Origin: Pseudomonadota bacterium
Lineage (GTDB): Bacteria; Pseudomonadota; Alphaproteobacteria; Acetobacterales; Acetobacteraceae
Direction of reading: 5' to 3'
Length of the DNA stretch: 54,939 nt
NCBI GenBank assembly: GCA_018240405.1
Contig: JAFEFW010000618.1
Span: 1 to 54,939, forward strand
Shown here: positions 1 to 54,939 of the stretch, piece after piece
How the letters are laid out: each line of letters starts with the position of its first letter
How positions within the stretch are numbered: position 1 is the stretch's first letter
Program-made: the position numbers and the translations under genes
Notes under the pieces: model-generated
The model's database searches: none
The model's input: only the letters and a program-made list of their open reading frames with translations
Told to the model about the DNA's origin: nothing

Positions 1-83
1 GTGCCGTATCCGGGTGCTGTTGTCTGTGCGATTGCCAGTGGCGAGACAGCGAAGAACGCGGCAGCCAGGACGATGGATCGCAT
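1..83 (-). CDS. Secreted protein, N-terminal fragment only (runs off the left edge)
   Basis: Reading leftward, an ATG at 81-83 opens a frame of 27 complete codons that is still open at the window edge. The encoded start (MRSIVLAAAFFAVSPLAIAQ) is a textbook Sec signal peptide: a basic residue, a hydrophobic core and an AIA-Q cleavage site. An AAGGAG ribosome-binding site lies about 6 bases upstream of the ATG. The mature protein is outside the window, so its function cannot be given. Only the start and the export signal are supported. Confidence 0.7.
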   Translation of the reverse strand, partial: MRSIVLAAAFFAVSPLAIAQTTAPGYG

Positions 84-420
84 GGTGATCTCCTTGACGG
101 TTCACAACGATACTGGATGGGTGTGCCGCCGGAGACGTTCCAGCACCCTCACGCATTTATGTTGCTGCCGACATGGCCCAGGCCGCCGGAACGAGCGGGC
201 GCGGCCTGGTCGTAGTCATTCATCCCGCACGTGCTACCGATCATTGCACACGAAAAAGTGACGGGGCCGGTTTCGCCCGCGCATCGCCTGCCGCGGCGAA
301 GCGGCCTAGGCTGGCTTGTTTGCGACGGCCGCGCCTGCCGGTTCGCGGTCTGCCGGCCTACGCCGGGCACCACGATGCTGCGCATGGCACAGCCGTGACC
401 TTTTGCGTCTGGAGTGCCCA
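84..420. other. Intergenic region between two divergent genes
   Basis: This stretch of 337 bases should hold the promoters of the leftward secreted-protein gene and the rightward hybrid kinase. Short open frames cross it on both strands, but they are rich in Arg, Pro and Cys and lack ribosome-binding sites, so they look like GC-driven noise. I see no clear operator, repeat or RNA gene. Confidence 0.5.
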
Positions 421-2355
421 TTGTCCACGTCACCCGCTGAGCTCTACCAGCTGCTGATCGGCAGTGTCGTAGACTACGCGATCTTCATGCTGGACAGCGC
501 CGGCCACATCATGAGCTGGAATCCGGGTGCGGAACGCATCAAGGGCTATGCCGCCGAAGATATCATCGGCCACCATTTTTCTCGTTTCTACACCGAAGAC
601 GACCTGGCGGCCGGCGTGCCGGCCACCGCGCTGAAGACAGCAGCCGAAACTGGCCGCTTCAGCACCGAGGGATGGCGGGTACGCAAGGACGGAACCCGGT
701 TCTGGGCCAGCGTCGTCATCGATCCGATCCGGCGTAGCGGCGAACTGGTAGGGTTTGCCAAGATCACGCGTGATATGACGGAGCAGCGCTCCGCCGCGAT
801 AGCCGCACTGGAAAGCGAGCGGCGCTTTCGCCTGCTGGTGCAGGGCGTCACCGACTACGCGATCTTCATGCTGGACCCGAACGGCTATGTAACGAACTGG
901 AATGTGGGTGCACAGCGGATCAAGGGCTACCTGGAGCCGGAAATTGTCGGCCAACACTTCTCGCTGTTCTACACGGACGAAGACCGCGACGCCGGCGTGC
1001 CTATCCGGGCGCTGGAGCAGGCGCGGCGGGAGGGGCGCTATGAAGCCGAGGGCTGGCGTCGGCGCAAGGACGGCAGCCGGTTCTGGGCCAGTGTTGTCGT
1101 CGATGCAATCTACGATGACAGCGGGGTTCTTGTCGGCTTTGCCAAGGTAACGCGCGACCTGACGGAGCGGCGGGAAGCGCAGCTGCAACTGGAACGGTCC
1201 CGCCAGCAATTCTTCGAAGCACAGAAGATGGAGGCGGTTGGACAGCTCACCGGCGGACTGGCGCATGATTTCAATAATCTGCTGACGGGCATTCTCGGCA
1301 GTCTGGAGCTGGCGCGCAGTCGCCTGGCGCAAGGCCGTCCGGAAGATGCCGACCGGCACATGACCGCGGCACAAGGTGCCGCGTCACGCGCCGCCGCGCT
1401 GACTCATCGGTTGCTGGCCTTTGCCCGCCGCCAGACGCTGGACCCGCGGCCGACCAACGCCAGCGAGCTGGTTGGCGGCATTGCCGATCTGGTCCGCCGC
1501 ACGGTCGGGCCGGGCATCCGGCTGGAGACGGTCTGCGGCGTCGGACTGTGGCAGGCTCTGTGCGATCCAAATCAGCTGGAGAATGCGATCCTGAACCTGT
1601 GCATCAACGCGCGCGATGCGATGCCAGACGGCGGCCGCCTGACGATCGAGACGACCAACATGTATTATGATGGCTCTGATCCAAACATGCGGGATATGGA
1701 TCCGGGGCAGTACGTCGCCGTCTGTGTCAGCGATACCGGCGTCGGCATGCCGCCGGATGTTCGGGAGCGCGCTTTCGAGCCGTTCTACACCACCAAACCG
1801 ACCGGTCAGGGCACCGGGCTCGGCCTGTCGATGGTCTATGGTTTCGCCAAGCAATCCGGCGGTACCGCGCGGATTTACTCAGAACCGAGCCAGGGGACCA
1901 CGATCCGCATCTATTTGCCACGCTTCCATGGCGAGGCCCCGCCCGCAGAAGCGCCGCCGCAACCGGCCGAGATGCCGCACGCCGAAGCCGGCGAGACGGT
2001 GCTGGTCGTTGACGACGAGCCGACGGTGCGTCTGTTGATCACCGAGGTGCTGGCCGATCTGGGCTACACCGCCATCGAGGCAGCGGATGCCGCAGCCGGT
2101 CTCAAGGTCCTGCAGTCGAACGTGCGGATCGACCTGTTGATCACTGATGTCGGCCTGCCCGGCGGCCTGAACGGGCGCCAGATGGCGGATGCCGCGCGCC
2201 AGACGCGGACCAGGCTGAAAGTGCTGTTCATCACCGGCTATGCGGTGAATGCCGCGATCGGCAACGGGTATCTGGAGCCGGGAATGCATGTGCTGACGAA
2301 GCCGTTTGCCATCGAGAAGCTGGCCGCAAGCATCCGGCGCATTATGCAGGAGTGA
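421..2355 (+). CDS. Hybrid sensor histidine kinase (PAS-PAS-HisKA-HATPase-receiver)
   Basis: This is a cytoplasmic sensor kinase of 644 residues; no membrane segment is visible. Two PAS domains (about 1-120 and 135-250) are clear tandem copies of each other. They are followed by a HisKA domain with phospho-acceptor His282 in AHDFNNLL, an ATPase domain with N and G boxes (NLCINARDAM, DTGVGMP, GTGLGLSMV), and a C-terminal receiver with the acidic pair near 530 and phospho-acceptor Asp576 (ITDVGLPGG). The frame is open further upstream to 316, but I choose TTG at 421: GGAG at 411-414 sits 6 bases before it, and PAS homology begins soon after. The signal is unknown. The attached receiver suggests a phosphorelay or self-control. 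No partner response regulator with an output domain is adjacent. Confidence 0.88.
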   Translation: MSTSPAELYQLLIGSVVDYAIFMLDSAGHIMSWNPGAERIKGYAAEDIIGHHFSRFYTEDDLAAGVPATALKTAAETGRFSTEGWRVRKDGTRFWASVVIDPIRRSGELVGFAKITRDMTEQRSAAIAALESERRFRLLVQGVTDYAIFMLDPNGYVTNWNVGAQRIKGYLEPEIVGQHFSLFYTDEDRDAGVPIRALEQARREGRYEAEGWRRRKDGSRFWASVVVDAIYDDSGVLVGFAKVTRDLTERREAQLQLERSRQQFFEAQKMEAVGQLTGGLAHDFNNLLTGILGSLELARSRLAQGRPEDADRHMTAAQGAASRAAALTHRLLAFARRQTLDPRPTNASELVGGIADLVRRTVGPGIRLETVCGVGLWQALCDPNQLENAILNLCINARDAMPDGGRLTIETTNMYYDGSDPNMRDMDPGQYVAVCVSDTGVGMPPDVRERAFEPFYTTKPTGQGTGLGLSMVYGFAKQSGGTARIYSEPSQGTTIRIYLPRFHGEAPPAEAPPQPAEMPHAEAGETVLVVDDEPTVRLLITEVLADLGYTAIEAADAAAGLKVLQSNVRIDLLITDVGLPGGLNGRQMADAARQTRTRLKVLFITGYAVNAAIGNGYLEPGMHVLTKPFAIEKLAASIRRIMQE

Positions 2356-2487
2356 CTGGGATTTTCATTCGTTGTTTGAACGATATGTCGTGCTTTGACG
2401 CTGACGAGGAATGAGTCAGCCGCTTTGACCAGCTGAAAGGCAGCGTGCACTCTGCCTCCGCGTCCGACACAACGGGGGAAAACGGGC

Positions 2488-3357
2488 ATGAAATTCGGCG
2501 TGCGCTACTGCAATACCGGTCGTTTCGTTGATCCGGCCAATGCCGTGGAATTGGTGCAGGCGGCCGAAGCAGCCGGCTTCGAATCCGCCTGGACGGTCGA
2601 GCATACCGTCATTCCGCACGGCTACCAGTCGCAATATCCGTATTCGCCTACTGGCAAGATTCCCGGCGGTGACGGCGATTTCGACCTGCCCGACCCGCTG
2701 ATCTGGATGGCCTATGTCGCCGCGCGCACCGCCCGGATCAAGCTGGCGACCGGCGTCATCATCCTGCCGCAGCATAATCCGGTCATCACCGCCAAGCAGG
2801 TCGCCACGCTGGACTACATGTCCGCCGGCCGCGTGCTGCTGGGCGTCGGCGTCGGCTGGCTGAAGGAGGAGTTCGAAGCCGTTGGCTCCCCGTTCGAGGA
2901 ACGCGGCGCGCGCACCGACGAATACATCCGTGTGATGCGCGAACTTTGGGCGGCGGACCGGCCGAGCTTCGAGGGACAGTTCTTCCGGTTCAAGGACGCC
3001 TATATGCGGCCGAAGCCGGTCAATAAGTCGGTGCCGGTGATCATCGGCGGCCATTCCAGCTTTGCTGCGAAGCGCGCTGGCCGGCTGGGCGACGGGTTCT
3101 TTCCGGCCCGCGGCGCGCCGGCAGAACTGATCAAGCTGGTGCGCGACACCGCCGTCGCACATGGCCGCGATCCGGACGCGATCGAGATCACCACCAGCCT
3201 GCCGAAGGACCTCGACGAGATTCCGGCGATGGCCGCCGCTGGCGTGCACCGCATCCTGGTGCCGGTGTCGTTCACGCCGGAATTCGACAGCGTCGTACGC
3301 GGTCCCGAGGATTGCGCCCGCTGGCGCGCGGTGATCGAGAAATACGCCACGGTCTGA
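2488..3357 (+). CDS. LLM class F420-dependent oxidoreductase
   Basis: The 289-residue protein belongs to the luciferase-like monooxygenase fold (TIM barrel binding F420 or FMN). Family marks are the N-terminal MKFGVRY strand, the LATGVIILPQHNP segment near 90, VGVGWLKEEFEAVG near 125-138 and VPVIIGGHS near 185. This matches the TIGR03619-type subfamily, typically 280-300 residues, so the gene looks complete. A GGGGGAAAA ribosome-binding site precedes the ATG. Many such proteins in Proteobacteria have no proven F420 use, so the cofactor and substrate remain open. The gene stands alone between a kinase gene and a peptidase gene, and the context gives no pathway. Confidence 0.85.
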   Translation: MKFGVRYCNTGRFVDPANAVELVQAAEAAGFESAWTVEHTVIPHGYQSQYPYSPTGKIPGGDGDFDLPDPLIWMAYVAARTARIKLATGVIILPQHNPVITAKQVATLDYMSAGRVLLGVGVGWLKEEFEAVGSPFEERGARTDEYIRVMRELWAADRPSFEGQFFRFKDAYMRPKPVNKSVPVIIGGHSSFAAKRAGRLGDGFFPARGAPAELIKLVRDTAVAHGRDPDAIEITTSLPKDLDEIPAMAAAGVHRILVPVSFTPEFDSVVRGPEDCARWRAVIEKYATV

Positions 3358-3510
3358 GCCGCGGCTGCTGGCGGTGGTCATCACCGGACAGCGCCATCGG
3401 CTCTGGCGGATAGCGACGGTGTCTGGTTCGTTGCGCGCCGGTCTGGCAGGCTGAACGCGGCGCGATCGGATCGGCGCCCAAGTCATCTGCAGCAGCCAAG
3501 GACAACGCCT

Positions 3511-4902
3511 ATGGGATCCCGCGACGGCGCCATCGCACGCGCTCTGGCCGGCTTCGACGGCAACGCCTTCCGCGACCGCCTCGCGGACCTTGTGGCCATC
3601 CCCAGCACGTCGCAGGACCAGGCGCATGCGGCCGATGTGCACCGCTATCTGGGCGATGCCATCCAGCCCTGGCTCGTGCAGATGGGCTTTGACGTCGAAA
3701 TCCACCCGAACCCGGAACCAGCCTTTGGCCCGATCCTGATGGCAGAGCGGCTCGAGGGGCCGGACCGTCCCACCGTGCTGACCTACGGCCACGGCGACAC
3801 CGTCCGTGGCCTGGACGAGCAATGGCGCGCCGGACTGAAGCCGTGGGTGCTGACCGAGGAGGGCGACCGGTGGTACGGCCGTGGCACCGCCGACAACAAG
3901 GGCCAGCACGCGCTGAACCTGGCGGCGCTGGAGGCCGTGCTGGCGGAGCGCGGTGGCCATCTCGGCTTCAACCTCAAGCTGATCCTGGAAACCAGCGAGG
4001 AACGCGGCTCCACCGGCCTGCGTGCCTTTGTCCGCGAGCAGGCCGACCGGCTGATGGCTGATGTGCTCATCGCCAGCGACGGCCCGCGCGTGGTGCCGGA
4101 GGTGCCGACCATCGCCACCGGCACGCGCGGCACCTACCATTTCGACCTGGTCCTCGACCTGCGGCCGGGCGGCGTGCACTCCGGCCACTGGGGCGGACTA
4201 ACCACCGATCCAGCCGTGGTGCTGACGCATGCGCTGGGCTGCATCATGGACCGCCACGGTAAGATCCTGGTGCGTGATTGGCTGCCGGCGAATGGCGTGC
4301 CCGCCGCGGTGCGCGCGGTGCTGCAAGGCTGCCCGGTCGGGGGCGGCGGTGAGGCCGCGACGATTGATCCCGACTGGGGTGAGCCCGGCCTGACTCCAGC
4401 GGAAAAGATCTACGGCTGGAACGGCTTCATCGTGCTGGCCATGGTGTCCGGCCGGCCGGAGAACCCGGTTAACGCTGTCGCCCCCAATGCCACCGCGCAC
4501 TGTCAGATCCGCTACACCGTGGACACTGATCCCGCCGGCTTCGAAGCCGCCCTGCGCCGACACCTGGACGAAAACGGCTTTCCCGAGGTCCGGATTGAGA
4601 ATGCAGGCGTCCGTATGCCGGCCAGCCGGACCGATCCCGGTCATCCCTGGGTGCAGTGGGCGATCGAGTCAATGGAGCAATCGCTCGGCAAGCGCGTGCA
4701 GGTAATCCCGAATTCGTCGGGCGGCCTGCCGGGCGACGTGTTCGTCGATTACCTCGGCGTGCCGTTGGTGTGGATCCCGCACAGCTACAACGGATGCGGT
4801 CAGCACGGGCCCAATGAGCACCTGTTGATCGCCCCGGCGCGGGAGGGGCTGGCGGCATTCACCGGTCTCTGGTGGGACCTCGGCGAGCCCGGGGCGCCAT
4901 AG
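3511..4902 (+). CDS. M20 family metallopeptidase / deacylase
   Basis: This 463-residue protein is a di-zinc amidohydrolase of the M20 (ArgE/DapE/CPG2) family. Zinc-site motifs are visible: the His of TYGHGDTV near 94, the Asp of GRGTADNKGQ near 128, the catalytic Glu pair in ETSEERGS near 160, and the late His of CGQHGPNEH near 433. The dimerisation (lid) domain fills roughly 210-330. AAGGA about 8 bases upstream supports the ATG at 3511. No signal peptide is present, so it acts in the cytoplasm, probably on a small peptide or N-acylated amino acid. Substrate cannot be read from the sequence. The stop codon lies in the loop of a strong hairpin shared with the convergent cysE gene. Confidence 0.88.
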   Translation: MGSRDGAIARALAGFDGNAFRDRLADLVAIPSTSQDQAHAADVHRYLGDAIQPWLVQMGFDVEIHPNPEPAFGPILMAERLEGPDRPTVLTYGHGDTVRGLDEQWRAGLKPWVLTEEGDRWYGRGTADNKGQHALNLAALEAVLAERGGHLGFNLKLILETSEERGSTGLRAFVREQADRLMADVLIASDGPRVVPEVPTIATGTRGTYHFDLVLDLRPGGVHSGHWGGLTTDPAVVLTHALGCIMDRHGKILVRDWLPANGVPAAVRAVLQGCPVGGGGEAATIDPDWGEPGLTPAEKIYGWNGFIVLAMVSGRPENPVNAVAPNATAHCQIRYTVDTDPAGFEAALRRHLDENGFPEVRIENAGVRMPASRTDPGHPWVQWAIESMEQSLGKRVQVIPNSSGGLPGDVFVDYLGVPLVWIPHSYNGCGQHGPNEHLLIAPAREGLAAFTGLWWDLGEPGAP

Positions 4903-4911
4903 CGCCCCGGG
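4888..4911. terminator. GC-rich hairpin between convergent genes, stop codon in loop
   Basis: A perfect 10-bp inverted repeat (CCCGGGGCGC / GCGCCCCGGG) with a 4-base CATA loop spans the end of the M20 gene. The TAG stop (4900-4902) starts in the loop. There is no T tract, so a classical intrinsic terminator is not proven. Its position 12 bases from the end of cysE suggests it blocks transcription from both sides. Confidence 0.5.
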
Positions 4912-4922
4912 GGCGGTAGCGT

Positions 4923-5783
4923 TCAGATCGAGTAGTTGAACGACTCGTAGGTGCAGTCGCTCAGCGTCTGGTCCATGTCCCGCACCGGCTCATCCGCTGT
5001 CGCAATGCGCATCACCTTGGCCGGCACGCCCGCCATCGTCGCATGCGCCGGCACATCCTTCAGCACGACCGATCCGGCGGCGATGCGCGCATGATCGCCG
5101 ACCCGGATATTGCCCAGGATCTTCGCCCCGGCGCCGATCACCACGCCCGACCCCACCTTCGGATGCCGGTCGCCGGAATCCTTACCGGTGCCGCCCAGCG
5201 TCACGCCATGCAACATCGAGACGTCGTCGCCGATCGAGGCCGTCTCGCCGACCACGAACCCTGTTGCATGGTCGAGGAACAGGCCCTTGCCGAACGGCGC
5301 TGCCGGATGGATGTCGGTTTGGAACACCTCCGAGGACCGGCTCTGCAGATACAGAGCAAAGTCGTGGTCGCCGTTCTTCCACATCCAGTGGTTGAGCCGG
5401 TGCGCCTGGATGGCATGGAAGCCCTTGAAATACAGGAACGGCTCGATCAGCCGCTCGCAGGCGGGATCTCGGTCGAACACCGCCATGATATCCGCCCGCA
5501 GCGCCTCCCCGATGCTCGGATCATCCGCCAGCGCCTTGGCGAAGGACTGCACGATCACGGACAGCGGGATCACGTCGTTCTTCAGCCTCGCCGCAACGCG
5601 GTGGAAGACCGCCTGCTCGAAGGAAGGCTGGTTGAGGATGGAGTCAAAGAACAGCGGCGCCAGCTTGGGCGACTTCTCGTAGGCTTCCTCCGCTTCGGCG
5701 CGCAGCCGGACCCAAAGCGGGTCGATCGCAGGGTCCTGCTGGTCATGGACCAGCATCAGGCGGCTTGGCAGTGGGCGCGTCAT
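4923..5783 (-). CDS. cysE: Serine O-acetyltransferase
   Basis: CysE makes O-acetylserine from serine and acetyl-CoA, the committed step of cysteine synthesis, in the cytoplasm. The 286-residue protein has the helical N-terminal domain (about 20-150) followed by left-handed beta-helix hexapeptide repeats. Motifs include FKGFHAIQAHRLNHW, the catalytic DIHP (about 160), GETASIGDDVSMLHGVTLGG and AAGSVVLKDVPAHATMAGVP. Length is close to the E. coli enzyme (273). AAGGGAC lies just upstream of the ATG at 5783. The C-terminal end (SFNYSI) finishes in isoleucine, which in CysE proteins is the residue that inserts into the cysteine synthase active site; this suggests complex formation. No cysteine gene is adjacent. 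Confidence 0.95.
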   Translation of the reverse strand: MTRPLPSRLMLVHDQQDPAIDPLWVRLRAEAEEAYEKSPKLAPLFFDSILNQPSFEQAVFHRVAARLKNDVIPLSVIVQSFAKALADDPSIGEALRADIMAVFDRDPACERLIEPFLYFKGFHAIQAHRLNHWMWKNGDHDFALYLQSRSSEVFQTDIHPAAPFGKGLFLDHATGFVVGETASIGDDVSMLHGVTLGGTGKDSGDRHPKVGSGVVIGAGAKILGNIRVGDHARIAAGSVVLKDVPAHATMAGVPAKVMRIATADEPVRDMDQTLSDCTYESFNYSI

Positions 5784-5964
5784 GACGGTCCCTTTGCTGG
5801 GTTACGGAACGTTTAACATATCTTTGATCTCAGTCCTGCCACGTCAAGACCCGTGTGGTGCACGGGATGGTTGAGCACCCCTCCCCTGCGTGCAAGCATC
5901 AAGCGCAGCGAGACCGGAAGCCACGGCTGCAAACAAGCCGAGGATAAAATGCGGAGGATGCGTC

Positions 5965-7062
5965 ATGACCACACGCCGGCAGTTTTTTGCAGGTGCCGCC
6001 GCCACGGCCGGAATGCTGTTTTGCCATTGTGGCGCACCCCGCAGCGCCGCCGCGCAACCCAGGCTGCACGCCCTGCCGATTACCGTCGGCGGCAAACGGG
6101 TGAAGACCATCGACGTGCACACTCATTGCCTGTTCCAGGAGACGCTGGACCTGATGGGACCCGACGCCAAGGCGCTGGTGCCGCCGATCAACGGCAATGG
6201 CGCGCATGAAATTTTCATGACCGTGGACGATCGCACCAAGGCCATGGATGTCAGCGCGGTCGACATGGAGATCCTGTCGGTCAACCCGTTCTGGTACAAC
6301 AAGGACCGTGACCTCGCTGCCAAGATCGTTTCAATCCACAATGAGAAGCTGGCGAATTATGTCGCGGCAAGACCGGACCGCTTCGGTGCCTTCGCGTCAT
6401 TGACGCTGCAGGACCCGCAGCTTGCGGTCGCCGAACTGGAAAAGGCGATGAAGCAGCAGGGGCTCAAGGGCGCGGCCATCGGCGATCAGGTGGCGGGCGC
6501 CGAGTTCTCCGACCCGAAATTCGATCCGGTCTGGAGCAAGGCCGAGGAGCTCGGCGCCGTGCTGTTCATCCACCCGCAGGGCGTGCCCGAACTCAACAAG
6601 CGGCTTGCCGGTAATGGCTGGCTTGGCAACACCATCGGCAATCCGCTGTCGACGACGATCGCGCTCAGCCACCTGATCTTCCAGGGCACGCTGGACAAGT
6701 TCCCTGGCCTGAAGGTGCTGGCGGCGCATGGTGGCGGCTACCTCGCCTCCTACGCGCCACGGTCCGACCACGCCTGTTTCGTCGGGCCGATCTTCTGCGA
6801 TCCGAACATCAAGCTGAAGAAGAAGCCAACCGAGTACCTCAATCAGCTTTACTTCGACTCGCTGGTGTTCACGCCCGAGGCGCTGCGGCACCTGGTGGCG
6901 CAGGTCGGCGCCAGCCAGATCCTGATGGGCAGCGATCATCCCTATCCCTGGGACCAGCACCCGGTGGAGAACGTGCTGGCGACCACGACGCTGACCGACG
7001 CGCAGAAGCGCGCGATTCTGGGTGAGAACGCCATCCTTCTGTTCGGTTTGAAAGCGCCGTAG
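5965..7062 (+). CDS. Tat-exported amidohydrolase of the ACMSD-like family
   Basis: The 365-residue protein begins with a twin-arginine signal (TTRRQFF then a small-residue hydrophobic run to about residue 30), so it is probably exported folded. The rest is an amidohydrolase-2 TIM barrel: metal-binding VHTH near 52, FIHPQG near 193, AAHGGGYL near 256 and GSDHPYPWD near 322. The family includes aminocarboxymuconate-semialdehyde decarboxylase and other metal-dependent decarboxylases or hydrolases; the substrate is unknown. I chose ATG 5965 because GGAGG sits at 5953-5957 and the Tat motif follows at once; the frame is open back to 5890. It stands alone. The stop codon sits in a small GC hairpin. 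Confidence 0.83.
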   Translation: MTTRRQFFAGAAATAGMLFCHCGAPRSAAAQPRLHALPITVGGKRVKTIDVHTHCLFQETLDLMGPDAKALVPPINGNGAHEIFMTVDDRTKAMDVSAVDMEILSVNPFWYNKDRDLAAKIVSIHNEKLANYVAARPDRFGAFASLTLQDPQLAVAELEKAMKQQGLKGAAIGDQVAGAEFSDPKFDPVWSKAEELGAVLFIHPQGVPELNKRLAGNGWLGNTIGNPLSTTIALSHLIFQGTLDKFPGLKVLAAHGGGYLASYAPRSDHACFVGPIFCDPNIKLKKKPTEYLNQLYFDSLVFTPEALRHLVAQVGASQILMGSDHPYPWDQHPVENVLATTTLTDAQKRAILGENAILLFGLKAP

Positions 7063-7068
7063 CGGCGC
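7054..7068. terminator. Short GC hairpin with the stop codon as its loop
   Basis: GCGCCG and CGGCGC form a perfect 6-bp stem whose 3-base loop is exactly the TAG stop (7060-7062) of the amidohydrolase gene. No T tract follows. It may be a weak terminator or mRNA end-protection element. Confidence 0.35.
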
Positions 7069-7342
7069 GGAACAGCGTCAACTGAGGCAGTGTGAACTGC
7101 TTCATGGCGCCACGGCGCGCCCACACGCCATGCTGACGTGACCGGCGTCGAACGCCTGCCCGGCGCCGGAGGGATCTCCAGGTGATCGTCTGGAAGGAAA
7201 CGTGCGGCTCGATCAAGGGTGCCGCCGAATCCATAACGAGACGAACGCATGCGACAAGCGGTACCGGGCCATGTTCGTTCCGACGCAAGCACCCCACGCG
7301 CAGGGGATAACGTTTTGGCATCGTGTTGAGGAGTATGTCCAG

Positions 7343-7582
7343 ATGACCGCGATACGGAGTCCGTCCGCCGCCCGCGCCCAGCGTCCCGCTACCGTCATCC
7401 CCGCTGGTGCGCGTCAGGAGCTGCTGCGCGCCGCAGCGGCAACGGCTGTGTTCCTGGCGATTATCAGCGGCGGTGCAGTGATGCTGGCACCTTCGATGTC
7501 GCGCGCAGGTCTGCAGCAAACGGCCAACGCCCCGTCGGACTCCGCCAGCCCGGCGGGCGCACCCTGGATATACCAGGGCTGA
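7343..7582 (+). CDS. Small single-pass membrane protein, function unknown
   Basis: A 79-residue protein with a basic N-terminal half, one hydrophobic segment at about 36-58 (AAAATAVFLAIISGGAVML), and a short polar tail. It could be a membrane anchor or an uncleaved signal-anchor protein. GAGGAG at 7327-7332 lies 10 bases before the ATG. A longer reading from GTG 7202 also has a good ribosome-binding site (GGAAGG, 4 bases upstream) and would give 126 residues, so the start is open. I recognise no family. A convergent gene follows across a GC hairpin. Confidence 0.5.
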   Translation: MTAIRSPSAARAQRPATVIPAGARQELLRAAAATAVFLAIISGGAVMLAPSMSRAGLQQTANAPSDSASPAGAPWIYQG

Positions 7583-7591
7583 AACGACAGG

Positions 7592-7606
7592 CCGCGCTTT
7601 GCGCGG
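7592..7606. terminator. GC hairpin between convergent genes
   Basis: CCGCGC-TTT-GCGCGG forms a perfect 6-bp stem 9 bases after the small membrane-protein gene and 30 bases before the end of the convergent MmgE/PrpD gene. There is no T tract; it is a candidate bidirectional terminator. Confidence 0.4.
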
Positions 7607-7636
7607 GGCGCCGCAGACCAGCCACGCCCCGCCGGA

Positions 7637-9001
7637 TTAGCCCTGCAGCGCCCCCGCGCCGCGCGACACAATGTCTGCCAGCAATCTGGCGCGATCCAGG
7701 TCCTGGCATTTTCCGACGGTCTGCTCGACGGCGGCGACATCCTCGGCGCTCAGCACCTCGCCCGCCAACGCACGGAACTTGTGCCGCAACTCGGACTCGG
7801 CAAATGGATGGTGGAAGTCGCCGCGATGGCTCTGGACGATATGCGTTGCGTGGCGCCCGTCCGTCAGCCAAACCGTCGCCCGCGCCGGCCGCAACGCTGG
7901 CACCAGCTCGGTCATTGCTACGTCTTCCGTGACGTGCACTCGAGGCCGCAGCGCCACCACGCGCGGATCGGTCAGGGCCGTATCGTCCAATTCCGCATGG
8001 CCGGCACCGCCACGCACTGCCATCACCGCGGCTGCATGCGGCAGTGAATATTTCGAGGCGAAGAAGTTGGGCGGCGCCGGATTACGCATCACCGCGGCAA
8101 AGCGGTAGGTAGCAAATTCGATCCGGTCGATCTGTTCCGGTTGAGGCTGCAACTGCCGCAGCACATCGCTCAGCGCGTCCAGCGCCGGGTGGATCGGATT
8201 GCAGCAGGCGTAGAGGCGAAAGTAGTTGCGCGTGATATGCCACATGCCGCCGAGATCAGCGTCCACGCCCTCAGGACGGAAGCCGGTACCGACAAGCTGC
8301 GACAGAGCCTCCTCGATGGCATTGTCCTGTGCCACGAAGCCGGACGCCGCAAGCTCCGGTGCCAGCGCGCCGGCAAAGCCGCTCATGCCGCCAGGCACAT
8401 TCAGCGCCGTCGCGCCCGCCACCACGTTCGTATAGCTTGGCGTCAACACAAGACTTGCGGCAATGCGCATCGCCAGGCTGACGCCGGCCGCGTCCAGTCC
8501 GCGCAGCCGCGCGCCGGCTGCCGCCGCAGCGATCAGGCATGCCTGACCGTTCTGGTGCGCCAGCGGGTGCGGCGTGAACGCGTGGCATAACCGGGCGGCT
8601 GCATCATAGCCGAGGACGAAGGCCGTTATCAGGTCTTCGCCGGAGCGGTCACAGGCTTCTGCCATTGCCAGCGCCGCCGGCAGCACCTGCGCGGCGGCCT
8701 GACCGGACACCAGACGCAGCCCCTCGCACAACTCGATCGCGCGCCCGGCTATGCCGTTCAGCAGCGCGGCATTCCGCGGGTCCGTCTGCGGGCCGCCGCG
8801 CGCATAGAGCGTGGCCCCCCGCCCGGCCCCAGGCGCCATCGCGGCACGCAACGCCACGACTTCCGGCCGCTGCGAGCCGGCCAGGATGACGCCGATGGTG
8901 TCCAGCAGTACCAGTCGCGCATGGGCCTGGACATCAGGTGGGATGTCGGCCCATCGCGTCTCGGCGACGAATGCCGCAAGCCTGTCGATCTGCCGGCCCA
9001 T
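7637..9001 (-). CDS. MmgE/PrpD family protein
   Basis: A 454-residue cytoplasmic protein of the MmgE/PrpD fold, which includes 2-methylcitrate dehydratase, cis-aconitate decarboxylase and iminodisuccinate epimerase. Typical segments are the N-terminal DRLAAFVAETRW..IP and ARLVLLDTIGVILAGS region, the helical core around 90-270, and the KYSLPHAAAVMAV motif near 335-347. The start at 9001 has AGGAGG about 9 bases upstream. The frame extends back to 9187, but that extension is Arg-rich and overlaps the preceding gene. No prpB, prpC or acnD gene is near, so propionate catabolism is not supported and the substrate is unknown. It probably shares an operon with the 174-residue protein 13 bases upstream. 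Confidence 0.82.
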   Translation of the reverse strand: MGRQIDRLAAFVAETRWADIPPDVQAHARLVLLDTIGVILAGSQRPEVVALRAAMAPGAGRGATLYARGGPQTDPRNAALLNGIAGRAIELCEGLRLVSGQAAAQVLPAALAMAEACDRSGEDLITAFVLGYDAAARLCHAFTPHPLAHQNGQACLIAAAAAGARLRGLDAAGVSLAMRIAASLVLTPSYTNVVAGATALNVPGGMSGFAGALAPELAASGFVAQDNAIEEALSQLVGTGFRPEGVDADLGGMWHITRNYFRLYACCNPIHPALDALSDVLRQLQPQPEQIDRIEFATYRFAAVMRNPAPPNFFASKYSLPHAAAVMAVRGGAGHAELDDTALTDPRVVALRPRVHVTEDVAMTELVPALRPARATVWLTDGRHATHIVQSHRGDFHHPFAESELRHKFRALAGEVLSAEDVAAVEQTVGKCQDLDRARLLADIVSRGAGALQG

Positions 9002-9014
9002 CCTTCGGGTCCTC

Positions 9015-9539
9015 CTACGTTCGGTTGTCCCGCGCTGCCTGGGCATTCCGCCCGGCCTGCGACACGCTACCGATGCGTGCGCCGGTGACAATGTTCGGGC
9101 GCACCCGCGTCGGCCGCGTACGCATGCCCGGGATCGGCGTCCGATCGCCCGGTGGATGGTGCACTGTCGCCGATTGGCGCGCACCATAGGCCGCCTGCAT
9201 TGCCGCGACAGAGCGCGCGCGCTTCGTCCTGGCCTCCAGTATGGCGATCTGGTGATTGACCCGCTTCAGCGCCCTGGCGAACACCTGTTTCTTGGCGGCG
9301 AGGCCGCGTTCGCTTTCGGCGCCGGTGGCGCCGGCGCGCGCTTCGCCCTTGCCGCGGCGCAACCGCCGGCGCTCATGGATAATGTCGCGCGCCCTGGCCC
9401 GCTGCGCGCGCAGCCAGCGCGCGAGGGCGATCAGGTCCTCCCGTCCGGCCGCGTCCAGCGCCGGGTAATGGCTCTGCTGCACGAACGGCAGTTCTTCTTC
9501 CGACAGCAAGCGGCGCTCCGCGGCGAATTCGGCACCCAT
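9015..9539 (-). CDS. Basic, charged protein of unknown function
   Basis: A 174-residue, strongly charged protein. The first half (SEEELPFVQQSHYPAL then a Leu/Arg-rich helix with ARWLRAQRARARDI) reads as helical, perhaps coiled-coil; the tail after about 125 is low-complexity and basic. GGGAGG sits 4 bases before the ATG at 9539. The MmgE/PrpD gene follows 13 bases downstream, so the two are probably cotranscribed. The composition would suit nucleic-acid or ribosome binding, but that is only inference. I cannot assign a family. Confidence 0.6.
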   Translation of the reverse strand: MGAEFAAERRLLSEEELPFVQQSHYPALDAAGREDLIALARWLRAQRARARDIIHERRRLRRGKGEARAGATGAESERGLAAKKQVFARALKRVNHQIAILEARTKRARSVAAMQAAYGARQSATVHHPPGDRTPIPGMRTRPTRVRPNIVTGARIGSVSQAGRNAQAARDNRT

Positions 9540-9658
9540 TCGACCTCCCGTAACGTATTTCTTGTATCGAAGCTGCACACCGGTCGTGGCATAGACTATT
9601 GTGTCACAGATGAATGGACCGGCCTACGGTTCTGCCAATAATTGCTGGGAGGCACGTT

Positions 9659-11200
9659 ATGTATCTGACGCAAAGCCTGAGCCGCGCCGTGATGGTCAAC
9701 CCGAACGGCGTAGCGACTATCTTCCGTGACCGCGTGCGGACATGGTCGCAGTGCGCGGAGCGCATCCGCCGGCTGGCGTCAGGACTGACGGCACGCGGCG
9801 TCGGCAAGGGCGACCGGGTCGCCATTCTGGCCCTGAACAGCGACCGGTATTTTGAACTGATGTTCGCCGCGCCGGCCATCGGAGCCATCATCGTGCCGAT
9901 CAACACAAGACTCGCGCCGCCGGAGATTGATTACATCCTGAAGGACAGCGGCGCCCGCATGCTGCTGCTGGACACGACATTCGCGCCGATGCTCTCGCGC
10001 CTGACAGAGCTGGATGCCGTCCAGGATGTAGTCTTCCTGGACGACGGAGCCGTGCCCGACGGCCTGTGCCCCTACGAGTCACTGCTGGCGGACGACGCGC
10101 CGCTGCCGGAGGTGGCCGGGCACGACGACGTCGCCGGCATCTTTTACACCGGTGGGACGACAGGCCGCTCCAAGGGCGTGATGCTGACCCACCGCAACCT
10201 GGTCAGCAATGCGATCATGGTCGTAACGGCGTTCGGCTACCGGCCGGATTCTGTCTACATCCATTCCGGACCGATGTTTCACCTGGCTGACGGCGCCTCA
10301 ACCTACGCCGTCACCATGATTGCCGCGACGCACGTCTTTATCCCGCGCTTCGATCCGCTGGACCTGCTGGGCGAGATTCAGCGTACGAAAGTCACTAACG
10401 CGTTGCTGGTGCCGACAATGGCCGCAGCGGTGGCGAACCATCCGGACGTCGGGAAGTACGACACCTCGACCTGGCGGATCTGCGCCTATGGCGCCTCGCC
10501 GATGCCCGAGGCCGTGCTGCAGAAGATCAAGACGGTGCTGCCGACGGTGAAGTTCATCCATGCCTACGGCATGACGGAGGCTGCACCGCTGGTCACCACA
10601 TCCGACATGCACAAGGAACCGGAAGGCGAGCGCTTCAAGAGCTGCGGCCGCGTGGGCCTGCTGGTCGAAGTGAAGGTGGCGGATGCCAACGATGTGGAAG
10701 TGCCGCGCGGCACGGTCGGCGAGGTCTTGGTGCGCGGCCCGAACGTCATGCTGGGTTACTGGAACCAGCCGGAGGTGACGCAGGCGGCGCTGCGCGGTGG
10801 CTGGTACCATTCCGGCGACGGCGCGTATATGGACGATGAAGGCTACCTGTACATTGTCGACCGCCTGAAGGACATGATCATTTCGGGCGGCGAGAACATC
10901 TATTCCGCCGAGGTGGAAAGCGCGATTTCAACATTGCCCGGCGTGGCCGAGGTGGCAGTGATCGGCATCCCGGACGAGAAATGGGGCGAAACTGTGCATG
11001 CAGTTGTAGTACCGCGCGCCGGTCATGCGCTGACCGTCGATGAGGTGGTGGCGCATTGCCGCACGCTCATCGCCGGCTACAAGTGCCCGCGGAGTGTCGA
11101 GATCCGGGAGGCGCCGCTCCCCATATCAGGCGCCGGCAAGGTGCTGAAAGGCCCGTTGCGCGAGCCGTTCTGGTCCGGGCGGGAGAAACGGGTGGCGTGA
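9659..11200 (+). CDS. Acyl-CoA synthetase (AMP-dependent ligase)
   Basis: A 513-residue member of the ANL adenylating superfamily, joining a carboxylic acid to CoA through an acyl-AMP. The signature motifs are complete: the P-loop FYTGGTTGRSKG near 163-174, YGMTEAAP near 303-310, the GYLYIVDRLKD hinge near 395-405, and GAGKVLK with the catalytic Lys near the end. This is the usual length for fatty-acyl or aryl-CoA ligases. The ATG at 9659 has GGGAGG 6 bases upstream; the frame extends to 9614 without a better site. The gene is divergent from the MmgE/PrpD pair and could share a promoter region with it. Substrate is not determinable. Confidence 0.9.
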   Translation: MYLTQSLSRAVMVNPNGVATIFRDRVRTWSQCAERIRRLASGLTARGVGKGDRVAILALNSDRYFELMFAAPAIGAIIVPINTRLAPPEIDYILKDSGARMLLLDTTFAPMLSRLTELDAVQDVVFLDDGAVPDGLCPYESLLADDAPLPEVAGHDDVAGIFYTGGTTGRSKGVMLTHRNLVSNAIMVVTAFGYRPDSVYIHSGPMFHLADGASTYAVTMIAATHVFIPRFDPLDLLGEIQRTKVTNALLVPTMAAAVANHPDVGKYDTSTWRICAYGASPMPEAVLQKIKTVLPTVKFIHAYGMTEAAPLVTTSDMHKEPEGERFKSCGRVGLLVEVKVADANDVEVPRGTVGEVLVRGPNVMLGYWNQPEVTQAALRGGWYHSGDGAYMDDEGYLYIVDRLKDMIISGGENIYSAEVESAISTLPGVAEVAVIGIPDEKWGETVHAVVVPRAGHALTVDEVVAHCRTLIAGYKCPRSVEIREAPLPISGAGKVLKGPLREPFWSGREKRVA

Positions 11201-11233
11201 CGCACGCCTGCGTCCGTCGATAACAACGCAACG

Positions 11234-11264
11234 CGCCGCCCCGGTCTGTGTGACCCGGGCGGCG
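11234..11264. terminator. Strong hairpin between convergent genes
   Basis: An 8-bp GC stem (CGCCGCCC / GGGCGGCG), one C-C mismatch and a further 4-bp stem (GGTC / GACC) close on a TGTGT loop. It lies 33 bases after the acyl-CoA synthetase gene and about 60 before the end of the convergent small membrane-protein gene. A T-rich tail is missing on both sides. Confidence 0.55.
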
Positions 11265-11322
11265 ACGCCGTAAGGCAGCATTCCCTCGTCCGCCACATGA
11301 CGGGTCGAGGGGAGTGTCGCGG

Positions 11323-11541
11323 TCAGGTAAGCTTGCCGAGGAAGTAGCCGACAACCAGCGCGACCAGGGCAGCGGTCATGGGCTGCTGTTGCACGAAATC
11401 GCCGAGCTGGTCCGGCTGGCTGCGGTTCGGCCGCCAGCCACTGGAGCGCAGCGGCTCCCCGGTCGGGCTGTATAGCTTCGGTTCGGAGCTGCCGGCGCCG
11501 GTTGCGCCGACAGCATCTGCGACAGTGGAGGTTTCGCTCAT
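11323..11541 (-). CDS. Small protein with C-terminal membrane anchor (DUF883-like tail)
   Basis: A 72-residue protein: a polar N-terminus, then QQQPMTAALVALVVGYFLGKLT, one C-terminal hydrophobic helix with glycines. This tail resembles the end of ElaB/YqjD (DUF883) proteins, tail-anchored inner-membrane proteins linked to stress and ribosome binding in E. coli. The N-terminal coiled-coil of that family is not obvious, so the link is tentative. The ATG at 11541 lies 2 bases after the TAG stop of the upstream gene, which implies translational coupling; there is no strong ribosome-binding site of its own. Confidence 0.62.
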   Translation of the reverse strand: MSETSTVADAVGATGAGSSEPKLYSPTGEPLRSSGWRPNRSQPDQLGDFVQQQPMTAALVALVVGYFLGKLT

Positions 11542-11543
11542 GG

Positions 11544-12014
11544 CTATTGCGCCGCCACCGGCGCCGCAGCCGTCGCCGTTGGATTGGCGAACCACTCACG
11601 ATGGCGCAGCTCGTCCTGGTGCGCCCGCTCGAAGACCCTCCGCACGTCCGCCGGCACTTCCGCGTGGCGAGCAGCACGCTCATAGGCCGAGACAGTGTCT
11701 TCCTCGTTGGTGCGCATGGCGCCAAGGATGGCATTGTCACCCATGATGCTGGCCAGCGCCACCTTACCGGTGGTCAGCATCTGCTTCATGTCGCCCTCGC
11801 GGTGCTGCGTGGCGCCGATCTGACCGGCGATCTGCATCAGCTCCTGCACGTGCCGGTCATGATCCGACTTAAATGACGCGACCGTCTGCTTCCATTGCGG
11901 ATTTTCCAGCTTGCTGATCGTCGATTCATAGGCGGCGATCGCATCATGTTCGAGCAGGAGCAGGTTTTCTACCAGATCCCGATAGGTCGATTCGGTTCCG
12001 ACCGTGGTTACCAT
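11544..12014 (-). CDS. Ferritin-like four-helix-bundle protein (DUF2383 / PA2169-type)
   Basis: The 156-residue protein has four predicted helices with acidic/histidine pairs typical of ferritin-like folds: LLEHDAIAAYE near 20-30, DHDRHVQEL near 51-59, EEDTVSAYE near 104-112 and HQDELRHREWF near 131-141. It matches the PA2169 family, known from stress and stationary-phase clusters. Metal binding is plausible but unproven. The short Ala/Pro-rich end lies outside the domain. GGAGAAA precedes the ATG at 12014, and a perfect 13-bp palindrome covers the leader. It is cotranscribed with the small membrane protein that follows. Confidence 0.78.
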   Translation of the reverse strand: MVTTVGTESTYRDLVENLLLLEHDAIAAYESTISKLENPQWKQTVASFKSDHDRHVQELMQIAGQIGATQHREGDMKQMLTTGKVALASIMGDNAILGAMRTNEEDTVSAYERAARHAEVPADVRRVFERAHQDELRHREWFANPTATAAAPVAAQ

Positions 12015-12024
12015 GGTCTTTCTC

Positions 12025-12037
12025 CGTTATAATAACG
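12025..12037. promoter_or_regulatory. Perfect 13-bp palindrome in the leader of the ferritin-like gene
   Basis: CGTTAT-A-ATAACG lies 11 bases upstream of the ATG at 12014 and touches the ribosome-binding site. Read leftward it includes TATTAT/TATAAC, usable as a -10 box. It could be an operator or a small hairpin. Confidence 0.35.
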
Positions 12038-12172
12038 TCACAATCTCGCGCCGGTTGGTATTCGCCGTAGCTTCGAGACTATTGGGGTTGCCGCGATCCC
12101 GCGGCGGGGTGCGGGTCTAACGGGCAGAAGGGAAGGCGGTTCCCTCTGGACATGTGACCACGCTCGTATTGA

Positions 12173-12400
12173 TCAGGAGCGCCGGTCGGTATGCGTGTGA
12201 TGCGTGTCACGTTCCCCGCCGCCGCCGGACACGCGGCTGGCCGACGTGTTCGTCGGCTCGCCGGGCACCGGGCCTGTGCCGGACTGCGCGCCACCGCCTT
12301 TCTTTCCCGTTGGCTGATGGTTCTTGCCGGGATGGTCGCGATCCTGGTGGCTGCTACCGGGACCACCGAACCGCTCAGTCGCGTCACTGTTCTTCGTCAT
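12173..12400 (-). CDS. Small hydrophilic Gly/His-rich protein
   Basis: A 75-residue protein with almost no hydrophobic residues, rich in Gly, His, Thr, Ser and charged residues, ending HHTHTDRRS. It is expected to be intrinsically disordered. The ATG at 12400 is 2 bases after the TGA of the gene before it (TGA-AC-ATG), so translation is probably coupled. Small hydrophilic proteins of this style occur in desiccation and general-stress clusters of Alphaproteobacteria; that link is inference. No domain is recognised. Confidence 0.55.
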   Translation of the reverse strand: MTKNSDATERFGGPGSSHQDRDHPGKNHQPTGKKGGGAQSGTGPVPGEPTNTSASRVSGGGGERDTHHTHTDRRS

Positions 12401-12402
12401 GT

Positions 12403-12594
12403 TCAACGGTCCTGCTGGTAGCCGGTGTTTGTCGTGTTTTGCTTGGTGTTGCCGGTGCGGCCCTGCTGGTCGAGGTTTCCGTCCGGTGGCGTGGTATCGG
12501 CCGGCACGTGACCGGCGATTGAAGCCTTGCCTTCATCTTTCGGCCCGGCTTTCGGGCGCTGATCCGGCGGTACGGGCGGTGGATGTGCGGACAT
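12403..12594 (-). CDS. Small hydrophilic Pro-rich protein
   Basis: A 63-residue, proline-, asparagine- and glutamine-rich protein (begins MSAHPPPVPPDQRP, ends NTGYQQDR) with no hydrophobic core, so likely disordered. AAGGAGGG 7 bases upstream of the ATG at 12594 is a very good ribosome-binding site and is the main reason to call it real. It is the first gene of a coupled pair with the Gly/His-rich protein. It shares a 164-base divergent promoter region, holding an FNR-like box, with the BON-domain gene. Confidence 0.6.
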   Translation of the reverse strand: MSAHPPPVPPDQRPKAGPKDEGKASIAGHVPADTTPPDGNLDQQGRTGNTKQNTTNTGYQQDR

Positions 12595-12672
12595 GTTGGT
12601 CCCTCCTTCGCAGGGTCCAACGCCTGGTTCAGTCTTTGGGTTTGCCGCTGGTCTGAGGAGAATTTCGCTGCA

Positions 12673-12686
12673 ATGACATAGATCAA
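12673..12686. promoter_or_regulatory. Imperfect FNR/FixK-type box
   Basis: ATGAC-ATAG-ATCAA matches the FNR/FixK consensus TTGAT-N4-ATCAA at 8 of 10 defined positions, with a perfect right half. It lies about 80 bases from each of two divergent starts (12594 leftward and 12759 rightward), a normal distance for an activator site. A FixK-like regulator with the right recognition residues is encoded at 18843-19583. Confidence 0.45.
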
Positions 12687-12710
12687 TGGCAGGCATTCAC
12701 GTACCTGTAA

Positions 12711-12725
12711 GTTGTGCGGCACAAC
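12711..12725. promoter_or_regulatory. Inverted repeat GTTGTG-CGG-CACAAC
   Basis: Perfect 6-bp arms around a 3-base spacer, 33 bases before the BON gene's ATG and 25 bases after the FNR-like box. Position and symmetry suit a repressor operator overlapping the promoter or transcript start. The binding protein is unknown. Confidence 0.4.
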
Positions 12726-12758
12726 ATAGGTCACGCGCTGTATTCGGCGGGGAAGAAG

Positions 12759-13457
12759 ATGAATCGTATCCGGCGTGTGGACCCCGTCGCCCGTAAGCAG
12801 GCTGAATTGAACTTGGTGCGGCAGTTGGCCGAAATTGCCTTACTGGCCGGCATCCGGCAGTGCGAAGATCTCGCGGATGTTGCGCACGTCCGTCGCTATC
12901 ATCACGGCCAGGAGCCCTCGCCCGTGCTGCGTTGCCGGACCAGCTCCCATGAGGCAGCGGCAGAGACGAGCTTGCCCTTCCCGACTGATGAGGAACTGGC
13001 CGAGTCGGCGCGTATGGCGGTTGCACGTCACGGCGTCGGCCGCGATGCACCGATTACCGTAACCGTCATCAATGGTTGGCTGATCCTGGAAGGCGAGGTT
13101 GAGTCAGCCCATTTGCGCCACGAGCTCGAGACTGTGGTCCGTGGCCTGAACGGCATTACCGGCGTCAGCAACCGGGTCATACTGGCCAATGATGCACTGG
13201 CCCAGCGGGTGCAGCAGAAGATCGTCGATGCATTTCTGGCCGACGCCCGGGCGCAGGCCTTCCGCGTTCAGGTCAGCGCCGTCGAGCAGACAGTGGTGCT
13301 CAGCGGCTCCGCCCGTTCCGAGGTGGAACGCGATCAGGCGGTCACCGCGGCATGGCAGGTGCCGGGCACCGAGGTCGTGGTAAACGAAATCCAGCTCTCC
13401 GCGATTCAGGCGACTGCTGCTGGAACGAACGTCCCCGCCTACAGTCGCCTGCAGTAA
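12759..13457 (+). CDS. BON-domain protein (two BON domains)
   Basis: The 232-residue protein has an N-terminal part of about 70 residues without clear features, then two BON domains (about 75-145 and 150-218). Each shows the alternating pattern with a central strand such as ITVTVINGWLILEGEV and QVSAVEQTVVLSGSA, ending in GV.NRV or VVVNEI. BON domains bind phospholipid or other proteins; many two-BON proteins are periplasmic (OsmY), but no signal peptide is seen, so a cytoplasmic location is likely. I chose ATG 12759 after GGGGAAG; an upstream GTG at 12714 lies inside a palindrome and lacks a ribosome-binding site. The divergent promoter carries an FNR-like box. Confidence 0.78.
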   Translation: MNRIRRVDPVARKQAELNLVRQLAEIALLAGIRQCEDLADVAHVRRYHHGQEPSPVLRCRTSSHEAAAETSLPFPTDEELAESARMAVARHGVGRDAPITVTVINGWLILEGEVESAHLRHELETVVRGLNGITGVSNRVILANDALAQRVQQKIVDAFLADARAQAFRVQVSAVEQTVVLSGSARSEVERDQAVTAAWQVPGTEVVVNEIQLSAIQATAAGTNVPAYSRLQ

Positions 13458-13777
13458 CCTGAGGCGGCTTGGCTTCAGCGGCGGAACCGTGTGCTTCGTG
13501 CCCCGCGGCACGAAAGCCTGGCGGCACGAGGTAGGAGCAGTTCGGTTTGTGCCACACCGGCGGACCAGCAACGCTGATCCAGGACGGGTTACCCTGGATC
13601 GATCCCGGCGCGAACCAGCGCAGGGTTCGGGCTGGGTGACGGCAGCCTGAATGTCAAGTAAGATTGACACGCGTCTGACGCGTGGTCATGCTTGCGGCGC
13701 CACGCCACGCGGACGAGCACCCACCGCCTGCCTGGGCGTGCGCCCGGATTGATCCGGCACTTTAACGGGCAGCTTCC
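13458..13777. other. Intergenic region upstream of the FixL-like kinase, with several inverted repeats
   Basis: These 320 bases carry two hairpins (TTCGTGCC / GGCACGAA at 13495-13514; GATCCAGG / CCTGGATC at 13576-13600), then the nested repeats listed at 13652-13684. The first hairpin may end the BON transcript. No convincing gene is present on either strand. Confidence 0.5.
13652..13684 (+). promoter_or_regulatory. Candidate promoter/operator of the fixL-like gene
   Basis: TGTCAA-N6-TTGACA (13652-13669) is an 18-bp inverted repeat whose right arm is also a consensus -35 box. It is followed at 13668-13684 by CACGCGT-CTG-ACGCGTG. The -10 region 17 bases on (CATGCT) is poor, so an activator may be needed. 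The start codon is about 95 bases downstream. Confidence 0.35.
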
Positions 13778-16700
13778 ATGTTCGACGGATCTGCGTCGAC
13801 CCTCGGTAACAAGGCGCAACCGGCCCACCCCCTTGCGTGGCATTTGTTCCGACTTTGCATCGCACTGGTGCTGCCGGTTTTGCTGTTCGCCGTGGCCTTG
13901 GCCTGGCTCTACGTTGACTCGCAACGAGCAAGCCTGGAAACGACGGCGCAGGCGGTTGCACGCGGTGCAGCACATGCGGTTGATCGGGAACTGACCCGGG
14001 CGACCATTGCTGGCAAGATGCTGGCACAATCACGTTCAATCGCGGTCGGCAACCTGGAGCGGGTCGCACAACGGGCGGCCGGCCTGCGTGAAGAGCTTGG
14101 GCTCGATGTACGGCTGTATGACCAGACCGGGCACCTGCTTGTTGACACCGCGAAAGCCCGCGGCGACGCCCAGCCGCCGGTACGCCCCCCACTGGCCGAC
14201 GCATCGCAGGCGAACCAGCCGGCAATCTCAGACTACGTCGTCGACACCATTGCGGGTCCTGGAGCGCAGATCACCGTTCCCGTGCGAGACGCACAGCAGG
14301 TCACCCATCTGCTGGTCATTCCGGTCCCTGCCAGCCGCATCCGCGAGATTGCGCATGGGCGGGCAGACAAGTGGATGACAATCATCACAGATCGCCTGGG
14401 CGTTATTGTCGCCCGCTCCGAGGGCTTGCAGCCGCCGGTGGGCCAACCCTTTCCGCCTGCGCTTATGGCGGAAACCGCTGGTCGCGAGACCGGCATTGTT
14501 GTTGCCGATGATCTGGATGGACATCCTGTTCTTGCAGCCTTCAGCCGGTTGCCAACATCGGGCTGGGCGGCATGGGCGGTCGCGCCCGTCGCCCAGATGG
14601 ACTCGCCGCTTAAACAGTCGATCGGCGCCCTGTTGGCGCTGGCTGCGCTGCTCACTGTGCTATCGAGCGCGCTGGCGACCCACTTCGCGCGGCGCATTGC
14701 CCGCTCTGTCGGAGCATTACGGGCCCAGGCCGCCGGCCTCCGTGCCGGCGAGGCGGTTACACCGCCGCCGAGCGATGTGGCAGAACTTTGGGATGTGAGC
14801 CAGGCGCTGGCGCTGGCGGCAGCGGACCGGCTCGCCGCGGAGGCGCAACTACAGGAGCAGAACCTGGCGCTAAAGCATGCCTCCAAGCGTCAGGAGGACA
14901 TTCTGGACGCTTTGCCGGCCCTGGTGGTGCTGCTTGACGGCGACGGACGAATTGCCGCGGTGAATGAGGGATGGCGGACCAACCCGCGCGTGGGACCAGC
15001 CCAGCGGTCCATGGTCGGCGATGACTACCTGGCCGCCTGCCTGCCCGGCGCGCGGGCGGGCGACGCACAGATCAAGGCCACGCTCGAAGGGTTGCAGGAG
15101 GTTGTGGCGGGACGACGGCAGCGCTTCGAGACGATTTACACGCTGGCGCCGCCCGGCGGCGATCCATGCTGGTTCCAGTGCATCGCCGTCGCACACGCCG
15201 TGGATCACGCCGCGGGTGCCACCGGTGGGGCCGTCGTGATGCACCTCGACATGACAAAGCAGGTGCAGACACAGGAAACCCTGGCAGAACGCGAGGCGCA
15301 GTTGCGGCTGTTCATTGAGCGGACGCCAGCCGCCATCGCCGTGTTCGATACAGATATGCGGTACCTGTCAGTGAGCCGGCGCTTCCTGGCCGACTATGGA
15401 CTTGACACCACCGACCCCAACGCTTTGCTCGGCCGTTCCCACTATGATGTCTTCCCCGACATGATGGAGCACTGGCGTGCGGTGCACCGCCGCGTGCTGG
15501 TAGATGGCGAAACTCTGTCGGCGCAGGAGGAGGCGTTCCCGCGCCATGATGGCCGTATCGACTGGGTGCGCTGGGAGATGACGCCATGGCGTCACCGGGG
15601 CGGCTCGATCGGCGGCGCCGTCCTGTTCACGGAAATGGTTACAGAGCGGAAGCAGGCCGAGGCCGCGCTGCGAAACAGTGAAGCGCGGCTTCGCCTGGCA
15701 ATCGAGGCGACCGGGCTTGGCACCTTGGATGAGGATCTGCTGAGCGGCCGGGCGGTATGGAACAACACGGCGTTCCGCATCCTGGGCCTCGAGCGGGCCA
15801 GCACCCCGCTCAGCCGGAAGGACTGGAGGGACAGCGTCCACCCTGACGACCGCGATCGGGTGCAGGACGCATATCTCGCCGCGCGATCCGCCGGTACTCT
15901 GTTCCAATGCGAGCACCGCATCATCCGGCCCACCGGCGAAGTTCGCTGGATTCGCCCCCTTGGCCGCTTCCTGCAGGGCGCCTTCGGTGAGGCGCTCCGC
16001 TTTGTCGGCGTCTTCAGTGATATCACCAGCCTGAAACACGCAAGCGAGCGGCAGGAGCGCCTGCTGCAACTGATTGAGCAAAGCAACGACTTCATTGCTC
16101 TGGCCGATGCCTCGGGCCAGTTGACCTACATGAACCGCGGCGGCCGGCAGATGATCGGGCTGGGAGCCGACGCCGACCTGTCTGCGCTCAACTTCGCCGA
16201 CTACGTAGCGCCGGAGTCACGCGACCTGTTCGAGACCACGGTGGTGCCCACGATCGTCGCGCAGGGGCTGTGGGAAGGCGAGATGCAACTGGTGCATCAG
16301 CGCACGGGCGCACGGATCGACATCTTCCGCTCCACCTTCGCGTTGCGCGACGAAACCGGTCTGGTGTCCGGCTTCGGTACGGTAAGCCGCGATATTACGA
16401 CCGCCAAGCAGGCTGAAGCCGCGCTGGCCGAAAGTGAGGCGCGGCTGCGCTCGATCCTGGAATCGGTTCCCGACGGCATGGTGCTGTCTGATGAAACCGG
16501 GACCATCCAGTCCTTCAGCGCCACCGCGGAGCTTCTGTTTGGCTGGTCGGCCAGCGAGGTCGTCGGCCGCAACGTGTCAGTCCTGATGGCGTCGCCCGAC
16601 AGGGACCACCACGATGTGCACATGGCGCGCTACATTGAAAGTGGCATCAAACGGGTCATCGGCACCGGCCGCACCGTGACAGGACTCCGTAAGAATGGCT

Positions 16701-17602
16701 CGACCTTCCCGTTAGAAATCTCACTGTGCGAACTGCGTGTCGGCGGGCGGCGGCTGTTCACCGCCTTTCTGCGCGACCTGACGGAGCGCCTTGCTACGCA
16801 GGCGCGGATGCAGCAGATGCAGGTGGAACTGGCACATGTCTCCAGGTTGAGCGCTGCCGGTGCGATGGGATCGGCGCTGGCGCACGAACTGAACCAGCCG
16901 CTGACGGCGATCGCCAGCGCAGTACGGGCGGCGCGGCGCATGCTTGGAACGGCGAAGATGCAGGGTGTGCCGCCGTCGCTGATCGATGCCATGGACCTTG
17001 CGTCCGACCAGGCGCTGCGGGCGGGACAGATCGTGCGACGCCTGCGCGAGTTTGTCGCCCGCGGCGGTGATACCGACCGGCAAGTCGAGTCATTGTCGCG
17101 TCTGATCGAGGACGCAAGCGCCCTGGCGCTCGCGGGGACAAGGGAACGAGGTTTGCGTGCCCAATTCCTGCTGCCAGAGGAACTGCCGCCGGTCATCGTC
17201 GACCGAGTGCAGATTCAGCAGGTGCTGGTGAACCTGATCCGCAACGCCGTCCAGGCGATGACAGACGAGCCCGAAGACGTCCCGCCCGGCCTCCGCCGTG
17301 AGCCGGAGTTGATCGTCGCCGCGCGCGTGGCTGACGATGAGGCGGTTGAGGTGTCGGTCTCGGACAACGGGCCGGGCCTCCCGCCTACAGTCCTGGACCG
17401 CCTGTTCGAGCCGTTCGTGACGACCAGGGCCGGCGGCATGGGCGTCGGGCTGTCAATCTGCCAGTCGATCATCCGCGCCCACGGCGGACAGCTCTGGGCG
17501 GAGGCCCATCCCAGCGGCGGAACCATCTTCCGCTTTACATTGCCAAGCGCACACTTGGAGCCGATGCTGACGGCCCGACATGCCGATGACCCGCCAGTCT
17601 GA
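13778..17602 (+). CDS. fixL: FixL-like membrane histidine kinase with five PAS domains, last one heme-type
   Basis: A 1274-residue sensor kinase. Order: membrane helix (about 24-44), extracytoplasmic sensing region, second helix (about 282-302), HAMP-like stretch, five PAS domains (starting near 374, 510, 636, 761 and 889), HisKA with His1036 (AHELNQPLTAI) and a FixL-type ATPase domain. The fifth PAS aligns without gaps to the heme PAS of Bradyrhizobium FixL: proximal ligand His200 corresponds to His945, and Arg206, Arg214 and Arg220 correspond to Arg951, Arg959 and Arg965. This suggests oxygen sensing by heme; the other PAS domains and the outer region may add inputs. FixL of rhizobia has far fewer PAS domains, so this is an enlarged version. 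The 3' end overlaps the fixJ-like gene by 23 bases. No strong ribosome-binding site precedes the ATG. Confidence 0.85.
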   Translation: MFDGSASTLGNKAQPAHPLAWHLFRLCIALVLPVLLFAVALAWLYVDSQRASLETTAQAVARGAAHAVDRELTRATIAGKMLAQSRSIAVGNLERVAQRAAGLREELGLDVRLYDQTGHLLVDTAKARGDAQPPVRPPLADASQANQPAISDYVVDTIAGPGAQITVPVRDAQQVTHLLVIPVPASRIREIAHGRADKWMTIITDRLGVIVARSEGLQPPVGQPFPPALMAETAGRETGIVVADDLDGHPVLAAFSRLPTSGWAAWAVAPVAQMDSPLKQSIGALLALAALLTVLSSALATHFARRIARSVGALRAQAAGLRAGEAVTPPPSDVAELWDVSQALALAAADRLAAEAQLQEQNLALKHASKRQEDILDALPALVVLLDGDGRIAAVNEGWRTNPRVGPAQRSMVGDDYLAACLPGARAGDAQIKATLEGLQEVVAGRRQRFETIYTLAPPGGDPCWFQCIAVAHAVDHAAGATGGAVVMHLDMTKQVQTQETLAEREAQLRLFIERTPAAIAVFDTDMRYLSVSRRFLADYGLDTTDPNALLGRSHYDVFPDMMEHWRAVHRRVLVDGETLSAQEEAFPRHDGRIDWVRWEMTPWRHRGGSIGGAVLFTEMVTERKQAEAALRNSEARLRLAIEATGLGTLDEDLLSGRAVWNNTAFRILGLERASTPLSRKDWRDSVHPDDRDRVQDAYLAARSAGTLFQCEHRIIRPTGEVRWIRPLGRFLQGAFGEALRFVGVFSDITSLKHASERQERLLQLIEQSNDFIALADASGQLTYMNRGGRQMIGLGADADLSALNFADYVAPESRDLFETTVVPTIVAQGLWEGEMQLVHQRTGARIDIFRSTFALRDETGLVSGFGTVSRDITTAKQAEAALAESEARLRSILESVPDGMVLSDETGTIQSFSATAELLFGWSASEVVGRNVSVLMASPDRDHHDVHMARYIESGIKRVIGTGRTVTGLRKNGSTFPLEISLCELRVGGRRLFTAFLRDLTERLATQARMQQMQVELAHVSRLSAAGAMGSALAHELNQPLTAIASAVRAARRMLGTAKMQGVPPSLIDAMDLASDQALRAGQIVRRLREFVARGGDTDRQVESLSRLIEDASALALAGTRERGLRAQFLLPEELPPVIVDRVQIQQVLVNLIRNAVQAMTDEPEDVPPGLRREPELIVAARVADDEAVEVSVSDNGPGLPPTVLDRLFEPFVTTRAGGMGVGLSICQSIIRAHGGQLWAEAHPSGGTIFRFTLPSAHLEPMLTARHADDPPV

Positions 17603-18257
17603 CACTCTGCCCAGCATCCATGTTGTGGACGACGATGACGCCGTCCGCAGAGCCGTCGCGTTGTTGCTGGAGACGGCCGGCTGGGCGACCGCAACGCACG
17701 AGTCCGGCAACGCGTTTCTGGGCGCGCTGCCGGGCCTGGAGGAAGATCTGATTGCCTGTGTGCTGACCGATGTGCGCATGCCGGGACTGGACGGCGTCGC
17801 GCTGGTGCAGCATCTGCGCAAAGCGGGATTTGCCCGGCCCATTGTGGTGATGACGGCGCATGGCGATGTCACCACCGCTGTGCACGCCATGAAGAGCGGC
17901 GCCAATGACTTTATTGAAAAGCCGTTCGACGACGATACCCTGCTCGCGATGATCGACACCGCCATGCAGGCAACCGCCAGCGGCCAGGGCAGCGCGGGCG
18001 CGGTCTCGCGCGAGACGCTGGAGGCCGTCCGCCGGCTGTCCACGCTGTCGCCCCGCGAGCGGGAGGTGCTGGACCTGCTGGTCAGCGGCAAGCCCAACAA
18101 GCTGGTGGCCCACCAGCTTGGCATCAGCCAGCGCACCGCGGAGGTGCACCGCGCCCGGCTGATGGAACGGCTGGGCGTCCGCAGCCTGGCTGAAGCTGTG
18201 CGGCTGGCAGTCAGTGCGCAGCTTGCGGGCGGCGAAGGCGACCGGCTGGCGTGCTGA
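17580..18257 (+). CDS. fixJ: FixJ-family response regulator
   Basis: A 225-residue two-domain regulator. The receiver (about 12-130) has the acidic cluster VVDDDDAV, phospho-acceptor Asp64 (LTDVRMPG), MTAHGD with the conserved Thr, and the Lys of IEKPFDDD. The C-terminal LuxR-type helix-turn-helix (about 150-215) shows LSPREREVLDLLVSGKPNK and ISQRTAEVHRARLMERLGV, close to FixJ. It starts inside the end of the FixL-like gene, so the pair is one translational unit and the kinase is its likely partner. FixJ proteins activate fixK when phosphorylated at low oxygen; the FixK-like gene lies convergently about 600 bases away. A start at ATG 17586 is equally possible. Confidence 0.9.
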   Translation: MPMTRQSDTLPSIHVVDDDDAVRRAVALLLETAGWATATHESGNAFLGALPGLEEDLIACVLTDVRMPGLDGVALVQHLRKAGFARPIVVMTAHGDVTTAVHAMKSGANDFIEKPFDDDTLLAMIDTAMQATASGQGSAGAVSRETLEAVRRLSTLSPREREVLDLLVSGKPNKLVAHQLGISQRTAEVHRARLMERLGVRSLAEAVRLAVSAQLAGGEGDRLAC

Positions 18258-18406
18258 CACCCGACGAGTGGAGCGACGCGACCGGCGCGTAACGGGCCAT
18301 GGCGTCGACGCACCAGCAACCGGCGATAAGCGATGCCGGCATCCTGCCAGACCGTGTCGCACCGGCGGCAATGGTAATCGGTAACAGCGGCAGCGCTCAG
18401 CGCCCC

Positions 18407-18871
18407 CTAAGCCGCTGACTGCATCATCGCCTGCGCAACGGCATCGACGACGGCGTCCTCGTTGACAGGCTTCTTCAGCACAGCAACCGCACCGAGCGCC
18501 GCGGCACGGCGCGGCAGCAAATCATCTGTGCTGCTGCCGATGACGATGGCAGGCATGGTGATCCCGACTGCCGGCAATCGCTCCAGCAGCGACAACGCGT
18601 CGACCCCGTTGGGCAGATGATGGTCGATGACGAGGCAGCCCGGGCGACGACCACATGCGACGCGAGCGAAAGCGACGAGCGACGGGAAACCCTGGGCACA
18701 GTAGCCGGATGCACGCAGCCGCATGGCGAGCCTGCGCCGGAAGCCTGCATCCTTACCGACAATATGGATCACGGGGCCTGTGTCAGGCCCGGTGCACGGC
18801 TGCTGAGCGGTACGCGACGGCCGCTTGAAACAATCGCACAGGCTAGGCGACTGCAGGCAATCGTTGGGCAT
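18407..18871 (-). CDS. Cysteine-rich single-domain receiver, FixT-like
   Basis: A 154-residue protein with only a receiver domain (about 32-150) after a Cys-containing N-terminal extension. The phospho-acceptor Asp83 (VIDHHLP), the Ser of VIGSS and the Lys of LKKPVNED are kept, but the acidic pocket reads GKD rather than the FixJ-type DDD. Seven cysteines are present (5, 12, 14, 26, 58, 73, 79), unusual for a receiver. In Caulobacter, FixT is a single-domain receiver that binds an iron-sulfur cluster and inhibits FixL; the position here, coupled to a FixK-like gene beside fixLJ, fits that role. This is inference. Start ATG 18871 has GGGAGG 11 bases upstream and overlaps the end of the regulator gene by 29 bases; the frame also allows 18904. 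Confidence 0.7.
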   Translation of the reverse strand: MPNDCLQSPSLCDCFKRPSRTAQQPCTGPDTGPVIHIVGKDAGFRRRLAMRLRASGYCAQGFPSLVAFARVACGRRPGCLVIDHHLPNGVDALSLLERLPAVGITMPAIVIGSSTDDLLPRRAAALGAVAVLKKPVNEDAVVDAVAQAMMQSAA

Positions 18872-19583
18872 GGCCAGGGCAACCTCCCGAAAACGCCGCC
18901 GCACCGCAGCTCATGTCCACCAGTGTCCGGCGATCAAGAATCGTCACCTGCCGCTGTCGCACCACATCGATGACCGCGCGACGGCGCAGATCCTGGATAC
19001 AGCGGCTCAGGGTTTCGGGTGTGATACCCAAATAGTCGGCGGCATCGCGCCGGCTTATGGGTAGCACAAATGGGGTTGCCTCTCGCGCTGGAGGACGGCC
19101 GACGAGACGAAGCTCCATCTCCAGCAGGAATGCGGCAAGACGCTCTGGTGCCTCCAGCCGGCCGAGGATCAGCAGGCGGCTACGCGTCATGTCCAGACTA
19201 CGCAGGGCTTGATCGCGCATGCGCAGCATTGTCTCAGGATCGACCGCGGTATGCGCGGCCATCGGGCGCTGGCGGGTCTGCAGTAGCACCGTTTCATCGA
19301 TGCCCGCGGCCTCGGCGGAAAAGCCGTGGCAGGTATCAAGCTCGTCGTCGCCGAACACATCGCCTGGCAGGTAGAATTCGAGAATCTGGCGCCGCCCGTC
19401 AGGCAGCAGCTTGCAGGCCCGTACTGCGCCAGACACCACCTCATAGCGGTGGTCAATGGCGTCTCCCTCATGGAACAGCGGCTCATCGGTCCGGCAGGTG
19501 AGCCGCCGGGCCAGGACAAGGCCCCGCCGGTGGGAGAGCGACGCGGCATGGCCGTTGTAAGCTGCTGTGACCTGCGCATTCAT
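18843..19583 (-). CDS. Crp/Fnr-family regulator, FixK-like
   Basis: A 246-residue transcription factor: cyclic-nucleotide-binding-like barrel (about 25-130), long dimer helix, and a winged helix with recognition helix ITPETLSRCIQDL. Glu190, Ser193 and Arg194 match the E-xx-SR residues by which FNR and FixK read TTGAT/ATCAA. The N-terminal cysteine cluster of true FNR is absent (cysteines only at 30, 57, 85 and in the C-terminal part), so it is probably not an iron-sulfur oxygen sensor and fits FixK better. It is cotranscribed with the FixT-like receiver. A perfect FNR box 436 bases from its start lies in the promoter of the divergent RidA-type gene and is a likely target. Confidence 0.83.
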   Translation of the reverse strand: MNAQVTAAYNGHAASLSHRRGLVLARRLTCRTDEPLFHEGDAIDHRYEVVSGAVRACKLLPDGRRQILEFYLPGDVFGDDELDTCHGFSAEAAGIDETVLLQTRQRPMAAHTAVDPETMLRMRDQALRSLDMTRSRLLILGRLEAPERLAAFLLEMELRLVGRPPAREATPFVLPISRRDAADYLGITPETLSRCIQDLRRRAVIDVVRQRQVTILDRRTLVDMSCGAAAFSGGCPGHAQRLPAVA

Positions 19584-19666
19584 GTCTGAGTTGGCCTCAT
19601 GCCGCTTGGCCGGACATGGTTGTTCCGTGCCAAAACGAAAGCATCCTCACCGGCGTAGGCGGGACA

Positions 19667-19699
19667 CCGAACCGGCCGGTATCGGGCCGGCCGGTTCGG
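19667..19699. repeat. Perfect inverted repeat, 13-bp arms
   Basis: CCGAACCGGCCGG and its exact reverse complement flank a 7-base loop (TATCGGG). The hairpin would be very stable. It lies about 85 bases upstream of the FixK-like start with no T tract after it, so a terminator for a known gene is unlikely. Confidence 0.5.
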
Positions 19700-20018
19700 A
19701 CCCGGCGCAGTAGCGCGCCATCAAGAAGTTCTGCAGGCCCCGGAACGAGCCACCACTGCAGAGCAGTGCCGAAGTGGTTATGTCCCACCCTACCCCCCGG
19801 GATTGACCTGAACGGGGATCACCCGTCGTTAGGGAGTATGCTGCGTCTGCTCACGCTGCGCGATTTCGTAATTGTACTTAGGCAAAACCGACGGTGTAAA
19901 CGCAAATATTCACAAACCGATCAGCCGGTGAACCAAAATTGTAATTTCCTCAATTATTGGGGTCGCCCGCTCAATCTGGTCCCGCCCATCTGCCGTGGCA
20001 TGGACTGCCGGCTGTTGG

Positions 20019-20032
20019 TTGATCCAGATCAA
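20019..20032 (+). promoter_or_regulatory. Perfect FNR/FixK box upstream of the RidA-type gene
   Basis: TTGAT-CCAG-ATCAA matches all ten defined positions of the FNR/FixK consensus. Its centre is about 95 bases before the TTG start at 20121. A site centred at -41.5 would place transcription start near 20067, with TAGACC-like sequence at the -10 position. This matches the recognition residues of the FixK-like protein encoded next door. Confidence 0.7.
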
Positions 20033-20120
20033 CGACACGATCACGGAACGGTCCGTAGACCCTGTGGCTTCGGAATATACACGCATCAGTTGTAATGCGT
20101 GGCTTTTTGGGAGACCGGCA

Positions 20121-21284
20121 TTGGCAGCTCACCGGGATGGTTTGGCCTATCGTAGCATCGCCGGGGCAACCGGCAGCGCAGAGCATTTCATCACCATCGA
20201 CGCCCCGGATGGCCTCACCCTGCCGCGGCAGATCGACGCAGTGGCGCAGCGCTATGCCGAGGCGATGCAGACCCTGAACCTGTCGCCGGACACCGCCGTA
20301 TTCCGGCGGATCTATGTCAGCGATGCCGCCAACCAAGCTGAGCTGGTGCGGGAAAGCAGCCTGTTCACCGAACCCATGGGCAGCCCTGTCGCCGTGTCAA
20401 TGGTGCAACAGCCGCCGCTGCGTGGTGGGAAGATCGCCCTGTTCGCCTACCACCTGCAGACACCGGCGCCATTGCCGAAGCAGCACGTCGCACCGGGCCA
20501 CGTGCTGGTGGAGAACGGCGACCTGAAGCACCTTTGGAGCACGCGGCTCTGCACCGTGAACCAGAATGGGCCAAGCAATGCCGCTGCGCAGACACGGGAC
20601 GTGTTCGACCGGTTGATCCGGGTTCTTCACTCCCATGACGCGACGCTGGCCGAGAACTGCGTCCGCACCTGGCTTTATGTGAAGGACGTCGATGTCTTTT
20701 ACCAGGACGTCGTCGACTCCCGTATTGAAGTGTTTGACCGCCACGGATTGACGCGCGACACACACTACATTGCCAGCACCGGGATCGAGGGCGCCTGCTC
20801 CCACCGGTATGACGTCGTGCTGATGGATGCCTATTCGGTCCTGGGTCTGCAACCGGAGCAGGTGACATACCTGAACGACTTCAGCCGACTGTGCGCGACC
20901 AAAGACTACAACGTAACGTTCGAGCGTGGCACACGGATCGGTTATGCCGATCGTGCGCATCATTTCATTTCCGGCACTGCCAGCATCGACTCGTCAGGAC
21001 GCGTGGTGCATGTCGGTGATGTCGAACGACAGTTGGACCGCGCGCTGGAGAATGTCGACGCATTGCTGCGGTCGGGCGATGCCAATATCGACGACATGAC
21101 GCACTTCCTGATTTACCTGCGCGACCCGAGTGATACGGCCCGGATCGAGGCGCAGTTGCAGGAGCGTTTCCCGGAAGTGCCGCGCCTGACACTGCGCGGG
21201 CCCGTGTGCCGGCCGGAATGGCTGGTCGAGGTGGAGGGAATTGCGGTGGCGGAACAGCACGTCCCGGCGTTGCCGGTGTACTGA
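20121..21284 (+). CDS. Rid (YjgF/YER057c) family protein with an extra N-terminal domain
   Basis: A 387-residue protein. The C-terminal part (about 250-385) is a Rid domain: SGTASIDSSGRVVHVGDV, an LDRALENVDALL helix, LIYLRDPSD, and CRPEWLVEVEGIAV, where the Arg corresponds to the catalytic Arg of RidA that handles enamine/imine intermediates. The N-terminal 240 residues may be a second, divergent Rid-like domain, an architecture also seen in chorismatase-type enzymes; activity is not assignable. I choose TTG at 20121, with GGGAG at 20109-20113; an earlier in-frame ATG at 19995 would put the FNR box inside the coding region. The perfect FNR box suggests expression at low oxygen. Confidence 0.72.
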   Translation: MAAHRDGLAYRSIAGATGSAEHFITIDAPDGLTLPRQIDAVAQRYAEAMQTLNLSPDTAVFRRIYVSDAANQAELVRESSLFTEPMGSPVAVSMVQQPPLRGGKIALFAYHLQTPAPLPKQHVAPGHVLVENGDLKHLWSTRLCTVNQNGPSNAAAQTRDVFDRLIRVLHSHDATLAENCVRTWLYVKDVDVFYQDVVDSRIEVFDRHGLTRDTHYIASTGIEGACSHRYDVVLMDAYSVLGLQPEQVTYLNDFSRLCATKDYNVTFERGTRIGYADRAHHFISGTASIDSSGRVVHVGDVERQLDRALENVDALLRSGDANIDDMTHFLIYLRDPSDTARIEAQLQERFPEVPRLTLRGPVCRPEWLVEVEGIAVAEQHVPALPVY

Positions 21285-21466
21285 TCGGACCAGAGCGCCA
21301 CTTCCAGCTCAGCGCAGAGGCTGGCTGGATTGGATCGCGCTGGCCATGTCCTTGTCGCCATAAGCCGCCGACGCTCGGGCGATCAGACTTGATACCTCAC
21401 TCCCTGACGCCTTGCCGGTTGTCACACACGTGGAACGTTATGGTGCGGGAGCCTGGACGCACGCCG

Positions 21467-21871
21467 TCATCCCGGCAGGCGATCAAAGCAGCGTATCCCT
21501 TCCGGGATGCGATGGAACGCCTGCTTGTCGATTGTATAAATCGCCGCATCTGGACCGCCGAACAGCTTCGGATCGTCCAGCGTGCCGACCTTGACGATGA
21601 CCGCCTGCATCCGTGCCGGGCGGGTGACGACATGGGTGCCGCACTCCGGACAAAATTCCCGCGTTACCGGCTTCTCCAGGTCCTTGCGCGCGAATCCTTT
21701 CGGCGCCGCCTTGGTGTAGCGGAACCCATCCGTCGGCATAGCGATAAAGACGTTGGGGGAGCCCCCGGTGATGTACTGGCACTCCCGGCAATGGCACTGC
21801 GCCTTCAGGAGGGGTTCGCCGTCCGCAACGTAACGTACACTGCCGCAGTAGCAGCCACCTTCAAGTTTCAT
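21467..21871 (-). CDS. GFA family (CENP-V/GFA domain) zinc protein
   Basis: A 134-residue protein of the glutathione-dependent formaldehyde-activating fold. Zinc ligands are in place: CYCGSVRY (Cys7, Cys9), CHCRECQ (near 26-31) and FCPECGTH (near 72-78). Family members are small zinc beta-proteins, and most have no proven formaldehyde activity. GGAGGAA just before the ATG at 21871 fixes the start; the longer open frame upstream is Arg-rich and overlaps the previous gene. It lies 25 bases after the racemase-like gene, so it is probably the last gene of the leftward exopolysaccharide operon, without an evident role there. Confidence 0.85.
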   Translation of the reverse strand: MKLEGGCYCGSVRYVADGEPLLKAQCHCRECQYITGGSPNVFIAMPTDGFRYTKAAPKGFARKDLEKPVTREFCPECGTHVVTRPARMQAVIVKVGTLDDPKLFGGPDAAIYTIDKQAFHRIPEGIRCFDRLPG

Positions 21872-21896
21872 CGATTCCTCCTTCGCGCAGCGCCGG

Positions 21897-22640
21897 TCAG
21901 CGCCGGGTGAACAACCGCTCCAGCGCCGCCGGCACACCAGTGACCGGCTTCGCATCCGGCGTGCGGAACGTGCCGGCGGTCGCCTTGCGGGGACGCAGGG
22001 CCGCCAGAACCTCGGCCTGGCGCATGGCCGCCGCGACCCCGTCCACCAGCGGCACCGGCACACGCTCCGCCACCACGCTGGCGAGCCCCGCCAGTGGTGC
22101 GCCGCCCAGGATCACCACATCCGCCTGATCCTGCTCCACCGCCGCGCAGCACGCGGCGACCAGCTCGTCGGATTTTTCCTCGGCCACGCTGTTGATGTCG
22201 CGGAAGCCGCCGGGGACACAGCGTATGCTGGCCAGACGCCCACCCAGGCCATTGTAATCAACGCATTCGCGATACCACGGCTCCATTGCGGTAGCGAAGG
22301 TGACGATGGAAAAGCGGCGGCCGAGCATGCAGGCGGTCAGCATAGCGGCTTCGGCCATGCCAATGACGGGGATAGGGAAGAGTTCGCGTGCGCCGCCGAT
22401 GCCAGGATCGGCAAACGCGGCGATCACTGCCGCGTCACAGCCTGGACTATGCTCCGCCAGCAGTTCCAGCGCGACACGGCCGCCGATCACCGCCTCGGCG
22501 CGGGTTGCGATGTAGGGCACGCCATAGGGCGCGGTTACCGCCACCACCTCGGTGCCCGGACTGGCCGCACCTCGGGCCACCGCGGCAATGCGATCGGTGA
22601 CGGCCGTGGTGGTATTGGGGTTGGCGAAGAGAATCCTCAT
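21897..22640 (-). CDS. Aspartate/glutamate/hydantoin racemase-fold protein lacking the catalytic cysteines
   Basis: A 247-residue protein of the Asp/Glu/hydantoin racemase superfamily; its start (MRILFANPNTTTAVTDRI), the IPVIGMAEAAM segment near 94 and VVILGGAPLAGL near 174 fit the hydantoin/allantoin racemase branch. In that branch the two catalytic cysteines lie in ACF-D-GL and LGCAGM motifs. Here they read AAFADPGI and LGGAPL, so both seem lost (Ala and Gly). The protein may have another reaction or only bind ligand. It follows the XrtA gene by 9 bases and precedes the GFA gene by 25, so it shares their transcript. Confidence 0.78.
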   Translation of the reverse strand: MRILFANPNTTTAVTDRIAAVARGAASPGTEVVAVTAPYGVPYIATRAEAVIGGRVALELLAEHSPGCDAAVIAAFADPGIGGARELFPIPVIGMAEAAMLTACMLGRRFSIVTFATAMEPWYRECVDYNGLGGRLASIRCVPGGFRDINSVAEEKSDELVAACCAAVEQDQADVVILGGAPLAGLASVVAERVPVPLVDGVAAAMRQAEVLAALRPRKATAGTFRTPDAKPVTGVPAALERLFTRR

Positions 22641-22649
22641 CGCTGGACC

Positions 22650-24188
22650 CTAGCGCAGGGCGGTTGTCTCGCCCACTGCGTTGTCGAAGCCGGGATGTGC
22701 CGCCAGAAGCGCCTTGAGGTCGGCCACCGCATCCAGCATCCGCGCCCGGTCGACCGTGTCCCAGGCGAGCGCCGGCACGATTGCCATCACCAAAGGCATA
22801 TGCTGTGACCCGACAAGGCTGTCGAGCGCCATCCGCGCGCGCATGGTCAGGCCGGGTCGTACCGGCGCACCATCCACCCAAAGGCCGACCGCCACCGCGT
22901 AGGCCGGATCGTCGGCATGCATCATCCGCCAGGTCCGCGGCGGACCACTGTCAGCGCTGAGCCACGATTCCGCCAGATTCTCGGTCAGCACTGGCCGGAT
23001 CAGGCGCCGGCGCGCGGCCATCAACGCGCCAGCGGTGGCGCGTGGTGAAAGTGCCTGCCAGTAAAGATCGAAGGCAATGCCATTGCAGACGATGCGCTGC
23101 GTGCCTGATCCTGGAATATTTGTTACAGGCGTGGCAACGGGGACGGTTGCGCAATCTGGTCCGAATTGGAATGCGAGCGGCGCCGTCGTCGGCATCGTGC
23201 CGGCCATGGCGAGGCCCATGGTAATCGCGGGACCGAGGGCGGCAATGACCGCAACGCCAAAGCTGACGGCATAGCCAGGACCGGGGGCAACGTGGCCGCG
23301 GGCGGGCTCTGGCAACGACGCCTCGTCGGGCAGTGTATCCTCGCGGAACGGTAGCCCCAGCAGGATCAGCAGCAGGATGACAGCGGAGAAGAAAATCCAG
23401 CCGTACAGCACATGATCCGCCGCCGCCGCCTGCGCGCTGCCCAGCACCCAGCCCAGCAGGACGATACCCAGCCCGCGAAACCCGTTGGCGATGATCGGCA
23501 CAATGATCGAGGCGACAATGAACAGGGACCGGCGCACCGGGCTGCGGTACATCATCAGCGCATACAGCACGCCGAAGGCGATGGACGCGATCAGGAAGCG
23601 CAGGCCAGCACAGGCCTCGGCAACAAAGAACGTCCCCTGCGGTATCTCGATAATGTACCCGTCGATGTAGGCCGGGATACCGAGGATCGCCAGGCCGTGG
23701 CGGATGAACCAGGTGGTGACATCCTGCAGACGCGGGGTCAGAAACTCACCGAACGGGACAAGGAAGTATAAGTAAAGCAACGGCCCCAGGCAGGCCTTGT
23801 AAAGCCGCCAGCCCAGCACACCGAGAAACAGGACCTGCAGAAATGTTATGACGGCAAGCTGGCGACCTTCCATGATTCCGAGCCGCTCTGCCATCAACCA
23901 TACGATGGCGACCGGGACAGCGAGCAGGGCGGCCGCTGGCAGCGGCGCCGGGGCAACCGCGGCAAGTTCGCTCTTGCGGTCCCACAGGAGGTAGAGCGTG
24001 ATCGGAACGACCAGGAAACAGTGGTTGTACGCCGTCGAGTCGAGCCAGGTCTGCACCGCCAGGGCCGCTTCCTGGTAGAAGACAAGGCAAATCAGGACCA
24101 CGCCAAGACAGAGCGGCGCGACGATATTGCGCCAGGGCGGAACGTCGGCGCGAGACGGTACGGCCCCGGCGATGACAGGCGCATTCAT
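22650..24188 (-). CDS. xrtA: Exosortase A fused to an EpsI domain
   Basis: A 512-residue inner-membrane protein. The first 290 residues form the eight-helix exosortase, the presumed protease-transpeptidase that processes PEP-CTERM proteins. The catalytic triad is visible: Cys193 (EACAGLRF), Arg238 (NGFRGLGI) and His259 (ADHVLYGW). The C-terminal part (about 320-512) is an EpsI-like extracytoplasmic domain, often fused to or paired with XrtA. Start at 24188 gives the usual N-terminus; the frame runs further upstream but overlaps the glycosyltransferase gene and is Arg/Trp-rich. The gene sits in the leftward exopolysaccharide operon, as XrtA genes usually do. Confidence 0.93.
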   Translation of the reverse strand: MNAPVIAGAVPSRADVPPWRNIVAPLCLGVVLICLVFYQEAALAVQTWLDSTAYNHCFLVVPITLYLLWDRKSELAAVAPAPLPAAALLAVPVAIVWLMAERLGIMEGRQLAVITFLQVLFLGVLGWRLYKACLGPLLYLYFLVPFGEFLTPRLQDVTTWFIRHGLAILGIPAYIDGYIIEIPQGTFFVAEACAGLRFLIASIAFGVLYALMMYRSPVRRSLFIVASIIVPIIANGFRGLGIVLLGWVLGSAQAAAADHVLYGWIFFSAVILLLILLGLPFREDTLPDEASLPEPARGHVAPGPGYAVSFGVAVIAALGPAITMGLAMAGTMPTTAPLAFQFGPDCATVPVATPVTNIPGSGTQRIVCNGIAFDLYWQALSPRATAGALMAARRRLIRPVLTENLAESWLSADSGPPRTWRMMHADDPAYAVAVGLWVDGAPVRPGLTMRARMALDSLVGSQHMPLVMAIVPALAWDTVDRARMLDAVADLKALLAAHPGFDNAVGETTALR

Positions 24189-24234
24189 TGGCCGTGACCC
24201 TCGTCGCGTTTCCCGCCACGCATGCAATAAGCTT

Positions 24235-25461
24235 TCATGGTAGGCCGGCAAACGCCGGCGCCCGTTGCGGGTGAAGTATATCATCGAACCCGCGTAGCGT
24301 GGCGGCCCAATCGTAATGCTCCAGGATACGCGACCTTGCCGCGGCGCCGATCCCGAAGCGGTCACCATCGCGTGCCAGGCTGATGCAGGCGGCAGCGAAA
24401 TCGTCAGCGGTATCGGCCAGGACCACCTCGCGTCCGGGCCGCGCCGCGATCCCTTCCAGCGCGCCGGTCGTAACCACGGTTGGACGCGCGAGCGACATCG
24501 CCTCCAGCACCTTGTTCTGGATGCCACGGGCAATCAGCATTGGCGCGACACCAGCGGTGGCATGGGCGACGTAAGGACGGACATCCGGCACACGGCCCGT
24601 GACGAAGACGCCGGGCTCCCCGGCGAGACGCTGCACCTCCGGCGCTGGCGCATTACCGACGATGTGGAACTGCGCCTGCGGCAGGTCGCGGCGAATCAGT
24701 TTCAGGATGTCACGCGCGAACCAGACCACGGCATCGATATTCGGCTTGTAGTCCATCGTGCCGGTGAAGACGAAGTTCGGCCGCGTGATGTCATAAACCG
24801 GCGCGAATCCATGGCCAGGATCGAAGTAGCGGTGATCAACGCCGCTGGAGACGCCGCGGATGCGATCGGCGCAGTCGGGATGCAGGGTTCGGAATAGCGC
24901 CGCTTCCGGCTCCGAGACGAAGCTGGACAGGTCGCATTCGGTGGCGATGCGCCGCTCCAGAGCCGCCACCTTGCGCCACTCGCGCCGGTAGACGAAGCGC
25001 ATCGGGCCGGGCGTGGTCTCAGCATAGGCGCGCCATTTTTCGGAATCGACGTCTGCGAGGTCGGTCAGGCGGAGGCCGGTGCGCGGCAGGTCCAGGATAT
25101 ATGGCGCCATATTGCCGGAGTTGACGAAGATGACCTCCGGCCGAACGGTTTCGACCACGTTGCGTACCCACCGGCTTAGGCCGCGATCGCGGAAGAACGT
25201 CACGCTGAGCGACTCGCCCGTCATCAGACCGGTCAGGCAGGTGATCCTGTTGAGCCGCCGGTCCATGCTCGCGACGTGGATGTCCTTTGCCAGCGCGGCG
25301 ATCGTCGGAATGTGCTGCGCATCGGACGGATCATCGATCAGGCAGCCGACATACACGTCGAAGGACTGCGCCAGGTATTTCAGGATCTGCAGCGGGCGGA
25401 TCTTTTCGCCCTTGATTGGCGGATAGGGCAGACGCTGCGTCAGGTAGAGCAGGTTGGCCAT
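24235..25461 (-). CDS. Glycosyltransferase, XrtA/PEP-CTERM-associated (TIGR03087-type)
   Basis: A 408-residue GT4-like enzyme of the subfamily found only with exosortase A systems. Typical features are the start LLYLTQRLPYPPIKGEKIR, the acceptor-domain DLADVDSEKW near 135, FTGTMDYKPN near 232 opening the donor domain, and the E-x7-E-like VLEAMSLARPTVVTT near 320. It acts at the cytoplasmic membrane face, adding a sugar to the repeat unit of the exopolysaccharide; the sugar is unknown. It follows the FemAB-like gene by 5 bases. Confidence 0.9.
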   Translation of the reverse strand: MANLLYLTQRLPYPPIKGEKIRPLQILKYLAQSFDVYVGCLIDDPSDAQHIPTIAALAKDIHVASMDRRLNRITCLTGLMTGESLSVTFFRDRGLSRWVRNVVETVRPEVIFVNSGNMAPYILDLPRTGLRLTDLADVDSEKWRAYAETTPGPMRFVYRREWRKVAALERRIATECDLSSFVSEPEAALFRTLHPDCADRIRGVSSGVDHRYFDPGHGFAPVYDITRPNFVFTGTMDYKPNIDAVVWFARDILKLIRRDLPQAQFHIVGNAPAPEVQRLAGEPGVFVTGRVPDVRPYVAHATAGVAPMLIARGIQNKVLEAMSLARPTVVTTGALEGIAARPGREVVLADTADDFAAACISLARDGDRFGIGAAARSRILEHYDWAATLRGFDDILHPQRAPAFAGLP

Positions 25462-25466
25462 GATCC

Positions 25467-26513
25467 CTACCCCAGCCCGCGGACGATGAACGGACCGATC
25501 CGGTTAGCAACCGGCAAGGGCAGCTTCTTCCAGGCCTCGATGAACAGCCGGTATTTTGGGTTGGCCGGATTGTGCTCTGGAATGCCCTGCCCGGGGGCGA
25601 GCTTGAAGCGATAGTGCAGCTTGAAGTCAGGGAAGCCCCAGTTGTGTTTGAAGGCGAATGCGCCGGTACCCAGCTTGCTGCGTCCAAAGTCGAACATCCG
25701 GTAGCCGCGGTCGGCGGCGCGCCGCATCACCTCCCAGTACATCAGGTCATTGGCGGCACAGGCGCGCGCCTCTGACGTACCGCCTCCGTAGTAGGGCAGC
25801 ACCTCGTCGCGGAAGTAAAAATTCAGCACCGAAGCAACTGGCGTTTCCTTGTTCATGATAGTGACGACATCGGCGTCCCTGCCGAAAACCTGCATCAGCA
25901 CGTCAAACCAACGGCGCGAGAACACCGGCGTGCCGAGGTTGCGCACGCTCTCGGCGTAGACCGGAAACAGCACGCTTGTGTCGGTACCGACAACCGAGGT
26001 CAGGCCGAGTGAGATCGCCTTGCGCACCATCGCCCGCTGCTTACGCGGGATCGCCTTCATGTTCTTGTCATTGTCCGCGTCGATCGGTTTGCGGAAGGTG
26101 ACGTACAGGTCGGGGCGCTCGATCCAGCCCTCACCTTGCGAACCGGGTGGTGCAGGGTCGCGGTCGCGCAGTTCGACGGCGTGCACTCCCAGACGCTCGC
26201 GCATCGCCTCCGCCTCTTGCACCAGGGCGGCGGCGCTACCGGCGTCCACCGCGGCGACGCCGCCATAGACACAGAAGGCATTGGATATCAGCGTATCGCC
26301 GAACAGCCGCGTCTTCACCCGGATCAGCGGCAGCACACCGGTGATAGCGCCGTCGCGCTCTGCGAAGATATAATGCGGGGCATGGCCGAAGGCCCTTTCC
26401 ACCGCATCGGCCCAGCCAGTCCGGTGAAAGAATGTGGCGGCCGGCGTTTCGTCCACGAACCGGTCCCAGGCCGTACGCGATCGTTCATCCAAACGGCGGA
26501 TGGTGACAGACAT
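25467..26513 (-). CDS. FemAB-family protein, XrtA/PEP-CTERM-associated (TIGR03019-type)
   Basis: A 348-residue protein with two GNAT-like folds, as in FemA/FemB aminoacyl transferases. Recognisable stretches: FFHRTGWADAVERAFGH near 28-44, KAIPRKQRAMVRKA near 155-168, LYYWEVMRRAADRGYRMFDFGRS-type segment near 270-290. The TIGR03019 group occurs with exosortase A exopolysaccharide loci and may add an amino acid or acyl group to the polymer or its precursor. GAAGG lies 8 bases before ATG 26513. Gaps to both neighbours are 5-10 bases, so it is deep inside the operon. Confidence 0.88.
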   Translation of the reverse strand: MSVTIRRLDERSRTAWDRFVDETPAATFFHRTGWADAVERAFGHAPHYIFAERDGAITGVLPLIRVKTRLFGDTLISNAFCVYGGVAAVDAGSAAALVQEAEAMRERLGVHAVELRDRDPAPPGSQGEGWIERPDLYVTFRKPIDADNDKNMKAIPRKQRAMVRKAISLGLTSVVGTDTSVLFPVYAESVRNLGTPVFSRRWFDVLMQVFGRDADVVTIMNKETPVASVLNFYFRDEVLPYYGGGTSEARACAANDLMYWEVMRRAADRGYRMFDFGRSKLGTGAFAFKHNWGFPDFKLHYRFKLAPGQGIPEHNPANPKYRLFIEAWKKLPLPVANRIGPFIVRGLG

Positions 26514-26523
26514 TCGTATGCCT

Positions 26524-27408
26524 TCAGGCCGTTGCCGCTTCGGTGGCCGTGCTGCGCATAGCCCGTTCAGTGAGTTGCGGCAGCGCGGCGGCGTAGACCC
26601 GGTCCATGCGGTCCCAGGCAAAATCGCGCAGCAGCGCACGCAGCGCAGGCTCCATACGCGACAGGTTGGTGTAGTGGCGTAGCCGCGACTTCAGCCGAAC
26701 GTTTGGAATGCGCGGCTGTTCGGGATCAATCTCCCAGGGATGGAAGTAGAAGATGCCGGGCATGCCTTCCCGGTTCACCCGTGCCAGCCCGGTCCTGTAC
26801 AGCGCGTCGGGCAAGAGGCGGAAATAGCCGCCACCAGAGCAAGGCCAATTGCGGCCCAGCAGACGGACGGTCGTCATGGGAATTTCGACGACACCGTCGG
26901 GCCGGGGTCGGAACGGTGTTCGTGACGCGTCCGGAATCCCGTACAGATCATGGCGGATCGGGTTGACGCTGGAGCTGTAGACATAACCCTCCTCCTGCAG
27001 GATCGGGTACACCCACATCGTCTGCTTCGTGATCGAGAAGGTGGCGGCGCGGTAGCCCGTGACGGCGACGCCGCCAATCTCTTCCAGCACATGGCGGGTT
27101 CGGCGGATATCGCTACGGAAGCCCTCCGGCGTCTGGGTAAAGACCTGCGTATGGTCCCAGCCATGGCTGGCGAGTTCATGGCCGTCGGCGACGATGCGCC
27201 GCACCAGGGCCGGACAGCGTTCCGCGACCCATCCCAGGGCAAAGAACGTCGCCTTAACGCCGGCCTGGTCAAAGGCGTCCAGGATGCGATTGGTGCTGTG
27301 TTCGACCCGCAGCGGGAAGCCGTCCCAGTCGCCGCGGCTGACATGGTGTGCGAATGCCTGGACCTGAAAGTAGTCCTCGACATCCACCGTCATGGCGTTG
27401 CGCAACAT
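26524..27408 (-). CDS. Polysaccharide deacetylase, XrtA-associated (TIGR03006-type, DUF3473 tail)
   Basis: A 294-residue NodB-fold carbohydrate esterase. Motif 1 TVDVEDYFQ carries the metal/catalytic Asp near 8-10, motif 2 ELASHGWDH near 80-88 has the two metal His residues, and VTGYRAATFSI near 119 has the Arg motif. The C-terminal FYFHPWEIDPEQPR segment is the DUF3473 mark of the exosortase-linked group. It would remove N-acetyl groups from the exopolysaccharide or its lipid-linked precursor. The ATG follows the stop of the ATPase gene by 2 bases, implying coupling. No signal peptide is seen. Confidence 0.91.
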   Translation of the reverse strand: MLRNAMTVDVEDYFQVQAFAHHVSRGDWDGFPLRVEHSTNRILDAFDQAGVKATFFALGWVAERCPALVRRIVADGHELASHGWDHTQVFTQTPEGFRSDIRRTRHVLEEIGGVAVTGYRAATFSITKQTMWVYPILQEEGYVYSSSVNPIRHDLYGIPDASRTPFRPRPDGVVEIPMTTVRLLGRNWPCSGGGYFRLLPDALYRTGLARVNREGMPGIFYFHPWEIDPEQPRIPNVRLKSRLRHYTNLSRMEPALRALLRDFAWDRMDRVYAAALPQLTERAMRSTATEAATA

Positions 27409-27410
27409 GG

Positions 27411-28403
27411 CTATGTCCGTCCGGCGACGTTTGCCTCAAGCAATTCGAGCATGCGCTTGAACACGGCGTCCTGGCGCGTTGCGTGTTTCTCCAGCGCCTC
27501 GATGCGTTTCAGCACTTCATCAGCAGCACTGCCGAGGCCATTGAAAGCGCCGGGTTCGGCACGCGGGCGAGCCGGTTCAAGCCCGGCGCCAAGGTCCCGG
27601 TTCAGTTCGTCGGCCGTGGTGTCCACCATCTCATTGGTGATGGTGTGGGTCTCCTCCAGCGCGCCGAGCAGCAGGACGCGCGAGCAGAGCGTGTTGATGC
27701 GGCGCGGTATGCCGCCGGTATGGCGGAAGACCCCCGAGAACGCGGCGTCTTCCCACAACGGATCGTTGTTCCAGCCAACCGTCCGCAGCCGGTGCTCGAT
27801 ATACTGGCGGGTTTCCGATTCCGTCAGTGGGCCGAGGTGGTAGGACGCCAGCACGCGCTGGCGCAACTGCTCGAGGTCCGGGCTGGCCATGATCGGGCGG
27901 AACTGCGGCTGTCCCAGCAGGATGGTCTGCAGCGATGCCTTGCCGTCCACCGTCAGGTTGGACAGCATGCGCAATTCCTCCAGGGCAGGAACCGAAAGGT
28001 TCTGCACTTCATCGATCACCAACAGGCAGCGCCGGCCCTGGGTGCGCTGGTCGCGCACCATATGCTCAAACCGGCGCAGCAGCGTCGACTTATCGGTTCC
28101 GGGCGCTTCGCCCAGGCCGAAATTCGCCATCACCAGGCGCAGTAGATCGTCGCCCGTGACCTGCGTTGTGACGATGCGCGCCATGACGTAGGTCTTGCGG
28201 TCCAACTGCTGCCAAAGCTGCTCCACCAGCGTGGTCTTGCCGGCCCCCACCTCACCGGTGATGACGATGAAGCCTTCCTGTTGCGACAGGCCGTAGACCA
28301 GGTGAGAGATCGCCCTGCTGTGCCCACTGGACCCATAAAAGAAACGGGTGTCGGGCGTCAGAAGGAACGGCAGGCCAGAGAGTTTGTAAAATTCTGCGAA
28401 CAC
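27411..28403 (-). CDS. XrtA-associated ATPase (TIGR03015-type, ExeA-like)
   Basis: A 330-residue AAA+ ATPase. The N-terminal FYKLSGLPFLLTPDTRFFY signature opens the family; Walker A is GEVGAGKTT near 51-59 and Walker B CLLVIDEVQ near 127-135; sensor-type GGIPRRINTLCSRVL follows near 230-245. The ExeA-like ATPase domain is complete and the family occurs next to exosortase and exopolysaccharide genes. It probably powers assembly or regulation at the membrane; its exact job is not established. The C-terminal 60 residues look like a coiled coil (ALEKHATRQDAVFKRM). Confidence 0.91.
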   Translation of the reverse strand: MFAEFYKLSGLPFLLTPDTRFFYGSSGHSRAISHLVYGLSQQEGFIVITGEVGAGKTTLVEQLWQQLDRKTYVMARIVTTQVTGDDLLRLVMANFGLGEAPGTDKSTLLRRFEHMVRDQRTQGRRCLLVIDEVQNLSVPALEELRMLSNLTVDGKASLQTILLGQPQFRPIMASPDLEQLRQRVLASYHLGPLTESETRQYIEHRLRTVGWNNDPLWEDAAFSGVFRHTGGIPRRINTLCSRVLLLGALEETHTITNEMVDTTADELNRDLGAGLEPARPRAEPGAFNGLGSAADEVLKRIEALEKHATRQDAVFKRMLELLEANVAGRT

Positions 28404-28424
28404 GATGCCTGCGCAAGTATGTCA

Positions 28425-30200
28425 TCAAAAGGTTTTCGAAATACCGAGTACAAGCATGTTCTGATAAGTGCTGTAGGTACTCACTTCCGAAACGCGGTCA
28501 AAGAAGGAATAGCGTACCGACGCGCCCAGTGTGGGAGAAAGTTGATACTGCAGGGCAGCACTGGCGATGATCGCATGGCTGTTGCCTGGGTTGAACGTGG
28601 TCACCTGCGACGAGTTGTTTGAGGTGTTGTATGCGGCGGCGGTGGTCAGTGTCAGGTCTTCCTGCAGCGCATGGATCCACTGCACGTTGAAGGACGTGCC
28701 GGTGCTCGGCGGCGCGGAGTTCACGCCCTGCTGGGTGGCTTTGCTCCACGAAAAGTTTGCTGAAATGATGTCGCGGTTAAGGTTTGTCTGCACGCCGATG
28801 CTGAACGTGTCGAAGCGGAACACGCCTGACTGCGGCCCGAACTGATTGGTCGCGACGAAGAGCTGGCCGCCGTTATTGCCGTTGACCAGGGTCGGGCCTG
28901 TGGCCAGGCCAAGCTGGTTCTGCAGGTACTGAAGCTGCGTGCCGAGACTGCTGTAGTATGAGCTATTGATGGTGGTACGCGCCGTCGCATTGTAGTACCC
29001 GCTCATATTGAACGAGTAGTAGCCGTTGTTATAGCCGTAGCTTGTCGTCAGGGAGGTATCGGGCCCCGGCGTCAGCGTGGTGCCGACGCTCCAGGTCGGG
29101 CCATTGATCGGCCGGAAGGTCTGGTCGTTGTAATTGATGTACTGATAGCCGCCGGTGACGAACACCTGGATCGTGTCATTGATCCGGTAGGACACCCTGT
29201 TGTTCAGCGTATAGCTGTTGTTGCCGTAGTTCAGCGCGCCGAAGTTCTGCAACCCGGTTGTGGTCGGGTAGTAGCCGGAGCCCGTGTTGGTCTGCGCCTG
29301 CTGGAGGTTGGCATCGAACGAGTACTGGAGCCGATTCAACGCGTCTCCAGTATCGTAATGAAAATACTCCTCGATCGAGTAATAGGTTTGCTGAGTGTTG
29401 CCACTACCGGTTGGGAAGGGCGAAGCGACGAAACCATCGATCGCCTCGGAGTAGCTCAGACCGGCCGAGAGGCCGAGCTGAACGTTGCCGTAGTCGCCCA
29501 GGCGGCGCCGCATATACGGCGAGATCGACAATGAGCTATACTGGACCAGATTGTTGGTGTTGAGGCCGTAGCCGTTCCCCAGCCCGGACACGTTGGCGGC
29601 GGTGTAGTTGGCGACCGCATTGGAGCCGACGCCGCCGATGCCGCCCAGTCCGCCATAGATGCTGCCGACGCTGGAGATCGCGCGCATGTCGACAAACAGC
29701 AGATCCTCAACCAGCGTTGCAGTGGCAATGCCGCTGTAGTTCTGCGTCAGGGCGTTCAGCGAGGAGGCGTTGGCATAGATCGTCAGCGTCGGCTGGAAGG
29801 TGAAGTTGACCTGCAACCGGGCGAGGTCGCCGGCGAGGCTGAAGCCGGGGGCAAAGTAGCTGACGAAGTCCCACTGCCTGGGTGAGTTGACCTGGTAGAC
29901 GTTATCCGTGAGCAGGAACTGGGCGTCGATGCGTGGCTGGAATGCCCAGCCGCCGGGCGGCGCGACCAGCGGTCCGTTCAAGAGTTGCAGGTGGTGCGCG
30001 AGGTCCTGCTGATCCGCCGACGAGAGGTCGCTGCCCGTCGGCACCGGGTTCTGATAGGTGGAATCGATCAGCGGAAATGACAATGCCGGGGCGGCCGGCA
30101 AGGTCAGGATCAATGCGCCGAAGCCTAGTGTCCGCGCCTTCCTGGCGCTTGCTGAGCCACTCACCGAGGTCCCCCGCAGTGTTATCGTTTTTGCAGTCAT
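28425..30200 (-). CDS. Outer-membrane beta-barrel protein, XrtA-associated (TIGR03016-type)
   Basis: A 591-residue protein with a signal peptide (hydrophobic stretch GFGALILTLPAAPALS near 21-36). Long alternating strands rich in Tyr, Asn, Gln, Ser and Thr follow, ending in an aromatic C-terminal residue (LVLGISKTF), the hallmark of BAM-inserted outer-membrane barrels. The family accompanies exosortase A loci and may form the outer-membrane export channel or anchor. The coding strand is visibly lower in GC than its neighbours, as expected for Asn/Tyr-rich barrels. I use ATG 30200, 17 bases after the tyrosine kinase stop; a longer frame would overlap that gene. Confidence 0.88.
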   Translation of the reverse strand: MTAKTITLRGTSVSGSASARKARTLGFGALILTLPAAPALSFPLIDSTYQNPVPTGSDLSSADQQDLAHHLQLLNGPLVAPPGGWAFQPRIDAQFLLTDNVYQVNSPRQWDFVSYFAPGFSLAGDLARLQVNFTFQPTLTIYANASSLNALTQNYSGIATATLVEDLLFVDMRAISSVGSIYGGLGGIGGVGSNAVANYTAANVSGLGNGYGLNTNNLVQYSSLSISPYMRRRLGDYGNVQLGLSAGLSYSEAIDGFVASPFPTGSGNTQQTYYSIEEYFHYDTGDALNRLQYSFDANLQQAQTNTGSGYYPTTTGLQNFGALNYGNNSYTLNNRVSYRINDTIQVFVTGGYQYINYNDQTFRPINGPTWSVGTTLTPGPDTSLTTSYGYNNGYYSFNMSGYYNATARTTINSSYYSSLGTQLQYLQNQLGLATGPTLVNGNNGGQLFVATNQFGPQSGVFRFDTFSIGVQTNLNRDIISANFSWSKATQQGVNSAPPSTGTSFNVQWIHALQEDLTLTTAAAYNTSNNSSQVTTFNPGNSHAIIASAALQYQLSPTLGASVRYSFFDRVSEVSTYSTYQNMLVLGISKTF

Positions 30201-30217
30201 CCCCCGGCCATTCGGCC

Positions 30218-31312
30218 TTAGGAGGAGTAGTACGACGAGTAGGCGCCGAACGTGTAGCGGGACGAGATCTGCTGCTTGTTCAGCACCAGCGTGATGGTCG
30301 GGCATGCCTGGATCAGGTCGAGTGATGCCTCCACCTCATCCCGCTGCGTGCGGTCCGCCTCCACCACGAACAGGATCTGGCCGACCACCTGCGCCAGCAG
30401 GGCCGGGTCGGAGGTGGACAGGCACGGCGGCGCGTCAAGGATCAGCAGGCGGTCAGAGTAACGGCGGCCCAGGCTCTGAATCAGGCGGGTCATTTCCTTG
30501 GTGGAAAACAATTCTGCGCTGCGTTCGCGTTCGCGCCCCACCGGCAGGATTGTCAGCTTGTCGATCGGCGTCTGTACGATCAGCCCGGATGGATCGAGCT
30601 TGGAGTTGGAAGCAAGGTCGAGCAGTCCGCGTGCCTGTGCCAGTCCAAGGCTGTAGCAGATGGAATCGCGCTTTGAATCGGCATCGACCAGCAGCACGTA
30701 GTTGTCGCCCTGGCGAGCGATACTGCCGGCCATGTTTACGGACATGAAACTCTTGCCTTCGCCGGGACGGGCACTGGTCACCATCAGCAGGTTTGAAAAA
30801 CCCGGTTCGGCGCCCGGCCCGAAGGCGGCCCGCAGGATTTGCCGCTGCACCAGCCGGAACTCTTCCGAGATACGACTGCGTGTGCGTGACCAGTCGACCA
30901 TGCCGGCGCGCTCCAGCGCCAGAGCGTCAACAGAGCCGATTGCCTGCAGGCCGCCGGTCGGATCGACCGGCGACGGCCGCGGCGCGATCGACGGCATCGG
31001 CATCTCGCTGCGGGCGGCGGCGCTCAGCAGCGGACGCGGCAGGTCGGTAACGCCGGCGTCCAGACTGTCATCGGCGTAGGCCTCGGCCTCGGCGACCGCC
31101 GCTTCAGGGATTGTCCCGGCGGCTTCCGCCGCCGTGCGCTCTGGCGGCGGAGCGGCGAACAGGCCTGAGGGCGCCGGCGAGGGCTGCGACGGCAAGGTCG
31201 CGTCAGAAGCTTGGGATTGCAGCAGTTGCGCCGCCGACTCATCCAGCGAGCCGGAGCGGAGCAACTTCTCAGCGGCGCGCTCGACGAGGTGCGAACCCTT
31301 TGGTGTCGTCAT
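30218..31312 (-). CDS. XrtA-associated tyrosine autokinase (CpsD/CapB family, TIGR03018-type)
   Basis: A 364-residue BY-kinase without membrane segments. After an unstructured N-terminal 150 residues comes the kinase: Walker A TSARPGEGKS, Walker A' LLVDADSKR and Walker B RLLILDAPP. The C-terminus is a tyrosine cluster (RYTFGAYSSYYSS), the autophosphorylation tail that controls chain length in such systems. Its partner is the Wzz-like protein encoded directly upstream, which supplies the membrane activator. ATG 31312 is preferred; GTG 31339, 9 codons earlier, is possible. Confidence 0.9.
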   Translation of the reverse strand: MTTPKGSHLVERAAEKLLRSGSLDESAAQLLQSQASDATLPSQPSPAPSGLFAAPPPERTAAEAAGTIPEAAVAEAEAYADDSLDAGVTDLPRPLLSAAARSEMPMPSIAPRPSPVDPTGGLQAIGSVDALALERAGMVDWSRTRSRISEEFRLVQRQILRAAFGPGAEPGFSNLLMVTSARPGEGKSFMSVNMAGSIARQGDNYVLLVDADSKRDSICYSLGLAQARGLLDLASNSKLDPSGLIVQTPIDKLTILPVGRERERSAELFSTKEMTRLIQSLGRRYSDRLLILDAPPCLSTSDPALLAQVVGQILFVVEADRTQRDEVEASLDLIQACPTITLVLNKQQISSRYTFGAYSSYYSS

Positions 31313-31421
31313 ATGGCTTGCAATCCCTGGGTCAGCCACGGCGACCGGGTGTCGGCACGAAATGCGCCGCCGCTAGGTTCGGCATCCGCAGACCAAACGA
31401 ATGGATCAGAATGATAGGGCA

Positions 31422-33020
31422 CTAGATAAACGCCGATGTCCGGAGGATATGGACCAGCAGGCCGCCATAAATGCAGACCAGCACGGCGACGGCGGCGCCG
31501 AAGCGGGCAACCGCCATCAGCCGGTAGCGCAGCGGCGCAAGGCCGAGGACGGAAATGCCGCCCAACACGGGCAGGCCAAGGCCACGCAAGTCGTCCACGG
31601 TGGAGAACGAGGTGTCGAACTGACTGAACAGGATGGTGACGCCGAAGCCGGCCGCCAGACCGGCGACGAGGACACCGGTCACCAGCAGCATGCGGTTTGG
31701 CGCCACTGGCAGTCGTGGCACTTCCGGCGGGTCGATGATCTGCAGCTTCACCTTGTCGGCCTGCGTATCCGCGGCCTGGGCAATGTTCGCGGCCTGCAGG
31801 CGGCTCAGCAGTTCCTCGTAGTTCCGGCGCAGCACCGAGTAGTCGCGGTCCATGTTCTCGTATTCCGCGATCAGGCCCGGCTGCTCGCGCTGGATTTTTT
31901 CCAGCTTGTCCCGTACGCGCACCGCCTCATCGCGCTGCCGCTGGAGCGACGTCACCTGCGTCTCGGCGTCAATCAGCTTGACCTTGAGCTGGTCATAGAC
32001 CTGGTTGGGTACCTGCCGCTTGCCGTTTGGCAGCGTCCGTCCTACGGGCTCACCCGGTTTGGCCGCCGGCTTGCCGGCACCCTGGCCGCCACCGCCTAGC
32101 ATGCGGTCCTTCCTCAGGGCCTCGATCATGCGGCGTTGAGCGATGACGTCGGGATGGTTTTCGGTCGCCTTCAGCAGCAGCATGGCAAGCCCTTCCTCGG
32201 CCTCCTGCAGCCGCGTCTTCGGCAGCGGCGCGGTGCTGCCGCCGCCGCCGCCGAACTGCGCGTAGTTGTCGCCGCTATCGACGGCGATCAGCGACGGCGT
32301 GTTCTCCAGCTCCTGCTTCAGCGCGTCGCGGGCGATAATGGCGTCCTGCAGGCGGCCGTCCAATTGCGCCACCTGCGAGCGCGCCCCCTCCAGCGCCGGC
32401 ACGTTCGGATTTCCGTCAGCCGGCAGGATGTCCATGTAGCGGCTGCGGAACTCGGCGCGCCGCTTTTCTGCCGCGCGCAGCTGCTGTTCGTAGGACTGCA
32501 CCTGCCGCTCAAGGAAGCGCTTGGCGTTCTCCATATCCGTGCGGGAGCCGCCGGTGGCGCTTTCGACGAAGATGGTCAGCAGTGTCTGGACGACATCATG
32601 CGCCAGCTTCGGGCTCTTGTCGCGGAACGAGATGGAGAACAGGTTCTTGGTCTGCGGCGTCACCTTGATCTCGGACGCCAGGCGCCCGATCAGCCGCTCC
32701 CGGTCCGATGGGGTATTAAGTGTCAGATCGAGGTCGGTCTTGGAGATCAGCTTCTCCATGTTTGGGCGACTCAATAACGTCCGCTGCAGAATCTCAAGCT
32801 GAGAGGTTGCAGCAGAATCGGCCGCGATGCCGCGCAGCAGGGGAGTCAGCACAGCGTCCGCGTCGACGAACAGGCGGGCCGAAGATTCATATTGGTTCGG
32901 GATCAGGTAGACACCGACCCAGCCGACGCCGCAGACCAGCCACGCCACCATGACGCCCAGCCAGCGACGGCGCCAGGCTGCCCGGAGATACTGCGAAAGA
33001 AGTACGCGAACCGAATCCAT
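31422..33020 (-). CDS. XrtA system polysaccharide chain-length determinant (Wzz/PCP family, TIGR03007-type)
   Basis: A 532-residue inner-membrane protein. TM1 (about 18-40) and TM2 (about 425-445) flank a large periplasmic coiled-coil domain (150-400, for example QVTSLQRQRDEAVRVRDKLEKI); a third hydrophobic helix lies near the C-terminus (VAVLVCIYGGLLVHIL). An unusual Gly-rich stretch (GGGGQGAGKPAAKPGEP) interrupts the coiled coil near 305-325. It sets polymer length with the BY-kinase and feeds the export lipoprotein. It starts 13 bases after the stop of the export gene. Confidence 0.91.
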   Translation of the reverse strand: MDSVRVLLSQYLRAAWRRRWLGVMVAWLVCGVGWVGVYLIPNQYESSARLFVDADAVLTPLLRGIAADSAATSQLEILQRTLLSRPNMEKLISKTDLDLTLNTPSDRERLIGRLASEIKVTPQTKNLFSISFRDKSPKLAHDVVQTLLTIFVESATGGSRTDMENAKRFLERQVQSYEQQLRAAEKRRAEFRSRYMDILPADGNPNVPALEGARSQVAQLDGRLQDAIIARDALKQELENTPSLIAVDSGDNYAQFGGGGGSTAPLPKTRLQEAEEGLAMLLLKATENHPDVIAQRRMIEALRKDRMLGGGGQGAGKPAAKPGEPVGRTLPNGKRQVPNQVYDQLKVKLIDAETQVTSLQRQRDEAVRVRDKLEKIQREQPGLIAEYENMDRDYSVLRRNYEELLSRLQAANIAQAADTQADKVKLQIIDPPEVPRLPVAPNRMLLVTGVLVAGLAAGFGVTILFSQFDTSFSTVDDLRGLGLPVLGGISVLGLAPLRYRLMAVARFGAAVAVLVCIYGGLLVHILRTSAFI

Positions 33021-33033
33021 CGACGAACCCGCC

Positions 33034-33690
33034 TCAGAACCACGACTGCGGAATGATCAGGGTATCGCCCGGAGCCATTTCAATGTTCTGGTTAATGTCT
33101 CCATATTTCACCAGATCATTCAGCCGCACGCGGATGGTATCCTGCTTGCCATCGGCCCCCATACGCACGATCACCGCCCTGTTGCCAGCCGCAAATTTCG
33201 TCAGTCCCTTCGTGGCGATCATGACGTCGAGCAGGGTCATGTGGTCGCGGTAAGGGATAGCCACCGGATCTGTGGCTTCACCGATGACTTTGACCTGGCG
33301 GTCGGACGGACCGACGAAGCCGCGCACGATGACCGTAACATTAGGATCCTGGATGTACTTGCTGAGCCGCTGCTCGATCTCCCGCGCCAATTGTGTCGGG
33401 GTCTTGCCGGCCGCCTGGATGTCCTCGATCAGCGGCGTCGAGATTCGGCCGTCCGGGCGCACCGCCACGCCGGCCTCGCTGAGATCGGGATTGCGATAGA
33501 CAAAGACACTGAGGGAGTCGCCAGAGCCGATCACGTAGTCGTCCGGCGCCTTGCTCGCGGCGACTTCCACTTTTGGCGGTGGAGCCGTGCCGCCAAACGG
33601 CTGATCGCATGCGGCGAGTGGAAGAATCGACGCCGCAACGGCGATCCGCACCGCCAGGCTGGCCACATACTTACGCCTGCAAGTAACCAT
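33034..33690 (-). CDS. XrtA-associated polysaccharide export lipoprotein (Wza-like, TIGR03027-type)
   Basis: A 218-residue lipoprotein with a lipobox LPLAAC at about 23-28, a Poly_export domain (DDYVIGSGDSLSVFVYRNPDLS near 51-72) and SLBB-like repeats (VIGEATDPVAIPYRDHMTLL). It carries the polymer across the periplasm to the outer membrane together with the chain-length protein. I choose ATG 33690 because it opens a proper lipoprotein signal (basic MVTCRRKY then the hydrophobic core); the frame extends 32 codons upstream without a signal. It is the first gene of the long leftward operon. Confidence 0.88.
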   Translation of the reverse strand: MVTCRRKYVASLAVRIAVAASILPLAACDQPFGGTAPPPKVEVAASKAPDDYVIGSGDSLSVFVYRNPDLSEAGVAVRPDGRISTPLIEDIQAAGKTPTQLAREIEQRLSKYIQDPNVTVIVRGFVGPSDRQVKVIGEATDPVAIPYRDHMTLLDVMIATKGLTKFAAGNRAVIVRMGADGKQDTIRVRLNDLVKYGDINQNIEMAPGDTLIIPQSWF

Positions 33691-34294
33691 AATGCTCAAG
33701 CCAACCTCGAGAACAGAGTGACGCCTCTGCGGCCGCTGGGCCACGGGTCGCGGCCGCGAGGACCGAACCATTGCATGCGCGGACAAGATCGTGCCTTGTC
33801 CCCAATTGTTCAGGCGCCCCGTCCGACTAGGCTGGACGCCTTCGCAATGACCCGACCGGCCATAACCCTCCAGAGACCTGATGTTTTGATGTTGCAGTGG
33901 CCTATAACACTCTGATCATACCAGTTCAACGAAGACATCAATGCTGGATGCGCAATCTCAGCCTTGGTAGCAGGATACAACTTGGAGTTTAGGTTTCGCA
34001 ACGACATTCTCGGTAAGAGAGATAACTTTGCGCCATCACACAAAATATGACGAAAGGTGTCGGAATTTTCGCCGTCTCAAATCTTGTGAATCCGCTCTTT
34101 TCTGACGGCACTCTGCAAAATGATTGACTTACAAAGCTATTTCGTGCTGTGAAAGGTTTCAGCGCCATTCAGTTGGATGCAAGAGTTCTCTCAGCGGCAT
34201 ATCGAGACGGACGCCTCGACCTCGCCTGGCGGGCGACGGTCAGCGCTTGTCGAAACGGCGGCACCGTCCGCGTTTGAAGGAGGAAGGCCTTCTA
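33691..34294. other. Divergent promoter region of the exopolysaccharide locus
   Basis: These 604 bases separate the leftward export operon from the rightward sugar-transferase/Prs set. The part from about 33880 to 34170 is clearly AT-richer than the rest of the window, as a promoter region would be. A TTGACT box at 34124-34129 with TGTGAA 18 bases on is a weak sigma-70 candidate for the rightward genes. I found no convincing -24/-12 element, although the locus encodes a sigma-54 activator. Open frames here lack ribosome-binding sites. Confidence 0.5.
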
Positions 34295-35617
34295 ATGGGG
34301 CGGGCAATTTTGCAGTACGTTCCGCGCGCCGTGACCGCTCTGATGCTGACGGAATGCCTGCTGTCCTTCATCGTCGTATACGCGTTGCAAGATGTTCCCA
34401 ACGGCGCGGGGCCCGTTTCAGGCAGCCTGAACAACGCACTGGCCGCGTGCCTCGGCTTCGCCATCGGCGGCGTCACCCTGATCGCCAGCGGCCAGACCGG
34501 CGACAATTTCCTGGCGCGTCGTCATCTTCTTTATACGGCCTTGGTCGCTGGCATCGTTGCTCTACCGCTGATGGCCGCCGTTGAAACCATTTTTGGAGGC
34601 CCCTTTCCCGACCTCTGGTCGATGTTATTGCTGTGGTCCGTGTGGCTCGCTGCCATTGTCAGCTTCCGCACGGCCGTGAGCCTGATGGCCGACCGAGCCC
34701 GCCCTTCCCGCCGCGTGTTGATCATCGGTGACCCGAAACGGATCGAGGCGGTCGGCGCGCGTCTGCTGCGCGCTCGCAACGGCATGTTCGAACCGCTGAC
34801 TGGCGACCCGCTACGGCTGTCCTCCGAACTGCTGCGCCAGCAGGGCATCAGTGCCGTCGTGGTCAGTGGTGCCACGCCACCCTCGGCGATGCCAGCGCTG
34901 CTGGACTGCAAGCTCCGCGGCATCCCGGTGTTCAACGAGCTTCTGTTTCAGGAACGCCATCTGGGGCGGGTCGACCTCGATACGCTGACCGCAGGTGACA
35001 TCGTCTTCGCCGACGGCTTCACCGACGGGTGGATATCGCGAGCGCTCAAGCGAAGCTGCGACATTGCCATCGCCCTCACGCTGCTGTTCGTCACCCTGCC
35101 GCTGATGGCGTTGACCGCCATCGCCATCAAGGCCGACAGCGCCGGACCGGTGCTCTACCGTCAGCAACGCGTCGGCTATCTCGGGCGAATCTTCACGCTC
35201 TATAAGTTTCGCAGCATGACGACGGACGCCGAGGCGGGCGGTCCGATCTGGGCTCAGCACGCCGATCCGCGCGTCACCCGTGTCGGGTCGTTCATCCGCG
35301 CGACGCGGATCGACGAACTGCCACAGCTGGCAAACGTCATTATGGGCGAAATGAGCCTGGTTGGCCCGCGGCCGGAGCGCCCGCATTTCGTCCGCCAACT
35401 GGCCGATGCGATTCCGTTCTACCATGAGCGGAGTTACGTGAAACCCGGCCTGACCGGTTGGGCGCAGGTCAACTACCCCTACGGCGCCTCGGTCGAGGAC
35501 GCTCGCGAGAAACTCGCCTACGATCTGTTCTACGTCAAACATCGTGGCATGCTGCTCGACCTGTTCATCCTGATGGCAACCGTGCGCGTTGTGCTGTTCC
35601 GTGAGGGTGCGCGCTGA
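34295..35617 (+). CDS. XrtA-associated sugar transferase (initiating glycosyltransferase, TIGR03013-type)
   Basis: A 440-residue polyprenyl-phosphate sugar-1-phosphate transferase, the enzyme that starts the repeat unit on the lipid carrier. Four N-terminal membrane helices (first about 8-30) precede a nucleotide-binding-like region, a fifth helix near 250-275 ([18 protein letters not shown]) and the catalytic bacterial sugar transferase domain with [22 protein letters not shown] near 284-305, [20 protein letters not shown] and the RPERPHFV motif. GAAGGAGGAAGG directly before ATG 34295 makes the start firm. It faces the export operon across the divergent promoter region. Confidence 0.93.
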
Positions 35618-35782
35618 CGGGCCGGCCGATGCTGCCGCGCCCGCCCCGCCCTGTAATGCCGCTGCGCAGATTGTAGCCGCTGACCCACCTGACGCCTTGA
35701 CCGTTAGAATTCCGCAAAAGCCACGGCCGTGTTCTGATTTCACTGGACGTTTGCCGTCGGACGGTGCGATGCCGCAGCGCAA

Positions 35783-37834
35783 ATGACGTTGGTTTTTCCC
35801 GCCATAGTCGTGCTGCACAGCGCCTGCGCGCTGGTTTACGCGGTACTGGCCGTCCTAATACTGACGCGGCGTCCACTCAGCCGGACCGGCGCCTGGATGG
35901 CTTTGGCCTGCCTCGTCACCGCAGCCTGGGCCATGAGCCTGGCCTTCGCATGGGAAACCGCATTCCTGCGGCTGGCCGCCTGGATGGAGGTGGCTCGTTC
36001 GGCCGCCTGGTACGGTTTCATCCTGCATTTGTACCGGCGGACGGTGCCGAAAGGCGACCAGTTGACCAAGGCCTTCACGACGATGGGCCTCCTTGCGGTC
36101 ATCGTCGTCTGCGGGACGCCACTCCTCGACCTGGTGTCGGGTAATCCGGGCGACAGCCTGCGCTCGCTGAGCACCGCAATCCACCTAGGCCTGGCGGTCT
36201 GCAATATCCTGCTGCTGGAGAACCTCTACTTCAACACACCGCCGGACTCACGCTGGCATATCAACCTACTCTGCCTGGCGTTGGGCGGCCTCTCCGCCTA
36301 CGACCTGCTACTGTACGCAGACGCCGTACTGTTCCGGCAGCTATCATTCGACCTGCTGGAAGCGCGGGCGCCGATCACCATCATGGCGGCACCGCTGCTG
36401 GCGCTCGCCGCCGTGCGCAACCGCAAGTGGGAGATCGACATCCATGTCTCCCGCGATGTCGTCTTCCACAGCTTCACCCTGATCGCCAGCGGCATCTTCC
36501 TCGTTGCGGTCGCGGTCATCGGCGAGGTTTTCCGCCGCGGCGGCAACGAATGGGGCCGCGTCGTCCAGACCACGCTGATCTTCGGCGCCGTCTTGACGGT
36601 TGGCGTGCTGGTCACCTCCGGCACTGCACGCTCCCGTATGCGCGCGCTGGTGCTCGATAATTTCTACAGCCACCGCTACGACTACCGTAAGGAATGGGTG
36701 CGTTGCATCGACGCACTGACAGCCCCGGAGGCCTTTGTCGCACTGCCCAGGCGCGCCATCCGGGCAGCGGCCGAAGTCGTAGACAGTCCGGCCGGGGCGC
36801 TGTTTGTACGGGCGCCGCAGAATGTCGCCTTTGAATGGGCGGGGAGCTGGAACATGCCGGCAGTGACGGCACCAGTGCCACCCGGCCATCCTCTGGTGCA
36901 GCAGTTCCGCGACGGGGACTGGATCGTGCGTCTGGATACGCCGGAAGCGCGGGATTTTGCCGTTGCCGAGGTGCCCCGATCCTGGCTGGCCGTGCCGCTC
37001 AACCATTTCGGCACGCTGATCGGATTCATTATTCTGGCGCGCTCGCGTGCCCACTTCAAACTGGACCGGGAGGCGTTCGACCTGCTACGAGTAGTGGGTC
37101 GAGAAATCGCCAGCCGGGTGGCAGAGCAACGCGCCACGCAGGTGCTGACCCAGACCCAGCAGCTTCGGGATTACAGCCAGCGGTTCGCGTTCGTCATTCA
37201 CGACATCAAGAATGTTTCCGGCCAGCTCTCAATGCTTCTCACCAATGCTGAACTCCACGCCGACAACCCGGAATTTCAACGGGATATGCTCGCGACCGTG
37301 CGCGCCTCGGTGGGCAAGATCTCACGCCTGCTGACCCGGCTGCAGGTCGAGCAGCAGGAGCGTGAACATGCCCTTATCACGCCCGGCACACGGTTGCGGG
37401 AGCTGATTGATCTGAGGCGGGACATATCGCCAGCACGGATCGTTCTGGTGGATGACAGTAGTGGAACCGGCGCCGCGATCGACCCGGATTCATTCGATGC
37501 CATCACCAACCATCTGCTTGACAATGCAATAGAGGCGGCACGCCCTGGCACTGGAGTTCGGATCAGCCTGCGTCGCGAGGGCCTTAGCCTGATCGTCGAC
37601 ATCAGCGATGAAGGGCCAGGCATGACGCCTGAGTTTGTCCGCGACTCGCTGTTCCGGCCATTTCGTACCACCAAGGGCGGCCACGGCATCGGCGCCTATC
37701 AGTCACGGGAACTCCTACGCAATGCCGGAGGTGACCTGCAGGTCATCAGCCGTCCAGGTTCCGGAACGACCATGCGGGTCATAATTCCGTCCGTGCAACC
37801 CGGCATCGCCCAGCCAGCCTCGGCCGACGCATGA
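35783..37834 (+). CDS. prsK: XrtA/PEP-CTERM system histidine kinase PrsK
   Basis: A 683-residue membrane sensor kinase. About seven helices fill the first 290 residues, then a GAF domain (about 310-450), a HisKA-like helix with His473 (FVIHDIKNVSGQLSML) and a C-terminal ATPase domain (NHLLDNAIEAA, DEGPGM, GHGIGAYQSRELL). This architecture is that of TIGR02916, found only with XrtA systems. Its stop overlaps the start of prsR by 4 bases (ATGA), so the two are coupled. Together they are expected to control PEP-CTERM and exopolysaccharide genes through sigma-54. The signal is unknown. Confidence 0.93.
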   Translation: MTLVFPAIVVLHSACALVYAVLAVLILTRRPLSRTGAWMALACLVTAAWAMSLAFAWETAFLRLAAWMEVARSAAWYGFILHLYRRTVPKGDQLTKAFTTMGLLAVIVVCGTPLLDLVSGNPGDSLRSLSTAIHLGLAVCNILLLENLYFNTPPDSRWHINLLCLALGGLSAYDLLLYADAVLFRQLSFDLLEARAPITIMAAPLLALAAVRNRKWEIDIHVSRDVVFHSFTLIASGIFLVAVAVIGEVFRRGGNEWGRVVQTTLIFGAVLTVGVLVTSGTARSRMRALVLDNFYSHRYDYRKEWVRCIDALTAPEAFVALPRRAIRAAAEVVDSPAGALFVRAPQNVAFEWAGSWNMPAVTAPVPPGHPLVQQFRDGDWIVRLDTPEARDFAVAEVPRSWLAVPLNHFGTLIGFIILARSRAHFKLDREAFDLLRVVGREIASRVAEQRATQVLTQTQQLRDYSQRFAFVIHDIKNVSGQLSMLLTNAELHADNPEFQRDMLATVRASVGKISRLLTRLQVEQQEREHALITPGTRLRELIDLRRDISPARIVLVDDSSGTGAAIDPDSFDAITNHLLDNAIEAARPGTGVRISLRREGLSLIVDISDEGPGMTPEFVRDSLFRPFRTTKGGHGIGAYQSRELLRNAGGDLQVISRPGSGTTMRVIIPSVQPGIAQPASADA

Positions 37835-39246
37835 GCGGATCACGCACCAGCAAACCGAAGCTGCTCATTGTTGAGGACGATGAAGGTCTTTGCTCGCAAT
37901 ACCGCTGGGCATTCCCAGCGCATGACGTGGTCATCGCCCACGCTCGGCCACAGGCGCTGACCCTGCTGAAACGCGACTCGCCACCGGTGGTGATCATGGA
38001 CCTTGGCCTGCCACCCGACCCCGACGGCGTCAGCGAGGGTTTTGCCACCCTTGAGGACATCCTGCGCGTCGCGCCCCGCACCAAGGCGATCGTCGTCACC
38101 GGTAATGGCGAGCGCCGCAATGCGCTGAAGGCGGTGGCGATGGGCGCGTACGATTTCTGCGAGAAACCGATCGAGCTCGATACGCTGCGCACCATCGTCG
38201 AGCGCAGCCTGCACCTGTACCGCCTTGAGGATGAGAACCGCCGCCTGAGCGCTGCCCCGGCCACATCGCCGATCAGCAACATCATCACGGCCCATCCGAC
38301 GATGCTGAAGGTCTGCCGCGACATTGAGAAGGTTGCGAGCGCCAACGTTCCGGTCCTGCTGCTAGGCGAAAGCGGCACCGGCAAGGAGGCGCTGGCCAGG
38401 GCGGTGCACGACCTGGGCCCGCGCGCCAAGCAGCCGTTCGTCGCTATCAACTGCGGCGCGATTCCGGAAAACCTGCTGGAAAGTGAGCTGTTCGGGCATG
38501 AGCGCGGCGCTTTCACCGGCGCGGTCAAGCAGACCATCGGCAAGATCGAGAGTGCCAACAAGGGCACGCTGTTCCTCGATGAGATCGGCGACCTGCCTTA
38601 CCCGCTGCAGGTCAAGCTGCTGCGTTTTCTGCAGGACCAGATCGTCGAACGTGTCGGCGGGCGGCAGAAGATCCAGGTGGACGTGCGGATTGTCTCCGCG
38701 ACCAATGCCAATCTGGACGAGAAGATCGAGCAAGGTATTTTCCGCGGCGACCTGTTCTACCGCATGAACGCGTTGACCGTGCGCATCCCGCCGCTGCGGG
38801 AGCGCGGCAGCGACGTCAGCTTGCTGGCAACCTTCTTCCTGAACCGTTTCAACCAGGAATTCGGGCGCGGCATCCGCGGCTTCACGGAGCGGGCAACCGC
38901 GGCGATGAATAACCACGACTGGCCCGGCAATGTCCGTGAGCTGGAAAACCGGGTGAAGCGCGCGGTGGTAATGGCCGATGACCGCCTGATTGATGCGGCG
39001 GACCTTGAGCTTCAGGTCGATGACCAGGCGCTGCCGGACCTCGACCTGCGCACGGCTCGCCTGCGAGCGGAGCGTGAAGTGATCCAGAACGCGCTGGCGC
39101 GCAGCAACAATACGCTGGCGGTCGCGGCACGACTATTGGGCGTCAGCCGGCCCACATTGTACGGGCTGATGGAAGCGCACGGCTTGCTCAGCGAGGCCAC
39201 TGGCGTCGCTGAACCGGGCACGGTATCGGACGATTCAACGCTGTAA
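37831..39246 (+). CDS. prsR: PEP-CTERM-box response regulator PrsR (sigma-54 activator)
   Basis: A 471-residue NtrC-type activator. The receiver has EDDEGL and phospho-acceptor Asp57 (IMDLGLPP); the AAA+ domain has Walker A GESGTGKE from Gly179, the sigma-54 loop GAFTGA from Gly226, Walker B GTLFLDEIGDL, and the Fis-type helix-turn-helix at the C-terminus (AARLLGVSRPTLYGLM). The partner kinase is PrsK, which it overlaps by 4 bases. In this system PrsR binds upstream of -24/-12 promoters of PEP-CTERM genes. None of those promoters was found with confidence in this window. Confidence 0.94.
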   Translation: MSGSRTSKPKLLIVEDDEGLCSQYRWAFPAHDVVIAHARPQALTLLKRDSPPVVIMDLGLPPDPDGVSEGFATLEDILRVAPRTKAIVVTGNGERRNALKAVAMGAYDFCEKPIELDTLRTIVERSLHLYRLEDENRRLSAAPATSPISNIITAHPTMLKVCRDIEKVASANVPVLLLGESGTGKEALARAVHDLGPRAKQPFVAINCGAIPENLLESELFGHERGAFTGAVKQTIGKIESANKGTLFLDEIGDLPYPLQVKLLRFLQDQIVERVGGRQKIQVDVRIVSATNANLDEKIEQGIFRGDLFYRMNALTVRIPPLRERGSDVSLLATFFLNRFNQEFGRGIRGFTERATAAMNNHDWPGNVRELENRVKRAVVMADDRLIDAADLELQVDDQALPDLDLRTARLRAEREVIQNALARSNNTLAVAARLLGVSRPTLYGLMEAHGLLSEATGVAEPGTVSDDSTL

Positions 39247-39267
39247 GAACCAGCACAGGTGAAACAA

Positions 39268-42033
39268 ATGCGATACAGGTCTCTGGGGTGGATCGTCATG
39301 AGCGCCTGGATCGGCGCCTGGCCGATTGCGGCGCACGCCGACTACCTCTCCACCGCACGCGACTCGATGAAAAAGGGCGACCTGAAGGCAGCGCAGATCG
39401 ATTTGCGCAATGCCATCCGCACCGATCCGCAGAATGCGGAGGCGCATTTCTGGCTCGCGCGAGTCTCGCTTGAACTCGGCGATCCGGTTGCGGCGGAACG
39501 CGAGGCAATGGCCGCTCGCGACCGCGGCTTTGATCCGCACCAGACGGTGCCGTTGCTGGCACAGGCCCTGCTCGCGCAGGGCAAGTTCCAGCAACTGCTC
39601 GATACGCTGAAGCCGGATGGCAAGGACTCGCAGCTTGACGCCGCGATTCTGGTATCGCGCGGTTACGCGCTGATCGGGCTGCGCCGCAATGATGACGCGC
39701 AGCGCGCCTTCACCGAGGCGGAGCAGGCCGCGCCGAATGCCGTCGAACCGCTGCTGGCCGATGCCCGCCTGGCCGCCTCGAAGGGCGATGTCGCGGGCGC
39801 CTTGTCGAAGGTCGATCGGGCGATCGCGGCACAGCCAAAGTCGGTCGAAGCGATCCTGGCAAAGGGTCAGTTGTTGCGCCAGAAGGGCGACGTTGCCGCA
39901 GCGCTGACGCTGCTGGATACACTGATCAAGGATCAGCCCAGCGTCATGCAGGCGCGTCTCGACCGAGCGGTACTGGAAATCGCGACCGGCAAGACAGCGG
40001 CGGCACAGAGCGACATCGACACCGTGCTGAAGGCCACACCCGGCAACGTGCAGGGTCTCTTCCTGCTCGCAGTGCTGCAGGCGCAGGCCAAGAATTACAA
40101 GGCCGCCGACGCCACGCTCGACAGGATCGGCGCCTTCCTCGGCCGAATCCAGCGGGCTTATTATCTGCAGGCCGTGGTGAAGGAGCAGCTTGGCCAAACC
40201 GCGCAGGCAGAGGAAGCGGCACAGAAATATCTTGGCCGCTCGCCTAACGATCTTGCCGCATACAAGGTCCTTGCTCGCATCCAGTTTGCGAAGCGCCGGC
40301 CGGACCAGGTGATCGATACACTGTCCAAGGTCGCCGAGTCCGGCAAGGCTGACGCCGAAGCGTATGACCTTCTCGGCCGGGCGTACGCCGCCGCCGGACG
40401 TGGTCCCGAAGCGGTTGCCATGTTCCAGAAGGCGCAGGCACTGGCCCCGAACGATATCGGGCTGCAGACGCGCCTCGCCTCCGTCCGGATCGGCATGGGT
40501 GATCCGGATGCCGCGGTCGGCGACCTTGAACACACGCTGGCGCTTGCGCCGAAGCTGCCGGCGGTTAGCGAGGCACTGTTCTTCGCCGCGCTCGCGACGG
40601 GGGATATGTCAAAGGCAAAGGACGCGCTTGACAAGATCCGCAAGGCCGACGGACAGGCGGATGTCGTAGGGAACCTCGAAGGCCTGTACAAAATGGCGCA
40701 GATCGACCTGATCGGCGCCCGGGCGAGCTTCAATGACGTCGTGCAGAAATATCCCGACTTCGTCCCTGCAAAGATCAACCTTGCCCGCGTAACCCTGATG
40801 CTGGGCGACAGGCCGGCCGCCGAGAAGATTTTGGCAGGCGTGCTGGACAAGCAGCCCACGCTGGAGCCGGCGCTCAGCATGCTGGTGCAGATCTACCGCC
40901 AGAACAACAAGGCGCCGGAGGCGCTCGCGCTGCTGCAGAAGGCACATGACGCGGAACCGGCGAATGTCCGCGTCACGCTGAACCTCGTCGACGCCTATTT
41001 GCGGGCCAATGAGGCGCAAAAGGCGATGGAAGTACTGACGGCCGAGAAGCCGCCAACCTCGGAATCGATTGAAATCCGCAGCGCGAAGGCCGCCACCCAT
41101 CTGGCATTGGGCGAGAAGAAGGCGGCCCGGGACATTTATGAGCAGATTCTGAAGCAGGACCCGAACATCGTTGGTGCGCGGCGCCAGCTTGTCTCGATCA
41201 TGATGGAAGCGGGCGACTTCGACAGTGCGCGAAACGTCATCACCGCGGGCATCGCCGCCAGCCCGCGCAACTATCAGCTCTACCAGGATCTGGTGATGAT
41301 CGACCTGAAAGCGTCGGGCGTCGAAACGGCGCTGGCGACGGCCGATCGCCTGTCGGCGCAGGACAGACAGTATAAGGAGCTGCAGGCCCTGAAAGGGGAC
41401 GTCTTTATGGCGGCCAACCGGGCAGTGGACGCCATCACGGCCTATCAGGATGCGAACCGGCAGCAGCCCACCGCGGACCTGACGTCGCGCACGGCGATGG
41501 CCATGCTGCGCGCCGGCCGCGTTCAGGACGCCAACAAGTTCCTGCAGGAGTGGGCCAAGACACACCCTGATGACCTGCAGACCAAGCAGCAATTATCGGA
41601 AATCGCCATCGCCACCGACAAGCTGCCGGATGCAGCGAGCTATCTCGAGGAGATCCTCAAGGCCAGACCACACGAGCCGATCGCGCTGAACAACCTGGCC
41701 TGGGTGAACCAGCAGCTTGGGAATAACCAAAAGGCGCATGCCCTGGCACAGCAGGCCTATATCCTGTCGCCGACGCCACAGACGGCCGACACGCTGGGCT
41801 GGATCCTGACCACCTCGGGCAAGCCCGACGAAGGCCTGGCCCTGCTGCGCCAGGCCAGCGCAGAGAATCGCAACGACCCACGCATCACCTATCACTACGC
41901 CGTGGCACTGAAGGATACCGGCAACAAGGCCGAGGCCAAGAAGCAGCTCGAGGTTGTCGTGGCCGCGAAAGGCGACTTCAAGGAGAAGACGGAAGCGCAG
42001 AAGCTGCTCGACGATATGGCGAAGGGCTCCTGA
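39268..42033 (+). CDS. prsT: PEP-CTERM system TPR-repeat protein PrsT
   Basis: A 921-residue exported TPR protein. A signal peptide (MRYRSLGWIVMSAWIGAWPI, cleaved near AHA-DY) is followed by about twenty TPR-like helical pairs along the whole length, with alanine-rich A helices and regular 34-residue spacing. Repeat-typical pieces include DLRNAIRTDPQNAEAHFWLA, LAKVAESGKADAEAYDLLG-like and ALNNLAWVNQQLGNNQKA. PrsT is probably a scaffold in the periplasm or at the outer membrane for polymer or PEP-CTERM handling. AGGTG 7 bases upstream favours ATG 39268; GTG 39259 is 3 codons earlier. It lies 21 bases after prsR. Confidence 0.92.
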   Translation: MRYRSLGWIVMSAWIGAWPIAAHADYLSTARDSMKKGDLKAAQIDLRNAIRTDPQNAEAHFWLARVSLELGDPVAAEREAMAARDRGFDPHQTVPLLAQALLAQGKFQQLLDTLKPDGKDSQLDAAILVSRGYALIGLRRNDDAQRAFTEAEQAAPNAVEPLLADARLAASKGDVAGALSKVDRAIAAQPKSVEAILAKGQLLRQKGDVAAALTLLDTLIKDQPSVMQARLDRAVLEIATGKTAAAQSDIDTVLKATPGNVQGLFLLAVLQAQAKNYKAADATLDRIGAFLGRIQRAYYLQAVVKEQLGQTAQAEEAAQKYLGRSPNDLAAYKVLARIQFAKRRPDQVIDTLSKVAESGKADAEAYDLLGRAYAAAGRGPEAVAMFQKAQALAPNDIGLQTRLASVRIGMGDPDAAVGDLEHTLALAPKLPAVSEALFFAALATGDMSKAKDALDKIRKADGQADVVGNLEGLYKMAQIDLIGARASFNDVVQKYPDFVPAKINLARVTLMLGDRPAAEKILAGVLDKQPTLEPALSMLVQIYRQNNKAPEALALLQKAHDAEPANVRVTLNLVDAYLRANEAQKAMEVLTAEKPPTSESIEIRSAKAATHLALGEKKAARDIYEQILKQDPNIVGARRQLVSIMMEAGDFDSARNVITAGIAASPRNYQLYQDLVMIDLKASGVETALATADRLSAQDRQYKELQALKGDVFMAANRAVDAITAYQDANRQQPTADLTSRTAMAMLRAGRVQDANKFLQEWAKTHPDDLQTKQQLSEIAIATDKLPDAASYLEEILKARPHEPIALNNLAWVNQQLGNNQKAHALAQQAYILSPTPQTADTLGWILTTSGKPDEGLALLRQASAENRNDPRITYHYAVALKDTGNKAEAKKQLEVVVAAKGDFKEKTEAQKLLDDMAKGS

Positions 42034-42065
42034 CCGCAGCACTGCCGGCAACGCTGGAGGCGGGC

Positions 42066-43262
42066 CTGGATCCAGTCCGCCTGCTGACGTTCTCCACCCT
42101 GTTTCCCAATGCCGCGCGACCGAACCACGGCATTTTTGTGGAGAACCGGCTGCGTCATCTGCTGGCTGGCGGGCAGGCGACCAGCCTTGTGCTGGCGCCT
42201 GTGCCGTGGTTTCCGTTTCACCATGACCGCTTCGGCGACTGGGCCATCAACAGGCGTGTGCCGGAGGCGGAGACGCGGCATGGCATCGAGATCCTGCATC
42301 CACGCTATCCCGTGATCCCGAAGGTGGGGATGTCGCTGGCGCCGTGGCTGCTGTACCGGTCAATGTTGCCGGTGGTCCGGCGGTTGCTGGCGTCGGGACG
42401 GCGCTTCGATGCCATCGACGCGCATTACGTTTATCCGGATGGCGTCGCCGCTGCTTGGATCGGCAACGCGGTTGGACTGCCCGTCACGATCACCGCACGC
42501 GGCACCGATGTGAACCTGATACCGCGCTACCCCCTGCCCCGCCGGATGATCCAGGATGCCATTCGCCGCGCCGCGGCCATGATTGCCGTAAGTTCCTCGC
42601 TCAAGCAGGAACTGGTGGCACTGGGCGCGCCGGACGACAAGGTGACCGTGCTGCGCAACGGCGTCGAGACGTCGGTCTTTCGGCCACCTGATGACCGCGC
42701 TGCCCTGCGCACGTCCCTCGGACTGACGCGGCCGACTCTGATCTCGGTCGGCAGCCTGATCGAGCGCAAGGGCCATCACCGCACGATCGAGGCAATGCGG
42801 CAGCTGCCCGACTTCGACCTGATGATCGCCGGCGAGGGCCCGGAGCGCCCGCGGCTGGAGGCTTTGATCGCGCGGTTCAGCCTGGGCAACCGGGTGCGGC
42901 TGCTCGCCTCGCGGCCGCATCGTGAGTTACCGGGATTATACGGCGCAGCCGATGCGTCAATCCTGGCGTCATCGCGCGAGGGCTGGGCGAACGTACTGCT
43001 GGAATCGATGGCCTGCGGCACGCCAGTCGTGGCAGCGCGTATCTGGGGCAATCCAGAGGTGGTGCGCGAATCGGCGGCGGGCCTGATTTATGAGCCGAAC
43101 ACGCCGGACGGCATCGCTGCGGGTGTGCGGCAACTGTTCGCCGACTTACCGGATCGGGCGGCGACGCGCGCCTATGCCGAACCGTTCAGCTGGGATGAGA
43201 CAACCTCCGGCCAGTTGGCGCTGTTCCGCCGGGTCATCGCCGGTTCAGCCGGCCGGCGCTAG
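42066..43262 (+). CDS. Glycosyltransferase family 4, probable CTG start
   Basis: A GT4 enzyme with GT-B fold. N-terminal domain: LLTFSTLFPNAARPNHGIFV, then the ARGTDVNLIP loop; donor domain: VGSLIERKGHH, AGEGPERPRLEAL, SREGWANVLLESMACGTPVV with the E-x7-E motif. No ATG, GTG or TTG occurs upstream in frame; the first is GTG 42138, inside the conserved first strand-loop. A CTG at 42066 follows GGAGG (42056-42060) by 5 bases and gives 398 residues with a normal N-terminus, so I propose CTG as the start. A second CTG at 42030 overlaps the prsT stop. It probably adds a sugar to the same exopolysaccharide. Confidence 0.8.
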   Translation: MDPVRLLTFSTLFPNAARPNHGIFVENRLRHLLAGGQATSLVLAPVPWFPFHHDRFGDWAINRRVPEAETRHGIEILHPRYPVIPKVGMSLAPWLLYRSMLPVVRRLLASGRRFDAIDAHYVYPDGVAAAWIGNAVGLPVTITARGTDVNLIPRYPLPRRMIQDAIRRAAAMIAVSSSLKQELVALGAPDDKVTVLRNGVETSVFRPPDDRAALRTSLGLTRPTLISVGSLIERKGHHRTIEAMRQLPDFDLMIAGEGPERPRLEALIARFSLGNRVRLLASRPHRELPGLYGAADASILASSREGWANVLLESMACGTPVVAARIWGNPEVVRESAAGLIYEPNTPDGIAAGVRQLFADLPDRAATRAYAEPFSWDETTSGQLALFRRVIAGSAGRR

Positions 43263-43314
43263 CCGCAGATTGCGGCGACAGCACATGTTGCGGCGCAGAG
43301 CCGGAAGGCCGTGA

Positions 43315-45874
<2,560 letters not shown>

Positions 45875-45925
45875 TCATCGCCAGGGCAGATCAGGGTTGC
45901 GCACCCGGTCAGGCTGTCGCGTCGC

Positions 45926-48028
45926 TTAGCGGCGAAGTGTCACTGACATCAGGTAGACCCCCAGTGGCCGCACATCATAGACATAGGCGAAATCGCTCGG
46001 GCGGGTCGCACCGGGTACCTGCAGCACCAGGGCGATCAGCCTCTTTTCGGCAATCTCGGCTGGAATCACGACTTCATAGGTCTGGCGCTTGAAGGGCGGC
46101 ATCGTCCAGGTGGTCAGCACCTTGCCGTCGGCAAGGACCGTCACCGTCTGAGGGTTGCGCTTGGTGCGGGATGGAAAGGCGGAGGACTCGAACACCAGTG
46201 TTGCCGGTCCACTCCAGCCGTCCGGCAGATGAATCTTCAGCACGGCTTCCCGTGCGTCCGTCCACGACGCCGTCTCCTCGACACCGGACCAGCCGCGTCC
46301 CTGCAGTGCGCCGCCGATTCCATCGCGGGTGAAGCGGACCGGCACACCCGGCTGCAGCACCGGCGCCTCGGCGATCTGCGCCGCATTCGGCAAGCCGGTC
46401 AGCGTCGGGCGATCCCACACCATCACGGGAATGTCGCCCCATTTCAGGACACGCTGCGGCTCGCCCCACTCGCTGGTGGCCAATGCGACGCAGGCTGCGT
46501 AATCCGTGCAAATTTCCTCGTCCGGCTTGGCGATATAGAAGAACTGCTTCTGCCCTGGCGGAACGTCGCTGCTCTCATACCAGGATGGGAAAGTCTGCGC
46601 GATGCGGGGCACTATGTGTCCCGAGGAGGAACGGCTGACCGGGCGGATGACGATGCGCCCGTCGGTCATCCACTCCGCCGCCGCGCCGTGCGTTGCCCAG
46701 AACGGCGCGTAGCCGTAATTCAGGCCGTGCTGATCGAGGAAGCGGATCAGGTCGCGGGTATCGGCCGTGGCGATGTCATCGGGCAGGCTGGTTTGATGGT
46801 GCGGTTCCGCCGCGACGCCGGCAATGACCAGCAGCGCGCACCACAGCACCGCCACGCGCGTCAACCAGTCCGGCCGGGGCATGCGCAGCCCGAATGCCGC
46901 GATCGCCACCGCCAGAGGGATGAAATAGAACCAGTTGGAGATGTAGCGGCCGACGTTCAGGTTCGCGTTGACCGTGGATATGACAAAGGCGGCCGCGATG
47001 CCGCCGCAGCCGATCACCGCCGTCGCCGCGATGAACATCGCCTCCGGCCGGAGGGCACGCCACTGGCGCAACAGCCGTCCGATGGCCCACACACCGACGA
47101 TAGCAATCACCAGGCAGTCGACGACAATCAGCCAGACCGGTGGGAACCAGCCAAAGCCGGGCTGGCGGATCGGCACGACGTTGAACATCAGCGTCGTATA
47201 GGTCGCGATCCAGCCCAGATGCGGCAGCCAGAACGATGGTCCGCCGATCGAGAAGTCAGAGCCGGGCAGGAACCATAATAACCAGAACAGCCGGATACGG
47301 GCCAGGGCAAGCACGGCAAACGCGCAGAACGCGATCGCGGCAAAGCGCAACCGGAAGCCGCTGGTCAGCACGCCGGCAACGCAGGCGCCAAGAACGATCG
47401 GCAGGACCATCGCAGCGGCCAGCCAGGGATCGGACATGTCACCGATGAACAGCGCTATGCTACCGAGGATCAGCCAGAGCCATCGTCCGCCGCGCAGCCA
47501 CAGTAGATAGAGCCAGAGGCAGGCCAGGCCCCAGACCAGCGAACTGTTATGAGTAACGGGATAGGTCAGGTAGATGACGCCGCCGATCACCGCCGGCCCT
47601 GCAAACAGCATCGCGATTGCGACGACCGCGGCGACCGTGCGTGAGGTCGCAAATTGCAGAATGGCGTAGGTCAGCAGTGAATTCAGCAGGAAGAACAGCC
47701 ACCCCTGGTGCAGGAAGACCCAGGGCGAGCTGCCAGTCAGGCCAAGCAGCACGAAATCCGGAAGGGTCAGGGAGAACAGCCAGTTGTCCTGGGCGTAGCG
47801 CCACTCCAGCAGCACGCCCGGCCCATCGCGCAGGACCTGCTTCCAGACCAGGTACGGACTGGCGATGTCACCCTCGATGTGCCACTGCCAGCGGAACTCG
47901 TGATAGCTGACCCATAGCCCGGCCAGGCAGAACACAGCCAACAGCACGCGGATCACCCAGACGCGCAGCCTGGACACAGGCTTCCCGCGCTCTGCGGCGG
48001 TGTCTTGAGTGGAAAACGAGGCAGGCAA
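45926..48028 (-). CDS. Large multi-pass membrane protein with C-terminal extracytoplasmic domain, function unknown
   Basis: A 700-residue protein with about ten to twelve membrane helices in the first 410 residues (for example near 27-45, 105-130, 135-160, 165-200), then a soluble C-terminal half. Its end reads as a beta-sandwich (LKIHLPDGWSGPATLVFES, YEVVIPAEIAEKRLIALVLQVP). Helices plus a large outer domain are the general plan of GT-C glycosyltransferases and of O-antigen/teichoic modification proteins, but I see no diagnostic catalytic motif. The divergent neighbour is a GtrB-like enzyme, which hints at glycan modification. The TTG start at 48028 is uncertain; a GTG about 17 codons inside is an alternative. 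Confidence 0.72.
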   Translation of the reverse strand: MPASFSTQDTAAERGKPVSRLRVWVIRVLLAVFCLAGLWVSYHEFRWQWHIEGDIASPYLVWKQVLRDGPGVLLEWRYAQDNWLFSLTLPDFVLLGLTGSSPWVFLHQGWLFFLLNSLLTYAILQFATSRTVAAVVAIAMLFAGPAVIGGVIYLTYPVTHNSSLVWGLACLWLYLLWLRGGRWLWLILGSIALFIGDMSDPWLAAAMVLPIVLGACVAGVLTSGFRLRFAAIAFCAFAVLALARIRLFWLLWFLPGSDFSIGGPSFWLPHLGWIATYTTLMFNVVPIRQPGFGWFPPVWLIVVDCLVIAIVGVWAIGRLLRQWRALRPEAMFIAATAVIGCGGIAAAFVISTVNANLNVGRYISNWFYFIPLAVAIAAFGLRMPRPDWLTRVAVLWCALLVIAGVAAEPHHQTSLPDDIATADTRDLIRFLDQHGLNYGYAPFWATHGAAAEWMTDGRIVIRPVSRSSSGHIVPRIAQTFPSWYESSDVPPGQKQFFYIAKPDEEICTDYAACVALATSEWGEPQRVLKWGDIPVMVWDRPTLTGLPNAAQIAEAPVLQPGVPVRFTRDGIGGALQGRGWSGVEETASWTDAREAVLKIHLPDGWSGPATLVFESSAFPSRTKRNPQTVTVLADGKVLTTWTMPPFKRQTYEVVIPAEIAEKRLIALVLQVPGATRPSDFAYVYDVRPLGVYLMSVTLRR

Positions 48029-48140
48029 GGCGAATCCGGTCAGCAGGGGCAGTTTTGTTTAGTCAGGAACATGTGACCTGAGAAGCGGCGATTTGAAGCA
48101 ATGTCTGGCCGTTCACGGTCTTGCGCGTTATGTCGCTGCT

Positions 48141-49148
48141 ATGACCTGCCAGACCGTTTCGACGGATCGTCCGGACTTCTCGCTCGTCGTTCCCTGCTTT
48201 AACGAAGCAGACGGCATCGACGAATTTCATCGCCGCGCTGCAGCCGTCATGAACCGGATCGGCGGTCGGTGGGAGGTTGTCTACGTCAACGACGGCAGCC
48301 GTGACGCGACGCTGCTGCACCTGGAGCGCCTGCGCGCCCATGATCCGCGCGTAGCGGTCATCAACCTGTCGCGCAACTTCGGCAAGGAGATTGCTCTGAC
48401 CGCAGGGCTGGATCACACGTCCGGCGCCGCCGTGATCGTCATTGATGCCGACCTGCAGGACCCGCCGGAGGTGATTCCCGAACTTGTGGCTGTCTGGCGT
48501 GAGGAGGGCTACGACATGGTCTATGCCCAGCGCCGCAAGCGTGAAGGTGAGACCTGGCTGAAACGGGCGACGGCCGACGCCTTCTACCGCGTGATGCAGC
48601 GCATCGGCGGTGTGTCCATGCCGCGTGATACCGGCGACTTCCGGCTGATCAGCCGGCGTGCGGTCGATGCGCTGCTGCAACTACGCGAGCAGCACAGGTT
48701 CATGAAGGGGCTGTTCGCCTGGATCGGCTTTCCGAGCAAAGCTGTGCTGTATGATCGCGCGCCAAGGCATGCCGGCGGTACGAGTTGGAACTACTGGAAA
48801 CTATGGAACTTTGCCCTGGAGGGGATCACCAGTTTCACCGTGCTGCCGTTGAAGCTGGCGACCTACCTGGGGGTGATCGTCGCGACCTTCGCCATTGTCT
48901 ACGGTGGCATCATCGTGGTCCGCACCTTGATCTTCAGCAACCCGGTTCCGGGCTACCCAAGCCTGATCACAGTGGTCCTGTTCCTGGGCGGCGTGCAGCT
49001 GATGACGCTGGGGATGATGGGCGAATACCTTGGCCGCATCTTCAACGAGTCGAAGGCGCGGCCCTTGTATCTGGTCGAACGCTACCTGCCGCCGCAACAG
49101 GCGATGATAGGCGCCGATGCCGACCGTGCGACGGTCCTGCCGAGGTAG
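48141..49148 (+). CDS. GtrB/DPM1-like glycosyltransferase family 2
   Basis: A 335-residue GT2 enzyme that moves a sugar from its nucleotide to polyprenyl phosphate at the inner membrane. The GT-A domain shows FSLVVPCFNEADGI near 11-24, VYVNDGSRDAT, VINLSRNFGKEIALTAGLDH, the DxD-type IDADLQDPPEVIPEL near 107-121, and PRDTGDFRLISRRAVDAL; two membrane helices follow near 240-265 and 280-305. The family's usual length is 310-340. I choose ATG 48141 by similarity; TTG 48093 is an in-frame alternative, and neither has a good ribosome-binding site. It is divergent from the large membrane protein, a likely functional partner. Confidence 0.88.
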   Translation: MTCQTVSTDRPDFSLVVPCFNEADGIDEFHRRAAAVMNRIGGRWEVVYVNDGSRDATLLHLERLRAHDPRVAVINLSRNFGKEIALTAGLDHTSGAAVIVIDADLQDPPEVIPELVAVWREEGYDMVYAQRRKREGETWLKRATADAFYRVMQRIGGVSMPRDTGDFRLISRRAVDALLQLREQHRFMKGLFAWIGFPSKAVLYDRAPRHAGGTSWNYWKLWNFALEGITSFTVLPLKLATYLGVIVATFAIVYGGIIVVRTLIFSNPVPGYPSLITVVLFLGGVQLMTLGMMGEYLGRIFNESKARPLYLVERYLPPQQAMIGADADRATVLPR

Positions 49149-49163
49149 CGCCGGACGCGGACG

Positions 49164-49517
49164 CTAATTCGTCGGGGCCGACGGTGCCTGTGGAGCGGGC
49201 GGCGTCGCCGGTGCCGGAGCCGTCGCTGGCGCCTGGGAACCGGCAGGCGCTGCCGGGGTGGTATCAAAGATTGATCGCCCGGCGCCCGACGTGCCGCGGT
49301 TCATCAGCGCCAGCGTCAGCGACAGCGCCATGAAGATGGTCGCCAGGATGGCCGTGGTCCGTGTCAGCAGGTTCGCCGTGCCGCGGCCCGACATGAACGA
49401 GCCCATACCCTGGGAGCTGCCGATGCCGAGACCACCACCCTCACTGCGCTGGATCAGCACGACGCCGATCAGCGCAAGGGTGACGAACAAATGGATGATC
49501 AGCAGGATCGTGGTCAA
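49164..49517 (-). CDS. secG: Preprotein translocase subunit SecG
   Basis: A 117-residue inner-membrane protein, the small subunit that helps SecYE during export. Two helices (about 3-22 and 54-72) flank the conserved loop LIQRSEGGGLGIGSSQGMGS, after which RGTANLLTRTTAILATIFM is typical. The last 45 residues are an Ala/Pro-rich tail, common in alphaproteobacterial SecG. It lies 38 bases downstream of tpiA on the same strand, the usual arrangement. Confidence 0.95.
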   Translation of the reverse strand: MTTILLIIHLFVTLALIGVVLIQRSEGGGLGIGSSQGMGSFMSGRGTANLLTRTTAILATIFMALSLTLALMNRGTSGAGRSIFDTTPAAPAGSQAPATAPAPATPPAPQAPSAPTN

Positions 49518-49555
49518 AACAACAGGGCTTTCGGATGCAGCAGTCGCGGCGCCTC

Positions 49556-50293
49556 TTATACGGACCGAGCGGCGCGAGCAATCGCTAGAAAATCGGCCGC
49601 GTTGAGCGAGGCGCCGCCGACCAGCGCGCCAGCCACCTCCGGCACTGCCAGCAGGCCGGGCGCATTGGCCGGACGCACGGAGCCACCATAGAGAATCCGG
49701 ATGCCGCGACCCGCCTCACCAAACTGCCGGACCAGTTCCTCGCGGATGAAGGCATGCATGTTGGCGACGTCCTGTTCCGTCGCAGTGCGGCCGGTGCCGA
49801 TGGCCCAGAGCGGCTCATAGGCAATCACGCCATTGAACGGCTTGGGCAGGCTTCCGGAAATCTGCCAGCCGACCACCTCGGTCTCCTGCCCGCCGACCCG
49901 CTGCTCCTCGGTCTCGCCGACACAGACGATTGGCGTCAGGCCAGCGGCGGCGGCGGCGAGGCATTTTTCGCGCACCAGCTCATCCGTCTCGCCGTGATTC
50001 TGGCGGCGTTCTGAGTGGCCGAGGATGACCCAGGCGGCGCCGACATCCGCCAGCATCGGCGCGGCGATATCGCCGGTGTGTGCGCCTTTCGCTTCCTGGT
50101 GGCAGTCCTGGCCGCCGACAGCAACCGTGCTGCCCTTCAGCGCCTGGGCGACGGCTGCGACGTGCAGCGCGACGGGGCAGACCAGCAGCTCCGCCTGGAT
50201 ATCGCCCGCGCCGGCGGCGACATCCTTCGCCAGCGCCACGGCCTCCGCACTGAGGCAGTTCATCTTCCAGTTCCCGGCGATCAATTGGCGCAT
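49556..50293 (-). CDS. tpiA: Triose-phosphate isomerase
   Basis: TpiA interconverts dihydroxyacetone phosphate and glyceraldehyde 3-phosphate in glycolysis and gluconeogenesis. The 245-residue TIM barrel has all catalytic parts: Asn/Lys in AGNWKMN near 7-13, His in LGHSERR near 91-97, Glu in [11 protein letters not shown] near 159-169, and the phosphate loop [10 protein letters not shown] near 200. ATG 50293 gives the family N-terminus. It is divergent from ppiD across 156 bases and is followed by secG. Confidence 0.97.
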
Positions 50294-50449
50294 GGCGCAC
50301 GGCCCTCCGTCTCGTATGTCCTGCTGCTAACGCATCGCCGGGCGGCGTCAAGGCTTAGCCGCGCGCCGACGTCCTCCCACCGCTGGCAATGGCGGGGAAC
50401 GGGCCGTATATGCTGCCCGCCGCACCGTTTCGGACTCCTGGACCCGTTC

Positions 50450-52366
50450 ATGATCTCGATACTTCGCCGTTCGCTGGACTCCTGGATTGTCCGCGGCTTT
50501 TTCATGCTGATGACGCTGTCGTTCATCGGCTGGGGCATCAGCGGCAGCATATTGCCGCTGCTGACCGGGCAGCCCACCTGGATGGCCAAGGTGTCCGGCA
50601 CCACGATCGAAATCCCGGCTTTCCAAACCGAGTACCAGCGCGCCCTGTCGGTTGCCGGCCGCGACCTGCCGCCAGGCCAGGAATTGACGCCGCAGGTGCG
50701 GGAACAGATCGGGCAGCAGACGCTGGACAGGATGATCGGCCAGGCGGTCATGGCCGACGAGCTGCGGCGCCTGCGCATTGTCACGCCGGACGCGGTGGTC
50801 GCCGACGCCGCTCGCCAGATTCCTGCATTCCGCGGTCCGGACGGCCAGTTCAACAAGCAGGTATTCGACGCCGTGCTGCGCAACAACGGGCTGAATGAGG
50901 GCCGATTCCTGGCACAACTCCGGTCCGACATCGCCCAGCGCCAGTTGCTGGCATCCTTCGTCACTGCCGCCACGGCGCCGGAGGCAGGGGTGAAGCCGCT
51001 GTTCGACCTGGAGTTCGAGAAGCGGTCCGCCGATATGGCGTTCTTTCCGTTATCGGCGGCGCCAGACCCGGCCACACCGGATGAGGCAGTGCTGCAGCGG
51101 TGGTATGACAATCATTCGGACTTGTACGCCACGCCTGAATACCGCCGCATCAAGGCGGTGGAGCTGTCGCCGCAGTCCCTGGCCTCGGAGATCACCATCA
51201 CCGACGACGAACTCAAAGCCGCATACGAGGAGCGCAAGGCGCAGTATCAGACGCCCGGCAAGCGCTCCGCCGAGGTGCTGTCGGTGCCGGATGAAGCCAA
51301 GGCGCAGGCTCTGGCGACGCAGTGGCGCGGTGGCGCGGACTGGGTCGCGATGCAGGCGGCGGCGAAGGAGGCCGGCGCCGCTTCCATCACCCAGGATAGT
51401 GCGCCGGAGGTGGAATTCCCTGACCCTGACCTGGCCAAGGCGGTCTTTGCCGCTCAGCCCGACAACATCGTCGGTCCGGTTAAGGGCGCACTCGGCTGGT
51501 TCGTCGTACGGGTCACCGGCATCACGCCCGGAAGTGAGACCACCTTCGAACAGGCGAAGGACACGCTGCGCGCCCAGGTGCTGGCCGCCAAAGCCGCGGA
51601 CCTGATGTATGATCGCGCCAACAAGCTCGACCAGTTGCTCGGCAATGGCGGCAACCTGGACGAACTGCCGACCGATCTGGGGCTGGTCGGCCTGACGGGC
51701 ACCATGGATGCGAAGGGGAACACGCAGGACGGCAGGCCAGCACCGATCCCCGGCGCCAAGGAACTGCGCGACGCGATCATCAGCGCCGCCTTCCAAACCA
51801 ACCAGGGGGACGCGCCGCGTCTGGCCGAGGTGCAGACGCCCTCGACCGGCGGCTCTGCGTATTTCGCACTGGTGCTGGAGTCGATCATCCCGCCGGGCCA
51901 CAAGCCTTTTGCCGAGGTGCGGGATCAGGTGCTGGAGGATTGGAAGCAGGACCAGCGCCGGCAGGTCGAGAACCAGCGCGCCACGGAAATGATGACCGCG
52001 GTGCAGGGTGGCAAATCATTCTCAGACGCAGCGCAGGCGGCCGGCGTGACGCCCCGGTTAAGCCCGTTGGTGACGCGCAACCAGACCAGCCCGGACATGC
52101 CGCCGGAGTTGCAGCGGGTGATCTTTGGCCTGAAGAAGGGCGAGGTCGGCATGGTCGAGACCCCGGACGGCTTCGTCGTCGGCCAGTTGGTTGAAATCGT
52201 CCGCCCCGACGTCGCCACCGACAAGGCCGGCTTTGACCAGGCCAAGGCTGCCGTCGCCCGCTCGGTGCAGAACGACGTCCAGGCCCTGTTCGTCGACGCG
52301 CTGCGGGTGCGTGGCAAGCCCGAGATCAACCAGAAGGCCCTCAATAGCATCGTGCAACCGCGTTGA
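50450..52366 (+). CDS. ppiD: Periplasmic peptidyl-prolyl isomerase / chaperone PpiD
   Basis: A 638-residue membrane-anchored foldase. One N-terminal helix (about 14-40, SWIVRGFFMLMTLSFIGWGI) anchors it; a SurA-like chaperone region (about 45-230) and a parvulin-type rotamase domain (about 235-345, with weak GxG.F motifs) follow, then a long C-terminal chaperone part. It helps newly exported proteins leave SecYEG. I choose ATG 50450 since it opens the MISILRRSLDSW family start; the frame runs far upstream, antisense to tpiA, which is not coding. trpE follows after 19 bases. Confidence 0.92.
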   Translation: MISILRRSLDSWIVRGFFMLMTLSFIGWGISGSILPLLTGQPTWMAKVSGTTIEIPAFQTEYQRALSVAGRDLPPGQELTPQVREQIGQQTLDRMIGQAVMADELRRLRIVTPDAVVADAARQIPAFRGPDGQFNKQVFDAVLRNNGLNEGRFLAQLRSDIAQRQLLASFVTAATAPEAGVKPLFDLEFEKRSADMAFFPLSAAPDPATPDEAVLQRWYDNHSDLYATPEYRRIKAVELSPQSLASEITITDDELKAAYEERKAQYQTPGKRSAEVLSVPDEAKAQALATQWRGGADWVAMQAAAKEAGAASITQDSAPEVEFPDPDLAKAVFAAQPDNIVGPVKGALGWFVVRVTGITPGSETTFEQAKDTLRAQVLAAKAADLMYDRANKLDQLLGNGGNLDELPTDLGLVGLTGTMDAKGNTQDGRPAPIPGAKELRDAIISAAFQTNQGDAPRLAEVQTPSTGGSAYFALVLESIIPPGHKPFAEVRDQVLEDWKQDQRRQVENQRATEMMTAVQGGKSFSDAAQAAGVTPRLSPLVTRNQTSPDMPPELQRVIFGLKKGEVGMVETPDGFVVGQLVEIVRPDVATDKAGFDQAKAAVARSVQNDVQALFVDALRVRGKPEINQKALNSIVQPR

Positions 52367-52385
52367 AGATGAGCGATAAACAGGC

Positions 52386-53912
52386 ATGAACGTGACCCTT
52401 CCCCCCGGCTTTGCCGCCTTCCGCCTGGCCTATGAGCAAGGGCGCGGCAGCCTGGTCTGGCGCAAGGGTGTGGCCGATCTGGAGACTCCTGTCGCCGCGT
52501 TCCTGAAGCTGGCGCATGGCCAGCCGTATTCCTTCCTGCTGGAAAGCGTGGAGGGCGGGGCGACGCGCGGCCGCTACTCGGTGATCGGCATGGCGCCGGA
52601 TCTGGTGTGGCGCTGCCAGGATGGTGTCGCCTCGGTGAACAGGCATGCGCTGTCGGCGCCGCACGCCTTTATCCCGGAGCGGCGCGGGCCGCTGGAGAGC
52701 CTGCGCGCGCTGGTGGATGAGACGCGGCTGGACGTGCCGCCGCACCTGCCCCCGATGGCCGGCGGGCTGGTCGGCTACCTGGGCTACGACATGGTCCGGC
52801 ACATGGAGAAGCTGCCGGAGAAGAACCGCGACACGATCGGCGTGCCGGAGGGCGTGATGGTGCGTCCGACGCTGTTCGCCATCTTTGACAACGTCAACGA
52901 CGAGCTGACCCTGGTGACGCCCGCCTATCCGGCCGGCGACGTGACGGTGGAGCAGGCTTGGTCGCGGGCGGCGCAGCGGCTGGACGCGGCCGAGGCGGCC
53001 CTGGAACGCCCCCTGCCCCATCAGCCACCGCCGGTGATGCTGCCGGATCCGCCGGATCCTGGGTCCAACTTCTCGGAGCAGGAATTCCTGGCGGCGGTGG
53101 ACCGCTGCAAGGAGTACATCGCCGCCGGCGACGCGTTCCAGATCGTGCTGTCGCAGCGCTTCTCGGTGCCGTTCGCGCTGCCGCCATTCTCGCTGTACCG
53201 GTCGCTGCGGCGGATCAACCCGGCGCCGTTCCTGTTCTATCTGGACTTCGGCGGGTTCTCCGTCGTCGGATCGTCGCCTGAGGTGCTGGTACGGCTGCGC
53301 GACGGCAAGGTAACGATTCGCCCACTGGCCGGCACCCGCCGGCGCGGCACGACGCGGGAGGAGGATCTGGCGCTGGAGGCGGAACTGCTGGCCGACCCGA
53401 AGGAGCGGGCGGAGCACCTGATGCTGCTCGATCTTGGCCGCAACGATGTCGGTCGCGTGGCGGAGGTGGGCACGGTGAAGGTGACGGAGAGCTTCGTCAT
53501 CGAGCGCTTCAGCCACGTCATGCATATTTCGTCGAATGTCGAAGGGCAGTTGCGGGCCGGGATGGACGCGCTGGACGCCCTGGTCGCCGGCTTCCCGGCC
53601 GGCACGCTGTCGGGCGCGCCAAAGGTGCGGGCGATGGAGATCATCGAGGAGCTGGAGCCGGACCGGCGCGGGATTTACGCCGGATGCATCGGCTACTTCG
53701 CCGCCAATGGCACGATGGATACCTGCATAGGGTTGCGCACTGCCCTGGTGAAGGACGGCGTGATGTATGTACAAGCCGGGGCGGGGATCGTAGCGGATTC
53801 CGTGCCGCTGGCGGAGTTCGAGGAGTGCCGGCAGAAGGCGCGTGCGCTGGTACGCGCGGCGGAGGAGGCCGTGCGGTTTGCCGCCGGGAAGGGCGGGGCT
53901 AACGCGGGATAA
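52386..53912 (+). CDS. trpE: Anthranilate synthase component I
   Basis: TrpE makes anthranilate from chorismate, the first step of tryptophan synthesis, using ammonia from its TrpG partner. The 508 residues hold an N-terminal regulatory domain with the tryptophan-binding region LLESVEGG and GRYSVIG near 50-65, and the chorismate-binding domain with FQIVLSQRF, RPLAGTRRRG near 315-324, LLDLGRNDVGRV, GTLSGAPKVRAMEII near 405-419 and GIYAGCIGYF. Feedback control by tryptophan is expected. trpG and trpD are not in the window. It lies 19 bases after ppiD and is probably cotranscribed. Confidence 0.97.
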   Translation: MNVTLPPGFAAFRLAYEQGRGSLVWRKGVADLETPVAAFLKLAHGQPYSFLLESVEGGATRGRYSVIGMAPDLVWRCQDGVASVNRHALSAPHAFIPERRGPLESLRALVDETRLDVPPHLPPMAGGLVGYLGYDMVRHMEKLPEKNRDTIGVPEGVMVRPTLFAIFDNVNDELTLVTPAYPAGDVTVEQAWSRAAQRLDAAEAALERPLPHQPPPVMLPDPPDPGSNFSEQEFLAAVDRCKEYIAAGDAFQIVLSQRFSVPFALPPFSLYRSLRRINPAPFLFYLDFGGFSVVGSSPEVLVRLRDGKVTIRPLAGTRRRGTTREEDLALEAELLADPKERAEHLMLLDLGRNDVGRVAEVGTVKVTESFVIERFSHVMHISSNVEGQLRAGMDALDALVAGFPAGTLSGAPKVRAMEIIEELEPDRRGIYAGCIGYFAANGTMDTCIGLRTALVKDGVMYVQAGAGIVADSVPLAEFEECRQKARALVRAAEEAVRFAAGKGGANAG

Positions 53913-53984
53913 TAGTACGGGCGCAACAGCACGGTCCGGGCGCATGCGGGCGTGCTGTTGGCAGACGACTTAAGGGAACGCACT

Positions 53985-54653
53985 ATGGCAGCCAACAAGG
54001 CGCTGATCGAAGCCAATTGGGCGCGGGCCATGAACGAGGTGTACTGGCCTAAGCCCGCACCGACGATCCTGCCAAAGGGCCTGCCAGGCTTCTATGCCTT
54101 CATTGCCGACCACATCGGACGTAATGTCCCGCTGGATTACCTTGAGTTCGGTGTCGCTCAGGGCAACAGCATGCGCCTGATTTCGTCCGCGTTCACCAGC
54201 CCCTACGCCCGTTTCTACGGCTTCGACAGCTTCATGGGCCTGCCGGAAAGGTGGCAGATGCACGATGTCGGCGCCTTCTCCAACAAGGGCAATCCGCCAC
54301 GGATTGACGACGAACGGGTCTCCTTCGTGAAGGGATGGTTCCAGAACTCCGTGCCGCCGTTCCTGGACGTCTACCGCTACAGTCGGGGCCGCCCGGTGTT
54401 GGTGCACATCGACGCTGACCTGTATTCGGCGACGCTGTTCCTGCTGGCATCGCTTTGGGCGCATATCGAAGAATACTTTTTCATATTCGACGACTTTATC
54501 TTTGATGAGGTTGTCGCCCTCCGCGACTTCGCTACCGCATTTCCGGTCGAGTTCCGGTTCTTCGCTCAAACGAAAGGCGGCGGGCAGCGTCCGAACCCCG
54601 ATCAGGTTTTTGGCCACATGAAGCGCGTGCCCTTCGAACTGAAGCCGGATTAG
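53985..54653 (+). CDS. TylF/MycF-like class I SAM-dependent methyltransferase
   Basis: A 222-residue protein whose core shows the SAM-binding motif YLEFGVAQGNSMRLI near 46-60, FYGFDSFMGLPERW near 73-86 and the acidic metal/catalytic region LVHIDADLYSAT near 136-147 and FIFDDF near 164. These fit the TylF (macrocin O-methyltransferase) family, which methylates sugars in antibiotics, O-antigens and polysaccharides. The acceptor is unknown; a surface-glycan sugar is a reasonable guess given the locus. AAGGGAA 8 bases before ATG 53985 sets the start. It is on the same strand as trpE, with a 72-base gap. Confidence 0.82.
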   Translation: MAANKALIEANWARAMNEVYWPKPAPTILPKGLPGFYAFIADHIGRNVPLDYLEFGVAQGNSMRLISSAFTSPYARFYGFDSFMGLPERWQMHDVGAFSNKGNPPRIDDERVSFVKGWFQNSVPPFLDVYRYSRGRPVLVHIDADLYSATLFLLASLWAHIEEYFFIFDDFIFDEVVALRDFATAFPVEFRFFAQTKGGGQRPNPDQVFGHMKRVPFELKPD

Positions 54654-54741
54654 TCGGGGGGACGCCCCACCGCCACCGTCACGGCTGCACTATTGTGCGG
54701 CGGCGGCTCCAACGCCGCCTGCAATCCGCTCCGCTTCACCT

Positions 54742-54939
54742 CAGGTCGGATCAGCCGTCAGCCCCGCCTCAGCCAGGCCGGCCAGAGCCGCCGCCTCATC
54801 ATTGTCCGAAGTGTCGCCGGCGACGCCGACCGCGCCGATGATCGACTTGTCGTCGCCACGGATCAGCACACCGCCAGCGACCGGGATCATTGACCCGCCA
54901 ATCGCACTGTTGACGGCAGAAACGAAGTGTGGCCGCTCC
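54742..54939 (-). CDS. GlcG/HbpS family heme-binding protein, C-terminal part
   Basis: A leftward frame enters from the right edge and ends at TGA 54742-54744 after 65 codons. Its residues (GGSMIPVAGGVLIRG, IIGAVGVAGDTSDNDEAAAL) are the conserved C-terminal half of the GlcG/HbpS (DUF336) family, small proteins binding heme or cobalamin. The N-terminal half lies outside the window. The family is common near glycolate or aromatic catabolism genes, but no neighbour here confirms that. Confidence 0.85.

Follow-up and report, generated by a model that had tools for sequence, protein, structure and literature searches.

A probable FixT-like pseudo-receiver encoded with fixK beside fixLJ in Acetobacterales

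Introduction

What does a stand-alone receiver domain do when its gene overlaps that of a FixK-like regulator and faces fixLJ, and do its many cysteines make it a redox sensor? The question is raised by a 154-residue protein encoded in a 54,939-nucleotide stretch of DNA from an acetobacterial genome, referred to here as the window. The FixT brakes described in the literature consulted come from two genera, Sinorhizobium and Caulobacter, whose versions have diverged so far that a sequence model built on either fails to recognise the other. FixT inhibits the autophosphorylation of FixL, and phosphorylation of FixT was not observed in the work covered by the consulted part of PMC7078487. According to the same part of that source, Caulobacter FixT is a receiver able to hold an Fe-S cluster, its cluster cysteines C53, C56, C59 and C64 are ‘largely conserved’, and the published FixTs share 21.5% identity; with identity this low, the name FixT denotes a function more than a family of sequences. 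In the excerpt of PMC9430884 that was consulted, Osp, which lacks two acids, inhibits CckA, both FixTs likewise lack these acids, and none of these proteins is phosphorylated.

Results

The receiver gene and its neighbours

The features of the window that bear on the question are listed below, with positions relative to the phospho-acceptor Asp written as D-n.

13778..17602, plus strand: fixL-like multi-PAS histidine kinase, 1274 aa, called from domain composition
16427..16807, plus strand: haem-type PAS of FixL, matching the FixL PAS 1dp6 (E 1.2e-35)
17580..18257, plus strand: fixJ response regulator (receiver and LuxR-type HTH), called from domain composition
18407..18871, minus strand: probable single-domain pseudo-receiver, FixT-like, 154 aa and stop, called from the ORF, Pfam PF00072, three orthologues and the AlphaFold2 fold
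18623..18625, minus strand: D83, the phospho-acceptor position, kept (alignment)
18635..18655, minus strand: C73 (D-10) to C79 (D-4), with C79 aligned to Caulobacter FixT C64 and C73 one residue off C59
18749..18757, minus strand: G39-K40-D41 at the end of beta-1, in place of the acidic pair (D-D in FixJ; alignment)
18773..18871, minus strand: N-terminal extension, residues 1-33, with Cys5, 12, 14 and 26, predicted to be disordered
18843..19583, minus strand: fixK-like CRP/FNR regulator, 246 aa, with Pfam cNMP_binding and HTH_Crp_2, overlapping the receiver gene by 29 bp

The receiver ORF runs from an ATG at 18871 to a stop at 18407-18409, and its translation places cysteines at positions 5, 12, 14, 26, 58, 73 and 79. 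It contains one Pfam domain, Response_reg (PF00072, residues 35-145, E 8e-10), which stands alone as the receiver domain of FixT does. AlphaFold2, run on a five-sequence alignment, predicts a full receiver fold for residues 34-153 (mean pLDDT 77). The nearest solved fold found by Foldseek is the FixJ receiver, with 1dbw as the best PDB match, while 1yio comes first among the PDB sequence matches and the FixJ receiver second and third. The first-pass annotation had described a stand-alone receiver with seven cysteines, coupled to a fixK-like gene and facing fixLJ. The translation and the domain search confirm the former, and the 29-bp overlap together with the convergence of fixL and fixJ on the minus-strand receiver-fixK pair confirms the latter.

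The neighbours score under the cut-offs of the corresponding NCBIfam models: FixL 537 bits (cut-off 850), FixJ 228.9 bits (cut-off 255) and the FixK-like protein 121.9 bits (NF050806, cut-off 300). The last PAS domain of the window FixL matches solved FixL haem domains and keeps the His and Arg positions of an RxxHD...IGxxR motif, which is also found in the FixL proteins of S. meliloti and of two relatives introduced below, C. roseus and G366; we take these two residues to be the haem proximal His and the conserved Arg of FixL.

Four FNR/FixK-box sites with at most one mismatch occur in the window, against 2.46 expected. One perfect site, the FNR/FixK-type TTGATCCAGATCAA at 20019-20032, lies 436 bp upstream of fixK within another ORF, namely in the 5′ end of a RidA-type ORF (19995-21284) whose true start may be further downstream. 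R. globiformis has one site with one mismatch about 1 kb upstream of fixK, and no such box was found in the loci of C. roseus, G366 or contig C592 of the window's own genome. Scans of 18200-20100 gave two promoter-like matches (mean of shuffles 0.4), of which the one at 19871-19900 lies upstream of fixK, and a single terminator-like match (mean of shuffles 1.4); neither the boxes nor these matches count as evidence here. The FixK proteins end in RLPAVA in the window and in R. globiformis (L063) and in RLLAA in C. roseus (L110), tails that we take to resemble an ssrA-type degron; by eye, the other FixK rows compared end differently, some of them being cut by locus ends. The minus strand of the window also carries exosortase and glycosyltransferase genes, at 22650-24533 and 24235-25461, perhaps an exopolysaccharide locus.

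Orthologues and gene linkage

Three orthologues of the receiver were found, in Rhodopila globiformis DSM 161, Crenalkalicoccus roseus YIM 78023 and a genome designated G366. The first two belong to Acetobacterales (Acetobacteraceae and Roseomonadaceae, respectively, in the NCBI taxonomy), and the window species is a distinct member of the genus group that includes R. globiformis, with whose receiver it shares 54% identity over the domain. A profile built from these two receivers gives C. roseus 123 bits and G366 119 bits, with the next receiver at 92.5. With a four-member profile the members, which match by construction, reach 219-227 bits against 96 for the next. The search covered 396 genomes, in each of which at most nine candidates were scored, together with two overlapping searches of 80 relatives' genomes each, and within this scope it returned no fifth member of the clade. 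A scan of genome contigs gave two loci, both already among the known orthologues, and none of 42 matching plasmid records spanned 80% of the receiver query.

The receiver is the gene after fixK in three of the four clade genomes. C. roseus shares the layout of the window, a fixK-receiver pair facing fixJ-fixL. In R. globiformis the pair lies on the same contig as fixJ (67% identity) and fixL (61%), about 17 kb away, while in G366 the receiver faces fixJ-fixL with no adjoining fixK, and the best-scoring fixK-like match there reaches 84 bits at 33% identity. Relatives of the window FixJ in the three other genomes share 67, 62 and 58% identity with it, so that a FixJ of at least 58% identity accompanies the receiver in all four genomes. 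Orthologues of fixK are present in three of the four, with 56% and 50% identity in the relatives; among 34 genomes of the genus, the window's own included, the best FixK match after its own is that of R. globiformis (56%), followed by one at 47%. The linkage to fixK and fixLJ, proposed from one locus, is thus supported by its recurrence in relatives. The clade appears to be small and rare, yet conserved and found with one kind of FixL-FixJ pair.

Other arrangements are present in the same genomes. In R. globiformis a different histidine kinase (L063:8186-9361, minus strand, N-terminal start uncertain) lies directly upstream of fixK with a 4-bp overlap, and this kinase could be the target of the receiver. 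The commoner module of the genus is fixL-fixJ-receiver-fixK in one direction; it forms a separate locus that the window's own genome also carries, on C592 (L033). At least three further FixJ-type single receivers occur in that genome, on C579 (L192), C443 (L165) and C488 (L166).

The phosphorylation pocket

Where the adjacent FixJ reads V-D-D-D, the receiver reads V-G-K-D, and the earlier observation that GKD replaces the FixJ-type DDD is confirmed by this comparison. Across the clade the acidic pair is GK, GE, AE and SD, with DD absent from all four members, and the switch Thr/Ser is replaced in all four (G, N, A, A). The phospho-Asp (D83 in the window) and the Lys (K134) are retained throughout. 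For comparison, 87 single receivers were collected, and removal of the four clade rows and of four short or poorly matching rows left 79 others; DD is found in 64 of these and a Thr or Ser switch in 75, and DD with Thr in all 11 FixJ rows. The Lys at the second pocket position is peculiar to the window protein, the three other clade members keeping an acid (E or D). In CheY D13K, which has Lys at the corresponding position, activity is seen without phosphorylation.

The description of the protein as a FixT-like receiver with a degraded acidic pair is likewise upheld, the pocket being AAD in S. meliloti FixT and VED or VAD in Caulobacter-type FixTs above the NCBIfam cut-off. DPD and DED occur in two Caulobacter-family rows that miss the cut-off, which shows that not every FixT-like protein has lost the acidic pair. 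The clade receivers keep the Asp and Lys of a phospho-accepting response regulator and have lost DD and Thr/Ser in all four members. Judged by these residues, the window protein is most likely a FixJ-type single-domain receiver whose phosphorylation chemistry has been lost, i.e. a pseudo-receiver, and the losses would fit a FixT-like protein that acts on FixL without phosphorylation. Among other single receivers beside fixJ/fixK, one has a GED pocket (L095:744-1160, minus strand) and another carries Lys at the phospho-Asp position (L109:1411-1887, plus strand).

Placement relative to FixT

The NCBIfam FixT model NF051882 gives the window receiver 20.1 bits (cut-off 150). S. meliloti FixT, identified on pSymA by its place between fixJ and fixK since the record is unannotated, also falls under the cut-off with 27.9 bits, and failing a model that misses this FixT too is weak evidence. 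The genome to which the window belongs has a single match to the FixT model with an E-value of 1e-10 or better, the receiver on C592 (48.1 bits). The best NCBIfam match of the window receiver is the FixJ model (59.8 bits, far under the cut-off).

In a tree of 103 rows the four orthologues form one clade (support 100/99) apart from eight Caulobacter-family FixT rows, two of which are below the NCBIfam cut-off and from which L219 was left out. Forcing the clade together with these rows is disfavoured (AU p 0.033, 71 of the 103 rows, S. meliloti FixT being left out for its very long branch); the few alignment columns give the tree and this test modest weight, and the same long branch makes the place of S. 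meliloti FixT in the tree unsure. Identity of the receiver to the FixT rows is 19-32%. In the same tree the FixJ rows from the window, from C. roseus and from G366 group together (98/97); when R. globiformis FixJ is included, in a 72-row tree, a weakly supported branch (86/52) sets the four FixJ rows apart from the rest. Within the resolution of the tree, the receiver clade appears to be separate in descent from Caulobacter FixT; on the available evidence the window protein looks FixT-like in logic, and we do not file it as a FixT member. Among the papers listed by searches of the open-access literature, which include the Caulobacter FixT paper, no description of this receiver clade was found; one of them, PMC13327599, mentions both Rhodopila and FixL.

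Cysteines and the N-terminal tail

Twelve window genes have a mean Cys content of 1.29% (72 of 5600 residues). The binomial probabilities of at least four Cys in a 33-residue stretch (8e-4) and of at least seven in 154 residues (0.004) are post hoc values for a feature picked by eye, and the three Cys in the 121 residues of the receiver domain alone are ordinary (P 0.20, post hoc). Seven Cys are found in three of the 87 single receivers, the window protein among them. Four Cys before the domain also occur in two of the 79 others, where some tails may be over-long as a result of mechanical first-start calls.

All four clade receivers have 24-33 residues before the domain, with tail Cys counts of 4 in the window and 1, 1 and 1 in the orthologues. 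Only Cys5 of the four tail cysteines recurs, in one of the three orthologues (R. globiformis) and within the fixK overlap. Cys12, 14, 26, 58 and 73 are not matched in position by any Cys of the three orthologues, save for loose Cys at D-8 or D-5. Ahead of the phospho-Asp, Cys lies at D-10 and D-4 in the window, at D-8, D-5 and D-4 in R. globiformis, and at D-5 and D-4 in C. roseus and G366. The D-4 Cys, the only candidate ligand common to the four, is a generic FixJ-type position and nothing special: 74 of the 79 other single receivers have it, as do 10 of the 11 FixJ rows.

Caulobacter-type FixT was reached through NF051882 (cut-off 150 bits), for which the control was positive only in Caulobacter vibrioides. 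Eight genomes gave a sequence over the cut-off and, with L214 duplicating L213, seven of these are distinct. The L213 ORF has Cys53, 56, 59 and 64, the published numbers, at D-15, D-12, D-9 and D-4. This four-Cys motif is present in six of the seven, in keeping with the published ‘largely conserved’. The seventh, L219 (about 1501-1803), has none of the four cysteines, D-4 included, and is a natural FixT above the cut-off without the Fe-S motif. Two Caulobacter-family rows below the cut-off have Cys at D-12/-9/-4 and D-11/-4. The motif was found in none of the four clade receivers and in none of the 79 other single receivers of the genus and class, occurring only in Caulobacter-type FixT. Aligned with it, the window cysteines at D-10 and D-4 fail to reproduce the D-15/-12/-9/-4 spacing, with C79 matching C64 and C73 one residue off C59. 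The suggestion that the Cys-bearing extension is a new version of the FixT redox sensor was not borne out: the NCBIfam FixT model goes unmatched and, with the tail cysteines unconserved among orthologues, the idea fails its own test. An Fe-S role for the window receiver is unlikely on these alignments, and we interpret the Cys-rich tail as disordered, particular to this species and devoid of a conserved role.

It may be that translation begins at an internal GTG (V34), which would drop the tail altogether. AlphaFold2 predicts the tail to be disordered (pLDDT <50 at residues 1-24 and 28-30). The codon-position G+C is coding-like in the tails of R. globiformis and C. roseus and is not clearly so in the window (0.58/0.64/0.76) or in G366 (0.76/0.70/0.67, from a mechanical TTG start). 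The last five fixK codons, TTG CCT GCA GTC GCC, are identical at 5 of 5 in the window and R. globiformis; across the entire fixK-receiver overlap, six of the eight conserved residues share a codon, whereas the figure for the rest of fixK is 57 of 119, and TTG, CCT and GCA are minority codons in window genes (10%, 9% and 13%). Such unusual codon identity suggests constraint on the second frame, reading CLQSP in the receiver. This speaks for the upstream ATG, but the observation is a small one made after the fact.

Discussion

What has been observed or computed in favour of a role comprises the predicted receiver fold, the lost pocket residues, a gene linkage that recurs, the presence of a similar FixJ in each genome and the haem-PAS signature of FixL. 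By analogy with FixT on FixL or Osp on CckA, we give somewhat better than even weight to the receiver being a FixL brake in a feedback loop that includes its own fixK-receiver operon, and the broader statement, that it modulates FixL, is likely. In such a loop low oxygen would make FixL active and FixJ~P would turn on the fixK-receiver operon. The receiver would then bind the transmitter domain of FixL and damp its autophosphorylation without taking phosphate, and the damped FixL would close the loop; here we infer the inhibitory sign as well as the operon induction and the binding. Several findings speak against such a brake. The receiver of the other fixL-fixJ-receiver-fixK module in the same genome scores higher on the FixT model, the clade lies apart from Caulobacter-type FixT, G366 lacks a fixK neighbour, and one origin of the four FixJ partners is weakly supported (86/52).

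Among the rivals the best case belongs to a different partner, because R. globiformis places another kinase upstream of fixK. Here the receiver would be a connector whose partner is FixK, FixJ or some unrelated histidine kinase such as that one, and the kinase-fixK-receiver order agrees with this, as does the fixK overlap in the window and R. globiformis, which suggests coupled synthesis. Nevertheless, this kinase adjoins fixK in one genome only, and co-occurrence is fullest with FixJ (four of four genomes, against three of four for fixK orthologues), which leaves the connector unlikely. That the receiver is instead a phosphate sink or slow receiver, drawing off phosphate from FixL at D83 in competition with FixJ, could be argued from the retention of D83 and K134 in all four members and from the acid (E or D) that three of them keep at the second position of the pocket. 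We hold it to be quite improbable given that the first acid and the switch Thr/Ser are lost in all four and that the second acid is Lys in the window; moreover, the consulted parts of PMC7078487 and PMC9430884 report that phosphorylation of FixT and Osp was not observed.

Decay of the gene to a functionless remnant in the window species would explain the pocket Lys, the loss of one of the paired Cys from the window copy and the long branch (0.92, although that of G366 is 0.94), but the frame is open, identity to R. globiformis is still 54% over the domain, the predicted fold is intact and the linkage is kept, making decay very unlikely. An equally slim chance, if not a slimmer one, attaches to a redox-sensing FixT in which an Fe-S cluster is held by Cys5, 12, 14 and 26, perhaps together with C73 and C79. 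Its appeal lies in the seven Cys with four in 33 residues (binomial 8e-4, post hoc), in the precedent of a cluster-holding receiver (PMC7078487, in the part consulted), and in the five identical codons of the fixK overlap in R. globiformis, a hint that Cys5 is translated and constrained. Five of the seven cysteines have no position-matched counterparts in the three orthologues, the ligand spacing differs from that of Caulobacter, and the tail is predicted to be disordered with its translation uncertain. We attach similarly little probability to the variant in which a thiol tail (Cys5, 12, 14 and 26, possibly with Cys73 and Cys79) was acquired in one species and binds a cluster or forms disulfides. 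If true, the tail would make the protein a second, redox-sensing FixL brake that evolved apart from Caulobacter FixT, with its receiver locked by the pocket Lys.

With the FixL brake as the preferred reading, the protein appears to be a genuine pseudo-receiver of the FixLJ system, conserved although rare; since its suggestive cysteines are unconserved in relatives, it departs only modestly from a known theme. The existence in Acetobacterales of a separate and rare clade of FixLJ-associated pseudo-receivers suggests repeated recruitment of degenerate receivers to FixL. Joint loss of the acidic pair and the switch residue beside fixLJ offers a practical marker for proteins of this kind. The cysteine claim does not extend Fe-S receivers beyond Caulobacter.

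Set beside known systems, the window protein shares with Caulobacter FixT (NF051882) the single receiver, a degenerate pair (GKD vs VED/VAD), the D-4 Cys found in most of the latter and, from published work, the FixLJ context. Unlike it, the window protein lacks the D-15/-12/-9/-4 motif, falls in a different clade, has a full-length middle where that of the Caulobacter type is shortened, and is only 22% identical to L213 (54 columns) and 32% to L220 (101 columns; below the cut-off). S. meliloti FixT has similarly lost two acids (AAD), has the D-4 Cys and adjoins fixK and fixLJ, but identity is 19%, a 4-residue lead stands in place of the tail, and the gene order is fixL-fixJ-fixT-fixK. The FixJ receiver domain is 26% identical in the window, 30% in S. 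meliloti and 35% in the C592 locus of the same genome, whereas the window receiver is without the DNA-binding domain, the acidic pair and the switch residue of FixJ. Finally, Osp of Rhodobacter sphaeroides is, in the consulted part of PMC9430884, a receiver-like kinase inhibitor without two acids; it targets CckA and is likened to the window protein by description, not by sequence.
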